A stretch of 64,000 nt of DNA, from positions 29,552,638 to 29,616,637 of the forward strand of contig JAGTTD010000010.1 of NCBI GenBank assembly GCA_018398585.1, written 5' to 3'. The DNA is from Simmondsia chinensis (lineage: Eukaryota; Streptophyta; Magnoliopsida; Caryophyllales; Simmondsiaceae). This document shows, in pieces, positions 1 to 64,000 of the stretch (its first letter is position 1; every line of letters begins with the position of its first letter). A model generated the notes under the pieces. It was not told where the DNA came from and ran no database searches. It saw only the letters and a list, made by a program, of their open reading frames with translations. A program made the position numbers and the translations under genes.

Positions 1-622
1 TAATGAAGGTCATTCTGGTTTAACATCTTTCTCGTGACTTGGAGAACGAACATTATTCGAAATTTTGACTTTAAAATCATCTATTTCTTTAGTTGCTTTA
101 TTTTCTTTTGTGTCATTTATTATTTCAAAAACCTCATCGATTGGCACGCGATGCTCCTCCACATTTTTGTCGCTGCAATTAAACTATGACGGAGCAGAAG
201 GTACGACTTCTAACGAGGGGCTTGTTCTTCTCTCAGTTGGTTCCTTCGAAAATTGTATAACACCAAGAACTCAAAATTAAAACCAATCGTGTAAGTCACA
301 AGGTATTACAAAAACGATCATATTCAATTTCGTCATGTATTACTTTAACATTACCAAAAGATTTATATTCTCGAAGAAGGTATCCTTTTTTAGCCTTCAC
401 TTCTGCATCCGTCCAAAATCGCTAATGAGGATTCGTCCTAATTGATGGGGGCATCCAAATCATCCATCGATAGAGTACTCACAAAAGAAAATTTAGTACA
501 TTTAACAAAATAAGAGAAATTAGACCATATATTATGTAGAAATAGAATAACAATTAAGCAAGAACTGTGCTTATCATGAAGAAAAAATTACATCCATTCA
601 CTCTTTTCCTGTTTCTTTTGTA

Positions 623-1078
623 CTATATAACTCCCTCTACAATTCCTTTAAATACAATTTTGACCCAATTTATTTTCAATGTCTTATTGGTGTCAATTGC
701 AAGGTTGAACCATGACTTCTTTGGGTTGAGTCTTGCGGTTGGATACATAAATGTAGTCAATGTAGAAAGAACCACCAACACTTTGAATCCGTCATCGATG
801 TTACCTTGTGTAACCAGTGCTTCTTCCATTTGACTGCATATCCAACCGCCAAACTCTTTGTACACGCTATTCAGTCTTCGTTCATCTTTGCAATCGTCAA
901 TCTCAATACCTTTGTTTTTAAATCCCAAAAGAACCTCGACATCTTTTTCTGTCAATAAAATTTTCTTATTTGAAACGTACAAAATTTGGGACATTGGGTC
1001 AAAATTGCCGATCATAGTTAAACACATATCTATATTTATTTTTTTGCACTTTATGTGGATCAAACCACCCAAGCCCAA
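623..1078 (-). pseudogene. Mobile-domain/Ulp1-associated transposon protein fragment
   Basis: The 151-residue minus-strand frame has the layout of the N-terminal domain found in plant transposon-borne Ulp1-protease/mobile-domain proteins (DUF1985-like). It contains a segment on 'what the gene sees' (FDPMSQILYVSNKKI), then LTEKDVEVLLGF, and about 60 residues later a 'FMYPTARLNP...NWVKIVFKGI' block. These proteins are encoded by Mutator-like and related elements and have no known host function. The open frame ends at 623. Degenerate coding-like sequence seems to continue to the left edge (an acidic, Lys/Glu-rich frame near 1-290 and another near 330-440), so this is probably one exon or relic of a longer gene reading off the window. 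The family assignment comes from remembered motif layout, not a search. Confidence 0.42.
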
Positions 1079-1080
1079 AG

Positions 1081-2450
1081 ATTCGATGGCATTCTTTTCT
1101 CTTCAGACAATCTCTTCATCAGTTCAATTACCAATTGCAGTGTGCAACGTGTATGTATCTGAATATCAATAAGTGTAATTAGGTTCAAACATATAATTAA
1201 AGAATTAGTAAAATTTTTCAACATGTATTACCCTGGATTTGGATGAGTCTTCAATTTTTCAACTTTGATACAATCTTGAGTAATTCTTTGACTCAAGTAT
1301 ATGGTTCTTTTTCCTCTTCAGACAATGTCTTCCATATTTTGCTCATCCTCATTACCCACTGCAATAGTAAACATAAACAATCAATTAACTATGAAAGACG
1401 TCATATTATTTGAAACTATACTAAATAGCCTTGGTTTTACTTTTTATCGCTCGTCAATCCTCTTTGATTGTTCTTCGTCTTCATTTTTTTTCACTACAAA
1501 ATACAGTATGAATCATTAGTTTCATCTTATGGGTGAAATATATAACACATGATAAAATCATCAGCACCAGAATATAAGGAATGCATTTCTTGACCTTTTG
1601 TTTCCCATCTTATCTTTTGAGTTCTTTGTCTCTATAACACTAGTCATTAATAAACAAGATTGTCATTAATAAACAGGCTTATGAAACACATTAAGACGTA
1701 ATTCATCATAAATTTTCTCCGTCTTTATGCCATGACTCTAATACCTATCATTTTCTACATGATACAAACTGCCTTTATCATTACTCAACCCTCAAGCATA
1801 CCAACAAATGAAGTCAAATACAAGCCAAAAATAAAAGTTTAACCCCCAAAATAAATTTCATTCCTCAAACAAATATAATCCCCCAAAAATGCCTTTATCA
1901 AAGAATTAACCACAAATGAAGACAAATACAAGCCAAACAAGCATAGCTGAACAAAATCCATTACAACACCAACAAAAAATTTCAATCCTAACTACCTATT
2001 ATTTATAAAAATTTATATAAACTAAAATAAAATTAGAAAATCTATGTTAAAGTAAAAGAAATGACTAAACGTTAACTTATAACACACAAAATTTACCCAT
2101 AATATAGGGAGTTCGGCATGGTTTTAGTTGGAATAGAAGAAAAAAGTTAGAAAACAAACCCTAAATCTGGCCACAAAATCAAGTATAAGATTACTAAAAA
2201 TTAGTGGTATAGAGTATTAGATTGGGATATAAGAGGAGAAAGCAAGCAAACGCTTGCAATGGTGTTGAAGTGGCCAAAGAGGAGAGCTTGTCTGACGCTA
2301 ATATGATTTGTGTCGGTGGTTGGACGGTGGAGGAACTGTGCCCGGTCGCCGGTCGCCAGATTTGAGAGAGAGAGCTTGGGAAGGGGTGAGAGAGAGAGAG
2401 CGAGCGAGTGAGTGAGTGTGAAATATTTTCTGCGAATTTGAGTACATTGC
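1081..2450. other. Non-coding stretch, possible upstream region of the minus-strand relic
   Basis: No convincing gene is seen. About 1092-1150 and 1310-1370 resemble each other (both contain CTTCAGACAAT), as if an exon edge had been duplicated. From about 2350 to 2425 there is a GA-rich simple repeat. Read on the minus strand, 2190-2450 is CT-rich like a plant 5' leader and could be the upstream part of the relic at 623-1078. Confidence 0.35.
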
Positions 2451-2454
2451 TTGT

Positions 2455-2880
2455 GCATCGACACACAAAATCTAGTAACCATACAAGGTGGCTGTGTGTC
2501 GACACACAGTCTCTGTATGTGGACACTTAATATTTATGTGTCGACACATCACATATGTACTCAAAATCACCACCAATGTACTATAATCAATAATGTACTC
2601 AAAATCACCAATCATATACTCAAATTCACCACTAATATACTCAAAATCACCAACCATATACTCAAATTCACCGCCCACTCAAAAACACTACACATGTACT
2701 CAAAATCACCAATAAAGTATTCAAAATCACTGCCTATGTACTCAAGATCACCTAGGTGTCGACACACAAGGTGTGTGTGTGTCGACACACAAGTTCCAGA
2801 AACCAAACCAGGTGCCTGTGTGTTGACACACACTCACTTCTTTTAGGTAGTCTTACTTTCTGTAGGGTGTGCCGACACAA
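2455..2880. repeat. Interspersed TGTGTCGACACA palindromes
   Basis: Near-perfect palindromes centred on GTCGAC recur around 2457, 2493-2508, 2537-2550, 2755-2768 and 2779-2794. Degenerate forms follow near 2818 (TGTGTTGACACACA) and 2867 (GTGTGCCGACACA). They flank and punctuate the 21-bp minisatellite. Each includes a SalI-like core with CpG, and the later copies look like CpG-to-TpG/CpA decay. Confidence 0.75.
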
Positions 2881-3100
2881 AAATATTATGTGCTGACAAA
2901 CAATGTACATGCTCAAAATCCCCACTCCGGTACTCAATATCACCACTCATGTACTCAAAATCACTACTCTTGTACTTAAAATCACCACCTATGTACTGAA
3001 AATCACCACAACTGTACTCAAAATCACCACTCATGTACTCAAAATTGCCACTCTTATACTCAAAATCACAACCCATATACACAAAATCACCATCTATGTA
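2555..3100. repeat. 21-bp minisatellite (TACTCAAAATCACCACTCATG-like unit)
   Basis: There are two blocks, about 2555-2755 and 2905-3100, of a degenerate 21-bp unit beginning GTACTCAAAATCACC, separated by the palindromic segment. In the second block eight consecutive units keep 21-bp spacing. Because the unit is seven codons long, long open frames run through it on both strands (repeats of DFEYxxG on the minus strand, LKITTxV on the plus strand). These are a by-product of the period and not good evidence for a gene. Confidence 0.85.
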
Positions 3101-3174
3101 AAATCGTATTACGATATTATCTGTTAATTCCATGCAATATTAATTAATCGTAAGATTCTACAAATTTAAGATTC

Positions 3175-3323
3175 TACGTAGGATAATATCGGTCAATAGT
3201 TGTGGAACCATAGAATCATATTATTTTAAGTGTTGAATCAGAGTTTTTATTACGTAGGATAATATCGGCCAGTAGTTGTGGAATCATAGAATCATATGAT
3301 CTAAGCGTCGGATCGGGGTTTTA
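3175..3323. repeat. Tandem duplication, about 75 bp
   Basis: Two adjacent copies, 3175-3250 and 3251-3323, both begin TACGTAGGATAATATCGG and both run through 'TAGTTGTGGAA' and 'CATAGAATCATAT'. They differ at roughly ten positions, mostly transitions. No coding potential is seen. Confidence 0.8.
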
Positions 3324-3350
3324 CACTAAAATATTAATTGTTCAAAATCA

Positions 3351-3825
3351 TCATCCACTTACATGATTATGCCTCCGGTCGCCCCCCAGCCATTGATCGC
3401 CTTATCTGCATCCGCGGCCTTGTGGTGCTCATCCCTATAAAAGATCCTGTTAATGGACTGGATCGGGTTGATGTCACCGCTTGGGTTTGATTGGTACCTT
3501 TTCTCCTTCCTTGTCTTGAGATTGTTTGCACTTTCGTGTTTTTGGGGTTCCTTGGGGTGTTTTTCATGCTTTTTGTTGGCGTTTTGTTGGTGCTTTTGGT
3601 GGTTTGGGTGTGGTGTTGGTGTTTTGTTGGTGTTTTTTGCGGTGTTTCTAGGTGTTTTTTTGACGTTTGGTTTGGGGTGTTTGGGCGTTTTTTTTGTGTT
3701 TTTGTTTTGTTGGGATCGTTTCTTACTTAGAATCTCATGACCGGATTGTTAATTGTACCTTTCTTCCTTTTCAATAAAATCCCAAGATGGCTCAATTCTC
3801 AAAAAAAAAAGTCATCCACTTACAT
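3351..3825 (+). mobile_element. 5'-truncated poly(A) retroposon with 14-bp TSD
   Basis: The insert (3365-3811) is bounded by a perfect 14-bp direct repeat, TCATCCACTTACAT, at 3351-3364 and 3812-3825. It ends in a poly(A) tract (3801-3810) preceded by an AATAAA signal near 3773. This is the hallmark of L1-mediated retroposition on the plus strand. The body has a short GC-rich start with a possible C-terminal reading frame ending near 3489, followed by a very G/T-rich 3' untranslated region. It is most likely the 3' end of an L1-type LINE. A processed transcript of a host gene cannot be excluded because no RT motif remains. Confidence 0.72.
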
Positions 3826-4108
3826 ATGTAAGATAATTTTTTGTTTCTAATTTATTTGTACACTTGTAAATCATGTTGCCTTATATACAAGATTGTAAAA
3901 ATTTTTGGCGCCAAATACAACCGAGGTAGAAGTGTTCAAACAAGAAAAAAAAAAACAAAAATAAAAAAGCATCACATTATCTTGATGAAAGAGCATTTAA
4001 TGCATTTCATAAAATTTATTTTGACTTGACCTAAAAAATATTAATGCCTGGGCATAGGTTAAATTGACCGATATATATATACTATTTTCACTTTTTAATC
4101 TTTAAATA

Positions 4109-4453
4109 TAAGACCTCGTTTGGTTGCCACATGAATTAAATTATTGTTAAAAGTTGTATTTCCTAAGAATTTAATTACTATGTAAGCTTACCATGAAGTA
4201 GGTAAAACATATTTAGTTGCCATGACGGGGAATAAAAAATCCTTCAGGGGGCTAGTTACTAAAAAAGGAATTAGAACTTACATAGGGGTCTAGGTAGGTT
4301 ACTTCCAGCATTTTGCAAGAATTGAAAATTGTTTAGCAACTTCCAGTTTCGGCATTCTGCCTACTTCCTATCAACCAAACAAGAGGTGAAATCCGTGCTT
4401 CCCACGAATTTCTACATCTCACATCTACTTTCTACATACCAAAACAGGCCTAA
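4109..4453. mobile_element. Tourist-like MITE (PIF/Harbinger)
   Basis: The element at 4112-4450 (339 bp) is flanked by TAA on both sides (4109-4111 and 4451-4453). Its ends form a terminal inverted repeat: GACCTCGTTTGGT on the left against GGCCTGTTTTGGT, the reverse complement of the right end. A 3-bp TAA/TTA target duplication with GG(G/C)C...TTTGGT ends is typical of plant Tourist MITEs. There is no coding sequence, and a second internal inverted pair occurs near 4370-4385. Confidence 0.65.
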
Positions 4454-5585
4454 TCAAATATTGAAAATAACCTTATTTTTCCTCTTTAGTTTTTAAAAGG
4501 TTTTGAAAACCAAAAGCCAATCGAGAAGTACTACACCTCGCAATCAGGTTAGTCATCTCGGGTTAGGATCGGTTCGCTTTGGTTTTATTTAATTTCGGGT
4601 TTGGGTCATAGTACGTAGGGCTTGACATAACCCCAAGCAACTGCTCATTTTAGGGATGTAGTTATTTAAAACTCTCAATTATTAATATCAATAAGTTCTA
4701 TGATTAAAATTTTTCTAATTTGTCTTATAAGTATTGTGTTGTTATGAGAAATGTCAACATATATGAAGCCCATTAATAACATCTGCTTGTGCCCCAAAAA
4801 TGTCAAGATTTGCTTGTGTTCACAAGAAAATTTTAATATAATCATAAAATTGTTATGAAAAAAAAGGCTTCCAAAATGAAAGTCAACATTATGACCAAAA
4901 TTGAGTCAAAGAGAGTCAAAATTGACCATTCCTGAGTCTACCCAAATAACCAAAAGTCTAAATTGAAAACCATGAAGTCCAACCCAAAAATTACCACATC
5001 AAACCCAGAATAAAGGTTACCAAATAAAGCCCAAAGTAAAGACTACCAAGTCGACCCAAAATCAAAGATTACCAAGTTAAGCCCAACTGAAAGAATATCC
5101 TCAGACCCAATATATTCCTTAGCTACTTATTTCCAAGGCCAAGCCATGAACCAATCCCAATGAGGCCTGTAAAGGCCCATTTTGAAGAGTAAGCTTTCTC
5201 AATAGATAGAGATCTTTAGCCCTTTGGTTAAAGTGTTAGAAAAATTGAAGAGTGGAAAACCAATAGCGGTCTCCTATTCAAATCACAGACAAATTCATTC
5301 ATATTTCAAGCAAGACCACAAGCTAAGTGTCCATCTTTCTTGAAGAAACCTTCCACTTCATAGAGAGCAAGCCTTGTGCTCTCATTCAAGTGTTCACTCT
5401 GGGTGATAGAATTAGAGGATGCTATGTTATTTGTACTTGTTATATGAATATAGACATTGTACTCATTTCCTATTGAACACATAAAAGAAATGTTATTTTT
5501 CTGGTGCATTGTTTTTTCAATTTATTGCACCCAAAATTTTGTACTTTACATCCCGATTATGCTGGGTAGATCTATAATGAAAGCG
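4454..5585. other. No recognisable feature
   Basis: AT-rich sequence with many short AAATCAAAGCCCAA-type low-complexity stretches around 4900-5100. I see no gene, RNA or element ends here. Confidence 0.5.
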
Positions 5586-5586
5586 A

Positions 5587-6975
5587 TCCATCTCCTAAGG
5601 TGTACTATTGTATATTAAAGAAATAGACAAAAGGATACACAAGTTCTTCATTGATTTGGAGAAGGCGTATGGTAGAGTGCCAAGAGAGGTTCTATATAGG
5701 GTTTTGGAGGAGAAGGACATCCCCATGGCATATATCCGAGTCATTAAAGACATATATGAAAGCGCATTAACCAACATGTGTATAATAGAAGGGGAGACTG
5801 ATGCTTTCTCGATCATAGTTAGGTGCATCAAGGATTAGCTTTGAAACTTTTTCTATTTATTTTGGTTATGGATAAGCTCACTAGATGCATCCAAGGGGAG
5901 GTACATTGGTGTATGCTTTTTGCAGATAATATAGTTTTGATAAGTGAGTCAACATGAGGAGTGAATGGGAAGCTAGAACTTTGGAGAAGTGCCTTGTAAT
6001 CGAATGGCTTAAGGCTCAATAGTTCAAAAATCGAGTATATGGATTTCAAATTTTGTACCACAATCAGCCGAAGTGAAGAGGATAGGAAGATTGGATTAGA
6101 AAGCATAACAAAAAAAGAATGCTTCAGATATTTTGACTTAATGATGCAATGGGGTGACGAAGTCGACAAGGATGTTGACAACCGGATTAAAGTGGGATGT
6201 ATAAGTGGAAGATGGCCTCAGCGATACTATATGATAGAGAGTTACCTCTCAAGTTGAAAGAAAAATACTATAAGACGGTAGTGAGACTGGCCATGCCACA
6301 TGGTGCCGAATGCTGGCCGATTAAACGGTGCCACACACAAAAGTTGAAGGTGGCGGAGATGAGGATGTTGCGGTGGATGTGTGGACATACTAGGAAGGAC
6401 CGGATCAGAAATGACATCATAAGAAAAAAAATTAGTTGTTGCCCCCAATTGAGGACAAGTTGAGGGAACAACTCCTACAATGGTTTGAGCATGATAAAAG
6501 GATACCGATCACTGCTCCTGTTAAGAAGTGCGAGCAATTACATATTGTGCACAGGAGGAGATGTAGAGGCAGGTCAAAGAAAAGTTTGAGGGAGGCGATT
6601 GGACATGACCTTACTCTTTTAAACCTTAATGAGGAGATGTTATTAGATAGAGCTAAGTAGCAATCAAACCAATATAGATGTTAGGGGAGGATAGCTCATG
6701 GTAGCCAGGGCATAATGTATCTAGGTGTTCGGGTGCTGTATTGTTGCAGCAATCGTTATGGGTATTTGCGTGCTTGCATGTTTTGACTTGATTGGACTCG
6801 ATTTGATTTTTACATAACCTTACTTTATAAATGTTGTTCCTTTTTATTTTCTAGGGCTAGGACATTCCGGAAATAGCCTCCCTTCAGGGTAGCACCCTGT
6901 AGGGTTAAGGCTGCGTATATTTCGCCCCTCCAGACCTTGCTTCAATGGAACATCTTGGACACTGAGTTGTTGTTG
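5587..6975 (+). mobile_element. RTE-clade LINE relic (reverse transcriptase, 5'-truncated)
   Basis: Broken plus-strand frames follow the C-terminal half of a plant RTE-type reverse transcriptase. The order is the finger/palm start (FFIDLEKAYGRVPREVLY, about 5650-5700), the catalytic-loop region ([14 protein letters not shown], about 5915-5950, with N where the family has a second D), then the 'MPHGAECWPIKRCHTQKLKVAEMRMLRW' connection (about 6293-6380), and 'RRRCRGRSKKSLREAIGHDL' near the C-terminus (6560-6615). Several frameshifts and stops interrupt it. The 3' tail at about 6850-6975 is the CCCCTCCAGACC-type element ending in (TTG)n that recurs elsewhere in this window. No clear TSD was found. 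Confidence 0.8.
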
Positions 6976-7104
6976 TTGTATAGCTTGACCCCGACCCTAA
7001 ATTTTCAGGTTTGGGTCAATCCATGTATCCAATTAGGAATAGTGACAAGAGGCTCTGCATTTTTTGGCAACAAAGTGGATCTCGCTTTTGTTATAACTTT
7101 CGTT

Positions 7105-7415
7105 ACAAATGTCATAAAAATCTTACATGTCGTCATGTAGTACAATAAAAATTTTACTCCGAATGGCTCACTGTTTTAAAAGATCATGAACCATGTCATG
7201 TAGTACAATAGCATTATGTGGTAGAGACACATGTCGAAAGTTCAAAATCTTAAAATGCAAGTTCCATGAATTATCAATGAAGTGGCAGTAAGGCAAAGAT
7301 AACCTTGGATTACACTCGACGTCCACACATAACTTTTTTTGGGTAGTTTGAGAGATAATTTTCAGCTCAAATTCAACGCACCTACCAAAGTGGAGACTAA
7401 ACGTCCACATATAAC
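7105..7415 (-). pseudogene. hAT transposase fragment
   Basis: The minus-strand frame (7168-7410) has the central hAT signature, CHFIDNSWNLHFKILNFRHV, followed by a loop and 'VHDLLKQ'. Beyond a stop it continues with 'IRSKIFIVL', which matches the segment before the second catalytic aspartate in Ac-like transposases. The N-terminal BED finger and C-terminal dimerisation region are missing, so this is a dead fragment. It is unrelated in position to the nearly intact hAT at 28951. Confidence 0.65.
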
Positions 7416-7558
7416 AATGTTAGACAAATTTTTATAGGTGCTTTTTGCAAGTAATCTTCATTTAGGTATTTATGGATAGCTCTGTTCAATTCATGATCAG
7501 TCCAAGTAAATGGATAATAATTTCTATAATTACAAGTATCACTGTTTGTTATATTGTT

Positions 7559-8932
7559 TGTTATTAAGTGATGTCACCCTAAATATAAATGTAAACAAAT
7601 GAGCAAAAAGGGACTCACCACAACTAGGAGTCCGCCTAAATTTGGATCGCACATCTTTGACCTCAACTACTCAACTTTTTTGGAGAAAATGTTGTGATAT
7701 TTTGGTGTATATAACTTTGGTTAATACGCGAGTTCTACCTACGCTTCAATTAAGAAGACATTTTTAATATTTTTTATGGATTTTTTATATACTTTCTTAC
7801 AAAAAATTAAAGGGATATGGACCTAACTCAAGTGACAGTTATAGTAACGGAGTAAGGCCCACAGACATCTTTCCTCGTAAACTTAAAAGTCAGGAATTTG
7901 GGTAGAGATAAATCCAAGAGCTCAGCAGTCCACTTCTAAGCTCGAGTCTCAGATTTTTAGGCATGGCACGCTGAACTTATACTAAATCGAATCAGATATA
8001 GTATGATAAGATTTAGATGGAGCAAACCGTATTTGGGTCACTGGATGAGGACCAACGCAATCAAGATCAGGCCTTGGCTGTCAGAACCCTTAAACAATGG
8101 CATAAACTAAATTTCACTTGACTTATTAAGCAGTGACAGTAGTGTTAAAACTAATGCAATCAAGGTTAAGCCTTCGCCGTCAAAGCCTTAAACTAAAGTC
8201 TCAATTCTTAACTTGCCAATTATGGGAATAGATTAAAACAAGGAGTTCATACCTGACGCCCAAAGCACTGCATTACTCAAGAAGCAAGTACAACAAGATC
8301 TATGCTATGCTAGACTAAATTAAGTTACGCCTATTTCTAGGAAAAAAAAAAAAAAAAACACAAGTGTGCTATAAAAAAAACTGATGAAGTTTTTTATGAG
8401 TATGTACTACTTTGGACTACATCAAAGTCTCTTATTTATAGAAACACTAAATAATGTTTGCCCCTATTTTTGCATAACTTCCTTCCTATGTTAGGCCACC
8501 AAGCTCTTTAAGCGTGTGAATGATCAATGAACGTGCCCTTGCTTTGGTGCTTGAGCATATTTCTTGAAGCCTATGTTCACTTTTTTAGCTGAAGTCTCTT
8601 ATAGATGCCCCACATTCTCTTGGATTAAGCTTGGTGCCCACGCATTTGAAATTGTGCTCCAAATAATTGTCTCAAGCTTGAAAATCACTTATCTTGCAGC
8701 CTTCTTGGCAATCCCTTGAGCTCGAGCTCCCTTTACCCTTCAACCATCTCGAGCTTCGAGTGGCTGATACCCTTGTTAGGGTAATAAAATTCTCAAGACA
8801 TTAGCATCGAGATGTTGTTGTCTCAAAACCTAGAGGTCCAACTTTGTTCGAGGAGGACCTCACTTGATAAGCACGTGGCACTTTCCCAAAAAATAGCATC
8901 GTCCTAGCACATTTGAAATTGAGGTGTAAACA
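7559..8932 (-). repeat. 3' LTR of the Tat/Ogre-like gypsy element
   Basis: The first 780 bp (to about 8330) align with 34957-35698. Both share TGTAAACAAA, 'GGGATATGGACCTAACTCAAG' and 'AAGCAAGTA(C/T)A(A/G)CAAGATCTA'. The left edge is set at TG. The right edge is set at ...GGTGTAAACA, directly followed by AAATGCCCCCTTTTA. On the minus strand that is a purine tract TAAAAGGGGGC just outside the LTR, as expected of a polypurine tract. This makes it the 3' LTR of a minus-strand element. Confidence 0.75.
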
Positions 8933-9303
8933 AATGCCCCCTTTTAGCCATTGGTAAATTCAAATTTACAATAGGTAAAAAGTCTGCTTGATTTGACCCT
9001 CAACGGCCAAAGGGAGCTTGAGAGAACACTGTTTGACGTATGTACTTCTTTCCCGCGTAGTATGATAGTCAGGGCTTTGAATCTTCACTTTCTCTACTTT
9101 GTGCTCTCTCTTTTTTTTTTTTTTTTGTTACCAAGCACTTCAAAAACACTTGCTCTCTATTAATCTGCTCCCCGTTTCTTTGTATTTCTTCGAATCAAGC
9201 AACCATAGCCAGAATCTCTTATGCCGTTTCTGCTCCATTCCTTAGGCTGGTAGCCCTATTGAGTAGTGGGCATGTTTGGTTTAATTAGACATTTCAATAG
9301 TCG

Positions 9304-10085
9304 ATGATTGGCTTTCAGAGCCCTATTGATCTTGACAATATCAAGGAGGACCTTTCTTGGATCACAAAAACTGATCCTTCTTCAACCTTTAAACCTTGTG
9401 CCGTAGGGCCCATCTTTGACCCTTCTTACGATGTCCCCATCCTTGAGGGCATGTTTTCAGATACTGACGAATCTCCTTTGCTTCGTACAGTTTTTGCAGG
9501 TTAATCTTGTGGAGGAAGGCATATTTGTAGAGAAGCAACTCCCTTCAAAGGACGGACGTTCATGGCTAAGCGGTATGCCGAATGGGTGGACCAATTGAAT
9601 CTTACCCATTGAGAGAAATGGAAAAACCTTCGCATTTATGAGGCAATCAGGCTCTCCAAGATTTCTCTCCGGTATGACTACCCCATTATCACAGCACTCA
9701 CCTACTGTTGCAACATCTGTTACAACACTTTTGTCCTCCCTAAGGGTTTTTTGGTATCACTATAGAGGACATAGCGGCCTTAACAGTTCTTTCTCCAGGA
9801 GGAGAGGAGCTATCTCTTGATTCTTTTATTTTTATATAGGCTGAAGACTTTGCCTCTTCTTTCTCTGTGACCAACTTGCCTAGTGCTTATGAGTCTTTTG
9901 TCAAGGTTTTTGTCATAGGGACACATAACTTTAGGCAAGGTTCCAAGGAAGAAGAGGGTTGCTTTTACTTGTTTTGGTTGAACAAGTTTTTCTTTGTTAA
10001 GTACTCCAATTTAGTCCTTAAGTCCCTTAAGACGACGGAGAACAACCTGGCCTTTAGTATTGGTCCATTAGCTCTAGGACCACTG
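9304..10085 (+). pseudogene. Antisense ORF with plant mobile domain, N-terminal part
   Basis: This frame lies antisense to the surrounding gypsy element, between its 3' LTR and integrase. Across several frames it shows the plant mobile domain (PMD, aminotransferase-like) layout: a W-rich start, 'EKWKNLRIYEAIRLSKIS' at about 9608-9660, 'TALTYCCNICYNTFVLPKG' at about 9690-9745, then 'LNKFFFVKYSNLVLKSLKTT' at about 9975-10035 and a 'LALGPLC' end. PMD proteins occur both as host silencing factors and as antisense ORFs in Tat-type retrotransposons; the position fits the latter. Stops and frameshifts show decay. A copia insertion at 10086 cuts the ORF, which resumes at 18402. Confidence 0.6.
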
Positions 10086-12249
10086 TGTTAGGAACAGTGT
10101 TCTGAAATCCAGATTTATTCTGGATATATTATTTTAATTAATAAATAAAATTAAAGTCCCAATTGTTTCCCAGTTAAATTTGTTAAGCAAGTATTTATAT
10201 TGCGGGTGATTTTCTTTTGGGAGACATCCATGAAATGGGTGTAATCCTCATACTATAATTTACATGTTTGTTTCTAAGTGGCTTATGAGTCTAAGCCACA
10301 GATAGACTTGTAACAAATGATATGGATTATTGTTTGAAAGGCTCGTAGTCAAAGATAAGTTTGGACCACTTGTATGCTAAGACTATAACTCGACACTTTA
10401 GTTGACTTTTCTTAATCAGGTAGATGGAGATCCAAAGGTTTTGGGTTGGTCTGTTTAATAAAGTTGGACCATGTGGGTTACTTATTTCTAGACTACTATC
10501 GGAGATGAGTGATTCACGTTGTACTGTTTGAACGATGACTCTAAATCCTAAGGATATTCTATACTTGTGCATGGAGCGTTAGTTACTTTGGTGTACTATA
10601 AGTAAGGTCTAAACGCATGACTGAATTTTCACATACATTAGATAGCGGCGTGAAGTGTGGCAAGGATTAGGTATTTAACGGGGAATCTACAGTCTCTTAT
10701 GAGATATAGATGTCCCCTTAGTTGATTCGCAAATATTTGAATAGTTTGAAAACTTTGGCCAAAATATTTCAAGTGTTTGACATTTGAATTTTATACTATG
10801 AATATGTTCAAGTATAAATGAATTATTCAGTGAAGTACGACTCGGTAACTAATGGAGAAGCTGTGAGAAGGATTATGGTAGTGGTTATATTTATCCTTTG
10901 TCATGGACATCGAGTAGAGGGGTTATTGTCATCAATATAATCTATTAGGGAGATATTGAATAAATGATTTAAGTTTGGAGTGCAGTGAGATTTATTTAGT
11001 GGAATTAAGTCTCATTAAATGGTAATTAAATTATTTCATAAGATGATTAATTTAATCCATTTGGAGCTAGATTTAAATTATCCCTGAAGTCCCTGCGCAA
11101 GCCTCTGTATTTATTGCCATCGAAAAAATATTAAAGAATTCATAAGATGAATTATTTATCCATGAGATGGGTAAATTAATTTTGCAAAATATTATTCATG
11201 AGATGAATAAAATTTAAAAATTATAAAATAAAATAATTTAAAAAAATTAAAATTCATAAGATGAATTTTTTTATGTGGGAAACAAAGCAAAAAAAAAAAA
11301 AAAAAAAAAAACCTCAAAGCTTCGTATGCAGGGGGTTGATCCGTGTGCTCATCAATAGACCAACCAGCGCGGAGGGTGGTTAAAGGGGATATCCATGATG
11401 TGTCACGCCGTTTTGAATTTAAAGTTAACACGGTTTGAGCTGTGACCAAACGCTGCATTTTATCTGTTCTTTTGATTTAAACAACGCGTTTTGTTGTGCT
11501 CACCTGCGCATCCCACATCGTTTATTTTGTATTTTTTCTCCCCGGTACTGTAATATAAATAGATGTACCTATTCCAAGTGTTTGGCAATTCAATTGAAAC
11601 AAATTTTGAGGGTTTCTGAAATTGTTTTAGATACCTAATTGGAGGAAAAAAATTTTCGTTAAAATTTTTCTTTCCTAGTTTAATGTTTTTCAAATCCCAC
11701 CCTCCGGGCAATTTGAGGTCATTGCGTAGAAGATCGCGGGGTCTCTATTTTCTTGGTATTCATTATTATTGGAGCAATTTCGGATATGTTCTTCTTTTCT
11801 TCTTCTTTTAGTTTCGCTTTTCTATTTATTTACAGTATTTATTATTATACCTGTTTAATTTTATATATTGTATGAATGTATTAGAGTAAAAGGCATGAAG
11901 ATCTAAATTAAGAATTTAGATTTGTAAATTTAAATTATGAATTTAAATCTGTAGATTTAAAATTAGAAATTTTAAATCAACCATAGGTTTAGAATTATGA
12001 ATTGTAAACCCTTCCGTTGTGTAAACTTTATAAAATTAGGGAGAAGTTTTAAACTCTATTCCCGTGAACTCTCGCACGTGAGGTATCACAAAGTGTGACT
12101 CTTCGACCGGGGACTTAGGTAGAGAAAAGAGTCTTCTACTTTAAGTGCTCTAATAGGTACCCCTTGTTGTGACCACAGTTGAAAAATTGTGAACCCAACG
12201 ATCGGAATCACAGTTTATTTTTCCAACAAAATTTACTTTTTTCCCTACA
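10086..12249 (+). repeat. Copia 5' LTR
   Basis: This is the upstream copy of the LTR pair. It contains a segment of about 390 bp (10460-10853), bounded by TAAT, that is absent from the 3' copy. The 3' copy seems to have lost it by a microhomology deletion. A TATA-like TAATATAAATAGATG lies at about 11551-11565, and the U5 side ends ...CCCTACA. The LTR also contains several ATGAGATGAAT-like short repeats (11140-11270) and an A-tract at 11291-11310. Confidence 0.85.
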
Positions 12250-12251
12250 AT

Positions 12252-12266
12252 TGGTATCAGAGCCAG
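12252..12266 (+). other. Copia primer-binding site
   Basis: TGGTATCAGAGCCAG, two bases after the 5' LTR, is complementary to the 3' end of plant initiator methionine tRNA, the usual primer of plant copia elements. Confidence 0.85.
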
Positions 12267-12384
12267 TCTCTAATTACATTCATAATATACATAAATAGGT
12301 ATAATAAGATCGAAATAAATAGATCTATAATTTAATAAAATAGAGATTTTATTATGAAAGAAAGTTAGTTTAATTTGACGGTTC

Positions 12385-12575
12385 GATTTAAATTGTTTAA
12401 ATCAATAATGAATTAATAGTTAATTCAGATGATTGCATAAAGTAACGATTTAAATTGTTTAAGTCGTTAAGGAATTAATTGTTATATAAGGTAGCGATTC
12501 GAATTGTTTAAATCGTTAATTAATTAAAAATTAATTTGATCATTTATAGGTAACGATTTAAATTGTTTAAATCGT
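12385..12575 (+). repeat. Copia leader array 1: CGATTTAAATTGTTTAAATCG palindromes
   Basis: There are four copies, at 12385-12403, 12446-12466, 12495-12515 and 12554-12574. Each is a near-perfect inverted repeat of GATTTAAA and TTTAAATC around a TTG core, spaced about 50-60 bp apart and followed by GTTAATGAATTAA-like sequence. They lie just after the primer-binding site, in the untranslated leader of the copia element. Confidence 0.8.
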
Positions 12576-12689
12576 TAATGAATTAATCGTTAATTAAGAA
12601 CAACATATTAATTTACGATTATGTTGTTCGTATAATTGGATTGTACGTTCTCAGTCATGATTTATGAAATTGGATCAAATGGATTTAAT

Positions 12690-12840
12690 GAGATTAGATT
12701 CAATTAATTTTTTTTTATGAAATCGGATAAAATTGATCTAATGAGATTAGATTCAAATATTTTCTTAAAGAAATTCGACAAAGTTGATCTAATGATATTA
12801 GATTCAATTATTTTTCAATCTAATGAGATTAGATTTAATT
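12690..12840 (+). repeat. Copia leader array 2: AATCTAATGAGATTAGATT units
   Basis: A second family of about four units carries ATCTAATGAGATTAGAT, an inverted repeat with a GAG-type centre, interspersed with 'GAAATCGGATAAAATTGATC'-like linkers of about 50 bp. No coding potential is seen. Confidence 0.7.
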
Positions 12841-12956
12841 TATTTCAAAATTAAATATTTTAATTTAAAAATTAAACAAAACTGACATTGATGTCAGCTT
12901 CTTTTAAATTTAATTTTTAAAAAATGTTAATTTATTATTTTATTAATTAATTTCTT

Positions 12957-13585
12957 TTTAGAATGAGATTTTAAATTAGATTATGAAATAATCTAAGTTG
13001 TGAATAAGTGTTATTTAAAATAAAAGTTAATTTTAAATTATTTTAGAATAAGATTTCGAAATAGACTATGAGATAGTCTAAGTGAATATTATTTTAAAAA
13101 TAAAATTAATTTTATTAATTAAATTTTAGAATAAGAATCTAAACTAGACTATTAGATAATCTAAGCTTATTTATTTTTAGAGTGTGATTCTAAATAAGAC
13201 TATGAGATAGTCTAAATTCTAAATTGCTGCTATTTTTAAATAAAATTTATTTTTATTAATTAATTAGTTTAGAATTAGATTCTAAAAATAGGTTATGAGA
13301 TAACCTAAATTACGGAATTATTTTGAATTGAAAATTAATTTCTATTAATTGATTGAGTTTTAGAATAGGATTCTAAAAGTAGATTATTTGGTAATCTAAA
13401 TAATATTATAGTACTTTTTTAAATTAAAATTAATTAATTAGTTTTATCGATTAAATTTAGAATGAGATTCTAAAGTTAGATTATGAGATAATCTATATTG
13501 TAAAATGATATTTTTTAAATAAATTAATTACTTAATAATGGCTAATTTTAGAATGAGATTCGAAAGGGGATTATGAGATAATCCA
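12957..13585 (+). repeat. Copia leader array 3: tandem double-hairpin units of about 90 bp
   Basis: Eight units start at about 12959, 13043, 13126, 13176, 13268, 13359, 13457 and 13547. Each has two short inverted repeats: TTAGAATGAGATTCTAA, then TAGATTATGAGATAATCTA. Stem changes are often matched on both arms (for example GACTATGAGATAGTC and GGTTATGAGATAACC), so pairing is kept although the sequence varies. The linker between units is T/A-rich with TTAATTAATT. Confidence 0.85.
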
Positions 13586-14229
13586 GGTTGTAAATGCAAG
13601 TTAGTTAAAAACCACTGGTTATAAAAATCAAGTGGGAGCGATGTTTCAATTGTTGTAACCTTACGGTCTCCATTACCGGTCTAGCAGTATAGTAGATCGA
13701 TAGACCTCCTTGCGGAGGATGTCGGTTTGTAGAATACAGGGTTAGACTTCTATTAGGATGAACCGAAGTGCAGAGAAATGATGCAACCACGCTGCCGTGG
13801 AGTATTAAGTGTATTTGTATGGAGGTTTACGTAATGGTTTACACTTGACTAGCATGATGCATTAGTCTCCCGGAGGAGCTCTATTGTGTCATGTTAGATA
13901 CTAAGGTAAAATGGAGTTAACCATGTTTAGTAAGAGTTACAAGAAAACATGTTAATTGAGAATAGTTCTCACCCGAACTAGCTTTGTGCGACCCCGCTGT
14001 CGGGGAGTAAGGAGTGGTGTGTTTGGGCCATCATTGTATGCATGATAGTACAAGTTGGAGGATATCTAACTTATTGTGTATGCTAAATTGAAAAAATATA
14101 TGTCACTGCATTATACATGACTCTTGTTAGACAGTTACACAAATATTTGCATTTACAGTATTTTTGATATGGATACGGTTGGCGAACTTCACTTGATTTC
14201 GAATACATAATGTACTCGCTGGACCAAAT

Positions 14230-16560
14230 CACTTTGCCTTGAAAAATAAATTAGACTTACTCATTACTCATAAGGGACCTATTAGAAAGAAAGGAAAGGG
14301 CAAGGTTGCTATTGTAGCAACCAAGTCCATAAGGAAGTCAGCAAAAGAAAAGTGTTTCTTTTACGAGAAAACTAGGCCACTGGAGGAGAAACTACACTAA
14401 GTACGTAGCTACTCTTCCGGCAAAGACTGCTAAGCCATCTAGCAGAGATATGTTGATATCTCACTTAGTTGAGTCATGCGTAGTTGAGAGTCCAACAGGT
14501 TCCTGGTGGGTGGACTTAGGTTCAACTGACCATATTTGTAATATGTTACAGGAGCTTAGGCTAGGCTAACGACTACACAATGGGTGTTGTACCTGATGGC
14601 CAGGGATAATAGTGGTCTTAAGTGTAGGAGATGTTAGTTTAGACTTTACTGATAGAGTTTCATTTTAAAGGATTATTTATTTAAACCTGCACTATACAGA
14701 AATTTGAATTTCTGTATTTCGTTTAGTGGATAATTGTTATTCAGTTACTTTTGATAATGAAAATTTTAATATGACAAATAAATTGTCTATTTGAACATGT
14801 ATATGAATAAATTGTTTATTCATGTTATTTCCTCATCAAAACTTTGGTATTTGTTTAAAAGAATCTAACACAAGCTCACTTGTTCGATCTCCTAAAAGTA
14901 AAACACCCTGAAAGTGATAATGCCACACCTCGCACCAACATTTAGGTCATACCAATTCGAACAAGATCTAAAGACTGGTAAAAGATGGATTGATAGAGGC
15001 TATGGACTTGAGGTCATTACCAGTCTGCAAATCCCACATAGAAATAAAGATGACCAAGTCTGTCTTTAAGAGTAAAGGCAACAGGGTTGATGACTTGCTT
15101 GAGCCGGTTCACATAGATGTATGTAGATCAATGCATGTTCAGGCAAGAGGTGGATATGAGTACTTAATCACATTTAGAGATGATTACTTAAGTCATGGAT
15201 ATGTTTGCCTAATGAGGCATAAGTTCGATGTCTTTTGAAAAATTCAAAGAGTAGAAAATTGAAGTTTAAAAACTATTAGGTAAATAAGTTAAGTCACTTC
15301 TATCAGATCGAGGTGGTGAATATTTTTTGAGTGAGTTTCTAGATTTCTTAACTGCAAATGAGATAAGATCTCGGCTTTCTGCTTTGGATACACCGCAGCA
15401 GAATGGTGTTATAAATAAAAGGAACAAGGACGATCTTTTCTGTAGTTTTTGATGAAAAAGTTTTTTTGTAAATACAATGCAAAATACTTAGATAAGCATT
15501 TTTCAGGTAAACTACGAAAGCAAGAAACAAAATAGTATTATAAGAATAAAAAAAAATGGCACTAATTCTGAACATCTAGACACAACTCAAGATATAGTGG
15601 ATGCATTAAATGCACCTACTGATAGGAACGAGAATGTTACAGGTACACGAGAGCTTAGATGTGGTGGTAGGATTGTCAGGGCACCTGACAGGTTCATAGC
15701 GGGAACCTTAATGGTTTTCTGTGGTATTGAATCTGATCCTTTTTAGCCACTATGAAGCAATTAAGTCTTATAATTTTGAGCAATTGGTGGAACGAACCAT
15801 GCGTTTACACACAACATTAAGAGAAGGTGACTTTCTTGGTGTTGTATGTCAAAAATAATCTACTCGTTGAGAATGACGTAGGGGTGTCATAAGCTGTAAA
15901 GACGTGGTTGTCATGATAGCTCAATATGAAGGACATAGGAGAAGCCAGCTCTACTCTTAGGATTAACCTTCTGCGAGGTCGTAAGAGTAAGATGTTGGGT
16001 CTTTCTCTAGCCACTTTTATTGACAAAATGTTGTCAATGTATTGCATGGAGGACCCTAAGAAAAGTTTTTCACCATTCAGGCATGGAGTCCCTTTTTTTT
16101 CTTTAGAGTAGTGTTCTGTGGCACCTCAAGAGGAGAAGCAATTGAGAAATATTCCATATACTTTAGCAGTGGAGGCCTCAGGTATGCCATGTTGCAAACG
16201 AGATTTGATGTCTACTATGCTGTAGTATAGTAAGCGGATGTCAGTCTAATCCAGGTCCGATGGACTAGGTGGCAGTGAAGCGTTTTCTCTAGTTCTTGAG
16301 AAGAACTAGAGACTATATGCTGACCTTTCAAAGTGAAAACTGGCTCCAATTGGCTATACTGATTTAAGACTTCCAATCAGATTAACGTGAGAGACGTTCG
16401 ACATCTAAGCATGTCTTTACCCTTGAAGTGGGAGCCATTAGTGAGAGGAATGTCAAGCGGTATTGTATTGCTGACTTCACAATAGAGTAATTGAGTTCAC
16501 TAAGGGTTAGGCTCAGTAGACCTTTGGTTCAAACTTAAAAAGGGTGAGTATGAAATTTGT
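14230..16560 (+). pseudogene. Copia gag-pol relic (RT largely deleted)
   Basis: Broken frames follow copia order. A basic 'KKGKGKVAIVATKS' precedes a lost zinc knuckle (14290-14380). A protease region follows near 14500 (in another frame 'WWVDLGSTDHICN', with DLGST where DSGAT is usual). The pre-integrase/integrase start is at 14990-15237 (EPVHIDVCRSMHVQARGGYEY), and the integrase core is at about 15300-15420 (SDRGGEYF, then TPQQNGV). At about 15425 the frame jumps to a post-integrase linker (GRIVRAPDRFI, 15665-15700). The RT fingers and palm are missing, and an RT thumb/RNase H border follows (MKDIGEASSTLRINLLRGRK, 15926-15985). Multiple stops are present, so the element is not functional. 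Confidence 0.75.
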
Positions 16561-16590
16561 CATAAATTGGATTTAGGACAAGTGAGAGAT

Positions 16591-18401
16591 TGTTAGGAAT
16601 AGTATTCTGAAATCTAGATTTATTCTAGATATATTAGTTTAATTAATAAATAAAATTAAAGTCCCAATCATTTCCTAGTTAAATTTGTGTAAGCAAGCAT
16701 TTATATTGCAGGTGATTTTCTTTTGAGAGATATCCATGAGATGGGTGTAGTCCTCAAACTACAATTTACATATTTTTTCTAAGTGGTTTATGAGACTAAG
16801 CTACAAATAGACCTGGAACAAATGGTATGGATTGTTATTTGTAAGGCTCGTAGTTGAATATAAGTTTGGACCACTTGTATGCTAAGACTATAACATGACA
16901 CTTTAGATGACTTGTCTTGGTCATGTGGATGGAGATCCAAAAGTGTTGGGTTGGTGTGTTTAATGGAGAAGTTGTGAGAAGGATTATGGTAGTGGTTATA
17001 TTTATCCTTTGTCATGGATATCTAGTGGAGGGGTTGTTATCATCAATACAGTCTATTAGGGAGATATCAAATACATGATTTAAGTCTGGAGTGCAGTGAG
17101 ATTTATTTGGTGGAATTAAGTCTCATTAAATGGCAATTAAATTATTTCATGAGATGATTAATTTAACCCATTTGGAGCTAGATTTAAATTGTTTTTAAGG
17201 TCCCTCAGCAAGCCTTTGTATTTATTGCCTTCGAAAAAATATTAAGGAATTCATGAGATGAATTATTTATCCATGAGATGGGTGCATTAATTTTGCCAAA
17301 CATTATTCATGAGATGAATAAAACTTAAAAATTATAAAATAAAATAATTTTAGAAAGTTAAACTTCATAAGATGAATTTTTACATGTTGGAAACAAAGCA
17401 AAAAAAAAGAGGCAAAATTTAGTATGCAGGGGGTCGATCCGTGTGCTCATCAAAAGACCAACTAGCGCGCGACACGTGTTACGCACTGGACGGTTACAAG
17501 GGGATATCAGTGTGGATGCGAGTGGACCAATCAGTGGCTGCCACGTGTCACGCGGTTTTGAATTTAAAATTAACACGGATTGAGCTGTGACTAAACGCTA
17601 CGTTTTATCTATGCTTTTGATTTAAAAGACGCATTTTGTTGTGTTCACCTGCGCATCCCACATCGTTTATTTTGTATTTTTTCGCCCGGTACACTAATAT
17701 AAATAGAGGTACCTATTCCAAGTGTATGGCAATTCAATTGAAACAAATTTTTAGGGTTTCTGAAATTATTTCAGAGACCTAATTGGAGTGAAAAAATTTC
17801 TGTTAAAATTTTTCTTTCCTAGTTTAATATTTTTGAGAGTCCACCCTCCGGGCAGTTTGAGGTCATTGCGTAGAAGATCGCCCGATCTTAATTTTCTTAG
17901 TAATCTTTATTATTGGCGCAATTCCAGGTATGTTCTTCTTTTAGTTTTGCTTTTCTATTTATTTATAGTATTCATTATTATGCCTGTTTAAGTTTATGTA
18001 TTATTATGAATGTATTAGAGTAAAACGCCTAAAGATCTAAATTAAGAATTTAGATATGTAGATTTAAAATGAGGAATTTTAAATCAACCCTGGGTTTAGA
18101 ATTATGAATTCTAAACCCTTGTGCTGCATAAACTTTATAAAATTAGGAAAAATTTCTTAAATTCGTCCCAACAACAGGTATTAGGGCAAAGGGTTTATAG
18201 AGATAAACCTATTCCCGAGAACTCTTGCACGTGAGGTTTCACGAAGCGTGACTCTCCAACCGGGGCTTGGGTAGAGAAAAGAGTCTCCTACTTTAAGTGT
18301 TCTAATAGGCACCCCTTGTTGTGACCACAGTCGAAAAATTGTATACCCAACGATCGGTATCAGAGTTTATTTTTCCAACAAAAATTACTTTTCTCCCAAC
18401 A
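16591..18401 (+). repeat. Copia 3' LTR
   Basis: This is the downstream LTR copy, beginning TGTTAGGAATAG and ending CTCCCAACA. Apart from missing the segment corresponding to 10460-10853 and carrying scattered transitions, it is collinear with the 5' LTR. Its divergence from the 5' copy (several percent plus indels) points to an old insertion. Confidence 0.85.
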
Positions 18402-20950
18402 CATTGTTCGTGATACAAGTTCATGGATGCCTTAGGGACATCATAGTCAAAAACTATGCTGTCCAGGTAGGAGGACTCTTATGGCTGGTCTAACTTTAAG
18501 CCCAAGCCTATTTTCCTGAGCTCTGCCATAGAGGCCACTTTGTCTCCATAGATGAGGGGGTCACCTGTTATGGAGAGCAATTTGCTCAAAGCGAGGTCCT
18601 TTTACCCCTAGGTTGGTCATTTGACCGATGTCTTAAGATCTTATGTCTCCTTGAGGTAAGAAAGGAATTCAATAGACTTTCTTTAAAGAGAGAAAACTTG
18701 GTCCCCTTTAATTCAGGAAAATGGACCTCCATTATGATGTCTCTGTGGACTTCAACTCTTAGACTTGGCAGGCAATCTTGTGCTCTGAGGATCTCTTCTT
18801 CTATCACTAGACTCATCCTAGTGTAAAGACGTATAGGCTTGGGTTGTTTACTAGACAGTTTGGAATGGTCTAGGACATCCCTTTTCCAAGTATGAGGACA
18901 AAAAATCTTTGGTGGGATAAAAGGATCCCCATTCAGCTCTCCGAGTGCCAAGAGCTTCTTAGGTCCAACTAAGAGGTTAAATCACTTTATGGGTACTCAG
19001 TTGTTTGTAGGTACTCCCCATGTGCCACACCTCATTTTGCAACTTGGTTTCGAGCCTATTGGTCCTTTTTGGAGTCTAGAGGCACCAAGTAATATTTTAT
19101 GCCTTCACTTGAGCTTGCAGGTCCTAGCTCGAGGGGACTTAGCCAACGAATATCAAGCAGACCCCACCAAAGACATTGCCAAGTAAACAACCATTTTTGA
19201 TGCAGACTTCAGTCTTATCCCTTAGATGGCTTGAACAAAGGCTTGAACCTTGGTCTTTTGCAGTTGTTAGCTGCTCAGGAAACACCTAGGAGTACTAGCA
19301 CTGGGAGTTTTCCTGGGATGTTGCTAGAGGAGTCCCCTCCAGGAACCTCTTCACCAGCCCTTGAAGTTGGTGGCTTAAAGAAAAGGAAGAAGAGAGATGT
19401 ATCCTTTGTTCATCCAGCTAGAGCTATTCAAGCAGTAGAGAAAGAAGAAGAAGAAGAAGATGAAGAAGTGCCCATCACGACTATTGAGATTGAGAAGAGC
19501 CAGACTTCTATAGTAAGAAGTATTGTCCTTTCTTAGTTGGTTTTTCTATCGTTCATCTTTTTCCAAAACTATTTCTAACTTGGCTTTGTATAGCAGCAAG
19601 AAGTAATTGCTTCAGTTATCGTGGAGATTCTAGACTTTCCACCACAGCAACCTCTGCTAGAGCTCCCTAAGGAAACAGAATCACTGAGCTCAAGCACTGA
19701 GGAAGGAGGAGACATTGCTACTTAATCTATGGAGCAAATCGTAATTAAACCCCATGAAGAAGCTTCATTCCCAACCCGTCTAAATTAGGTCTTGTGCAAG
19801 CCCCATACCTTCATCTAGGGGCATCCTCCATAACCATTGAAAAGATCCATGAAGGTATTATCTCATTCTTTGGCTTATGAATCCTTGACGTCCAAACCAT
19901 TGGTTGGTTCTAACATACAAGCATTGCTCTTTCAGAAACCCCTCACGAGGAAGAGAATCCAATGGCCGAAGTGCCAACAAAGGTTCCTGCTTCTCCTTCA
20001 ACTGAAGTTTTAGAGGTAAAATATAGTCATTCTTCACTCTGCTTTATTTTTGAAGTTAGGACTTGATCCGACTCTTTCTAATGCCACCCTTTTTAGGTCA
20101 CACCACCAAGATTTATCCCTCCCCCCAATCTCAGAGAGGATTACATCCCCCTCGGAGAAATTAAGGGCAAGTTGGAGAATGACCTTCTAGCAGTTTGACT
20201 AAGTATCTCCAAGACTTCACAGATTGAGGGAAATAGCACATCTCCTTGTCCTTTCTATAACCAAGAGAGCCACCTATCAAAAATCCATTTCTCTAGTAAA
20301 GGCCTTGAAGGAAGATCCAATGGTGGCTTCAGCCCCTGCGAGCGAGTTCGAGGCTTTGGAGAAGGTGTTTACTGAAGTGAATTAGGAGGTCCCATCACTC
20401 CTTCAGAAGAAGCAGTGTTGCCAAGATGCCATTAGGGACATGGGATGTTAAGCTGGCCTAAGAGGCCTATATCTCTTTTTTGAAGAACTCCATATAGCCA
20501 ACAAAATCCAGAGTTAGTAGGCCCAAGACATTAAAGGCTTAGAGGATGAAATTCATCTCTTGGAGGAGAGGTTTGGTCATCTCAAGGGACAACTCTCTTC
20601 TCTCGAGTAGCAGCATACCTCTCAAGGCTTGGTAGTTGGAGAGCTCGGGTAAGATATTGTCAAGGCTCAAAGAACCAATCAAGTCCTTCAAGAAGAGGCA
20701 TTGTCCTTGGACTAGCAGCTAAATGAAGCAACTAGCCAGCTATGAGCTATAGAGGAATCTTTAGTTAGAATTAGGACTCAACTCTTTTGATTTCTTCCTA
20801 TTGTAAAGAAGGTTTGGCCATACAAGTAACTTACTTGTATTGTTTTTGTATAAGCTATATACTCCTCAACATTATCAATGAAATATGTATTTTGTTAAAC
20901 ACGTCTCTCAGTTTGGAAGTCTCTTTACTTTTATTTTTTAAGGATCTAGG
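18402..20950 (+). pseudogene. Antisense mobile-domain ORF, C-terminal part
   Basis: This continues the frame cut at 10085. Broken plus-strand frames include 'GLLW', 'YFPEL' and a long segment near 18989-19180 (GTPHVPHLILQLGFEPIGPF), which fit the region after the mobile domain. A Lys/Glu-rich low-complexity tail follows (19380-19480, with an EKEEEEEDEEVPI run), and then a Gln/Glu/Leu-rich, probably coiled-coil region to about 20800. The frame ends near an AT-rich spacer before the integrase 3' end on the other strand. Decay is extensive. Part of the 18586-18951 region also reads open on the minus strand, but only as a shadow. Confidence 0.5.
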
Positions 20951-22935
20951 AGTTGATCGTTAAGACATTGATATTGAAACTGGGCCCATTATTGAGGAAA
21001 TCTAAATTAAAGGACTTCCTTATTAAAATCCCCAATTGATGGCACATATTTCTTTAGGAACCTTCCATTGATGGCCCTTCGGTGAGTTCTTCTATCTAGG
21101 TCTTGGAGTAAGTAAGGGCATGTTTAGTGATAGAAAACTGTTTCCGGTTTCTATTTCCAATTTTCTTTTTCATTTTCATTTTTCCTTTTCATCTCCAGTT
21201 TTCCTTTTCTAGTTTTGCAACATAGAAAATTGGAAAATGCATTTAAGTGATCCTTGTTTTCCAAATTTTTTGAAAATTGAGAATGATACATAAGTAAAAC
21301 CCGTAAATCCGAAAACTAAATAATACGACTCAAACGCGGTTCGAACAATAATAACTCTGATTTGATAGTTGAAAATGATACGACTAAGTAATACCACAAA
21401 TTAGTCAAACACTATGAAAAAGGAGTACTTCGTATTGAAATAAATTGCAAATATAATCTAAACATACAACGTCTACTCTACCGATTGGTATGATTGTTCA
21501 CAATTGATTGGTAATTACTTGCTGGACATTGTTCATTTGTATTTGTTGGGACATATCCACCTCTACGCCTTCTTTACAATAGGAATACCATTCTCATTAG
21601 GGACCACTGCATCTTTTCTACCATATGTTGCAAATAATGTATCTGCTTTGTCTTCCATTCGAATAAAATTATGTAATGTACAATGCGATATGGGAATCAA
21701 TTTTTGTCACCTAAGCAGATTTCCAACCAAAACTTCAAAAATATATTTCCCTCCATTAGATCTACTGGATGAACTTTCTGCAATTCCATTAGATCTGCGT
21801 TCCATAATTAAAAATGAAAATTGATATGCTATTAAAAAGGATATGATGACACATAATCAAACATACAACTAGAAACTTGAAAAAATGTAAAATAGGACAA
21901 AGCATTAAATTAAAATGTCACAAATAAATTCCGCAAGTTTGTAACTATGATTTCGGAAGCACTAACAAATTCAACTAACACAGTCACTCCACGCTTTATA
22001 ACCAAGATTTGTGGAATTTGATGAACAAAAAAATTAATGTAGTAGGCATGGAGGAGTAAAGAAGGGGATAAAATTGGTAAAGTGTGAAAATATAAAGGAA
22101 CTTTTGGAAAATACAATGCCAAGTTTTGGAAAGAATGGTGCCATTTTTAGAAGAAAAAATTGGAAAACCATTTAAAACTATTTTTCGAATCTGTGAAAGA
22201 TTAAGGACATTTGGAAAACTGTTTTCCAACTTATGGAATTAGAAAACTAGACTGTTAAATATGTTTTCTAGAAAATTTTTTCTGAAAAACTGAAAAATTC
22301 TCTGATACCAATAGGCCCTAAGCTTTTAAAATCCTCTATGACTTTGAATGGACTCTTCAAATTTTGGGGACCATTTCCCAAAGATGCGATTTTTTTGGCC
22401 AATGGGCAGAATCACTTTCTAAACTATGTTTGCCAAATCAAATAACCTAGGTTTGACATTTTCTGTATAGGCTTTGGCCACCCTCGTCTTTTGTTTCTCT
22501 AGCTTATGAAGGGCGTCAAGCCTAACTTGGTCCAAGTTAGCTCATCCATCATAGCTTGCTCATAATCAAGTTCAGAAACCTCCTTTGATGAGCCAGCCTA
22601 ATAGACTGAACTTTGACTTACATTGGGAGTGTAGCATCATGACCATACGATAAGTGGAAGGGGTTGTTCCAGTTGCATCACGTTTCTGTAAGCCTCAAGG
22701 GCATCAAGTAGCAGTTCATGCCACTTTCTAGGATTATCCTCAATCATTTTCTCGCTATTGGCCTTTAGAATATTGTTAGTAGACTCTACTTGGCCATTAG
22801 CTTGTGCATAGCAAGGGATTGAGTTCAAGATTTTAATGCTAAAAATCTTGGTAAACTCCTTAACCTCAGCCCCGTTGGACACAATAGCTTGGTCCATAGT
22901 AATGGTTTTCCAGATTTCAAACCCACATAGGATTA
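20951..22935 (-). pseudogene. Gypsy (Tat-like) integrase, C-terminal part, split by a Harbinger-like insertion
   Basis: Minus-strand frame 22637-22897 carries the integrase core end: DQAIVSNGAEVKEF (second catalytic Asp region shifted to N), 'IPCYAQANGQVESTNN' with the catalytic Glu, and 'KWHELLLDALEAYRN'. Reading leftwards, about 22330-22500 gives a broken post-core segment. The transposon at 21116-22318 interrupts it, and the last integrase residues lie at about 20990-21110. The upstream (N-terminal) core is across the L1 insertion at 24375-24500. It acts, in intact relatives, in cDNA insertion; this copy has stops. Confidence 0.7.
21113..22321. mobile_element. Harbinger-like non-autonomous element, 1.2 kb
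   Basis: The element at 21116-22318 is flanked by TAA on both sides (21113-21115, 22319-22321). Its ends form imperfect inverted repeats: GGGCATGTTTAGTGATAGAAAA against GGGCCTATTGGTATCAGAGAA from the right end. Both subterminal regions are rich in GGAAAACTGTTTTCC-like blocks. The longest frame inside (106 codons, 21504-21824) has no recognised motif, so I treat it as a non-autonomous derivative inserted in the gypsy integrase. Confidence 0.6.
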
Positions 22936-24216
22936 TCCCCTAGTAGCTTGGTGGTCGATTTTGATGGTCTTCTTATTGCAATCCTTATTAAGTATGAAGG
23001 TTTGCCTCAAATTTGCAAAAAATGCTCGGTTTTTTGTCATACTTGCCATGACCTGGATTCTACTCCCCTTGCCCCCCTAATATTATCGGAGCTAAGCAAC
23101 GCCATCGTAACCGGCGGTGAAAGGGAGTTTCAGGTGAGGGGTGGTGACAGAGGCTAATGGCGGTGGACCTGGGACGGTTGGCAACGCTTTTGGGCCAGTG
23201 GAGGGAAGTTTGGGACATGGCCCACTTGGTGGGCCATTTTCTTCAAGGCCCAAGGCAAATGGTGTTGGGCCATGTGTGGCCATTGATAATGGACTGCTGG
23301 GTAATGGGCCTGTGACTTCTCATGGGCTTGCTCTTGTCATTAGGCCGAGCTCTTATGCTGCTGGGCCTCTTCCAGCTATTGCTGCTGGACCTGCTTTGGG
23401 TAATGGGCTATGTGAGATGAGGGCCTCCTTTGCTTCTGATATTGTTGTTAGGCCTTTTGTTGGACCCTTTTATAGTGCAGGGTCTCAAAGTCTGGTTTGT
23501 ACTTAGGCCCAATGCTAGAGAGCCCAATTCACGTGCTAAGGCGTGTTGCTTCCAGCACTCATGGGCTCGTGAGGCGCTGGGCTACTCAAGCCCAGCCCAA
23601 TGTCTAGAGGCACGCTGCCCCCACTACTAGCCTCATCTGGACCATGCCCTAAGACTGGGGGAGCGTGGCCCCTAGTCCAAGGTCCTCCTCCCCCTTTTGC
23701 ACAGGTTTGTTCCTCTACGACTCAGATAGATGGTGCTGATCTGCTCCAGGTTTGGGTAGGGATCGCTTGGAACCTTTGGGTCTCTTTGACTTTCGCATCT
23801 CTACGGCTTCCTCTCCTTAGATTAGGATGGATTTCCCTTCCATCCTTGCCGTGACTATTATGGCTCAGACTCCTCCTGCTTGGACTAACAAGCCTTTACC
23901 ATATATTATGAACCGTGAGGCTAACATTCCCAGTATTGCTCCAGTGGGCCGGCCTACTGGTTAGGATAGTTTGGCGACCTTATCCTCTTCTTCAGTTGTT
24001 TGTTCTCAAGCTATGACTCATGCTGCTTCTACTGATATCGTTAACCCAGGATGGACTATTGTTACTTCGTCCTCTCACCATTTGCACCGTGCTGAGAATC
24101 GGATGACTCGAGCAACCTCCAGAGCTGTTGCTTTTGGGGGTTGGCCCCTTTTTTCTTTCCCTTTTTTTCCTTTTATTTTTATGCTTGTAGGAATAAGTCT
24201 TATATATCTTCCCCCT

Positions 24217-24253
<37 letters not shown>

Positions 24254-24375
24254 GTTTGGCTTTGCCTTGTTGTTTGGCATTGTTTTGCTTTTGCTTTGTT
24301 TAGTCCATAGGATTGGGATTTGTCTTGGGATATGCCCTACGTCTTCTGTACTTTCTTTTTCAGAAAAATAAAATA
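22935..24375 (+). mobile_element. L1 LINE ORF1 fragment inserted in gypsy integrase
   Basis: Plus-strand frames start with the C-terminal end of a plant L1 ORF1 nucleic-acid-binding domain: 'LIAILIKYEGLPQICKKC' at 22975-23030, then a Cys-His knuckle (CSVFCHTCHDL). A long Gly/Pro-rich linker follows (23140-23850), then 'GWTIVTSSSHH' (24050-24085). The 3' side has a poly(C) run and ends in GAAAAATAAAAT at about 24360-24373, a short A-rich tail. Most of ORF2 is missing, so the element is internally deleted. It separates the gypsy integrase segment ending KWVEAKLYKN (minus, about 24420) from the core at 22.6-22.9 kb. I could not define a TSD. Confidence 0.65.
24218..24248. repeat. Poly(C) homopolymer, about 31 C
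   Basis: An uninterrupted C run lies in the 3' region of the L1 fragment. A second C run (40814-40835, 22 C) lies in the RTE insertion at 40.4-41.1 kb. Confidence 0.9.
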
Positions 24376-25150
24376 CACACTTACCTACCAAAACAATATT
24401 GATGTTCTTATATAATTTAGCCTCCACCCATTTCCTGAAGTAATATGTGGCCACAAGGATGTAAGAGTGTTGCTTGCTAGAAGGAGGGTTAATCTCTCAT
24501 ATGATTTCCATTGCCCATCCTCGAAAGGGCCATGCTTTGACAATAGCATGCATCTTATTTTCAAGGATTCTTAATATATGACCATGTCTTTGGCATGCTC
24601 TGACCTTTGGCATACTTAATGCAATCATTGATGGCCAATAATAGCCATAATGTTAGGTGAGCCAATATATCTTATTGCCAACCAAATGGGATCCGCATGT
24701 ACCCTCATGGGCTCCTACCGTCACTAGCATTGATTTGTCTAAGTCTACACACTTGAGAAGTACTCCACTAGAGTCCCTATTGTGTAACTCTCCAAATTCA
24801 TCATCTAGATGGAACTATGAGCTCTCATTTTTATTTTTTCTGTCTTTAACATAATCATAAGGATTCTTCAAGTAATTCATTAAGCGTATCCTCTGATCCT
24901 CACCTCAACTTCTGATAGATTGATGTTTTTCAAAGCAATCGAAGTGTTTACTTGTGATGACTTTGCTCTTAGCACTGAAGGACTTAGAGAATTCATTGTC
25001 ATGGTCTAAAACTTTAGTCTTGATGACCATAGTTTCCTCACACCAAGTCCTAGTTAGCTTGTATCCTGAGGCTAACTAAGCCAAGTCATTGGTTGCTTTA
25101 TTTTGCTCTCAAGGCATTTGTTCAAACTGAACACTGAAAAACTTACTTAA
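24376..25150 (-). pseudogene. Gypsy integrase N-terminal part
   Basis: Minus-strand fragments carry 'YYFRKWVEAKLYKNINI' at 24400-24450, the segment after the first catalytic Asp of the integrase core. It stops where the L1 insert begins. Sequence from 24460 to 25150 is degenerate but lies where the zinc-binding N-terminal domain and the RNase H-integrase linker should be. No continuous frame remains. Confidence 0.55.
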
Positions 25151-26220
25151 TAGCTCTTGCACCATTGAGATGTACTTGTTCAAGGTATCACTCAAACACT
25201 GAAATTCCCCTTTTACTTGGCTAATGACCAATTGCAAATTTCCTCTTATAGTAACATTATTACATTTCTAGGAGAGTCTGCAAGCCTATGATTAATGCCT
25301 CGTACTCTACCATGTTGTTGAAACACTTGCCAACCGAGGTAACAACTAACATAGTGATGATCCCAGTGGGGGATTCAATCACAATCTCAACTTCAAAGCT
25401 TGAATTGGTCCTTGATCTAACAAATTATAACTTCCAAGGGACCATTTCCATTACCAAGAGCTGGTCTGGCTCATAGACCAAGCCAATGTGAATGTTCAAA
25501 TGGGTAGCTTAAAAGTCTACTTAGGCTTGGCCTTTGATTGACTTTTGTGATATATCTACCAATTCAAACTGAAGTAGAGTACTAGTCCACTTGTTCAATC
25601 TTCCTTTCATCAAAGGTCTATCTAGCATGTACATAAGGACATCTGTTTGAGCAACCAAGTATATAGTAAATGCTAAGAAGTAATGTCTCAATTCTACAGA
25701 TGCATAGAATAGAGATAGACATAATTTCACGATAGAGGAATACTTTATTTCACATTCATTCAAAATATGGCTTAAGTAGAATATAGCTTATTCAAACCCT
25801 TGCTCATTATCTTGTACAAGCAAACAACCAATTGATTCATTAGAAATAGATACATAAATCTTCAGAGGTTTGCCTTGTTATGGCGGAATCAACACTTGCG
25901 GCCTAATCATGTACTCCTTGATGGCCTCAAAAGCTACTTGGTGTGGCTCCTCGCACTTGAAGACTTTCTTAGACTTGAGTCTCAATAGTGGAGAGAAGAC
26001 CTTGATTTTCCCTATAACGTTTGAAATGAAGTGTATAAGAAATTAACATGCCCTACGAAGCGTTGAAACTCCTTTTTGCTTGAAGGTGTTTTGGCCTTTT
26101 GAATGGCCATCATCTTATTTATGTCCACCTTAATGCCCCTTTAGTGTATTAGAAATCCAAGAAACTTTCCAGCGCGCATGCCAAAGGTACATTTTAATGT
26201 GTCATCTTGAGGTTATGACT
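25150..26220 (-). pseudogene. Gypsy RNase H region
   Basis: Reading leftwards from the RT, broken frames give the palm/thumb segment ('FLDF' near 26150, 'KRSFNAS' near 26055) and then RNase H pieces. Frame 25521-25763 includes 'ASVELRHYFLAFTIYLVAQTDVLMYML' and 'GRLNKWTSTLLQFELVDI', which match the RNase H stretch following the third catalytic residue in Tat-type elements ('RHY...I.V.T..PL...L..P...GR...W...L.EFD'). Many stops are present. Confidence 0.65.
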
Positions 26221-26227
26221 CCTCATT

Positions 26228-26803
26228 CTAAGGAGCTCCCCTCTTTAGTCTTTCCAAGTGTTTGGCTTGGGACTTTGATTTGACCATGATGTCATCTATG
26301 TAGACTTCCATGGTCTTACTGATGAGATCATGAAAGATCATGTTCATGGCTCTCTGGTAGGTGGCACAAGCGTTCATCAAGCCTAATGGCATAGCCATCC
26401 ACTCAAAGGTCCCTATTGATCCAGGATATCTAAATGCTGTTTTGTGGGTACCCTCTAAAGCAATCATAACTTGGTAGTACCCACCGCCATCCATAAAGGA
26501 TAAGACCTCATGCCTCGAGGCTGAATCGATGAGCACATCAACTATTGGCATCAGTTATTCGTCCTTAGCGGTGGTTGCATTCAGATTTCTGAAATCAATA
26601 TAGACTATGATGTTGCCATTCTTTTTGATAACATGAACAATATTTTCCGACCATTCGACATACTTGACAGTCCTGATGAATTTGGCCTTTAAGAGTCTCT
26701 TAATCTCTTCTTTTACCAAATCAATTATTTCTTGGAACGTCCTTCTCGAGGCTTGAATTATGGGCTTCGAGCCTGACTTGATAGGAAGCCTAAGCTCAAG
26801 CAC
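26228..26803 (-). pseudogene. Gypsy (Tat/Ogre-like) reverse transcriptase
   Basis: Two frames (26555-26803 and 26228-26551) are collinear and separated by one in-frame stop at 26552-26554. They hold RT blocks in order: 'LRLPIKSGSKPIIQASRR', 'EEIKRLLKAKFIRTVKY', 'KNGNIIVYIDFRNLN', 'SFMDGGGYYQVMI', 'KTAFRYPGSIGTFEWMAMP', 'ACATYQRAMNMIFHD' and the intact catalytic box VYIDDIMVKS. The sequence style (AMPLGLMNA, ATYQRAMN, FHDLI) is that of the Tat/Ogre/Athila branch, not chromoviruses. In the element it would copy RNA into cDNA; the stop makes this copy inactive. Confidence 0.88.
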
Positions 26804-27330
26804 CTATCTATTTAGGCTACGCATTTCATAATGATCCCGAGCAAAGTAGTCCTTGAACTCAAAACGCAAATTCAAATACTACTTTCTCCACTCTTAAAAA
26901 AGTAGAGCACTCAGATAGATAAGTCTTGGGTCTTCTGTTGAGCCCAGGTTGACCTCGAGGAGGGGATCTAGAACTTCATCCCTTAGATCCTCCATCTTAG
27001 TTGGTGCTTCTCTGAAGTCAGATAGCTCAAGCTCTTTTTCTTGTGTCATTTGGTCTTCAAGGCCATTTTTAACAATTGGCTGCTCAGCCCATAGTTGGCC
27101 CTCAGCATGCTAAGCCACGAGCTTTGCTATGGTTGAGGAAATGACCCTCTAGGCCACTACTGGGAGGTCCTGGCTCCTCTGCACAAGGCTTCTGGTGTGC
27201 CTTGCAAGTCTCCTTCATCTAGAAGGGCACTCATGCATCCCTAGAAGTCAAAGTTTTCTGACTCTACATCCATCTGATCAACCTCAGCTTCAGTTAGCGA
27301 GCTGTCAAGGATTTTTATTGTTTTTTGGTG

Positions 27331-27880
27331 TTAGGCAGACTGAGGAGTGGTCCTTTTGACATCTAGTGGTCCCATGCCATCTTTGTAGAACTTTGCCTCA
27401 ACATAATTATAGCAAGCCATGAATGGCTTGTTATCTTCCGTAACAGCCTTAGATTTGTCATGATTCCAAAAGATTAACAACTGGTAAAGTGAAGAAGGGA
27501 TACAATAATTGGCATGTAACCAATCTCTCCCAAGCAAAGTATTGTAGCTTGAGGAAGTATCCACTACAACAAAGGCTATTAGAGTGCTTAAGCTGCCAAC
27601 ATTGAACTCAGTGAGGATGACCCCTTCAGACTTAATGGTGGCTAGAAGAGCCACAGAATTCTACATCTGAAGTAATCAAGTCATCTTGAGATTTACCAAT
27701 GACCCCCAACATATAGAAGGTAATACGTTGATGGCGGCTCCATTATCCACCACGTCCCTATTCATCAGGATACCATCAAATTTGGCTTCGATGTATAGAG
27801 GTTTAATGTGTTTATTGGCAATATTAGGCTCATCAAACATCAACTTCATTATGTCAAGAGTGTCATTAGTTGACTTGGAC
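27331..27880 (-). pseudogene. Gypsy retropepsin-like protease
   Basis: Frame 27331-27654 carries 'LSTLIAFVVVDTSSSYNTLLGRDWLHANYCIPSSLYQ', the flap-to-C-terminal part of Tat-type proteases, ending with 'FMACYNYVEAKFYKDGMGPLDV'. Upstream on the minus strand, near 27755-27735, the active-site segment reads VVDNGAAINVLPS. The usual D-(S/T)-G is D-N-G here, which should abolish activity. A stop lies between the two pieces. Confidence 0.75.
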
Positions 27881-27899
27881 GTTAGGTTTTAAGTTTAAA

Positions 27900-28942
27900 A
27901 GACAAAGGGTCCAGGTTGCCTTTGATAGCTACTCCTTCAGCTACAAGTTCCACCTAGGGATCTTCGTCTGAGGCTATCACATCTCCCTCGAGGCCTTCTT
28001 GAGCATTAGTTGCCATAAACTCCAAGGGAAGGAGCAGGGTAGTTTTAACATCAACCTTCTTAGGGAGTGTTTAAAACTGTATTTGGATCCCTTGATTTGT
28101 TTCTTTCTTAGGATTGCCATCCATTGGCACATCCTGATCTTCCTTTTAAGGGCTGACATCAATTAGCATGCCCTGATCTAGAGGTTGGTCCTTTGGCTTA
28201 ACCCCCAGAGTCTGAGATTCCTCCATAGTTTGGGGGAAATCTTCTTCGTGAAAATTATTCTCTATGCCAGACCGTGTTTGCTTGACACAGTCCAGAGGTT
28301 TCACTAACTTGATGCCGAGGGGACTGTATGCTTCCTCATCATATGATGATCTTTGATTCTTGCAAGCCTAATCCCACCAAGATTCTTTTCCTTTAAAATA
28401 TGAGAGACTAGTCCATCTCTCAAGCTTTTTGCGTGGCTCACCTTTACTAGTAGTGGCTAAAGGTTTAGGTTCAGTAACTAGATATTCGAGATCCATAGGC
28501 CTAGTGTGCATACCATTATGGACTCTGTCCTCTTCTTCAGAGGGCTTAGTCAAGCAAGTGTCAAGCAAGGCTGTTCATTGTGCTACTTTCTTTTGCAGTT
28601 GCCTTCTCTTTTGAGTTCGAATAAGGCTGAAGGGACTTGCATCCTCTTGTCTAAGGTGGTTCCTTCTCTAAATGTTACCAAAATGGACCCTAGAAGGCTA
28701 GTGTCTTGAGTAGTGTCCACATTAAGCAGGTGGTATTTTGGATTTCTCTTTGGGCGCCCAATCCTTATGATGATCTGAGCCTTTGAGGTGAGAACTCAAG
28801 AAGGTCCAGTCAGTGAAGCCTTCTTAAAGGGAGTCGGCATTTTCCTTGGGTCAAGGCTCGGCTTCTTCATTTCAAATACCAACTTGTGACTACAGCCTCC
28901 ACAAAGGTCATGAGTGAGGGGTATGAGTTTTTTTGATGCCTG
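27900..28942 (-). pseudogene. Gypsy gag-pol linker region, decayed
   Basis: Several short minus-strand frames (27977-28162, 28368-28568) lie where the sequence between nucleocapsid and protease belongs. They show no identifiable motifs. The region is bounded on the right by the hAT insertion, with gag on the far side of it. Confidence 0.4.
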
Positions 28943-28989
28943 CTTCTTAGTAGGGGTGCGCAAATGCATCCAAAAATCTGAAAACCCGA

Positions 28990-29135
28990 AGACCCGAACC
29001 GTATCCAATCTAAAAAAATTGGGTAACCAACCCGATAATAGCTGGTTAGGGTATACTCGACCCACTCATATTCAAATATCAGGTCGGGTACGGATATCAC
29101 TTTTGAAATTTCAAGGGTATCCGATCCGCCCGATA
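28990..29135 (+). repeat. hAT left subterminal repeats
   Basis: Degenerate short motifs of the CCCGA/GGGTA type (ACCCGAACCGTATCC, GGGTAACCAACCCG, GGGTATACTCGACCC, GGGTACGGATATC, GGGTATCCGATCCG) cluster within 150 bp of the left end. They mirror the right-end cluster. In hAT elements such clusters are transposase-binding sites. Confidence 0.65.
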
Positions 29136-29170
29136 TAGGTATATATTATCTTCTTGTAATAGAAGCAAAT

Positions 29171-29245
29171 AGGTGTTGTAGCATAGTTGGTGAAGGTGCA
29201 TTTTGGAGTTCCGCGAGGTCACAGGTTCGACGCCTGGCAAGTGCA
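29171..29245 (+). other. tRNA-like sequence with A and B boxes inside the hAT
   Basis: TAGCATAGTTGG (29179-29190) resembles the Pol III A box and GGTTCGACGCC (29224-29234) is a perfect match to the B-box consensus, spaced as in a tRNA gene. Around the B box a T-arm can form (ACAGG/CCTGG, four of five pairs, 7-nt loop). The anticodon arm is not convincing. It could be a tRNA-derived SINE head or tRNA pseudogene captured in the 5' part of the element. Confidence 0.5.
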
Positions 29246-29542
29246 CAATTCAGCATATTTTTTCCTTATTCTCCTTATTTTTTCCTTATTTAGCGAGAGT
29301 CTTATCCCTAAAAACCCTAATTTTTTTTCTTTTCCCCCCCTTCACATTTAGTATTAGTGCACCCAAATTTTTTTTTTTTTTTTTTTTTTGTGCCTCCCTC
29401 CACCTCTCTCTCTCCCCCCAATTAGTGTTCAACATTTACCATTGCTCACTACCGGATAATACTAGGTATACTATTCTCTCTCCTTTTTATTCTTATGTCA
29501 TCATTTAATTTTTATTTTTAATTATTTTTTCATCTTGTATAG

Positions 29543-31733
29543 ATGTCATCCTCTACAATTAATAAAAACGATTCAACAATGGGCGATAGTTTTTCATCAC
29601 CAAATTTTTCTCCCGATATTGGTTCTTCTCCAACTTCTACACCTTCGGTAATAGATGATACTCCAAAGAGTAGTACGCACCAACAAGATTCTGCTAGAAA
29701 AGGTAAAAGAAAACGGTCCCCTTTTTGGGATCATTTTAGCAAGATCCCTCTTAAGGAAGGGGAAACCTCATCTGATTAAAGAGCTGAATGCATGTACTGT
29801 AAGAAAGATATTAGTGCGTGTTCTAAAAGTGGAACTACTGCAATTAAAAATCACTTACTTAGGTGTAAGGAGTACCCACCTAATATTGACAAGTCACAAA
29901 AGCTTATATCTTTGACAAAAATAGAGCCATGCAGTGATCAAGAAACCGGGGTTATGAAATTAGCTAAAGTTGAATTATTCAAATTTAAGCAAGAAGTTGC
30001 TAGGGAAGCGTTGGCTACAATGGTAATATTGGATGAGTTACCTTTTAAAAATGTGGAACGTGAGGGCTTTAGAATTTTTTGCCAGGCTATGCAACCGAAT
30101 TTTGTCATTCCTTCACGTTGGACCGTTGCTAGAGATTGCTTTAGTCTTTATACAGAGGAGAGGAAAAAGATGAAGCAATTCTTTAAAAACTGTTCTTCGA
30201 GAGTTTGTCTCACTACTGATACTTGGACATCTTGTCAAAATTTAAGTTATATGTGTCTCACAGCTCATTTTGTTGATAGTAACTGGAAATTACATACAAA
30301 AATTGTGAATTTTTGTCCAATCTCTGGTCATGCTGGAGAAGTGATTGGGAAAGCTGTAGAGAGATGTTTGATTGATTGGGGGATTGATAATGTTTTAACC
30401 ATTACAGTGGATAATGCAAGCTCAAATAATGTGGGAATTCAATACTTGAGAAGAAGACTTAATAACTGGAAAGGCACTGTCCTAAAGGGTGAATCTTTGC
30501 ACATAAGATGTATTGCACATATTCTGAGTCTCACGGTTAAGGAAGGCTTAAAGGAGTTAAATGATTCTATTACGAGAATTCGTTATGCTGTCAAATTTGT
30601 GAGGTCATCTCCAACTAGACTTCAAAAGTTTAAGTCGTGTGCAACAAGAAAAGATAGATTCCAAAAGTCTTATTTGCTTAGATGTTGAAACTCGGTGGAA
30701 TTCAACATACTTGATGTTATCATCAGCATTGACATTTCGAAGCGCATTTGATTTGTTGGAAACTCTTGATAGCAAATACAAATCAGAACTTGATAAGCAC
30801 TTTTGTGTACCTATTTGTGATGATTGGGATCATGTTCAATCATTATTGCCTTTTCTGAAAATTTTTTATGAGGCGACTTTGAGGCTATCAGGATCTTTAT
30901 ATGTAACAACAAATTTGTATTTGCAAGAGATTGTTGGCATTAGGGTGATGATTAATAGGAAATGTGTCAGTGATAATAATAATAATAATAATATAAAAAT
31001 GATGGCTCATGGCATGAAAAAAAAGCATGATAAGTACTGGGCAAATATTGATAATGTCAATCTCTTGCTCTATATTGCTGTGATACTTGATCCTAGACGT
31101 AAAATGCAATATGTTAACTGGGCAATTGATCAACAATATGATTTTGATGTTGCTTGTAAGTTGCTTGGAAAGGTTACGATTACTTTAGTTTCCTTATTTG
31201 AGTTTTATGGTGCGAAACATGAGTCTTCCTTGAGTGTAACGCGAACAACTTCTGCTAGTATTGATTTGACTGATAGAGAAATTGAGAATATGGATGATGT
31301 GAATGAATTGATGGAGTATGAGTTCGAAAAGCAAGCAAGCATGCAAATGACTTCAAATAAGAAAGGTGAGTTGGATAAATATTTGGAGGAGGATAGAGAA
31401 ATTAGTCCAAAGATATTTGACATTTTGGGTTGGTGGAAAAAGCGTGCAGACATGTTCCCTATTCTTGCCCTGATTGCGAGGGATGTATTGGCTATACCAG
31501 TTTCAACAGTAGTATCTGAATCTGCATTTAGCACCGGAGGTCGAGTGCTTGATTCTTTCCGTAGTTCTCTTACTTCAAGAATGGTAGAAGCTCTTATATG
31601 TTCGCAGGACTGGCTACGATCTACTTCTGAACCACTTATCGTGGAGGAAAGTATTGAAGAAGTTGAAAATTTTGAATCAGGTGATATACTTATTCGTTTA
31701 CATGTAATAAGTTTTTATAGTTATAACATGTAA
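29543..31733 (+). pseudogene. hAT transposase (BED finger, RNase H-like core, hATC)
   Basis: The frame starts just after a TTTTCATCTTGTATAG acceptor-like sequence. Order: Ser/Thr-rich N-terminus; a BED zinc finger (WDHFSKI at about 29728, CMYCKK at about 29793, HLLRC at about 29858); the catalytic core with LTTDTWTSCQNLSYMCL (first Asp, 30215) and VDNASSNN (second Asp, 30410); 'DVETRWNSTYLML' (30680); and the C-terminal hATC dimerisation block (VLAIPVSTVVSESAFSTGGR, 31484-31545). There are two lesions: an in-frame TAA at 29777-29779, in the BED finger, and a one-step frameshift near 30636-30640. The last codons probably run into a 3' intron (GT near 31681, TTGTATAG at about 31775). In intact relatives it excises and re-inserts the element. 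Confidence 0.9.
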
Positions 31734-32234
31734 AAACTCAATATTGGCTAATTAAATTCTTGTTTTCTTTTTGTATAGAGATGGCAGGTATCCTTCGTGA
31801 GCAACCTATTCTTTTTAACTATGATTGAAGACTTGTATTCACTATTCAAGCATCAACAATCTCATTTTTGCGCATTTATTTTATTGTTTTTGGTTGAACT
31901 TTTATGAACGGAAGAATTTTGTTATGTAATATTGAACTTCTGATTTTTATTTTTTTTAGGTTTATTTGACTAGAGTTAATGTTGAACTAAAAGTCTTAGA
32001 TCTTTAATTTATTTGTCATGTTGATTTTAAGATGTTTCAAGGGTTTGTGATCATCAAAGTATGGTGATTTCTATATTATCTCTGTTTAATTTTTAAATAA
32101 ATTACACATGGAGAGATGTTATAATAGTTTTATAAATAATATTTAATTGGGTGTTATTGTCTTGATTTACATATGAATTCATTGTATATTAGTGGAAAAT
32201 TTAGGTTCTTTATAAAATCAAATTTGTGAGAAAT

Positions 32235-32410
32235 GTCAATCAAATGGGTGGGTACCTGACCCGACATGATCCGACCCGATATTTTAGGGTATCCGATTGA
32301 TCTGGGTACCCGATTTTTTGGATCACATTATGGGTAATCATTTTGATCATTTTGACGTTTTAGGTACCCGACCCGAAATGCATTTCGAGTAGGGTACCCG
32401 ACCCATGCTC
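32235..32410 (+). repeat. hAT right subterminal repeats
   Basis: Several copies of GGGTACCCGA / GGGTACCTGACCCG / GGTATCCGAT lie at about 32250-32410, plus an ATGCATTTCGAGT stretch mirroring the left side. They are inverted relative to the left cluster. Confidence 0.7.
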
Positions 32411-32425
32411 ACCCCTACTTCTTAG

Positions 32426-34930
32426 TAGCAAAGGCAGTTTGCCAGTGGTCCTCAATGGATAGGGCAATGGCTAACTCTTCTTCTCTACAGAGGATAATAG
32501 CTCTTTCCTCTAGCTGCTTTTTTTAAGAATTTGCTGAGGTGGCACAGTTGCATGTTAGATGTTCAATAGTGATGTACCACTTGCAGTAATCACTCGTTAA
32601 TTCTATTGAAGTTCTGGAAACCTGAGTGGCCCCGCCTCCAGCAACCTGTCAAACCAAGTGTTGGCTACCGCCAGACTCTCTTTGTCTTCACTCATCCTGC
32701 ATAGAGATTTGCCATTAGTTGGGCTATCATGGGTACTACGAGGTTTTGCAGTCTCAATTATATTGAATTAGACAGGACTAGGGAAGGGGTCTTTATCAGC
32801 ATCCATCTGTCCTTCTCTGGGGATTATTAGTTCCCTTGCCTCAATGGCATCTTGGACCACATATCTAAAGGTCACACAGTTCTTCGTTGAATGAGACAAC
32901 GAACTATGCCGTCTATAGTAGTCCTTTCCCTTTGTTGAATTGGGGTCAGGTTTCCTGTGTTTGCCCTTAATCTTGAGTTTCTTATTTGCCTCAAGCTGGT
33001 TAAATATGACATTAGCTCTTGAAAGGTCAAATGAGTACTTCCTTAAGTCTTTGGACTGATAGGACTTCCAACATATCCTTCTTGATCAAAGGATTACAAA
33101 CCATAGGAGGCCCGTTGATGTACTCATGAACCGGTTAATGTAATCTTCAACAGATTCACCTTGTTTTTATCTTATTTGATCCAAGTCAGACATAGAAGTT
33201 TCTCGCTCCATCCTTGGGAACTGGGCTTGGAATTGCCTGGCCATGTCATCCCAACAGTGAATAAAATTATGTGGTAAGCTAATGTACCACTGAAAGGCGG
33301 TCCCTATTAAGGAATGAGGGAACAACTTGAGTTTGTGATATTGATTGTCAGCTACTTTCCTACATTGGCAATTAAACCTTGCCAAATGCTCGAGGGCGGA
33401 CACAATTCCTTCTCTTGAGAAAAGGGTGAACTTGGGGAGTTCATATCCTTGATGAAAAGGGTAATCCCTGTCAATATAGTTAAGGTAAGTTTTAATATAC
33501 GAAGATCTATTGACCCTCATAAGGCCTAGCCCATACGTTTGCTCGATAAGGGTGGCCAATTAGTCTTGGAAGGGTATGTTAGGCACATGGTTGTGTGCCT
33601 GCCATTGCCCCCCAAGTTGCTGACGGACTCGAGGGGATCTGCAGGATACCCCTAAGCTCCCGTTACAATTGGTGTGGGAGCAGTTGCTGCCCCTGTACCT
33701 AGGGTAACGCCCCTGATCGTATTGGTCATGCATTTGATTGGCCATAAACTATATTCCAATAGATCCTGGGTTATATGGCATGCTCGAGGGCACACCTACA
33801 TTACCAGGCTATTGTTTCATTTTTGCTTGATCCATCTCTTAGTTTTGATCTTAAGGATGTGGGTAGTTAGCTTGCCTCCCAATTTCATAAATGTGAATAG
33901 GACTAGGAGGAAAGGCCTGATCCCGACAACGGGGTACCTATCCTTACACACCTATTTCAAGGCCTTGAGGCAACCTCTCCAACATGAGGAGGATATGAAT
34001 AGTTATTGCCCCCATCTTGAGGATATACAGGTGACATTGGCACATTGGCATTAAGGTCCCTCAAAACTAGGGAAAATCCCTGATTCGAAGGTCCTACAAC
34101 CCTAAGGGGAACATTGTTCATCATATGGCTGGGTTCCAAGTGTGTGACACTTGGGTTAGCCACAGTTTAGTTTCCCATTCTCTTAGGGACTATGTAGTGA
34201 ACTTGAGTAATAGGTAACCGTGAGCTTGAGGGAGCATTGTGTTGGTATCTAGTTGGAACTATCGAAGGAGGTACATGCCTAATTTTTCTAATATCCTCTC
34301 TAATAGCTTGGACTAAGCCATTGTGAGCCTCAACCTGCCTAACTAAGACCAGCCCGACGTCAACTATTGCCTGTCCTGCCTCGTCCTTAGCAATAAGGAT
34401 AGAAGTAGAAGATGAGGTTGAGTTCATCTCAACTAAGACTCTGCTAGTCTCTCTATGAAGCCTTTCATTTATTGAGGTCCTAACATTATTGATCAGGGCT
34501 CTTATGGTGGTAGAGTTTTCATGCTGGGTCATTAGAGTTCCCTCTAATTCAGCATATTGTTCCTCAAAGGCCCTTTCATAGCTTGTTAAAACCTTTGGTC
34601 CACGATTTCTAAATGACGCTTGGGCATGGCCATGAAACTCTTTCGAGAATAGCCATCAAGCCCAATATGCTCGTCCTCTAGGATGCCATTATCACCATTG
34701 CTTCCATTGCCGTGGTTGTGACTGGTTTCATTCTCTCATGATACAAGGTCTTGTTCAAGAGAGTTCTCAAGTGGGGACCCAATCAAGGCTAGGCCTTGTG
34801 GTTCCTCATGCTCAAGAGCACTGGATCTCTTGGTTCTGACCATTGGTGAATGGTATGAGATTATGATCTGGTAACCCACTACAGGGTTAAAGACAATAAA
34901 GTCTTGCGTTAAGTCTACCATTGTGTTCAC
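32426..34930 (-). pseudogene. Gypsy (Tat-like) gag
   Basis: Minus-strand frames run from 34930 leftwards. The N-terminus is low-complexity and Ser/Thr/Asn-rich (34736-34930, 34167-34532). The capsid region is 33167-33559: 'YELPKFTLFSREG', 'VSALEHLARFNCQC', 'LKLFPHSLIGTAFQWYISLP', 'WDDMARQFQAQFPR', which is the Retrotrans_gag fold signature of plant gypsy elements. It continues in broken frames with 'KPDPNSTKGKDYYRRHSSLSHSTKNC' (about 32900-32975), then meets the hAT TSD. Stops occur at several places. Confidence 0.8.
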
Positions 34931-34956
34931 TATAAGGTGTGTTTGCTATATTTATT

Positions 34957-35698
34957 TGCCATTAAGCGTGATGTGGTCGTGATAAATACAAATGTAAACA
35001 AACTTGTAAAAAGGGACTCATTGCGACTAAGGAGTGAGCCTAAATTCAGATCGCACGTCATTGACCTCAATCACTCACCATTTCCGAAGAAATGGTTGTA
35101 ATATGCTAGTGTATCTAACTCTACTTGTGCTTTAATTAAAAAGACCTTTTTAATATTTTTTTTTTGTGGATTTTTTATATATTTTTGATAGAAAGTTAAA
35201 GGGATATGGACCTAACTCAAGTGGCAGTTATAGTGATGGAGCAAGGCGCACATACACCTTTTCTTGTATACTTAAAAGTAAGGAGCTGGAATTAAGACAA
35301 ACCCAAGAGCTTGGTAGTTCACTTATAAGCCCGAGTCTCAAATTTTTAAGCATGGAACCCTTGACTTATAGTAAATCGAATGAGTTATAGTCTGAGAAGA
35401 TTTAGATGGAACAAAATGTATTTGGGTCACTGGATTAGGACCAACGCAATCAAGGTCATGCCTTCGCCATCAAAGCCCTTGAACAATGTCGTAAACCAAA
35501 TTTCACCTAAATTTTTAAGCAGTGACAGTAGTGTTAAGACCAACGTAATCAAGGCCAAGCCTTAGCCGTCAAAGCCTTAAACTAAAGCCTCGATTCTTAA
35601 CTTATCCATTGTGGAAACAGATTAAAACAAGGAGTTCATACTTGAAGCCTGAAGCACTGTATTACGGAAGAAGCAAGTATAGCAAGATCTACGCTGTG
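34957..35698 (-). repeat. 5' LTR of the Tat/Ogre-like gypsy element (truncated)
   Basis: This aligns with 7559-8330 of the 3' LTR. Only about 740 of 1374 bp remain. The sequence breaks at 35698 into an unrelated inverted copia LTR, and the missing half is not seen downstream. The left edge is TGCCATTAAG, corresponding to TGTTATTAAG in the other LTR. I could not identify a clear primer-binding site beside it. Confidence 0.75.
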
Positions 35699-37020
35699 CC
35701 TGTTGGGAAAAGCATATGAATTTTGTTGAAAAATAAACTCTAATGCCGATTATTGGGTTCACAGTTCTCAACTATGGTCACAACAATAGGCACCTATTAG
35801 AGCACTTAGAGTAGGAGACAATTCTCTTCACCTAAGCCCCCGGTCGGAGAATCACGCTTCGTGACACCTCAAGTGCGAGAGTTCGTGGGAATCAGTTTAT
35901 CTCTATAAACCCTTTGCCCTAATATCGGTTATTGGGATGAATTTTAAAAATTCTCCCTAAAGATTACGCAGCGGAATGGGTTTAGAATTCATAACTCTAA
36001 ACCTACGGTTGATTTAAATTTCCTAATTTTAAATCTACTGACTTAAATTCATAATTTAAATCATCAGATCTAAATTCTTAATTTAGATCTACAGGCCTTT
36101 TACTCTAATACATTCACAATAATACATAAACTTAAACAGGTATAATAACAAATATTGTAAATAAATAGAAAACGAAACTGAAAGAAGAAGGAAAGAAAAA
36201 CATACTTGGAATTGCTCCAATAAAAAGAAAAACCACAAAGAGAATAATATTCTTCAAAACTGAGACCCCGAGACCTTCTACGCAATAACCTCGAACTGCC
36301 CGGAGGATGGGCTCCTAAAAATATTAAACTGAATCTCCGAAACAATTTCAGAAACCCTAAAGAATTATTTTTAACTCGAATGCCAAACCTCGGAATAAGC
36401 CCCTCTATTTATAGAAATATTCCGGAGCGAAAAAAGCGAAAAATTTGATGTGGGACGCGCAAAACAAATTGCAATTTTAAGTCCAAAACGCAGCGTTTTA
36501 GTTCAAAACACAGTTAAAATGCGTCGTTTAATTAACAGTCCAACCGCCTATTATTTTAAATTAGAAGGACACGTGTTGGGCCGTGATTGGCCCGTCGCAG
36601 CTCACACGGAACGCCACAGTTGGCGTCCCAGCGCGTGGCTGGATCCGATATGAGCGGATTGTACTGTGCAAGCTTTTAAAACGCGATTTTTTTTTTTTTT
36701 TGCTTTGTGTCTCACATGTAAAAATTCATCTTATGAATTTTTAATTTCAGAATTATTTTATTTTATAATTTTTAATATTTATTCATCTGATGAATAATAT
36801 TTGGCAAAATTAATTTACCCATTGTATGGATAAATAATTCATCTCATAAATTCTTTAATATTTTTCCAATGGCAATAAAATACAGAGGCTTGCATAGGGG
36901 CCCCGGGGACAACTTAAATCTAGCTCCAAACGGGTTAAATTAAATCATCTCATGATATTAATTTAATTACCATTTAATGAGACTTAATTCCACTAAATAA
37001 ATCTCACTGCACTCCAGACT
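35699..37020 (-). repeat. Copia LTR fragment, inverted, related to the 10-18 kb copia LTR
   Basis: The reverse complement matches the 3' two thirds of the copia LTRs at 10086/16591. It starts TGTTGGGAAAAG (outer end), passes the 'GACCACAG' and 'CACGAAGCGTGA' regions, the TATA area and a T-run, and ends at ATCTCACTGCACTCCAGACT. The part that would form the first roughly 500 bp of the LTR is missing: at 37020 it switches abruptly to a copia integrase frame on the other strand. It is a solo or truncated LTR. Confidence 0.8.
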
Positions 37021-39410
37021 TCAAGGCATTATCAGACACAGGACTTGTACAGGTCGATCTCAACAGAACGAGCGCCAGAAAGACTGAATAGGACGTTATA
37101 GGAGAAGGATCGATGTAAGGCTCGATGTATGCTATCTAATACAAGTTTAGGGAGAGAATGGTGGGCAGAGGATGTTAACATGGCATGTTACTCAGTGAAC
37201 CGATCACCTCATTCATCGCTTCAGTTTAAGGCTCCAGAAGAGGTATGGTCTGAATCCCCTGCTGATTACTCTCATTTAAGACTTTTTGGTTGTCCTGCTT
37301 ATGCTTATGCGAATGATGGGAAGCTAGAGCCTAGAGCCAAGAAGTGTATCTTTCTTGGTTATACGTCAGGTGTGAAGGGATTTTGTTTATGGGATACAAA
37401 ATCTCATAAATTTCTGACTAGTAGGGATGTTACATTTGATGAGACTATCCTACTGCATCCACCACACACGCCCTCCTTGGTTCGTGATTTGGGTCAGGTG
37501 CAGAAGCCTAATGAGAGTCAGATATAGTCAGATAGTTCAGATCAGCAGTAGGTAGTTCAGATTGAGACTATACAGGCACCTCCAGTACATGTTTCAGATG
37601 AGAATGATGAAACAGAAATAGGTCAGCAGGTCGAGCAGTATACTATTGCTGGTGGAAGGCAGAAAAGACAGATTAGGCAGCCACAGAGATATGGGTATGA
37701 GGAGATGATAGCCTGTGCCCTACTACAACTGAGACAGTGGAAGATTCTAAACCATTTACATATTCAGGGGTTGTATCTAGATCTGACTCACAGAAGTGGC
37801 TAATGGCCATGCATGAAAAAATGGAGTCATTATAGAAGAACCAAACTTGGCAGCTAGTCAAGCCTCAAACAGGAAAGAGAGTTATAGGATGCAAATGGGT
37901 CTTCAGACGAAAAAAAGGCATTCATGGAGTAAAAGATGCAAGGTACAAGGCTTGGTTAGTATCTAAAGGCTACAGTCAGGTACATGGTATTGATTTTCGC
38001 GATATTTTCTCACCTGTTGTTAGACATAGCTTCATACGAGGGATACTTGCTTTAGTAGCTATGCATGATTTAGAGCTTGAGCAGTTGGATGTGAAAATTG
38101 CATTTTTTCATGGTAAGTTAGAGGAGAGTATTTACATGCATCAGCCTGAAGGCTTCGTTGTTGAGGGTAAGGAAGATCTTGTTTATTTATTGAAAAGATC
38201 TCTATATGGTTTGAGGCAGTCACCTAAGTAGTGATACAAGAGATTTGATCGGTTTATGACTAGTAATGGGTTCTTCAGGAGTAAATATAATAGTTGTGTG
38301 CATTTTAAGAGGACAGACTCAGGTTCATACATTTATCTTCTGTTATATGTTGGCGATATGTTGACTGCAGCTAAGGACATGAATGATGTTAATAGCTTGA
38401 AAACAATGTTGAAAAGCGAGTTCGAGTTGAAGGATTTGGGAGAAGCCAAGAAGATGCTCGGTATGGGAATCAGTATGGACCGAAAAGTACGAAAGTTATA
38501 CTTATCTAAGGAGAAGTATATTGAGAATTTTTTGGATCGATTTCATGTGAAGGATGCTAAGCCTATTAGCACTCCGTTGGCAGCTCATTAAAGGGCTTTT
38601 AGCATTGGGTTCGCTTCAGACAGAGAAGGATGTCATGTACATATCGCTGGTCCCTTACTCTAGTGCAGTTGGTAGTATTATGTATGCTATCATATGTACT
38701 CGTCTAGATATTGCTTATGCTGTTAGCAAAGTGAGTAGACACATGGCGAATCGTGGAAAAGAGCATTGACACTTTGTTAAATGGATTCTTAGGTACTTAC
38801 GTGGCACTTCTGATGTTTGTTTGGAGTTTGGGAGGAGTAAATGCTGCTTAGATGGGTATATTGACTTAGTCTATGGTGGAGAACTGAATAAGAGGAAGTC
38901 TTCTTCTGGTTATGTGTTTTGTTTGGATGACAGTGCTATCAGTTGGAGAGCATGTCTACAATCAGTTACCGTACAGTCAACTACAGAGGTCGAGTATGTG
39001 GCAGTAGCAGAAGCGTTCAAGGAAGCCATTTGGTTGAGAGATTTGATTAGTGAACTCGGTTTTGATCAGGGCACAGTTAAGGTCTACTATGATAGCCAGT
39101 CTGCAATTCACCTAGCTAAAGATCAGATGACACATCATGACAGGACGAAGCACATTGATGTTAAGCATCATTTTATTTGAGATTTGATAGATGAGTGCAT
39201 GGTAGAGTTGAAGAATATTGGTATTGAAGATAATCCAGCAGACATGTTCAGTAAAGTTCATCCCGGCAGGAAATTGGAGCATTGCGCGAACTTGGTTGGG
39301 CTCTCAGTTTCTGTTTGTTAACCCCGGCTGTGGGGCGTTAGTGGAGAACGTGGAGTTATTTTATTTCGGTGTTAAATTTGAGTCAAGGTGGAGGTTTGCT
39401 AGGAATATAC
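37021..39410 (+). pseudogene. Copia pol (integrase end, RT, RNase H), truncated
   Basis: The copy begins inside the integrase core (a 'GIIRH' and 'QQN' pair near 37024-37075). It continues with 'FGCPAYAYANDGKLEPRAKKC' (37291-37350), the RT start 'WQLVKPQTGKRVIGCKWVF' (37850-37905), 'LALVAMHDLELEQLDVKIAF' (38050-38105) and 'LLKRSLYGLRQSPK' followed by a stop at 38229. The RT catalytic box reads LLYVGDMLTA (38341-38370), with Gly where the first catalytic Asp belongs. RNase H follows (SSGYVFCLDDSAISW, 38902-38945; AEAFKEAIWLRDLI; the DSQSAIHLAKD box, 39091-39123). The 3' end has 'NPADMFSKVHPGRKLEH', a GGTGGAGGTTTGC purine tract and a few dozen bases of LTR. Both ends are truncated. Confidence 0.88.
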
Positions 39411-41620
39411 CTCAAATTCTTAATAGCAGACATGTTCATAGGCCCCCAGGTACAGACATCATCCTTACGCTCCACCAATTCATTTTATTATGAATTTTCT
39501 GAATCAGAGGACCATATTGTCCCACAAGTAACCGAGACCCAGCCATAGGGATTCCAAGATATTGTAGAGGAAGACATAGTTCCTCAAACCTGATATCCTG
39601 GAGTGTGCTATGCCTTACATCTCGAGAAATACCAGCAAAACAAATTCCCGATCTAAGTGCATTAGGCTCTAATCCTAACATCCCCGCAAAATGAATGACA
39701 CTATTCCAAAGAGACAGCACTGGTTTACTATCACCACTAGAAAGTAGCAACAAATCATCTGCAAAGGTAAGATAGGTAATACCCAACTTCTTACACTTTG
39801 GATGAAAAGAGAAATCCTTATCTCGCCTCATTATTTGGAACATACATGATAAGTATTACATACATAGTATAAATAGATGAGGAGACATCGGATCCCCTTG
39901 CCTCAAGCCCCTCTTCCCTTTAAAAAATCCAATCAGCCCCCCATTGAATTGCAGTGAGAAGGATGGGGACGTAATGCATTCCCTAATCCATCCAATAAAA
40001 CGTTGGGGGGAACCCTGTGCGAGCAAGCAATTCGAAAAGAAATTTCTACGAGACAGAATCACACGCCTTCCGGATATCAATTTTCATAAAACAACGGGGC
40101 GAAATCTACTTCCGATTGTAATGCTTAATAATCTCATTGCTCAAAAAGATAGTATCAAATATGGCTCTCCCTTTAACAAATGTAGCTTGAGAAGGATCAG
40201 CGATCTTCCCCAAAACCTTTTCAAGATGTATGGAAAGGAGTTTTGAGATAATTTTATACACAACATTACAACAAGCAATATGCCTATAATCTCTCGCCGA
40301 CACCGGGGTTTCAGATTTCGGAATCAAAGTAATAGCAGTAGTATTTAAGGATTTTAACAATTGATATAGCGGTGTAGGATCGTCGAGCTCTTGTACAACA
40401 CAAGGATGTCTGTTGCTTGGTTGTTTATACGCAATTATGGTGCTGGTGGGTGGCTCAATACTTCTAGGGTTAGATGGAAGGAAGGGGGAAAAAAGGAAGT
40501 GGCCGACCAAAGAAGAAAGAGGTATCGACTGGAGACCCATCACTGCTCCGATAAGGAGATGAGAACAAACTCATATTATAGGCAGGATGAGAGGAAGGGA
40601 CCGGCCAAATAGTTAATAAGTTAATATTAATTGAATAAAAATTGGATGGACTTTTCGACAGGACCTTGCTTATCACAACCTAAACGAACAGATGGTCCTA
40701 TTTTAGAGCTTAGCGCAGGATTAGTATATGGATAACCGATTTAGCGGTATAGGAGCTCCGAGCAGTGATACACATAGCTGATACCTTTGCACTCTCCCTC
40801 TCCCTCTCTCGCTCCCCCCCCCCCCCCCCCCCCCCTCTCCTCTGTCTCTCTCTCTCTCTCTCTTGCTGATCCCTAGACGTATTACTCTCTATATGTGTGT
40901 GTGTGTGATTACTTGTTTGCCTTTACCTTTTGCCATGAAAGTGTTGCCAGGTTGGGGGTCCTCGGAAACAGTCTCTCGTCAGGGTCTCACCCTGATAAGG
41001 TGAGGCTTCTTACATCTTGCCCCTCCCCGACCCTACGCAAGTGGGAGCCTTTAAGGCACTAGGTATGATGGTGATGATGATTCAAGGATTTTAACAATTT
41101 ACCAGATGAGAAGAAATCCAGAATAGCTATGTACACATCCGCACCCACAATTGTCCGGCAAGCCTTGAAAAAAGCAGATGAAAGCCCATCAGAACCTGGA
41201 GCTTTAGAATCTGGAATAGCGTAGACAACATCCCGGATGTCTTTGCTAGTAACTAGCAACAACAACATAGTTCTGTCCTCACTGCTCAGCAGCTCGGCTT
41301 CAGTAATAATATCAGGATCTAAAGGTAGCAAACCCTTCACATCTGACCCAAGGAGCTCTTGGTACAAAGAAAGGAACTCACGTCCGGTTGCTAAGTCAAG
41401 ATATTCCCGCTGCGCCCTTGAAATGGACCAGATGGAGTTCGTTTTACCCCGAGTTTTAATATGGGAATAAAAGAACTTAGACGATTGGTGCATTTGATTA
41501 ACAAATTGGGACTTCGAGCGCTGTTGAAGAAACTGATTTTCGGCATCAATGAGTTTAACAAATCTATTGTTCAATACTCTGACTTCAATAGCTAAGTCTA
41601 GGTCCTCACTCATGCACAAC
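39411..41620 (-). pseudogene. L1 LINE reverse transcriptase, split by an RTE insertion
   Basis: Minus-strand frames follow an L1 ORF2 RT. From right to left: an alpha-helical connector 'SKFFYSHIKTRGKTNSIW' (about 41460), 'VVYAIPDSKAPGSDGLSSAFFK' (41170-41240), then across the insertion 'AITLIPKSETPVSARDYRHIACCNVVYKIISKLL' (40250-40340), 'GRAIFDTIFLSNEII' (40120-40165), a broken palm, the catalytic box YLTFADDLLLLSSG (39735-39780, intact), and 'LPLQYLGIPMAGSRL' near 39535. Several frameshifts and stops are present. The C-terminus is lost at about 39410, where the copia 3' end abuts. The upstream endonuclease is at 41763-42560. Confidence 0.88.
40347..41099 (+). mobile_element. RTE LINE fragment with 16-bp TSD inside the L1
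   Basis: The insert (40363-41083, about 721 bp) lies between perfect copies of AAGGATTTTAACAATT at 40347-40362 and 41084-41099. The plus strand carries a 'GSGRPKK' motif (about 40495), the Arg-Gly-Arg-Pro-Lys-Lys basic end of RTE reverse transcriptases, and 'AVIHIAD' near 40765. It then has a (C)n/(CT)n/(GT)n simple-repeat zone (40797-40910) and the RTE-type 3' tail (40950-41080; CCCCTCCCCGACCC, GGGAGCC, GGCACTAGGTATGATGGTGATGATGATT). The T/G-rich trinucleotide tail and the long TSD indicate target-primed insertion of a 5'-truncated copy. Confidence 0.85.
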
Positions 41621-41762
41621 TGCTCCTAAATTCTATATAATGCATCCCAGGCTTGTGTCACTTGCAAAGAAATCCCAACCAGAAAGCACTTCTGGAATGC
41701 CTTAAGAGCCTGTTTAAAATTTAAAAACTTTCGATGGAGCCTAAACATAGGAGTCCCTATTA

Positions 41763-42560
41763 TCAACAACCTCTAGCTTTCTGAACAACCTCCATAAAGC
41801 CATCCATAGCTATAAGATAATTACCAAATATAAAGAAACCTTTGGAAACCCGAGGCCGATTCCTAACAACTAATAAAATGGGCGAGTGATCTGAGATGCC
41901 GGGATTGAGAGCAATTGCTTTACTGTCAACAAAATTACACCAATGCTCATCAACTAACACCCGATCAATCTTTGACCAAACCCTGCTCTCCCCTAGTTGC
42001 TGATTACTCCAAGTAAAAGCGGGACCTTCAAATGGCACTTGATGCAATTTAAGCTCATTCACACAATGTGAAAAGTCTTGAATCTCTGCCTCCAGCACTA
42101 CCGCACCTCCCTTCCGATCAGTTTATCTAAGAACAGAATTAAAGTCTCCAAGGATAGCCCATGGTAGAGAAACATTCCAACCAAAAGACCTCAGTTCAGC
42201 CCACAAGGCCATTCTATCATTTCGCTGATTAAAATCATAACAAAAAGAACAACAAAGTGCCCCCAGATGCTGAATTTCAAAAAGAAAAATATGAAGATGA
42301 ATCACTTGTGCCGAAACACCAAGGACTTGGGCATGAAGAAAATTCAGGTTCTAACACATTCAAATACGACCCAAGCCACTCGCCACATAATTATCACACA
42401 CATTCCAACCAAGGAAAAATCTACTTTGGATCTCTTTTGCTTTGCATTCTTTTATTCGAGTTTCTAAGATGGCAATAATACGAATAAAAAATTTAAGGGC
42501 TAATCTTTTAACTTTCATAGCTTTACCACCGTTATTCATGCCTCTAATATTTCATATACC
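41763..42560 (-). pseudogene. L1 LINE endonuclease domain
   Basis: The AP-endonuclease-like N-terminal domain of L1 ORF2 runs leftwards from about 42560, where 'NIRGMNN' and then 'ILETRIKE' (about 42460; catalytic Glu) start it. 'FYDFNQRNDRMALWAEL' is in 42180-42240 and the GDFN box (AILGDFNSVL) at 42123-42152. A stop after it is followed by 'FTWSNQQLGESRVWSKIDRVLV' (about 41945-42010) and the SDHSP box (41876-41900). In LINEs it nicks the target DNA. The order and boxes are intact; the frame has several breaks. Confidence 0.85.
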
Positions 42561-42570
42561 TATCATATGA

Positions 42571-43017
42571 CTAGTTATGTGATGACCCTTGCCCACCCTC
42601 CTTAGGCAACGACCCCATAAATGTCTTACTAGACAAATCAACAATAAGAAGATGCTGATCCTGACCTGAAAGTGCCTTAAATGTATTTGTACCTGAAAAG
42701 TCTAGAGGAGTCTCTTCTGTGTGTGCCTCAGCAGCCCCACCGACAACTATCCATCGTTCTACATCCTGTGACACAACTTGCAATTTACCTTTCTTGACTT
42801 TCTTCCTTGGACATTTGTCAGCAAAATGAGATGGATCACCACAATTGGGGAATTTCTTTGGGAGCCACTCACACCATATAGGCTGGGATATAAATTTCTT
42901 CAATGGCTTTGAGACATCAACTTCTACCAATAACCGTACATAAGTCACTCTTTTCCTCATAACTGTCATATTATCCGCACACAAAGGTGTTGCTATAGTA
43001 CTAGAAATCTTACTCAA
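42571..43017 (-). pseudogene. L1 LINE ORF1, C-terminal half
   Basis: The frame opens with 'LSKI'-like residues (SKISSTIATPLCADNMTVMRKR), the second half of the plant L1 ORF1 RNA-binding domain. It follows with 'YVRLLVEVDVSKPL', 'CEWLPKKFPNCGDPSHFADKC' (a zinc knuckle with the spacing C-x2-P/S-x-H-x4-C altered) and a Lys-rich stretch 'CPRKKVKKGK'. The N-terminal half lies beyond the chromovirus at 48657-49334. ORF1 of LINEs binds the element's RNA. Confidence 0.75.
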
Positions 43018-43029
43018 TGTTTTAGATTT

Positions 43030-43429
43030 TGTTAGCTTTCAATTCAAAATTGAAAGGCTAACCTTGTAGAAGAAGAGTTGAGATGAGAAGAGAAGTGAAA
43101 GGGGATGAGAAATAGAGAAGTAGATGAGAAAAGAGGGAGAAATTTCAAAGGAAAATCTAAATTTTATTGATTGAATGAAGAAATTATATGCTTAGAGCTT
43201 ATTTATAAAAAATTAGGAACATTGAACCTAGACAACTACCATAACCAACTCAAACAGAATTTTGGCGCCAAAATGCACAGCCGCCAAGTTTGACCTATCT
43301 TGACCACTAACCGACCTTCCCTTGGTGCCAAACCAACCCAACTAACTTTTGAATACAGAAAACTCAACAATGAAGACAATACCCAAGAATACAACCAAAA
43401 TTACAATCAAAATCTAAAGATTCATAACA
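43030..43429 (-). repeat. Chromovirus 3' LTR
   Basis: Outer edge TGTTAGCTTTCAATTC, inner edge ...GATTCATAACA, followed by the pyrimidine run that is the polypurine tract on the coding strand. It contains GGCGCCAAAATG and an AT-rich stretch with a TATA-like TTATTTATAAAAA near 43200. Confidence 0.9.
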
Positions 43430-43449
43430 TTCCCTCCCTCTTGAGAAAC

Positions 43450-44330
43450 TTCTTGTCCTCGAGGAGTAAAATTTGGGAATTGGCTCTTCAAGAAATTGCA
43501 ATTTTTCCAACTCACAAAGCTCATGTTCAAGTTGCTTCATTTCACCAACACCTCTTGCAACGCACCATTTCCCACCCGCAGCTTTCTCCGAGCCTTGACA
43601 GCAACTGGGTGCAGCAGCAGCTTCCCATTAGACCCTGCTTCAGGAGGCTCCCGAACAACTTCAGTTCCCTTCTTGACCTAGTTTTTAAGTAGAGAGACAT
43701 GGAATACCGGGTGAATGTATGAATGTGAAGGTAAGTCAAGCTTGTATGCAACATTGCCAATTTTCTCCAAAATCTTGTATGGACCAAAGAAACGGGCACT
43801 TAGCTTGACATTTCACCTGACAGCCAAAGAAGACTGTCTATACGGTTGTAATTTTAGGTAGACCATATCTCCAACTTCATAACTTTTGTCTACCCTCTTT
43901 TTATCTGCATAAAATTTCATTCGTGCCCGAGCTTATCTTTAAGCACTTGCACAATCTGCTTCCTCTGCTGCACTAAATCACCTACTGCTAAATCAAGAGC
44001 TCCCAGTTGCTGCAGCAACATTGGAGAGGGAGGAGAATAGCCATACAAGGCTTGGAAAGGTGAAGTGCCTATGCATGCATGAAAGTGAGTGTTAAACTAG
44101 TACTCCGCCAAAGAAAGCCAATGATTCCACTCTCTAGGCCGTGAGAAAACCATACTCCGGAGATACTGCTCTACACATTGGTTGACACGTTCGGTTTGGC
44201 CATCCGTTTGAGGATGATAAGAGGAACGAAGTGCCAACGTTGTACCCATCAATTTGAACAGCTCCCTCCAAAATGTGCTTGTGAAAATCTTATCACGATC
44301 CAAAACAATTGATTGAGGCAATCCATGTAA
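43450..44330 (-). pseudogene. Chromovirus integrase end and chromodomain
   Basis: Minus-strand frames contain the integrase catalytic part, LPQSIVLDRDKIFTSTFW (44260-44320, second Asp present) and 'RSSYHPQTDGQTERVNQC' (44170-44225, catalytic Glu present), then 'FQALYGYSPP' (about 44040). The post-core '[19 protein letters not shown]' follows (43730-43790), then '[10 protein letters not shown]' (43690-43720). The last part reads as a chromodomain, with a 'VLVKWSNLN' core and 'NFLKSQFPNF' end (about 43475-43560). Stops and frameshifts occur from 44330 on. Chromodomains steer insertion to heterochromatin in this group. Confidence 0.8.
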
Positions 44331-45905
44331 CTAGTAAATGTTGTCAAAGAAGGTTCGTGCCAATTTTTCAACAGAAATAGGACGAGCAAGAGTAATGAAA
44401 TGACTATACTTGGTGAAACGATCCACTACCACCCATATGACTTCCTTGCCCTCGGATCTTGGCAATCCTTCAATGAAATTCATGCTAATGTTGATCCAAG
44501 CTCCATCCGGAATGGGAAGGGGTTGAAGAAGACCCTTGTAACGATGATCTCCCAATTTGGTTTGTTGACATGCCTCACAAGCCTTAACATACTCACTCAC
44601 TTCCCTTTTCATACTTGGCCAACTAAAGTAAGCCTTGACCCGTTGATAAGTACCTTCTATGCCGGCATGACCTCCCCAAGCTGCATCATGAGAAGCTTGT
44701 ATAATCTGATCCCTTAACCCAGTAGCAGACCCAATGTACAATTTGCCATGTACTTTGATCATACCTCTTTGCACTGAAATTCCAGCTGCGTTGCCATCTT
44801 TTCCTGCATCCTTCACAAGGGCAGCTGCTACATATTCTTGGGCAAAAGAATCACCCTCATATGTCTTGTAAAGCTCGTCCACCCATGAAGGGATCACCAC
44901 GGTTGTAGCACTGCAGTACCCCATTTCAGCATCTTCAAATTTTCTTGACAAGGCATCGGCTGCAGCATTCTCCTTGCCTCTTCTATACTCAATGTCATGA
45001 TCAAGGCCAAGCATCTTCATTAGGCCCTTCTTTTGAATTCTCGCCACAATATTTTGCTCAAGGAGATGCTTGAGGCTTTGGTGATCCGTTCGAATGATGA
45101 ACTTGTGACCATCCGAGTAATGCCTCCATTTTTCAACGGCTAAAAGAATTGCTAAATATTTTTTCTCAAAAGTCGACATAGCTTGATGCTTGGGACTACG
45201 AGCTTGACTCAAGTAAGAAATAGGCCTTCCATGTTGAGAAAGAATAGCCCCAGTACCTGAACCGCTTGCATCTGTCTCCAAAACAAAGCTCTCGGTAAAG
45301 TTTGGCATTGCCAACACTGGTGCAGCACACATAGCGGACTTAAGAGCTTCAAATGCAGCCTGTGACCTCTCATTCCATGTGAATGCATCCTTCTTCAAGA
45401 GTTATGTTAAAGGTTTGGCAACGTAACCATATCCTTTAATGAATTTTCTATAATACCCGGTCAATCCCAAAAAACCTCTCAATTGCTTCATCGTTATTGG
45501 AATTGGCCAATCTTGCATTGCTTGGATCTTAGTAGGATCAGTGGAAACTCCTTCTTGAGAGATGACATGGCCCAAATACTCAAGCATTGTCTAAGCAAAC
45601 GAACACTTGGACAACTTCGCAAAGAACTTGTGTTGCCGCATCACCACAAAGACTTGTCTAAGGTTAGTGAGATGATCTTCATAAGAGGAGCTATAAATCA
45701 GTATGTCCTTGAAGAATACGAGCACTGATCTTCTCAAGAAAGGTTTGAAAACATCATTCATTGCCGCTTGAAAAGTGGCCGGAGCATTTATTAGGCCGAA
45801 AGGCATAATAACAAACTCGAAATGCCATGATGAGTCTGAAAAGCAGTCTTGTATATATCTGGTTCAAGAACTCTGATTTGATGATACCCCTGTCTCAAAT
45901 CAAGC
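44331..45905 (-). pseudogene. Chromovirus RT palm to integrase core
   Basis: The region holds the RT palm ([15 protein letters not shown] at 45840-45885, with a one-base shift near 45820), '[20 protein letters not shown]', and the catalytic segment [14 protein letters not shown] at 45700-45735, where the usual first Asp of the catalytic pair is Lys. '[14 protein letters not shown]' follows, then the RNase H region from 45398 (FVLETDASGSGTGAILSQHG, 45240-45300; STFEKKYLAILLAVEKWRHY). The integrase zinc-binding domain is around 44530-44700 (HAGIEGTYQRV, CEACQQTK). 'INISMNFIEGLP' near 44480 has Asn where the first catalytic Asp is expected. Stops at 45399-45401 and 45588-45590 interrupt it. Confidence 0.88.
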
Positions 45906-48254
45906 TTAGAGAAGAAGCATGCTCCGCAAATCATCTATGACGGGAATGGGAAACTTATCCTTCACTTTCAAAGAATTCAATTGCCGATAATCAATGCACA
46001 TTCTAGCTGAGCCATCTTTCTTCTTCACAAGGATCACAGGTGAAGCAAAAGGACTATGGCTTGGCCTAATGAAACTCATGTGAGCATAGCGGTGTGGCCT
46101 AATCTTGACCGGATCAGCATTCGCACGAAGAGGAATGGCATGGTCCATGCTTCTTTGAGGAGGAAGGCTCTTTGGTTGCTCAAAAATGTCCTCAAACTCT
46201 TCAACCAAGGCCTGAACTTCTGGCTTGATGTCCGGCTGCAGCTTAACAGAGGAGATCACAAACAAATGCCCGAGCCACTGGACTGCTTTCTTCCTGATTC
46301 CTCCTTGAAGTCGCTTACCATCAATCAACTTGAGCTGAGCTTCCTCTGATATGCCTTGCAGAGAGACCTTGGTGCCATGAACCTCAAATGCCACGGTCAT
46401 TTTATCAAAATCAAACACCACTGGGTTGAAGGTTCTCATCCAATCCACCCCTAGCACCATATCACAACCTCCCAAAGGAAGTACTCTAAAATAAAAGGTG
46501 AATTGATGATCTTGCATAGACCATGGGAATGCTAGGAACTTGTTTTGAGTTGTTAGTGAATTGCCATCAGCCACCATGACTGCCAATGGGTGAGTCTTTG
46601 TCACTTCATGCCTTACCTTTTTAATCAACTTAGGATCAACGAAACTATGTGTGCTCCCACTATCAATAAGAACAACGATAGAGGTTTTACCAGCCTTGTC
46701 TCTAATTCTAATGGTATTATGAGCTCCACTCCCGGTCAAGGCGTTCATGGATATCTCAACTTCATCATCTGTCATCCCATCTTGTGAAGTAGGACCATCA
46801 CTGTCTTCCTCTGCATCTGAATCTTCACTACCCGATGCAACCCCAGCACGGGACCGTCTAGCATACATTAAGGTCTGAGATTTACACCTATGGCCAAGCT
46901 GATAAGGCTGATTACAGAGAAAGCATAACCTCACTGAACTCTTGTCAACAACACGGGTAAATCTTGGACCAGAATGCTTGTTCTGCTGCGGTCTGTTACT
47001 ACTGCCATGGAGCTTATTCTTGTCACTTGAATTGGCTAAGGTAGCATCAATCAACTTAGCCTTGTTGTAAGCACTAGACAATGTTTTAGGACCTATGGCT
47101 TTCACCATATTTTTGATACTAGGCTTCAATCCACTAATGAAACAAGAGACATAATAGGATTGTGTGTCCTCTGGAGCAATGGATATGATGGACAACAAAT
47201 TAGTTTGTAAATTCTCAAATCTAATCATATACTCCCTCACGGTTAAAGTTTGGTACACCTTATTAAAACTGTCCACAACATCAATCACCTCTTGCTCACC
47301 ATATCGTTCACACATTTCTTCTACGAATTGGCCCCAAGAAAGATTAGGTTTGCTCTTCAACAAACTATAATACCATACCTCATAATCGCCATGTAAATGT
47401 AGTGCAGCTACCTGAAGCTTTTCATCATCTGGTATGTTATAAAACTGAAAGTACCGGTCACATCTTCTCAGCCAAGATTTTGGTTGTTTTCCATCAAAAG
47501 GATCTATCTCCACCCTTGGCTGCCTGTAAGTTCCACTCCTGCCACCAGATGAGTTGTCATTACTCCTCGATCTATGCTGAAATTGTCGATCAGGAGGTCT
47601 ATCTGGATGTTCAAGCTCGTCATCTGCAATTCTGTGAAGCAAAGTAGAATTCTGTTGCCTGAAGTTGTGATCTGCATTTAAGGCATTAGATCTGCAATGT
47701 ACTTGTCCTGAGGCACGATCCTGATTATCTACATCAATTTCAAGTTGTAAAGGTTGATTCTCAGCTAATCTGATGTGGATTGAAGGTCCTACTTCAGGTT
47801 GCAACATCGGAGACTTTCCTCGAGTCTTGCACAACTCTTTAGTTCTGTCAACCTTGATTTGCTGCTGATCCACTTCAACATGTTGAAAAATCTGACTAGC
47901 TGGCTTAAGGATTGCTTTAATTGAGGATTCTCCTTGCTTATTAACCTGTTCCTGCAACTGCACAAGCTTCACCTCAATTTGTTGCAACAGATCTTCCTTA
48001 TTCGCATCTTTTTCCAAAAGTAACTGCTGTATCTTTAACATTCTTTCAATATTATCATTTATGTTCCGAAGATGATAAGTAGTGATATATTCAGGTCCAG
48101 TTGTAACGTTTGCACCAGCTTCCTTAGCATGAGATACATTAGGACCTGCAACCACAGCAGCATAGTTCATCTCCGGACTAGGTGCATTTGCTCCTCCAGC
48201 TCCAGATCTAGTTCTTACACCTTCGATCATGATTTTTTTTAATATTGATACCAA
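45906..48254 (-). pseudogene. Chromovirus gag-protease-RT start, 782-codon frame
   Basis: One open frame runs without a break. The first ATG is just after the primer-binding site; the next in-frame Met is nine codons in ([12 protein letters not shown]), a plausible start. Order: an N-terminal coiled region (residues about 70-120, '[15 protein letters not shown]'); the gag capsid domain (about 245-415, [20 protein letters not shown], '[17 protein letters not shown]'); a zinc knuckle (about 450-470, [14 protein letters not shown]); retropepsin (about 530-640, [15 protein letters not shown] with DSG intact, and DMVLGVDWM); and the RT start (about 690-780, [25 protein letters not shown]). The frame ends at a deletion of about a dozen bases before the RT palm. 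It is normally one gag-pol polyprotein. Confidence 0.9.
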
Positions 48255-48255
48255 T
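48237..48255 (-). other. Chromovirus primer-binding site and gag leader
   Basis: On the minus strand TTGGTATCAATATT follows the LTR end directly. The first nine bases match the initiator-Met tRNA complement. The leader is only about 25 bp before the gag frame. Confidence 0.7.
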
Positions 48256-48656
48256 TGTTATCTTCCAATTCGAAATTGAAAGGCTAACCTTGTAGAAGAA
48301 GAGTTGAGATGAGAAGAGAAGTGAAAGGGGATGAGAAATAGAGAAGTAGATGAGAAAAGAGGGAGAAATTCCAAAGGAAAATCTGAATTTTATTGATTGA
48401 ATGAAGAAATTACATGCTTAGAGCTTATTTATACAAAATTAGGAACATTGAACCTAGCCAACTACCATAACCGACTCAAACAGAATTTTGGCGCCAAAAT
48501 GCACAACCGCCAAGTTTGACCTATCTTGACCACTAACCGACCTTGCCTTGGCGCCAAACCAACCCAACTAACTTTTGAATACATGACAACTCAACAATGA
48601 AGACAATACCCAAGAATACAACCAAAATTACAATCAAAATCTAACGATTCATAACA
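48256..48656 (-). repeat. Chromovirus 5' LTR
   Basis: This is the second LTR copy, with edges TGTTATCTTCC and ...GATTCATAACA. It differs from the other copy by scattered substitutions, mostly transitions. Both copies carry GGCGCCAAAATG. Confidence 0.9.
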
Positions 48657-49500
48657 CATTGCGACAATTGCAATCTTAAATTTGAGAGATTCACCCAAAT
48701 TTGGACAGAAATCATCTCCTCTTCCTCAAAATTGAAAGTAGGGGTCCATTTCTTCAGAACAAGGGGAAATGTTCGCATCGAATATGGACCCTCTTTCAGG
48801 ACCAAATCTCTGTCCTCATCATTCTCAAAAACAAATATGATCCAACCCTTATCATGGAGTATAACATTTGGTTTAGTCATTGTTGGCCACAAAGAACGTA
48901 CCAAGTCCTTAATAGCAACAAATGAAAGCGAACCTCCCACCAAATATCCCACCGAGTCCGTAATAAAATGAATATGGTCCTCTGATTCAGAAAATTTGTA
49001 ATAAAATGACATTTGTTGTAGCAGCCTCTAGAACAAACCTAAGATGGAGATCCTTTTCCCGAGCACGATTTGAAGTAAACAACTATCTCATACGTTTCCC
49101 ATCCTTCGGATCTTTTCCATCAACTGCCAGAGGAATCAGGAGAGCATCCCCTGTAGCATCTAGTGAGGCCTCAACAATCGCAGTGCCCTCTGAAACATCT
49201 GCATTAGCCCATCTCATTGCAGAAGCGGACCTCTCATTAGCTATATTTAGGATTGAAGGGAGCCCTATCAGAGCCCCCACTGTGGAAGATGCAACCTTCT
49301 CTCTCATTTCTCCCTCAGCTAGAGAATCTTCCACAACCTCGGCTTCCTCTGTCAGGCATCATGGACACAGATCAAAAACAGGGATGGGTTCCGAAACCCT
49401 ATTCAAACTCTCTCAGCTCTCTTGACCACAACGTCCAGAAGAGCAACGACCTTCGATCATTAATGACCCACCCCCTCAGCCTCGAGGATGGCGGCTACGC
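48657..49500 (-). pseudogene. L1 LINE ORF1, N-terminal half
   Basis: Frame 48657-49012 has the DUF4283-type ORF1 RNA-binding domain: 'VGYLVGGSLSFVAIKDLV', 'SLWPTMTKPNVILHDKGWIIFVF', 'EDRDLVLKEGPYSMRTFPLVLKKW' and 'VQIWVNLSNLRLQL', breaking where the chromovirus starts. Upstream (to the right), 49083-49334 is a Ser/Ala-rich N-terminal stretch. Further frames reach about 49500, where an 'MAAILEAEG' start may lie. It joins by position to 42571-43017 across the insertion. Confidence 0.8.
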
Positions 49501-49575
49501 GCTCTAGCCATCAGTGGACAAACCCTAGCCCGGTCCGTCCACCACCAGCAAAATCGCCAGAGAAAGCAACATACT

Positions 49576-50095
49576 CCCACCTTTTAGTGCCATTGTATAT
49601 TCTTGCCATTGGAAATATCATTTTTTTGAATTATGTATCCATAGTTCTTCTCTATTGGTTTGTCTTATTTTCATTTTGAATGTTGCCTTCCCTTCTTTTA
49701 ATTTAAATTTAAATTGATATATTATTTTAGTTTAATGGTTACAAATGCATTGCCTTACCTAGAAGTGCCAAAAGATATAAATAATTGTTTCCCACCAACC
49801 AAGTTAGGATCTTCTTTATTCCTCTCACAAATATAAATAAATTATTTATATAGCTAATTTAGCTATTTCAAGCTAAATAAATTTAATAGGAAAACGCTAA
49901 ATGTTCAAATTATGAATTGAAATTAAGTTATTAACACCAGATTAAGACTAAAATGTTTTAATAATAATAATTAACTTAATTGCTTTACGTTCATCCCCTT
50001 GGTTACACCATCTAATCCTCCTATAAATATTGTTCTCCAAAATACGTAATGACATGTTCTAAGAAAGTATCGAAAAATAACTAGGATATTATAAA
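49576..50095 (+). promoter_or_regulatory. AT-rich region with TATA box upstream of the ECA1-like frame
   Basis: This is about 500 bp of non-repeat AT-rich sequence between the L1 5' end and the small secreted-protein frame. A clear CTATAAATATTG TATA box lies at 50021-50032, 67 bp upstream of the ATG at 50096. No other element was recognised. Confidence 0.6.
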
Positions 50096-50437
50096 ATGGC
50101 CAAGCCATCACTATTGATGTTCCATATGTTATTTTTCGGATGCATATTCTCTCTATCTATCCTCTTGGGTTCAGCTCAACTTTCCCCCGCATCTTCACCG
50201 AGTTACTTGGTTGTGTGGTCAAAGTAAGACACAAAAAGTTGCTTGAAACCTATAAGAAGCGCACCTGGGTGTTTGATGGAGATCTTATCCTTCATTGCGA
50301 GGCTGAAGTTCGGAACAATCGGTCCAAACTGTTGTAGTGCAATTAAGAAAATCAATGACAATTGTTGGAGTACTATGTTCCCTGTCAACTTTGATAGTTT
50401 CTTGAGGCAAAATTGTGGTGAAAAAAATGTTCAGTAA
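50096..50437 (+). pseudogene. ECA1/prolamin-like small secreted cysteine-rich protein (in-frame stop)
   Basis: The 114-codon frame starts at ATG 50096, downstream of a TATA box. Residues 1-28 are a signal peptide (hydrophobic run, ending LGSAQ). A TAA stop sits at codon 44 (50225-50227). After it the same frame continues with the plant prolamin-like domain: a Cys, then 'PGCLMEIL', 'GTIGPNCCSAIKKINDNCW', 'MFPVNFDSFLRQNC', then the end at 50437. The C...C...CC...C...C spacing with GP-x-CC-x-AI and C-W is that of ECA1/EC1 gametogenesis-related proteins, secreted by reproductive cells in known members. The GTAAGA around the stop looks like a donor, but no suitable acceptor precedes the domain, so I favour a pseudogene. 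It is the only host-like gene seen. Confidence 0.72.
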
Positions 50438-50663
50438 CTTATTCATTCTTTAAAGTCAAAGAGTTCAATAAGACAACATGAATAGTGATGGAATTTAAAT
50501 AAAACAATAAGTCTTTCGTATTTTACTCAAGTTTGAATAATTTTTCTCCTTCATGCCTGAATTGTTGATCATATTTTAGTAACGAACTAGTTTGCATCAA
50601 CATGGAGCAATTCGCATAGTATCGTGGTTTGTAGATTGCCTTAAGCCCTTACCTATGTCATGT

Positions 50664-50942
50664 TTAACTATATGTAATTTTGTAAAAAATAAAAAAGAAC
50701 ATACACAGTGCCTCAAGGGCTCCCGCCTACACGGGGTCTGGGGGGACTGATGTACGCAGCTTTCCCCTTTCAGGGTGTTAATATGAAGAGAGACTGTTTT
50801 CCTGTGCCCCCCAAATTGAGAGTGAAGACTTCTCAGGAGGTCACCCATCCTGGTACTACTCTCGCCCAAGCACGCTTAACTTCGGAGTTCTAATGGGATC
50901 CGGTGATAGCGTGTTGGTGCGCCCTTTGGTTAACTATATGTA
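50664..50942 (-). mobile_element. SINE with 5S-rRNA head and RTE-type tail, 13-bp TSD
   Basis: The element (50677-50929, 253 bp) on the minus strand is flanked by perfect 13-bp repeats TTAACTATATGTA at 50664-50676 and 50930-50942. Its 5' part (50821-50927) is 5S-rRNA-like. The 3' part resembles the tail of RTE elements and Au/Angio-type SINEs: CCCCCCAGACCCCGTGTAG, GGGAGCCCTTGAGGCACTG, and a T-rich end. A Pol III-type head, a LINE-matched tail and a TSD identify it as a SINE. Most plant SINEs have tRNA-derived heads. Confidence 0.85.
50821..50927 (-). other. 5S rRNA-like sequence (SINE head)
   Basis: Read on the minus strand it matches plant 5S rRNA from near its 5' end to about nucleotide 105: 'CACCGGATCCCAT', 'AGAACTCCGAAGTTAAGCG', 'TGCTTGGGCGAGAGTAGTAC', 'AGGATGGGTGACCTCCTG', 'GAAGTC'. 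The internal promoter boxes (A box AGTTAAGCGTGCTT, intermediate element, C box GGATGGGTGACCTCC) are all present. The first 30 nt are about 5 nt shorter than in 5S, and the last 15 or so do not match. It is a SINE head, not a functional rRNA gene. Confidence 0.85.
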
Positions 50943-50949
50943 TGTATGT

Positions 50950-52578
50950 ATATATATTAATTTGATAATGAGTAAATTACTTTTAAAATTAATAATTTAT
51001 AATTTTTATTATGTTATAGGCAAAGAAATTTGACACGGCTAGACTTACATCATTTATTCAAAAACACATAAAAATAAAAAAATTTATTTTAAATATTTCA
51101 TTGTCTATGATTGTCTATTATTGTGTATTTGTATTTGTATATATGGATATGTGTGTATTTTGTTTACAAATAATATTTCTTATTTCAATAATAAATAATT
51201 GTTATTTAAAAATAATATTTTGAAAATATTATTATTCTCAGATACAGCCTTCTTTTAGGATATAGAACCCTAAAGAGGTAAGGGTACACACATCTGACCC
51301 CCTAGACCTTGTACTGGCAGGAGCCCTCGTGACACTGAGTTTTATTATTGTTGTTGTATTTTAAAAAAATTGTTGTTACCGCAAAATGGAACTTGTCACC
51401 ACACCAATGGTACTTCTGCGACCATGGATGGTGCTTTTCACTAGAACATTAGAGCTTTCTATGATAGGAATGGAACTTTTGGCCGTATATACACGCATAG
51501 TATTTCTTCTTTAAAGGTAAAGTAAATTAACTTTAAAATCTTTTATTTCTAATGATTTATGCATTTTAAAAATAGAAAAACATTTGACAAGGAAAGACTT
51601 ATATTATTTAATGACGAACACCTGTGGATCAATTAATTTATTAAAAGTAATTTTTTCTCCGTGATACTCTTGGCTACTTTTGCAGTGTTTGTCATTGTCC
51701 ATTATTATGTACCTATATACGTATGTATGGGCATTTACGTACTTCTTCAACCCTTAATAGTTTTCACTGCAATATTAAATAATTATTGCTTAGAAATAAC
51801 ATCTTCGAAATTATATTTTATTTCAAAAATAAAAAGGAATGTTTACACCATTATACGTGCCATTTACGTTATAGTGTTATATTTATGGAACTGTAGTAAA
51901 TTGTAGTTAAAATATTATAAATTTCAATGAGTTGCAAAATACAAGGTTGTGTTACAATAAAATGATACTTTTTAGCATGAAACAGAACTTTTCACCACAC
52001 CAATGGTACTTTAAGGAGAGCGAAACGTACTTATGATCCATAAATAGGAACGTTTTACCCTAACAATGGAACTTTTGATTGTATATGCATGTGTATAATA
52101 TTTCTTACTTAAAGATTAAATAAATTAACTTTAAAATTTGTAATGTATAATTACTTATGTATAAAATGAACTGACAAAAAGTTATGAAATACAAGGTTAT
52201 GTTACGAAAAGGGGTTGTTACCACAAAATGAAACTTTTGACCACACTTATGGTACTTTTGTGAACCTGGATAGTACTTTTGACAAGAATATTGGAGCTTT
52301 CCATCATAGCAACAGAATTTTGGGTTATATATGCGCATAGTAATTCTTCTTTAAAGCTGAAGTGAATTAACGATAAAATGTTTTATTTATAATGATTTAT
52401 GTATTCCAAAAATCGGAAAAAATTTGACAAGGCAAGACGCACAGCATTTAAAAACAAACACATCAGGATCAAATAATTTAGTGTAAATATTTTCTTCTCC
52501 AAGATACTCTTGGCTATTTTTGTAATGTTTTCTATTGTACTTTTTTTTGTATCTATATACATATATGCATGTATGTAT
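50950..52578. repeat. Diverged tandem repeats, period about 0.6-0.85 kb
   Basis: 51371-51750 resembles 52213-52580 along about 370 bp, including 'TTTTGACCACAC', 'ATGGTACTTTTG', 'ACTCTTGGCTA', 'TTTGACAAGG' and 'TCTATATAC'. A third, poorer copy lies at 51950-52150 ('CACCACACCAATGGTACTTT'), and parts of a fourth at 50960-51200. Copies differ by 20-30% at a glance. No coding sequence is seen. Confidence 0.65.
51238..51359 (+). mobile_element. RTE/SINE-type tail fragment
   Basis: Contains 'AGGTAAGGGTACACACATCTGACCC', 'AGACCTTGTACTGGCAGGAGCCCTCGTG' and 'ACACTGAG', then a (TTG)/(TTA) run. This is the same tail as in the other RTE/SINE copies. It sits within the tandem-repeat zone; no TSD was found. 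Confidence 0.6.
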
Positions 52579-52757
52579 TGTTAGGAATAATATACTAAAA
52601 TCCAGATTTATTATGTTAATATTATTTTATTAAAGAATAAAATTGAAGCTCCAGTCGTTTCCTTGATAAATTTGTTAAGCGAGCATTTATACTGCATGCG
52701 ATGTTCTTTTAAGTATAGTCCATGAGATGGCAGAGTCCTCATATTATATTTTATTTG
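52579..52757 (+). repeat. Copia LTR fragment (same family as 10086/16591)
   Basis: Starts TGTTAGGAATAATAT and follows the first 170 bp of the copia LTR ('TCCAGATTTATT', 'AAATTTGTTAAGCGAGCATTTATACTGC', 'CATGAGATGG'), then diverges. No partner LTR or internal sequence is seen here. Confidence 0.75.
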
Positions 52758-53591
52758 ACCTTGGATCATATTGTTGTCAATTTTGACATAACAATTCATT
52801 ATAAGTATTGAAAGTGTCAAAACAGAAAGCTACATCAAACAATAACAATGACATGATTTTTTTATTTTTTTGATCAACGATGGCATGATGACAAAGTAGT
52901 TTATGGACAATTACCGATGAAACTCCTTGATTTTGTCCAACATAAGCTGCACATAAACAATGTTGTCAAAGAAAAAGATTTCCTCTTTTCCTATTGTTAG
53001 ACTACTAGAGTTTAAAAAAAACCATATTACACTAATTCTTTGGGTTATTTAAAATCGTCCAAATTCGTACATGACAATCCAATCAAAAGATAACGGTCCC
53101 CTTCAAAAAGTAGCCATCAATAATACACTACTCCGGTCAAGCTTGATTGATTGCGTATATTTTCAGGTGGGACTAATACTATTGAGACACAAATAGTTAA
53201 TAATGTAGGTGGGATTAATAGAAATGTGCAAAACCAGAGAGATTAATGACATTAACTTAGAATGTTTGTTTATGTGATAAAAGCAGGCATGCTACTTAAA
53301 ATTGTATTGTATTCTTTTATTTTTTTTTAAAACTAATTTTTAAAATTTTCACATCTATTACTTTTTTTTTTTTTTTTTTGAACAGACACATCTATTACTT
53401 CAGTTACATTCAAAGATAGTAATATCATTCATATTTTACCGTATATAGAAACGTTATTTTTTAAATATGCATTCATGGCTTTTCTCTTCTTTTTTTTTTT
53501 TTGAAAACCTTCATGACTTTTCTCAGTTTGACCACTAGATTTTTCTTTTATATTATATTCTCTTTTTCTTTTTCTGTTAGATGAAGTAAGA
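52758..53591. other. No recognisable feature
   Basis: AT-rich sequence with T-tracts around 53330-53510. No gene or repeat edges are seen. Confidence 0.5.
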
Positions 53592-53619
53592 TACTACAAC
53601 AAAATTGACCATATGTAAC

Positions 53620-53945
53620 AAACAAAAAGTGTTGCCTTAGGTTGTAAAAGTGTTACCTTAGATCTTATGGAACACTTTTTTTTCCGTTACGTTAGAGGTG
53701 TATTACATTAGCCTAATGTAACGGTTTTTTAGCCTAATGTAACAGTTTTTAATAGTGTTGCCATAGGTATGCATCTAATATAACACTTTCCCAAAACCAT
53801 TAGGTAACAATTAAATGAGACCTATCGTAACGATTTTTGATCTAATGTAACGGTTTTATTAAGAGGATCATATAGAACTTTTTTTTCCCTAATATAACAC
53901 TTTTATAATCTTAAGTAATGGTCTTCTGAAACCTAGCGTAATAAT
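53620..53945. repeat. CACTA-like subterminal repeats, left
   Basis: Direct and inverted short motifs: AGTGTTGCCTTAGG, AGTGTTACCTTAG, CCTAATGTAACGG, CCTAATGTAACAG, AGTGTTGCCATAGG, TCTAATGTAACGG, CCTAATATAACAC. In CACTA elements such repeats bind the accessory transposase protein. Confidence 0.6.
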
Positions 53946-56900
53946 TTTTTATTGACGCATAGTCATTTATATTAATGCCATGATAGGTGAACGATCTGAC
54001 TAGTGCAACAATTATAAGCTCAATACAAGCATTTTGTTGCAGAACTAATGTATTGTATCCATCTCGATAAAGCATCCAACTTCCAAACGCAAACAAAACA
54101 TATCTTCGAAATGCACAATAATAATCCATATCCATACATAAAAAGATCCGAAATGTGAAGTGTTTCACATTTACAATGAGAATCCATATACATACAAATT
54201 AAGTCTCCACAATGTAAATACTAAAAATACCACAAAATCTTATCAAATTTAACCTTAAACTTGATAACATTGTCGAACACCTTTGAACAAAACAAACCTA
54301 ATAACTCCTTAAGCACCCCTTGATGAAACATCATCCCCCTACAAGAAAGCAAAAAACAAATGAGAATCATGCAAAGTTACATAAAAAAACATGGGACATA
54401 AGGCACACTTATTACAAATTAATTAGAACTACATGTATCAAAAATCTACTCATAAACAAACTACTTATATTATATCTACTAAAACAACTATAAAATTGGT
54501 CACATTCTCATAACATATTCAGTAGTTACATCAAATAGAGTAAGAAACAACATCATAAATAAGCAAAAGGATTAAGTAGTTACTATGCTAGCTCACAAAA
54601 AAGATACCAAAATATTTTTAGTACGTTAACCATGTTTCCAATTTCATTCCAAAAACATTTCTCTAAAATATTGATTAAGAGAAATAAAAAAAAAGCTATA
54701 TCTGTTTAGATGGCAAAAGTTGATTTTTGGTATTGATAGAAGATGCAAGCATTCGATCTGCAGAAATTAATTGTCTGAGATGGCACAGAGACGTAGCATT
54801 CTCAAAAAGGATGCCAAAGGATGGCCACTCCATATAAACCTTTAAGGATTAGACAAGAGGAATACAGTCTATAACAGAATATCATGCTACAAACATGGCA
54901 AATTCGTTAATGCTCTCAAAAGAATGCACACTTTCCCATAAAGATGGAACTCGATATCAAGAGTGCAATATGATATTAACACATCTAAAAGAATGATGCA
55001 TCGATACTAAATTGCCTCAACACCCCAAGATACCTAATAGATAAGCGTAATATCTCAATCATTAGCAATTAAAACTAAGCATTAACATTAAAAAGATAGA
55101 ATCTCTTAACATCGAAAACCAGAAGACCACAATCCAATAACAACATGATTAAATGTTATAAACGAGGAATATTAATAAAACAAGCAATGCCAATCCTTCT
55201 TGTAACTACCATATCATGTGACGTCAAATTCCAAGAGCAAAAAGTCACATCTACATTTCATTCAAGAAAGGAATTCAACAAGAAGTAACGGGAATGTGGA
55301 ACATCTAGGGGAGTATGGTTCCCTATAACAATAACAACAAATAAAAAAAAAACCCCAGTGCCTCAAGGGCTCTCTCCCAAAACAGGGTTTGGGCAATAAG
55401 TACTTCATTTGGCAATAAGTAAACCATGAAGTCATTCATGAAGCACAATAGATATCACAGGAGCCCAAATCACTTAGATGAACTCTAAATAACTATTCAT
55501 CCAAAAAAGGAACCTCAACTATGGGAAATAAAATGTAAGAAAGAAGTAACTTCAGCACTAAGAACTTCGGTACCAACAAGCATGCCAAGATATTAGAATA
55601 TCCAAAACAACAGCATAGTACTTATAGTCGTAACGTGCTTGATTTCCTCCAACCAATAAGGTTCATAATAGACAATCAATTATCATCAACAAACATGGCA
55701 TCAAGTTTTCCATTGCAATACGAGAATTAATAGCACAATAAGCATCATAATCATGCCAAGCACTTCGTCAATTTTGCAAAGAATAAGTTCAAAAGTGGGG
55801 CACTTACATCTCGGTAGCTTTTCACTGGGCATCTAGCTTTGGCCTCCAATTTTGCAAGTCCTATATCATAAAACAAGCGCCCCCAGCTAAACAAATAAAT
55901 CCCAAATTTAACATAAAACAAGAATGACACATATCAAGATTGCACACACAAGAGGAGATTGAGAGAATGGTAACTTGCTTATATATTATAGTTTCAAATT
56001 AACTGTTGTACATAAAACCAGTTATTAACTGTTGTACATAAAACCAGTTATTACAAGCAAACGAAAAGAAACACCAAGTTTGCATCAATGTTTAGAGTCC
56101 ATGTTTTTGTAGAAGAGTAGCCCAAGTACCTTGAGAGTCTATGTTAAAATACACCATTTACATTGTACTTGTTTGCATTAATGTCTCTTGTAAGTGTATG
56201 CCTATATTAGGTTTAAAGCCCCAACATAAAAGGGAAAAATAACATTCATTACCTCAATAAAAACAGGTCTCTTTGTTATATCAACTAATGGGTGCTTTCT
56301 TCTTTTTTCTCCTTGAATGCCCTTAACCTATGTTTTCTCTGTTTTCCTTGGACAACATTGAATGTGTTTGCGTCAACTCTCTTATAGTATGATAAAAGCA
56401 AATTCTAGTGATGGATCCATCAATTGAAGGGGGCTCTTTTGTCCAGAGACCCTTTGAGTCATATTTTTCCCTTAGCAGCATTTGTCATTTGCACTTTTTC
56501 TTGTCTTTCTTTCAGTTATCAATAATGTGCTTACTATGCTACATGTACTTTGGTATAGTTCTTGATTATTCAATGTTAAGATTCCTCACTAGATGCATAA
56601 GTTTTCTACTCTGATACTTTTCATTGTCTGCGTAGAATCTTTCTTAGTTGCAATCAAAAGATGGTCAATGCTAAATAGAATTAGATTTATCACCCAACAA
56701 CTATCTCCATTGGTCATTTTCATCATATCATTGTCTTTTAATTCTTTGCCGTTAAAAGCATTTCAACATTCTATTTCATCCCTTCTTCATTTGACAAGAT
56801 ATGGGATATGAAACATAATACACCTCTTCATAAATTGATTCAGAGAATAGCTTGGTATCTACAATTCAGAGATGAGAACTTACTTTAAAGGTTCCTGAAA

Positions 56901-57880
56901 ATCAAAAAACTTAAAAGAGCTTATAAGGTTCATAACTCTTTTAAAGTTTGTTAAATATGATAGCATCCCACTCTTACCTACTTATAAGGCCTCAAATCTT
57001 TCTCAACCATTTGATAACACCCTAGTTTAGCTTTAGGGTATTCAATTTCTCAAAAATCTTAACCTAGTGGTTGACAATCTAATATGGAATTGTTTTAGAA
57101 ATAAGCTATCAGAATAGAATTTAACCTGTGAAGTTTAATTCAAACTTCATATAAGTTCGAACATTACTCCAACAATTATGAAATTAACAACTAGCCAAGC
57201 AAGGTTCTAGCTTAACTAACTACATTACATGCCATAAACTTAACATACTAGTACATAGGTCAAGTACGTTCAAATAACTGAAATCCATAACAGAAATTCA
57301 CAACCAATAGATATAAGCTTACCACAAACGGAGAAAAGGGCAACCTTAAGAGGTCAGCACCATATTGGTTTTGTACTTTTGGAAACTATTTTAACTTAAA
57401 TTAGCAAAAATAAAGAGTAACTTATAAAAAATTGTGAAATTAGTTAATTAGGGTTTATTTTTACAAAAGAAGAAATCAGTTGATCTCAAGAGCGGCAAAT
57501 AAGGTCTAGGGTTCCCATTTTTGACCTAAAACAGTGTCTAAGGTTCAATTTTAAGACATAAACAACATCAATATGAAAATCAACAAAAATCAAAGAAAAA
57601 ATTAACAAAAAAGTAAAGGAAAAACGAGAGGGAGAGATGCCAAAAGAAAGATAAGGTCGTGAGCGAGCGGCAACAGAGGACGGGTGGCGAGGGCAACAGA
57701 GGACTGGTGCGACAGCGACGGCAATGGCGGCGGGGCGGCGAGCAGCGCGAGGCAGTGACGGTGACGAGGAGTCAAGCTGAGTTTGAGTCAGAGAGAGAGT
57801 GAAGATGAACGAAGAGATACAGGGGAAGAGGAGGAGTGGGTTTGCTGAATAGTAACTTTAATTTTTTTTTTTTAAATTAC
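53946..57880 (-). other. Possible captured gene on the minus strand, not identified
   Basis: On the minus strand, 57630-57850 is a GC- and CT-rich block resembling a 5' leader or first exon, unlike its AT-rich surroundings. Reading leftwards, a 53-bp candidate exon at 55803-55862 has an ATATAG acceptor-like edge and a GTAAGT donor, and encodes LAKLEAKARCPVKSYR. A candidate terminal exon near 54290-54342 follows TTTCTTGTAG and ends in TAA. Another readable stretch lies around 54680-54830. I cannot name the protein and the splicing is inferred. It could be a host gene piece carried by the CACTA-like element or its decayed transposase. Confidence 0.3.
55328..55412 (-). mobile_element. RTE/SINE-type tail fragment
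   Basis: On the minus strand: CCCAAACCCTGTTTTGGG, GAGCCCTTGAGGCACTGGGG, then a T-run and TTGTTGTTATTG. This is the same tail family as at 50677-50820. The head is missing. Confidence 0.6.
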
Positions 57881-58037
57881 TTGACCCCCAATATTTTGGG
57901 GAAATTTTTAGTCAAAATTAGCGATACTTTTTTCGAACAAGTTAAATTTGAATAAAGTCAAATTTCTTGATAAAATTTCGTTAAGTTATATTAATATTTT
58001 AAAATTTGATATATTAATTTTATTTTTTATTTTTTAT

Positions 58038-58554
58038 TTTTTTAGTCTATAAATGGAGGTGTGAACAGCTTCACACGACGCTAGGCAGAAGAGGGAGGGA
58101 CAGACCAAAGAAGAGTTGGCTGGAGACGGATCGTTACGACATAACCCACCTAAACCTAAGAGAGGAGATGGCCTCAGATAGGACACGATGGAGGGCTAGC
58201 ATAAGGGTAGCGGAGATGGCATAGTAGATTAGTGCGGGGAGGGACTGGTAGTTTAAGATCCTTAGGTAGGTATAACCTCAGGTGAAGCACTTATAGACTA
58301 GTTTAGTCTTTGATCATGCTTCTTCCTCTTCTTCTTCTTCTTCTTCTCCTTCTTCTTTTTCCTCAAAACTCATTGGTAATTAATTGGTGGTTTATTTGTA
58401 GGCATTCAATTACTTCAGTTGGGGGTACTTGGAAACAACCTCCTTTCCACCTGGAAGGGGTAAGGCTGCATACATTACCCCTCCCAGACCCTGCTTTCTG
58501 CGGGAGCCGCGAGGCACTCGAACTGTTGTTGTTGTTGTAATTTTTTAGTCTATA
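58038..58554 (+). mobile_element. RTE LINE fragment with 14-bp TSD
   Basis: The insert (58052-58540) lies between perfect TTTTTTAGTCTATA copies at 58038-58051 and 58541-58554. The plus strand reads the RTE RT C-terminus in one frame: 'GRDRPKKSW' near 58098, then 'THLNLREEMASDRTRWRASI' at 58145-58205 and a stop at 58221. The 3' tail (58420-58540) has 'GGGGTAAGGCTGCATACATTACC', CCCTCCCAGACCC, GGGAGCCGCGAGGCACT and (TTG)5. It is a 5'-truncated copy. A (CTT)n stretch lies at 58318-58360. Confidence 0.85.
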
Positions 58555-58919
58555 GTTATTGTTAAATATTATTTTAGTTCAAAGTAAAACATATTTAGTA
58601 AAATATTCTAAATAATAATATATAAAAATGTAATATAAGCAATAAAATTATAGGTCGTGCGTATGATGAAGGTAGTTATATTAAGAGGATTGTGAGTTTA
58701 CTAATAGAAAACGTCAACTTTGTACGCCTAGTCATTGTAATTTTAACTGCTTTATTAAATGTATGTAACTTTTGAGCAAAAATACTACTTCACAAATTTT
58801 GTGTACTATAATTAATACACAAAATCTCACAACATTGTTATGTAATTTGCCCTTAAAATTTAATCTTAAAACTATTTGGTTCTCATGTATCAAAACATAA
58901 ATTTATTTAAAAAAAGAGA

Positions 58920-59027
58920 AAGTTTTAGGTAACAGATTTAAAGTGTTACAAAATGCAACAAATGTAACACTTCATAAAAAGTGTTGCCTATAATATGGCT
59001 TATGCAACAATTTTTTTAGAATGTTAC
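58920..59027. repeat. CACTA-like subterminal repeats, right side
   Basis: AAAGTGTTAC, AATGTAACACTT, AAAGTGTTGCC and ATGTTAC motifs cluster here and are cut by the LTR element at 59028. The cluster continues after it at 63946-64000 (ACATTAGGTAC, AAATGTAACAG, CGTTACATTAG). Confidence 0.55.
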
Positions 59028-59667
59028 TGTTACAAACCGAAAATCCGAGGCTTGAATTTTAATTGATGGAAATGGCAGGAAGTCTGTTAAAATGCTTCTT
59101 TTGTTCTGTTCTGCTGCTAACCTGCTTGCTGCTGCGTTGCTACTTGATGCTGTTATGTGCTGCATAATATTGCTGAATGTCTGCTACTGTTGGTGTGCGC
59201 TGTTAGTTGCTGATTAGAGTAGTTAGTGATGTATTAGCTTGGTCTTTAGCTTCTTCACTACATTGTAATAAGCTGCAAGTGTTCTGTATTGTAAGCCCGC
59301 AGTAGGCATGCTGCTGCTGTTGGTCTTGGAGATGTTAGATTTAGGTAGTATGCTAGTTATTAGATATTTTCTAAGTGTTCTAGATAGTTCTTTAGTCGGT
59401 TAAGCTAGTAAGTCTAAGATGCAATGTATTAGCAAGCTTGATCTTGCCTATAAGTAGTTGCTTTCTGCTGTAATTGAGAGGCATTTAATCAAATATCAAA
59501 CACAATCTCATTTTGAGATCAATATTCTCTCTCTCATCTAACTCTCTCTATTTCCTCATCTAATTTCCCTTCTTTCTCTCATCTAAACTCTATATTCTTT
59601 CTCATCTCATATTCTCACTATCCCAACCAAGGTTAAGGCTCAAGAGCTAATCTTCGAAACCTTAACA
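59028..59667 (+). repeat. 5' LTR of the unknown-ORF element
   Basis: Edges TGTTACAAACC and ...ACCTTAACA. Contains GCTGCT-rich stretches and a CTATAAGTAG TATA-like box near 59450. Compared with the 3' copy it has an extra segment of about 24 bp (near 59296-59320), lacks an insertion near 59092, and shows mainly C/T and G/A differences. Confidence 0.9.
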
Positions 59668-59668
59668 A

Positions 59669-59684
59669 TTGGTATCAGAGCTAG
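59669..59684 (+). other. Primer-binding site
   Basis: TTGGTATCAGAGCTAG begins two bases after the LTR end and matches the 3' end of initiator-Met tRNA, as in the chromovirus. Confidence 0.85.
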
Positions 59685-60580
59685 GTTTGGCTTCCGAATC
59701 AATCTCGTATCTGAAAAAAAAATTATAAAATCTGATTAATTGTGTTGCAGTTAATCAACAAAAGAAGTTTTGATATTGCATTAAGTCAGATTTGGATCAG
59801 AATTCAAATCTGAGAAATTGAAGTAATTTTGGCTCGTATTGCATCAGTTTTTGCATCAGCCTGGGAATATCGCTTGCAGTTGGGATTAAGGTGATCAATT
59901 GCATTGAAGAAGGTTGATTTGATCCACATTATACTTGATCTTCATCCAAATAGCAGGAAATCATCTGAATTGAGGTTTATTCAGGTTCTGCAATTCAGAA
60001 GTGGAAGATTGAGGTAATGCTTTGTGATCTTCAAGTTGCAATTCATTGAGAAATTCGTGTTTGTTGTTTGATGATGTCGAATTTGTGTTGGTGAGCTTGG
60101 AAGTAGTGAGAATTTATCAGAATCAATGGTGATCTCTGAGAATTACGTGTTATTGAGTCGATATTTTGCTTAGGCGAAAATTTGTCAGCAGCAGGCGAAA
60201 TCTGACAGGCGAAGTGAGAGTGTTGAAATCCGATTTCGTTAGTTGAGATCGCTTAAGTGTTGTGTTAAGAACTTGATTTTGGGTTAGAGTCGAGCCTAAT
60301 TCAGCAAGTATAAGTCCAATTACTCGACTAAACATTCCTGTCAGAGGTCGTTCGCGGTTAGGGTTTGTCAGTGTTCTATTCGAAGTTTATCAGTTAGGGA
60401 TTGCAATCATTGACGATCATAGAACCAATAGCAAATGCTTGTTTGTGCGATCGAAGGAGTACAATTTCATTAAGCTAGTGATTGTTGACGAGCTGCGAAA
60501 CAAGTTTTACATTTGTGCGATTTTCGAACTCATTTTCTGCGAACTGAGCTGGTTCAAGTTTGAAGTTGTTCATTCTCGAT
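59685..60580 (+). other. Leader of the unknown-ORF element
   Basis: About 900 bp without a long open frame. No retroviral motif or repeat was recognised. A leader this long is unlike the chromovirus here, which has about 25 bp before gag. Confidence 0.5.
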
Positions 60581-62869
60581 ATGGCTGAGTTGAAAGAGTT
60601 GCTGGAGACTGTAATAAAGTAGCATCAAGAATGTATTCAAGCACAGGTAGAATGGAAACAAGAATTTAAGCAGCTAATGGAAGAACTGAAATATCCAGTT
60701 CAAACGGTAACTAACATCAGTGGTGATTATGCTAGTGTTCTTGATGCAAATGAGTTTCCGGATTTAGCTGATAGCGTTAGACAACCAAAGTTCGTTGTTG
60801 AGCAAAAAGAGGAGGTACAATCTGTTGTTGTTGAAGATGAACTTGATCACGATAATGCCGAAATTGTAGAACACAAGCCAGAAGAATCTGAATGTGAACA
60901 AGAGGATTCTTACGAAGACTCTATGCGAGAGTTAGAGTCTCTTGACGATGTTGAGAAACAATACGACGTGCATCCGGATTGGGAATTTGATTCACATGTC
61001 CGAGGAATGATTAAGAGAGCAAAGAGTAAGTCGAAGAGGAATCGACTAAGTGTAGCATTGAGAGATGTTGTGGGCAAAAAGAAGTTGTTCAAGCCAAAAT
61101 TGAAGCATGTGGTTGTGTTTCAACCTATGATGCTTGATGATCAACAAGAACGAACTCAAGTCGCTGATCTTATTGATGTATATGCTAGTATACAAGGTTT
61201 AGATGGTATACAACGAGTTGGTATGCAGAATCAGAACTTGAGGCCTGCTGTCGAGCTGATTTTGGATCAAAATTACAGCAATTTCATGGCTGAACAATTA
61301 CATTCTGTTGGCCAATCAGATGTTGCTGCTGTGGTACTACCGGATACCGAACAAAGTGTGCTTTTGAGGAGAATATCGGTGTGTTCAAAGACCCATTCAT
61401 ATGAAGAGTTACCTCCTGATCCGGGAGAAGATTTTTAAGTTTATACGAAGCCGAAAAGGGTTGATTCTCTGCTGAAAAGAACTAATCAAGCTGTGAGAGT
61501 GCGTTTCAAAGTCCAACGAAGGAGAGGCAATGTGGTTGAATACGCAATTGAGTTGTTAGATGCATATAAATGCAGTAACCTGCAGGGACTGTATTCAGAT
61601 CAGTCCAGAGGCTGTCCAGCAGGGGTTTTAGCTGATGTAACTAATGTTAAAAGTCCCTTTGACCCGGGAAAGAATGAATTACATGTATTTGGAGGAGCTA
61701 CGCACCCGGTGCCGTTGTTTGATGTTGAAAAAGGCAATGTCGGTACAAGCTTTGGTGGGGAAATGGTTGAGGCTATGGGACATTGTGTAGTTAACATCAA
61801 AGCCAATTATAAAGACAGGAATTATACATTTCACAAGCTACATAATTCGTGTGACGATGAAGTTCCCATTGTCCCGGAATTCGTGTTGTTTCGGTTCATA
61901 CAAAAGCACTTACCTAGAGGGTTGGTAGCTGTTGCTTGTGGGTTGAAGAGTTATGGATGGTTAGAGGAGGTATTGGGCCTCAAATATGACTTCACAGCTG
62001 AAGCTCAAGACCAAGTCAAGCCAACGGTGATAGCATTTGAAAATCGAAACCGAATGCAAATGGAAGCTGCTGTTCGGGTGCTGAACCCGGTGGCGCTTGG
62101 GGTGACCTGTTGTGGTTGTTTCGAATGGAAAAATAATATGCACAAGCTTCAATACTTTCTCAATATATGGATGAAAGAGTACAACAAGGAAACAAGATCT
62201 TTTCTAGCTGAAAATATTTTACATTTCAACAGTAAGGATCAGGACAGATGTTCTCTTTCACTGAAGTTAATTTCAGTTATGCAGTTGTGTCATTGGTGCC
62301 TTGATTGGGAGTACATCTTTAAGTCCAATGATAGGAATTCGATTGTGACCCGTGAGTATTCGATTTGGTGGAGCAAGAGCCCAGATATTCTAGCCAATGC
62401 CACGAAAGCTCAGTTAATCAAGTTGGGGCAGCAGGAGTTCAAGTTAGATGCTGTTATGGCTGGGAGAATTACAATTGATTCTTTGTTAGCATTAGATGAG
62501 CTGTTCGGATTGAGTTTGTTTCATGCTATTATGTCTTTTAGAAGGTGTAATAACTTGTTCACTTCATGTGGCTTCCATATGGACATAAACCGAGCTGCAA
62601 TATATCATTATGGTCTGCATCAAGCTCACAATGCTGAATTATTGGACTCTGCAGTAGCTTGGGTGGAATTGGGAAGCAATCAAGGGTTTGTTGAGCATGT
62701 TATGAGTTGGTTCAGGGTGTGTGAGCTGAATAAGTTGAATATCTTTGCAACAGAGCACATTAAATCAGCAAGGAATCAAGTTCCAGGGGCTAATATGCAT
62801 TTTCGACATGCCCATCGGCAAGTTCGAAGTGAAATACTTCTGTTTTGGAGCTGTTTGAACGGCATTTGA
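60581..62869 (+). pseudogene. Unknown 762-codon ORF of the non-autonomous element (two nonsense codons)
   Basis: Frame ATG 60581 to TGA 62869 is continuous except for TAG at 60620-60622 (codon 14) and TAA at 61436-61438; no frameshift interrupts it. Both stops are single-base C-to-T type changes in context, expected of methylated repeats. Residues 1-40 are a probable coiled coil (MAELKELLETVIK). About 75-150 is acidic (EEVQSVVVEDELDHDNAEIVE), followed by a basic patch (KRAKSKSKRNRL). The second half is Cys/Trp-containing and globular-looking (GVTCCGCFEWKN, LCHWCLDWEYIF). I recognise no capsid, zinc knuckle, protease, RT or integrase motif, and no host family. It might be a transduplicated host gene or a divergent gag-like protein. 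Confidence 0.7.
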
Positions 62870-63239
62870 GAATTTTTACAAGCAGAAATTAATGTTTGTC
62901 TCTCTTGGTTTGAGTTTGGAAGGCCTCCCGAGATGCTGAAGGACTTCATATGAAATTTAATTGGGACAAAGAGACACAAAATCGGTAATGAAGCTTACTA
63001 CATGCATAAACTCAGAATTGTATCTGCATTTGTGAGTTTCAGCAGCGAATCTGGGATTTGAGCAGTGTTAACTGCAACAAGAGAGGTTCGGAATGTGTTG
63101 GTGATGTTTGGTTTGATCGTAGTAGACCTCCTGAAGAGCATTATGTACTCAAGTGCACATCACGATCAATTGAAGTGCTTATGGGGTGTCTCAGCTGCAG
63201 ATTTCAGCAGACTTTGTCACTTCAGGTGTATTTTCATAT

Positions 63240-63310
63240 ACAATAAGTGTCTTCATTGTGACAACTCTCTTCTATTCTTGAGGACAAGAATGTTCTCAAG
63301 GGGAAGGGAA
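63240..63310 (+). other. Chromovirus-like 3' terminal remnant and polypurine tract
   Basis: 'TTGAGGACAAGAATGTTCTC' (63279-63298) leads into AAGGGGAAGGGAA, the polypurine tract before the 3' LTR. In one frame it reads ILEDKNVLKGKG, the C-terminal tail found after chromodomains. The chromovirus has GAGGACAAGAAGTTTCTC followed by AAGAGGGAGGGAA in the same place (minus strand, 43430-43462). Confidence 0.75.
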
Positions 63311-63945
63311 TGTTACAAACCAAAAATTTGAGGCTTGAATTTTAATTGATGGAAATAGCGGGAATGTTAGTTGGTAGTTAAAGTCTGTTAAAATGCTTCT
63401 GTTGTTCTGTTCTGCTGCTAACTTGCTTGCTGCTGCGTTGCTACTTGATGCTGTTATGTGCTGCATAATATTGCTGAATGTCTGTTACTGCTGGTGTGCG
63501 CTGTTAGTTGCTGATTAGAGTAGTTAGTGATGTATTAGCTTGGTCTTTAGCTTCTTTACTACATTGTAATAAGCTGCAAGTGTTCTGTATTGTGCTGTTG
63601 GTCTTGGTGATGTTAGATTTAGGTAGTATGTTAGTTATTAGATATTTTCTAAGTGTTCTAGATAGTTCTTTAGTCGGTTAAGCTAGTAAGTCTAAGATGC
63701 AATGTATTAGCAAGCTTGATCTTGCCTATAAGTAGTTGCTTTCTACTATAATTGAGAGGCATTCAATCAAATATCAAACACAATCTCATTTTGAGATCAA
63801 TATTCTCTCTCTCATCTAACTCTCTCTATTTCCTCATCTAATTTCCCTTCTTTCTCTTATCTAAACTCTATATTCTTTCTCATCTCATATTCTCACTATC
63901 CCAACCAAGGTTAAGGCTCAAGAGCTAATCTTCGAAACCTTAACA
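63311..63945 (+). repeat. 3' LTR of the unknown-ORF element
   Basis: Same edges as the 5' copy, TGTTACAAACC and ...ACCTTAACA. It is followed by the target repeat GTTAC. Differences from the 5' copy are two short indels and about fifteen substitutions, mostly transitions. Confidence 0.9.
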
Positions 63946-64000
63946 GTTACATTAGGTACCAAGCAAATGTAACAGTTCTTCTAAAGCGTTACATTAGATA

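Follow-up and report, generated by a model that had tools for sequence, protein, structure and literature searches.

The LTR retrotransposon at 59028-63945 of the window (the whole 64,000-nt stretch of Simmondsia chinensis DNA analysed here) represents a decayed member of a large, mosaic, non-autonomous family without recognisable gag-pol. Its long frame has been kept open by selection, while amino-acid constraint is weak. We tentatively read the family as a non-autonomous Ty3-type parasite, whose frame may encode a Gag-leader fusion protein that joins Ty3 particles and carries the parasite's own RNA (rough probability 40%).

The element is 4918 nt long (about 4.9 kb) and has the parts of an LTR retrotransposon. 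The LTR pair, primer binding site (PBS), polypurine tract (PPT) and target-site duplication (TSD) that the first-pass annotation had claimed were all found (Table 1), and the LTRs have TG..CA ends. The two LTRs differ by 15 transitions and 2 transversions over 620 aligned sites (K2P 0.028). Together with the dispersed copies described below, these parts bear out that the unit moved as an LTR element.

Table 1. Coordinates of the element, its frame and the related Ty3 element in the window
Feature	Position	Strand	Remarks
TSD GTTAC, left	59023..59027	.	
5' LTR	59028..59667	+	TG...CA ends
PBS	59670..59681	+	TGGTATCAGAGC; longer string ATTGGTATCAGAGC begins at 59668; presumably initiator tRNA-Met type
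Leader upstream of the frame	59682..60580	+	~900 nt; contains 5 upstream ATGs
Long frame	60581..62869	+	762 codons (to 62866); stops at 60620 and 61436; end at 62867
Exchangeable N-terminal leader slot	60581..60781	+	Ty3 gag leader-like in other subfamilies
Acidic/basic core	60911..61108	+	66 codons, YEDS...KPKLKH; present in every class whose copies were read
Frame tail	61109..62866	+	class-specific; weak constraint, few stops
PPT	63298..63310	+	AAGGGGAAGGGAA; ends directly upstream of 63311
3' LTR	63311..63945	+	
TSD GTTAC, right	63946..63950	.	
Related Ty3 element	43029..48656	-	gag, protease, RNase H and integrase domains

The 762-codon frame with its two nonsense codons was confirmed. Over 60581-62866, the other frames contain 50 and 73 stops on the plus strand and 32, 32 and 41 on the minus strand, and none of 2000 order-2 Markov simulations gave a best-of-three frame with fewer than 20 stops, compared with 2 internal stops here. 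The frame end at 62866, as first annotated, has to be revised: the frame continues beyond this point in close copies, and the end is therefore a further lesion of the window copy.

No Pfam or NCBIfam family was matched by either open piece of the window frame, no PDB chain was matched by sequence with the larger piece, and tblastn of the window Ty3 frames against the element gave no match up to E 1. The profile search of the translation thus hit no gag or pol domain, in line with the earlier claim that no gag-pol is recognisable in the window frame. Queries with the frame found no match at 1e-3 in large protein sets (which may hold few plant proteins), and searches of Pfam, NCBIfam, PHROGs and PDB sequences with family frames returned nothing usable; three Pfam matches of single family members (E 0.006-0.03) and two PHROG matches (E 0.04-0.06) were dismissed as noise. 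Internal repeats were not found at 0.01 in a blastp self-comparison of six frame pieces.

The genome contains many further copies. At least 84 matches were obtained at the DNA level (from 40 scored of 2754 candidates) and at least 116 at the protein level (from 59 scored of 4549). The scored copies run into the dozens and related subfamilies occur alongside them, with open frames of 852 codons in one near copy and 974 in a distant one. When the ends near LTR matches were scanned by script in the window and 26 copies, 16 of these 27 loci had a perfect 5-bp TSD; the TSDs differ in sequence, and 13 of the 16 loci have TGTT starts and family-type ends, so the dispersed copies lie at independent sites. 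Decay is frequent, with at least one reference-frame stop in 25 of 27 projected sequences. The window copy is itself a mosaic, because the upstream part of its 5' LTR (the inferred U3) is only 74-83% identical to loci L009-L013, compared with 93-98% for the downstream part and about 95% for the interiors. Moreover, its leader from about 59928 onward is 94-99% identical to subfamily B, the frame of which is only 83-84% identical to the window frame over the first 1266 nt.

The frame is built of a leader, a core and a tail, an anatomy that went unnoticed in the first-pass annotation. The strict core motif is present in 25 of 38 loci, and the invariant core columns of the alignment are partly forced, since its rows were picked by this motif. 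AlphaFold predicts the leader as one long helix (pLDDT ~67-90) and no fold beyond it, with pLDDT below 50 in 782 of 852 residues on a shallow alignment; the core model contains only short helices. Tails differ from class to class. Short tandem-array units have a different and shorter tail, and the frames of L051 and L054 end past the PPT, beyond the LTR start.

The Ty3 element elsewhere in the window is related to the family through its gag leader and its PPT/LTR start. As a control, Pfam recovered RVP_2, Ty3_capsid, Retrotrans_gag, RNase H-like and integrase zinc-binding domains from this Ty3 element. The PPT stretch of the parasite (63277-63315) is 87% identical to it over 39 nt, and family leaders match its gag in blastp with E values of 1e-9 (L018) and 6e-13 (L034). 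At the DNA level, matches to its gag leader cover 48 nt at 90% in L034, 35 nt at 83% in L015, and two stretches in L018, of 40 nt (80%) and 56 nt (75%). By tblastn, 12 of 31 loci matched gag residues 9-125, with E between 1e-6 and 8e-5. The leader of the window copy itself does not match the window Ty3 gag. Therefore, the statement that the frame is unrelated to gag holds for the letters of the window copy but not for the slot, which carries a gag leader in 12 of the 31 copies searched. Hidden gag or pol in these 31 copies was also considered and rejected, as tblastn matched only the leader between located LTRs. With the two open window Ty3 frames as queries, which cover RT in part, gag core, RNase H and integrase had no match between the LTRs in any of the 25 fetched copies that have both LTRs. 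Ty3 matches in L012, L013, L015, L027, L029 and L033 fall outside their LTRs, and in L032, the LTRs of which were not located, a pol match lies on the opposite strand at one locus end. The similarity of leader and PPT/LTR start is the only link to Ty3 as the putative mobilising partner.

Stop codons are avoided between subfamilies. In 12 chosen pairs at 16-24% DNA divergence, 0-5 stops were observed and 11-17 expected; the counts of 10 pairs lie below all 400 simulations and those of the other two equal the lowest. Three Ty3 gag pairs resemble this group (1-3 observed, 11-13 expected). Within subfamilies, the counts of seven pairs (1-10 observed, 2.5-5.5 expected) fit decay after insertion. 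For the tail alone, the stop counts of 7 of 11 pairs were undercut or equalled in none of 1000 simulations and those of the remaining four in 2, 7, 20 and 23, and for the front part (frame nt 201-960) the stop counts of five pairs were reached by 2, 0, 65, 18 and 10 simulations.

The NG86 dN/dS of 0.6-0.7 was dropped as a signal of constraint: shifted frames gave similar values, and constraint was estimated instead by ML with a parameter for the transition/transversion ratio. These fits took only codons within blastp matches and thus favour conserved stretches; they gave omega of 0.52-0.89 in 21 pairs, with LR >3.84 in 13 of them. In 22 shifted-frame fits of 11 pairs, omega was 0.73-1.29 and LR never exceeded 3.8, while 8 of the 11 exceeded 3.84 in frame. 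The Ty3 gag control had omega of 0.23-0.38. By region, omega is above 1 in 3 of 9 regions and ranges from 0.56 to 1.38 in the tail; the leader value of 0.37 rests partly on pairs with different leader types (55% identical). Core omega is 0.25-0.81 in all 12 pairs, with LR >3.84 in 3; since one shifted frame of the core likewise gives values under 1 in 9 of the 12 (2 significantly), the core comparison carries limited weight. Substitutions are spread about evenly over codon positions (third position 30-39% vs 49% in Ty3 gag), and indel lengths, post-insertion indels mixed in, have no bias to multiples of three. Stop avoidance and weak, frame-specific purifying selection agree with the proposal that the frame was constrained until recently. 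The low number of lesions had been taken as a sign of this constraint; constraint exists, but it is weaker than that reading implied. The family combines many copies, stop avoidance and weak purifying selection with a window frame in which no gag or pol similarity was found, so that neither outcome named in the first-pass annotation as counting against it was seen.

Under the Gag-leader fusion reading, the frame starts with an exchangeable leader, of gag type in several subfamilies, continues with a new acidic/basic core and ends in a variable tail; it would be translated into a fusion protein. The predicted coiled-coil leader would co-assemble with particles of the related Ty3 element, the putative partner, and the basic core would bind RNA and help to carry the parasite's own RNA; the long open tail would serve mainly as packageable, translatable length. 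A wider and rather doubtful extension is a class of parasites encoding its own packaging adaptor, in which the partner's Gag coiled-coil leader, joined to a new core, is swapped again and again between subfamilies as if tracking partners, and the long tail stays translatable whereas its sequence matters little.

A close rival, possible though somewhat less probable, is an open spacer, in which untruncated translation matters (avoiding nonsense-mediated decay, or giving a packageable length), the amino acids hardly count and the gag leader is kept for an overlapping packaging signal. Stop avoidance alongside nearly even codon positions speaks for it, as do the regional omega of the class-specific tails, the missing tail fold and the frames of L051 and L054 running past the LTR start. 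However, in-frame fits put omega under 1 (LR as high as 25) while shifted frames stay about 1, and the tandem-array units with their shorter tail also argue against it.

The earlier suggestion that the element captured a gene, in which core and tail would derive from a host gene that a Ty3 element transduced and that has since diverged, appears unlikely. The frame beyond the leader does lack similarity to gag-pol, and its base pattern over codon positions is coding-like. However, no usable relative was found in Pfam, NCBIfam, PDB or the protein sets with their possibly few plant proteins, and no host parent gene was recognised among the 59 scored of 4549 protein-level candidates, few of which were read. 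The own-genome protein matches that were fetched show the family's own part order: all seven beyond the DNA-level copies (L051-L057) are arranged as leader, core and tail. Equally unlikely is a divergent structural protein, with the whole frame replacing Gag and assembling particles alone; the Gag-type N-terminal leader of several subfamilies and the basic core would suit it, but no capsid or zinc-knuckle family was matched and the weakly constrained tail differs between classes. An open frame arising by chance within a decayed, non-coding LARD, which the frequent decay of copies might suggest, is very improbable and was ruled out by the simulated stop counts, and open frames recur across diverged subfamilies.

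LARDs (large retrotransposon derivatives) are long LTR elements with LTRs, PBS and PPT that lack gag-pol and depend on a partner, and their interiors are described as non-coding. The present family resembles them in that no gag-pol was found between the LTRs, and differs in that its interior frames (up to 852 and 974 codons) are kept open and weakly constrained. TRIMs, which are likewise non-autonomous and have LTRs, PBS and PPT, are very short elements that lack an ORF, whereas the element here has a long frame within its 4918 nt. Bs1-type LTR elements transduce genes; the foreign-looking coding sequence between LTRs is similar, while no host parent was found among the candidates scored. The family shares the gag leader, PPT and LTR start with the window Ty3/gypsy element, but unlike in autonomous Ty3/gypsy elements, no gag core, protease, RNase H or integrase was found in its searched copies (with queries that cover RT in part). 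TR-GAG elements are non-autonomous, with two LTRs and one ORF encoding Gag, are thought to take other proteins from a full-length relative, and include one element reported to transpose in Arabidopsis ddm1 (PMC8704663, PMC9784723). The family shares the two LTRs, single ORF and non-autonomy with TR-GAG, and differs in that its recognisable gag sequence is limited to a leader of ~100 residues in some subfamilies, with no capsid domain found. No description of such a family was found in the titles and abstract openings searched, which covered few subscription papers.

The finding touches the long-standing question of how non-autonomous LTR elements manage to persist longer than their helpers and to exceed them in number. 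Such elements are usually treated as passive RNA, and a long frame of their own behind a helper-type gag leader suggests that some may act actively. The tail may offer a natural example in which selection acts more on keeping a frame open than on the residues it encodes. Both the leader and the 66-residue core are short enough for Gag- and RNA-binding assays.

The complete LTR element of the window has LTRs of 640 nt (5') and 635 nt (3') and the TSD GTTAC, with the PBS ATTGGTATCAGAGC lying immediately 3' of the 5' LTR and the PPT AAGGGGAAGGGAA preceding the 3' LTR. The K2P distance between the two LTRs is 0.028 (620 sites), which would correspond to about 1 million years if a plant rate of 1.3e-8 substitutions per site and year is assumed. 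Its frame runs over 762 codons with 2 internal stops, and the other plus frames hold 50 and 73; chance origin is rejected, as simulated chance frames come nowhere near so few stops. Close copies continue past the point where the frame of the window copy stops, which marks this end as a further lesion. Neither open piece of the frame has a match in Pfam or NCBIfam, nor the larger one in PDB, and the same Pfam search does recognise the Ty3 element of the window. Locus L052 carries a third stretch related to the WF..xRPPE-coding pair.

Features in the window and tandem loci elsewhere in the genome (G000)
Feature	Position	Strand	Content
Complete LTR element	59028-63945		LTR pair, TSD, PBS, PPT
Frame of the LTR element	60581-62866		
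WF..xRPPE-coding stretch, two copies	62905-62931; 63108-63134		spaced by ~200 nt; close to the 3' end
Ty3 element	43029-48656	minus	LTRs ~400 nt, 96-97% identical; gag-protease frame and RNase H/integrase frame
hAT transposase	29792-31733		two overlapping frames
Tandem loci (parts in L041-L043)	C29:12717257-12731517; C9:12555216-12572809; C1:19835868-19848686		LTR-like matches every 2.4-2.7 kb
Adjacent copies	C3:13804827-13816625 (L022, L024); C31:25447007-25462300		~4.1-4.5 kb apart, resembling LTR-interior-LTR-interior tandems

The gag-protease frame of the Ty3 element has 40 scored matches including the window itself, the rest being 83-93% identical. In the hAT transposase, the second frame contains hAT dimerisation and RNase H-like domains, the first has no Pfam match, and the gene is apparently frameshifted.

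The genome, which spans 831 Mb over 35 contigs and judging by its content is probably that of a plant, contains at least 84 DNA-level matches of the element (40 of 2754 candidates scored) and at least 116 protein-level matches to the frame of one copy (59 of 4549 scored). At the protein level, percent identity falls into the 50s, and to about 40 for short pieces; both counts are lower bounds. The analysis covered 26 copies together with their flanking DNA (L009-L034), the LTR-anchored loci L035-L044, and the divergent frames L051-L055 (five) with two more, L056 and L057. Of 27 loci, 26 have an LTR pair, a few of these pairs being part of tandem arrangements; perfect 5-bp TSDs are present at 16, and at 13 of these the element ends are as expected. 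The longest open frames reach 852 codons in one close copy and 974 in one distant copy; among 27 sequences projected on the window frame, 2 are stop-free over the covered part and 25 have one to eight stops. Loci L041, L042 and L043 repeat themselves with a 2.4-2.7 kb period at 95-97% identity, each unit comprising LTR, leader, N-terminal slot, core and a different short tail; these are tandem arrays that derive from a short class of the family.

The copies are mosaic. Across leader and frame the window copy is about 95% identical to five close copies (L009-L013), and in the upstream LTR parts 71-85%. A search with the window 5' LTR returned its own two LTRs and one close copy (95%) among the 40 of 4967 candidates scored, and this match is a solo LTR, because its flanks hold no element and show a CAACA duplication. 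Subfamily B matches the window copy at 94-99% in the leader (from about 59928) and N-terminus, and at 83-84% over 1266 nt of the frame. Template switching in reverse transcription is an established source of such joints, and those of this family would be in line with it.

Nucleotides 1-200 of the frame form a slot with exchangeable contents, which in several copies resembles the N-terminus of the window Ty3 gag. With blastp, L018 and L034 reach E values of 1e-9 and 6e-13 against this single gag, the DNA similarity extends over 35-56 nt with 75-90% identity, and tblastn detects the gag leader in 12 of 31 loci. Both L034 (E 4e-7) and L031 (E 0.014) contain another gag-leader fragment in mid-frame, so that internal insertion of leader pieces may have occurred as well. 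The window copy's own leader (MAELKELLE...) has no match to the window Ty3 gag and is widespread (at least 153 matches, 150 of 1219 candidates scored); two matches, picked for their long frames, both carry the family core and tail. AlphaFold models the leader of L015 as one long helix, with pLDDT of about 67-90 as far as residue 70; the remainder of the model is of low confidence. The leader is followed by a core of about 66 residues, first acidic and then basic and modelled as short helices, which is present in each class read, short units included, and in 25 of 38 loci by strict motif. Its alignment (25 rows) has 14 of 160 columns invariant and 20 nearly so, partly forced as most rows were motif-picked. 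The tail, the remainder of the frame, differs between classes.

Stops are avoided between subfamilies: 12 chosen pairs show 0-5 against 11-17 expected from simulations with the observed substitution spectrum, 10 lying under all 400 simulations and 2 equalling the lowest, though pairs throughout the stop tests have sequences in common and are not independent. In the tail only, 7 of 11 pairs lie under all 1000 simulations and the other four are reached by 2, 7, 20 and 23; for the front part (5 pairs) the range is 0-65 of 1000. Seven within-subfamily pairs have 1-10 stops versus 2.5-5.5 expected, as for post-insertion decay.

The amino-acid constraint on the frame is weak. Substitutions are about even over codon positions (third position 30-39%; Ty3 gag 26/25/49%, 21 pooled pairs), NG86 does not distinguish the frame from its shifts, and indel lengths have no bias to multiples of three. 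By maximum likelihood, omega is 0.52-0.89 in 21 pairs (LR >3.84 in 13), 0.23-0.38 in all 6 pairs of the Ty3 gag control and 0.73-1.29 in 22 fits of shifted frames. Regional values are, in order, 0.37 (leader; resting partly on comparisons across leader types), 1.39, 0.48 (core), 0.67, 1.08, 1.38, 0.56, 0.70 and 0.73. Over the 66 core codons omega is below 1 in 12 of 12 pairs (LR >3.84 in 3), but one shifted frame is also below 1 in 9 of 12, which keeps the core test from being decisive.

Most likely, at a probability of roughly 40%, the frame encodes a putative fusion protein: its leader would join the Gag of a partner, and its basic core would be an RNA-binding part. The main competing explanation, only a little less probable, is an open spacer kept free of stops, in which the amino acids would hardly matter. 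The avoidance of stops fits both and cannot by itself tell them apart, and the shifted frame below 1 in the core test slightly lowers the odds of the fusion protein, and of the packaging adaptor considered below, and raises those of the spacer. They can also be combined, as a functional leader and core with a spacer tail.

Having no enzymes, the family would depend on a partner, which we infer from the gag leader, PPT and LTR start to be probably a Ty3 element. It works like LARD and TR-GAG elements, as a non-autonomous parasite, but LARD interiors are described as non-coding and TR-GAG encodes a Gag protein, and the family fits neither description. One-ORF elements in passages of two reports carry Gag, RT, RH or INT domains, none an unrecognised frame (PMC8704663, PMC9784723), and our literature search, of partial coverage, found nothing closer. 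It is conceivable, if rather doubtful, that the family represents a retrotransposon parasite encoding its own packaging adaptor, built from a Gag coiled-coil leader and a new core.
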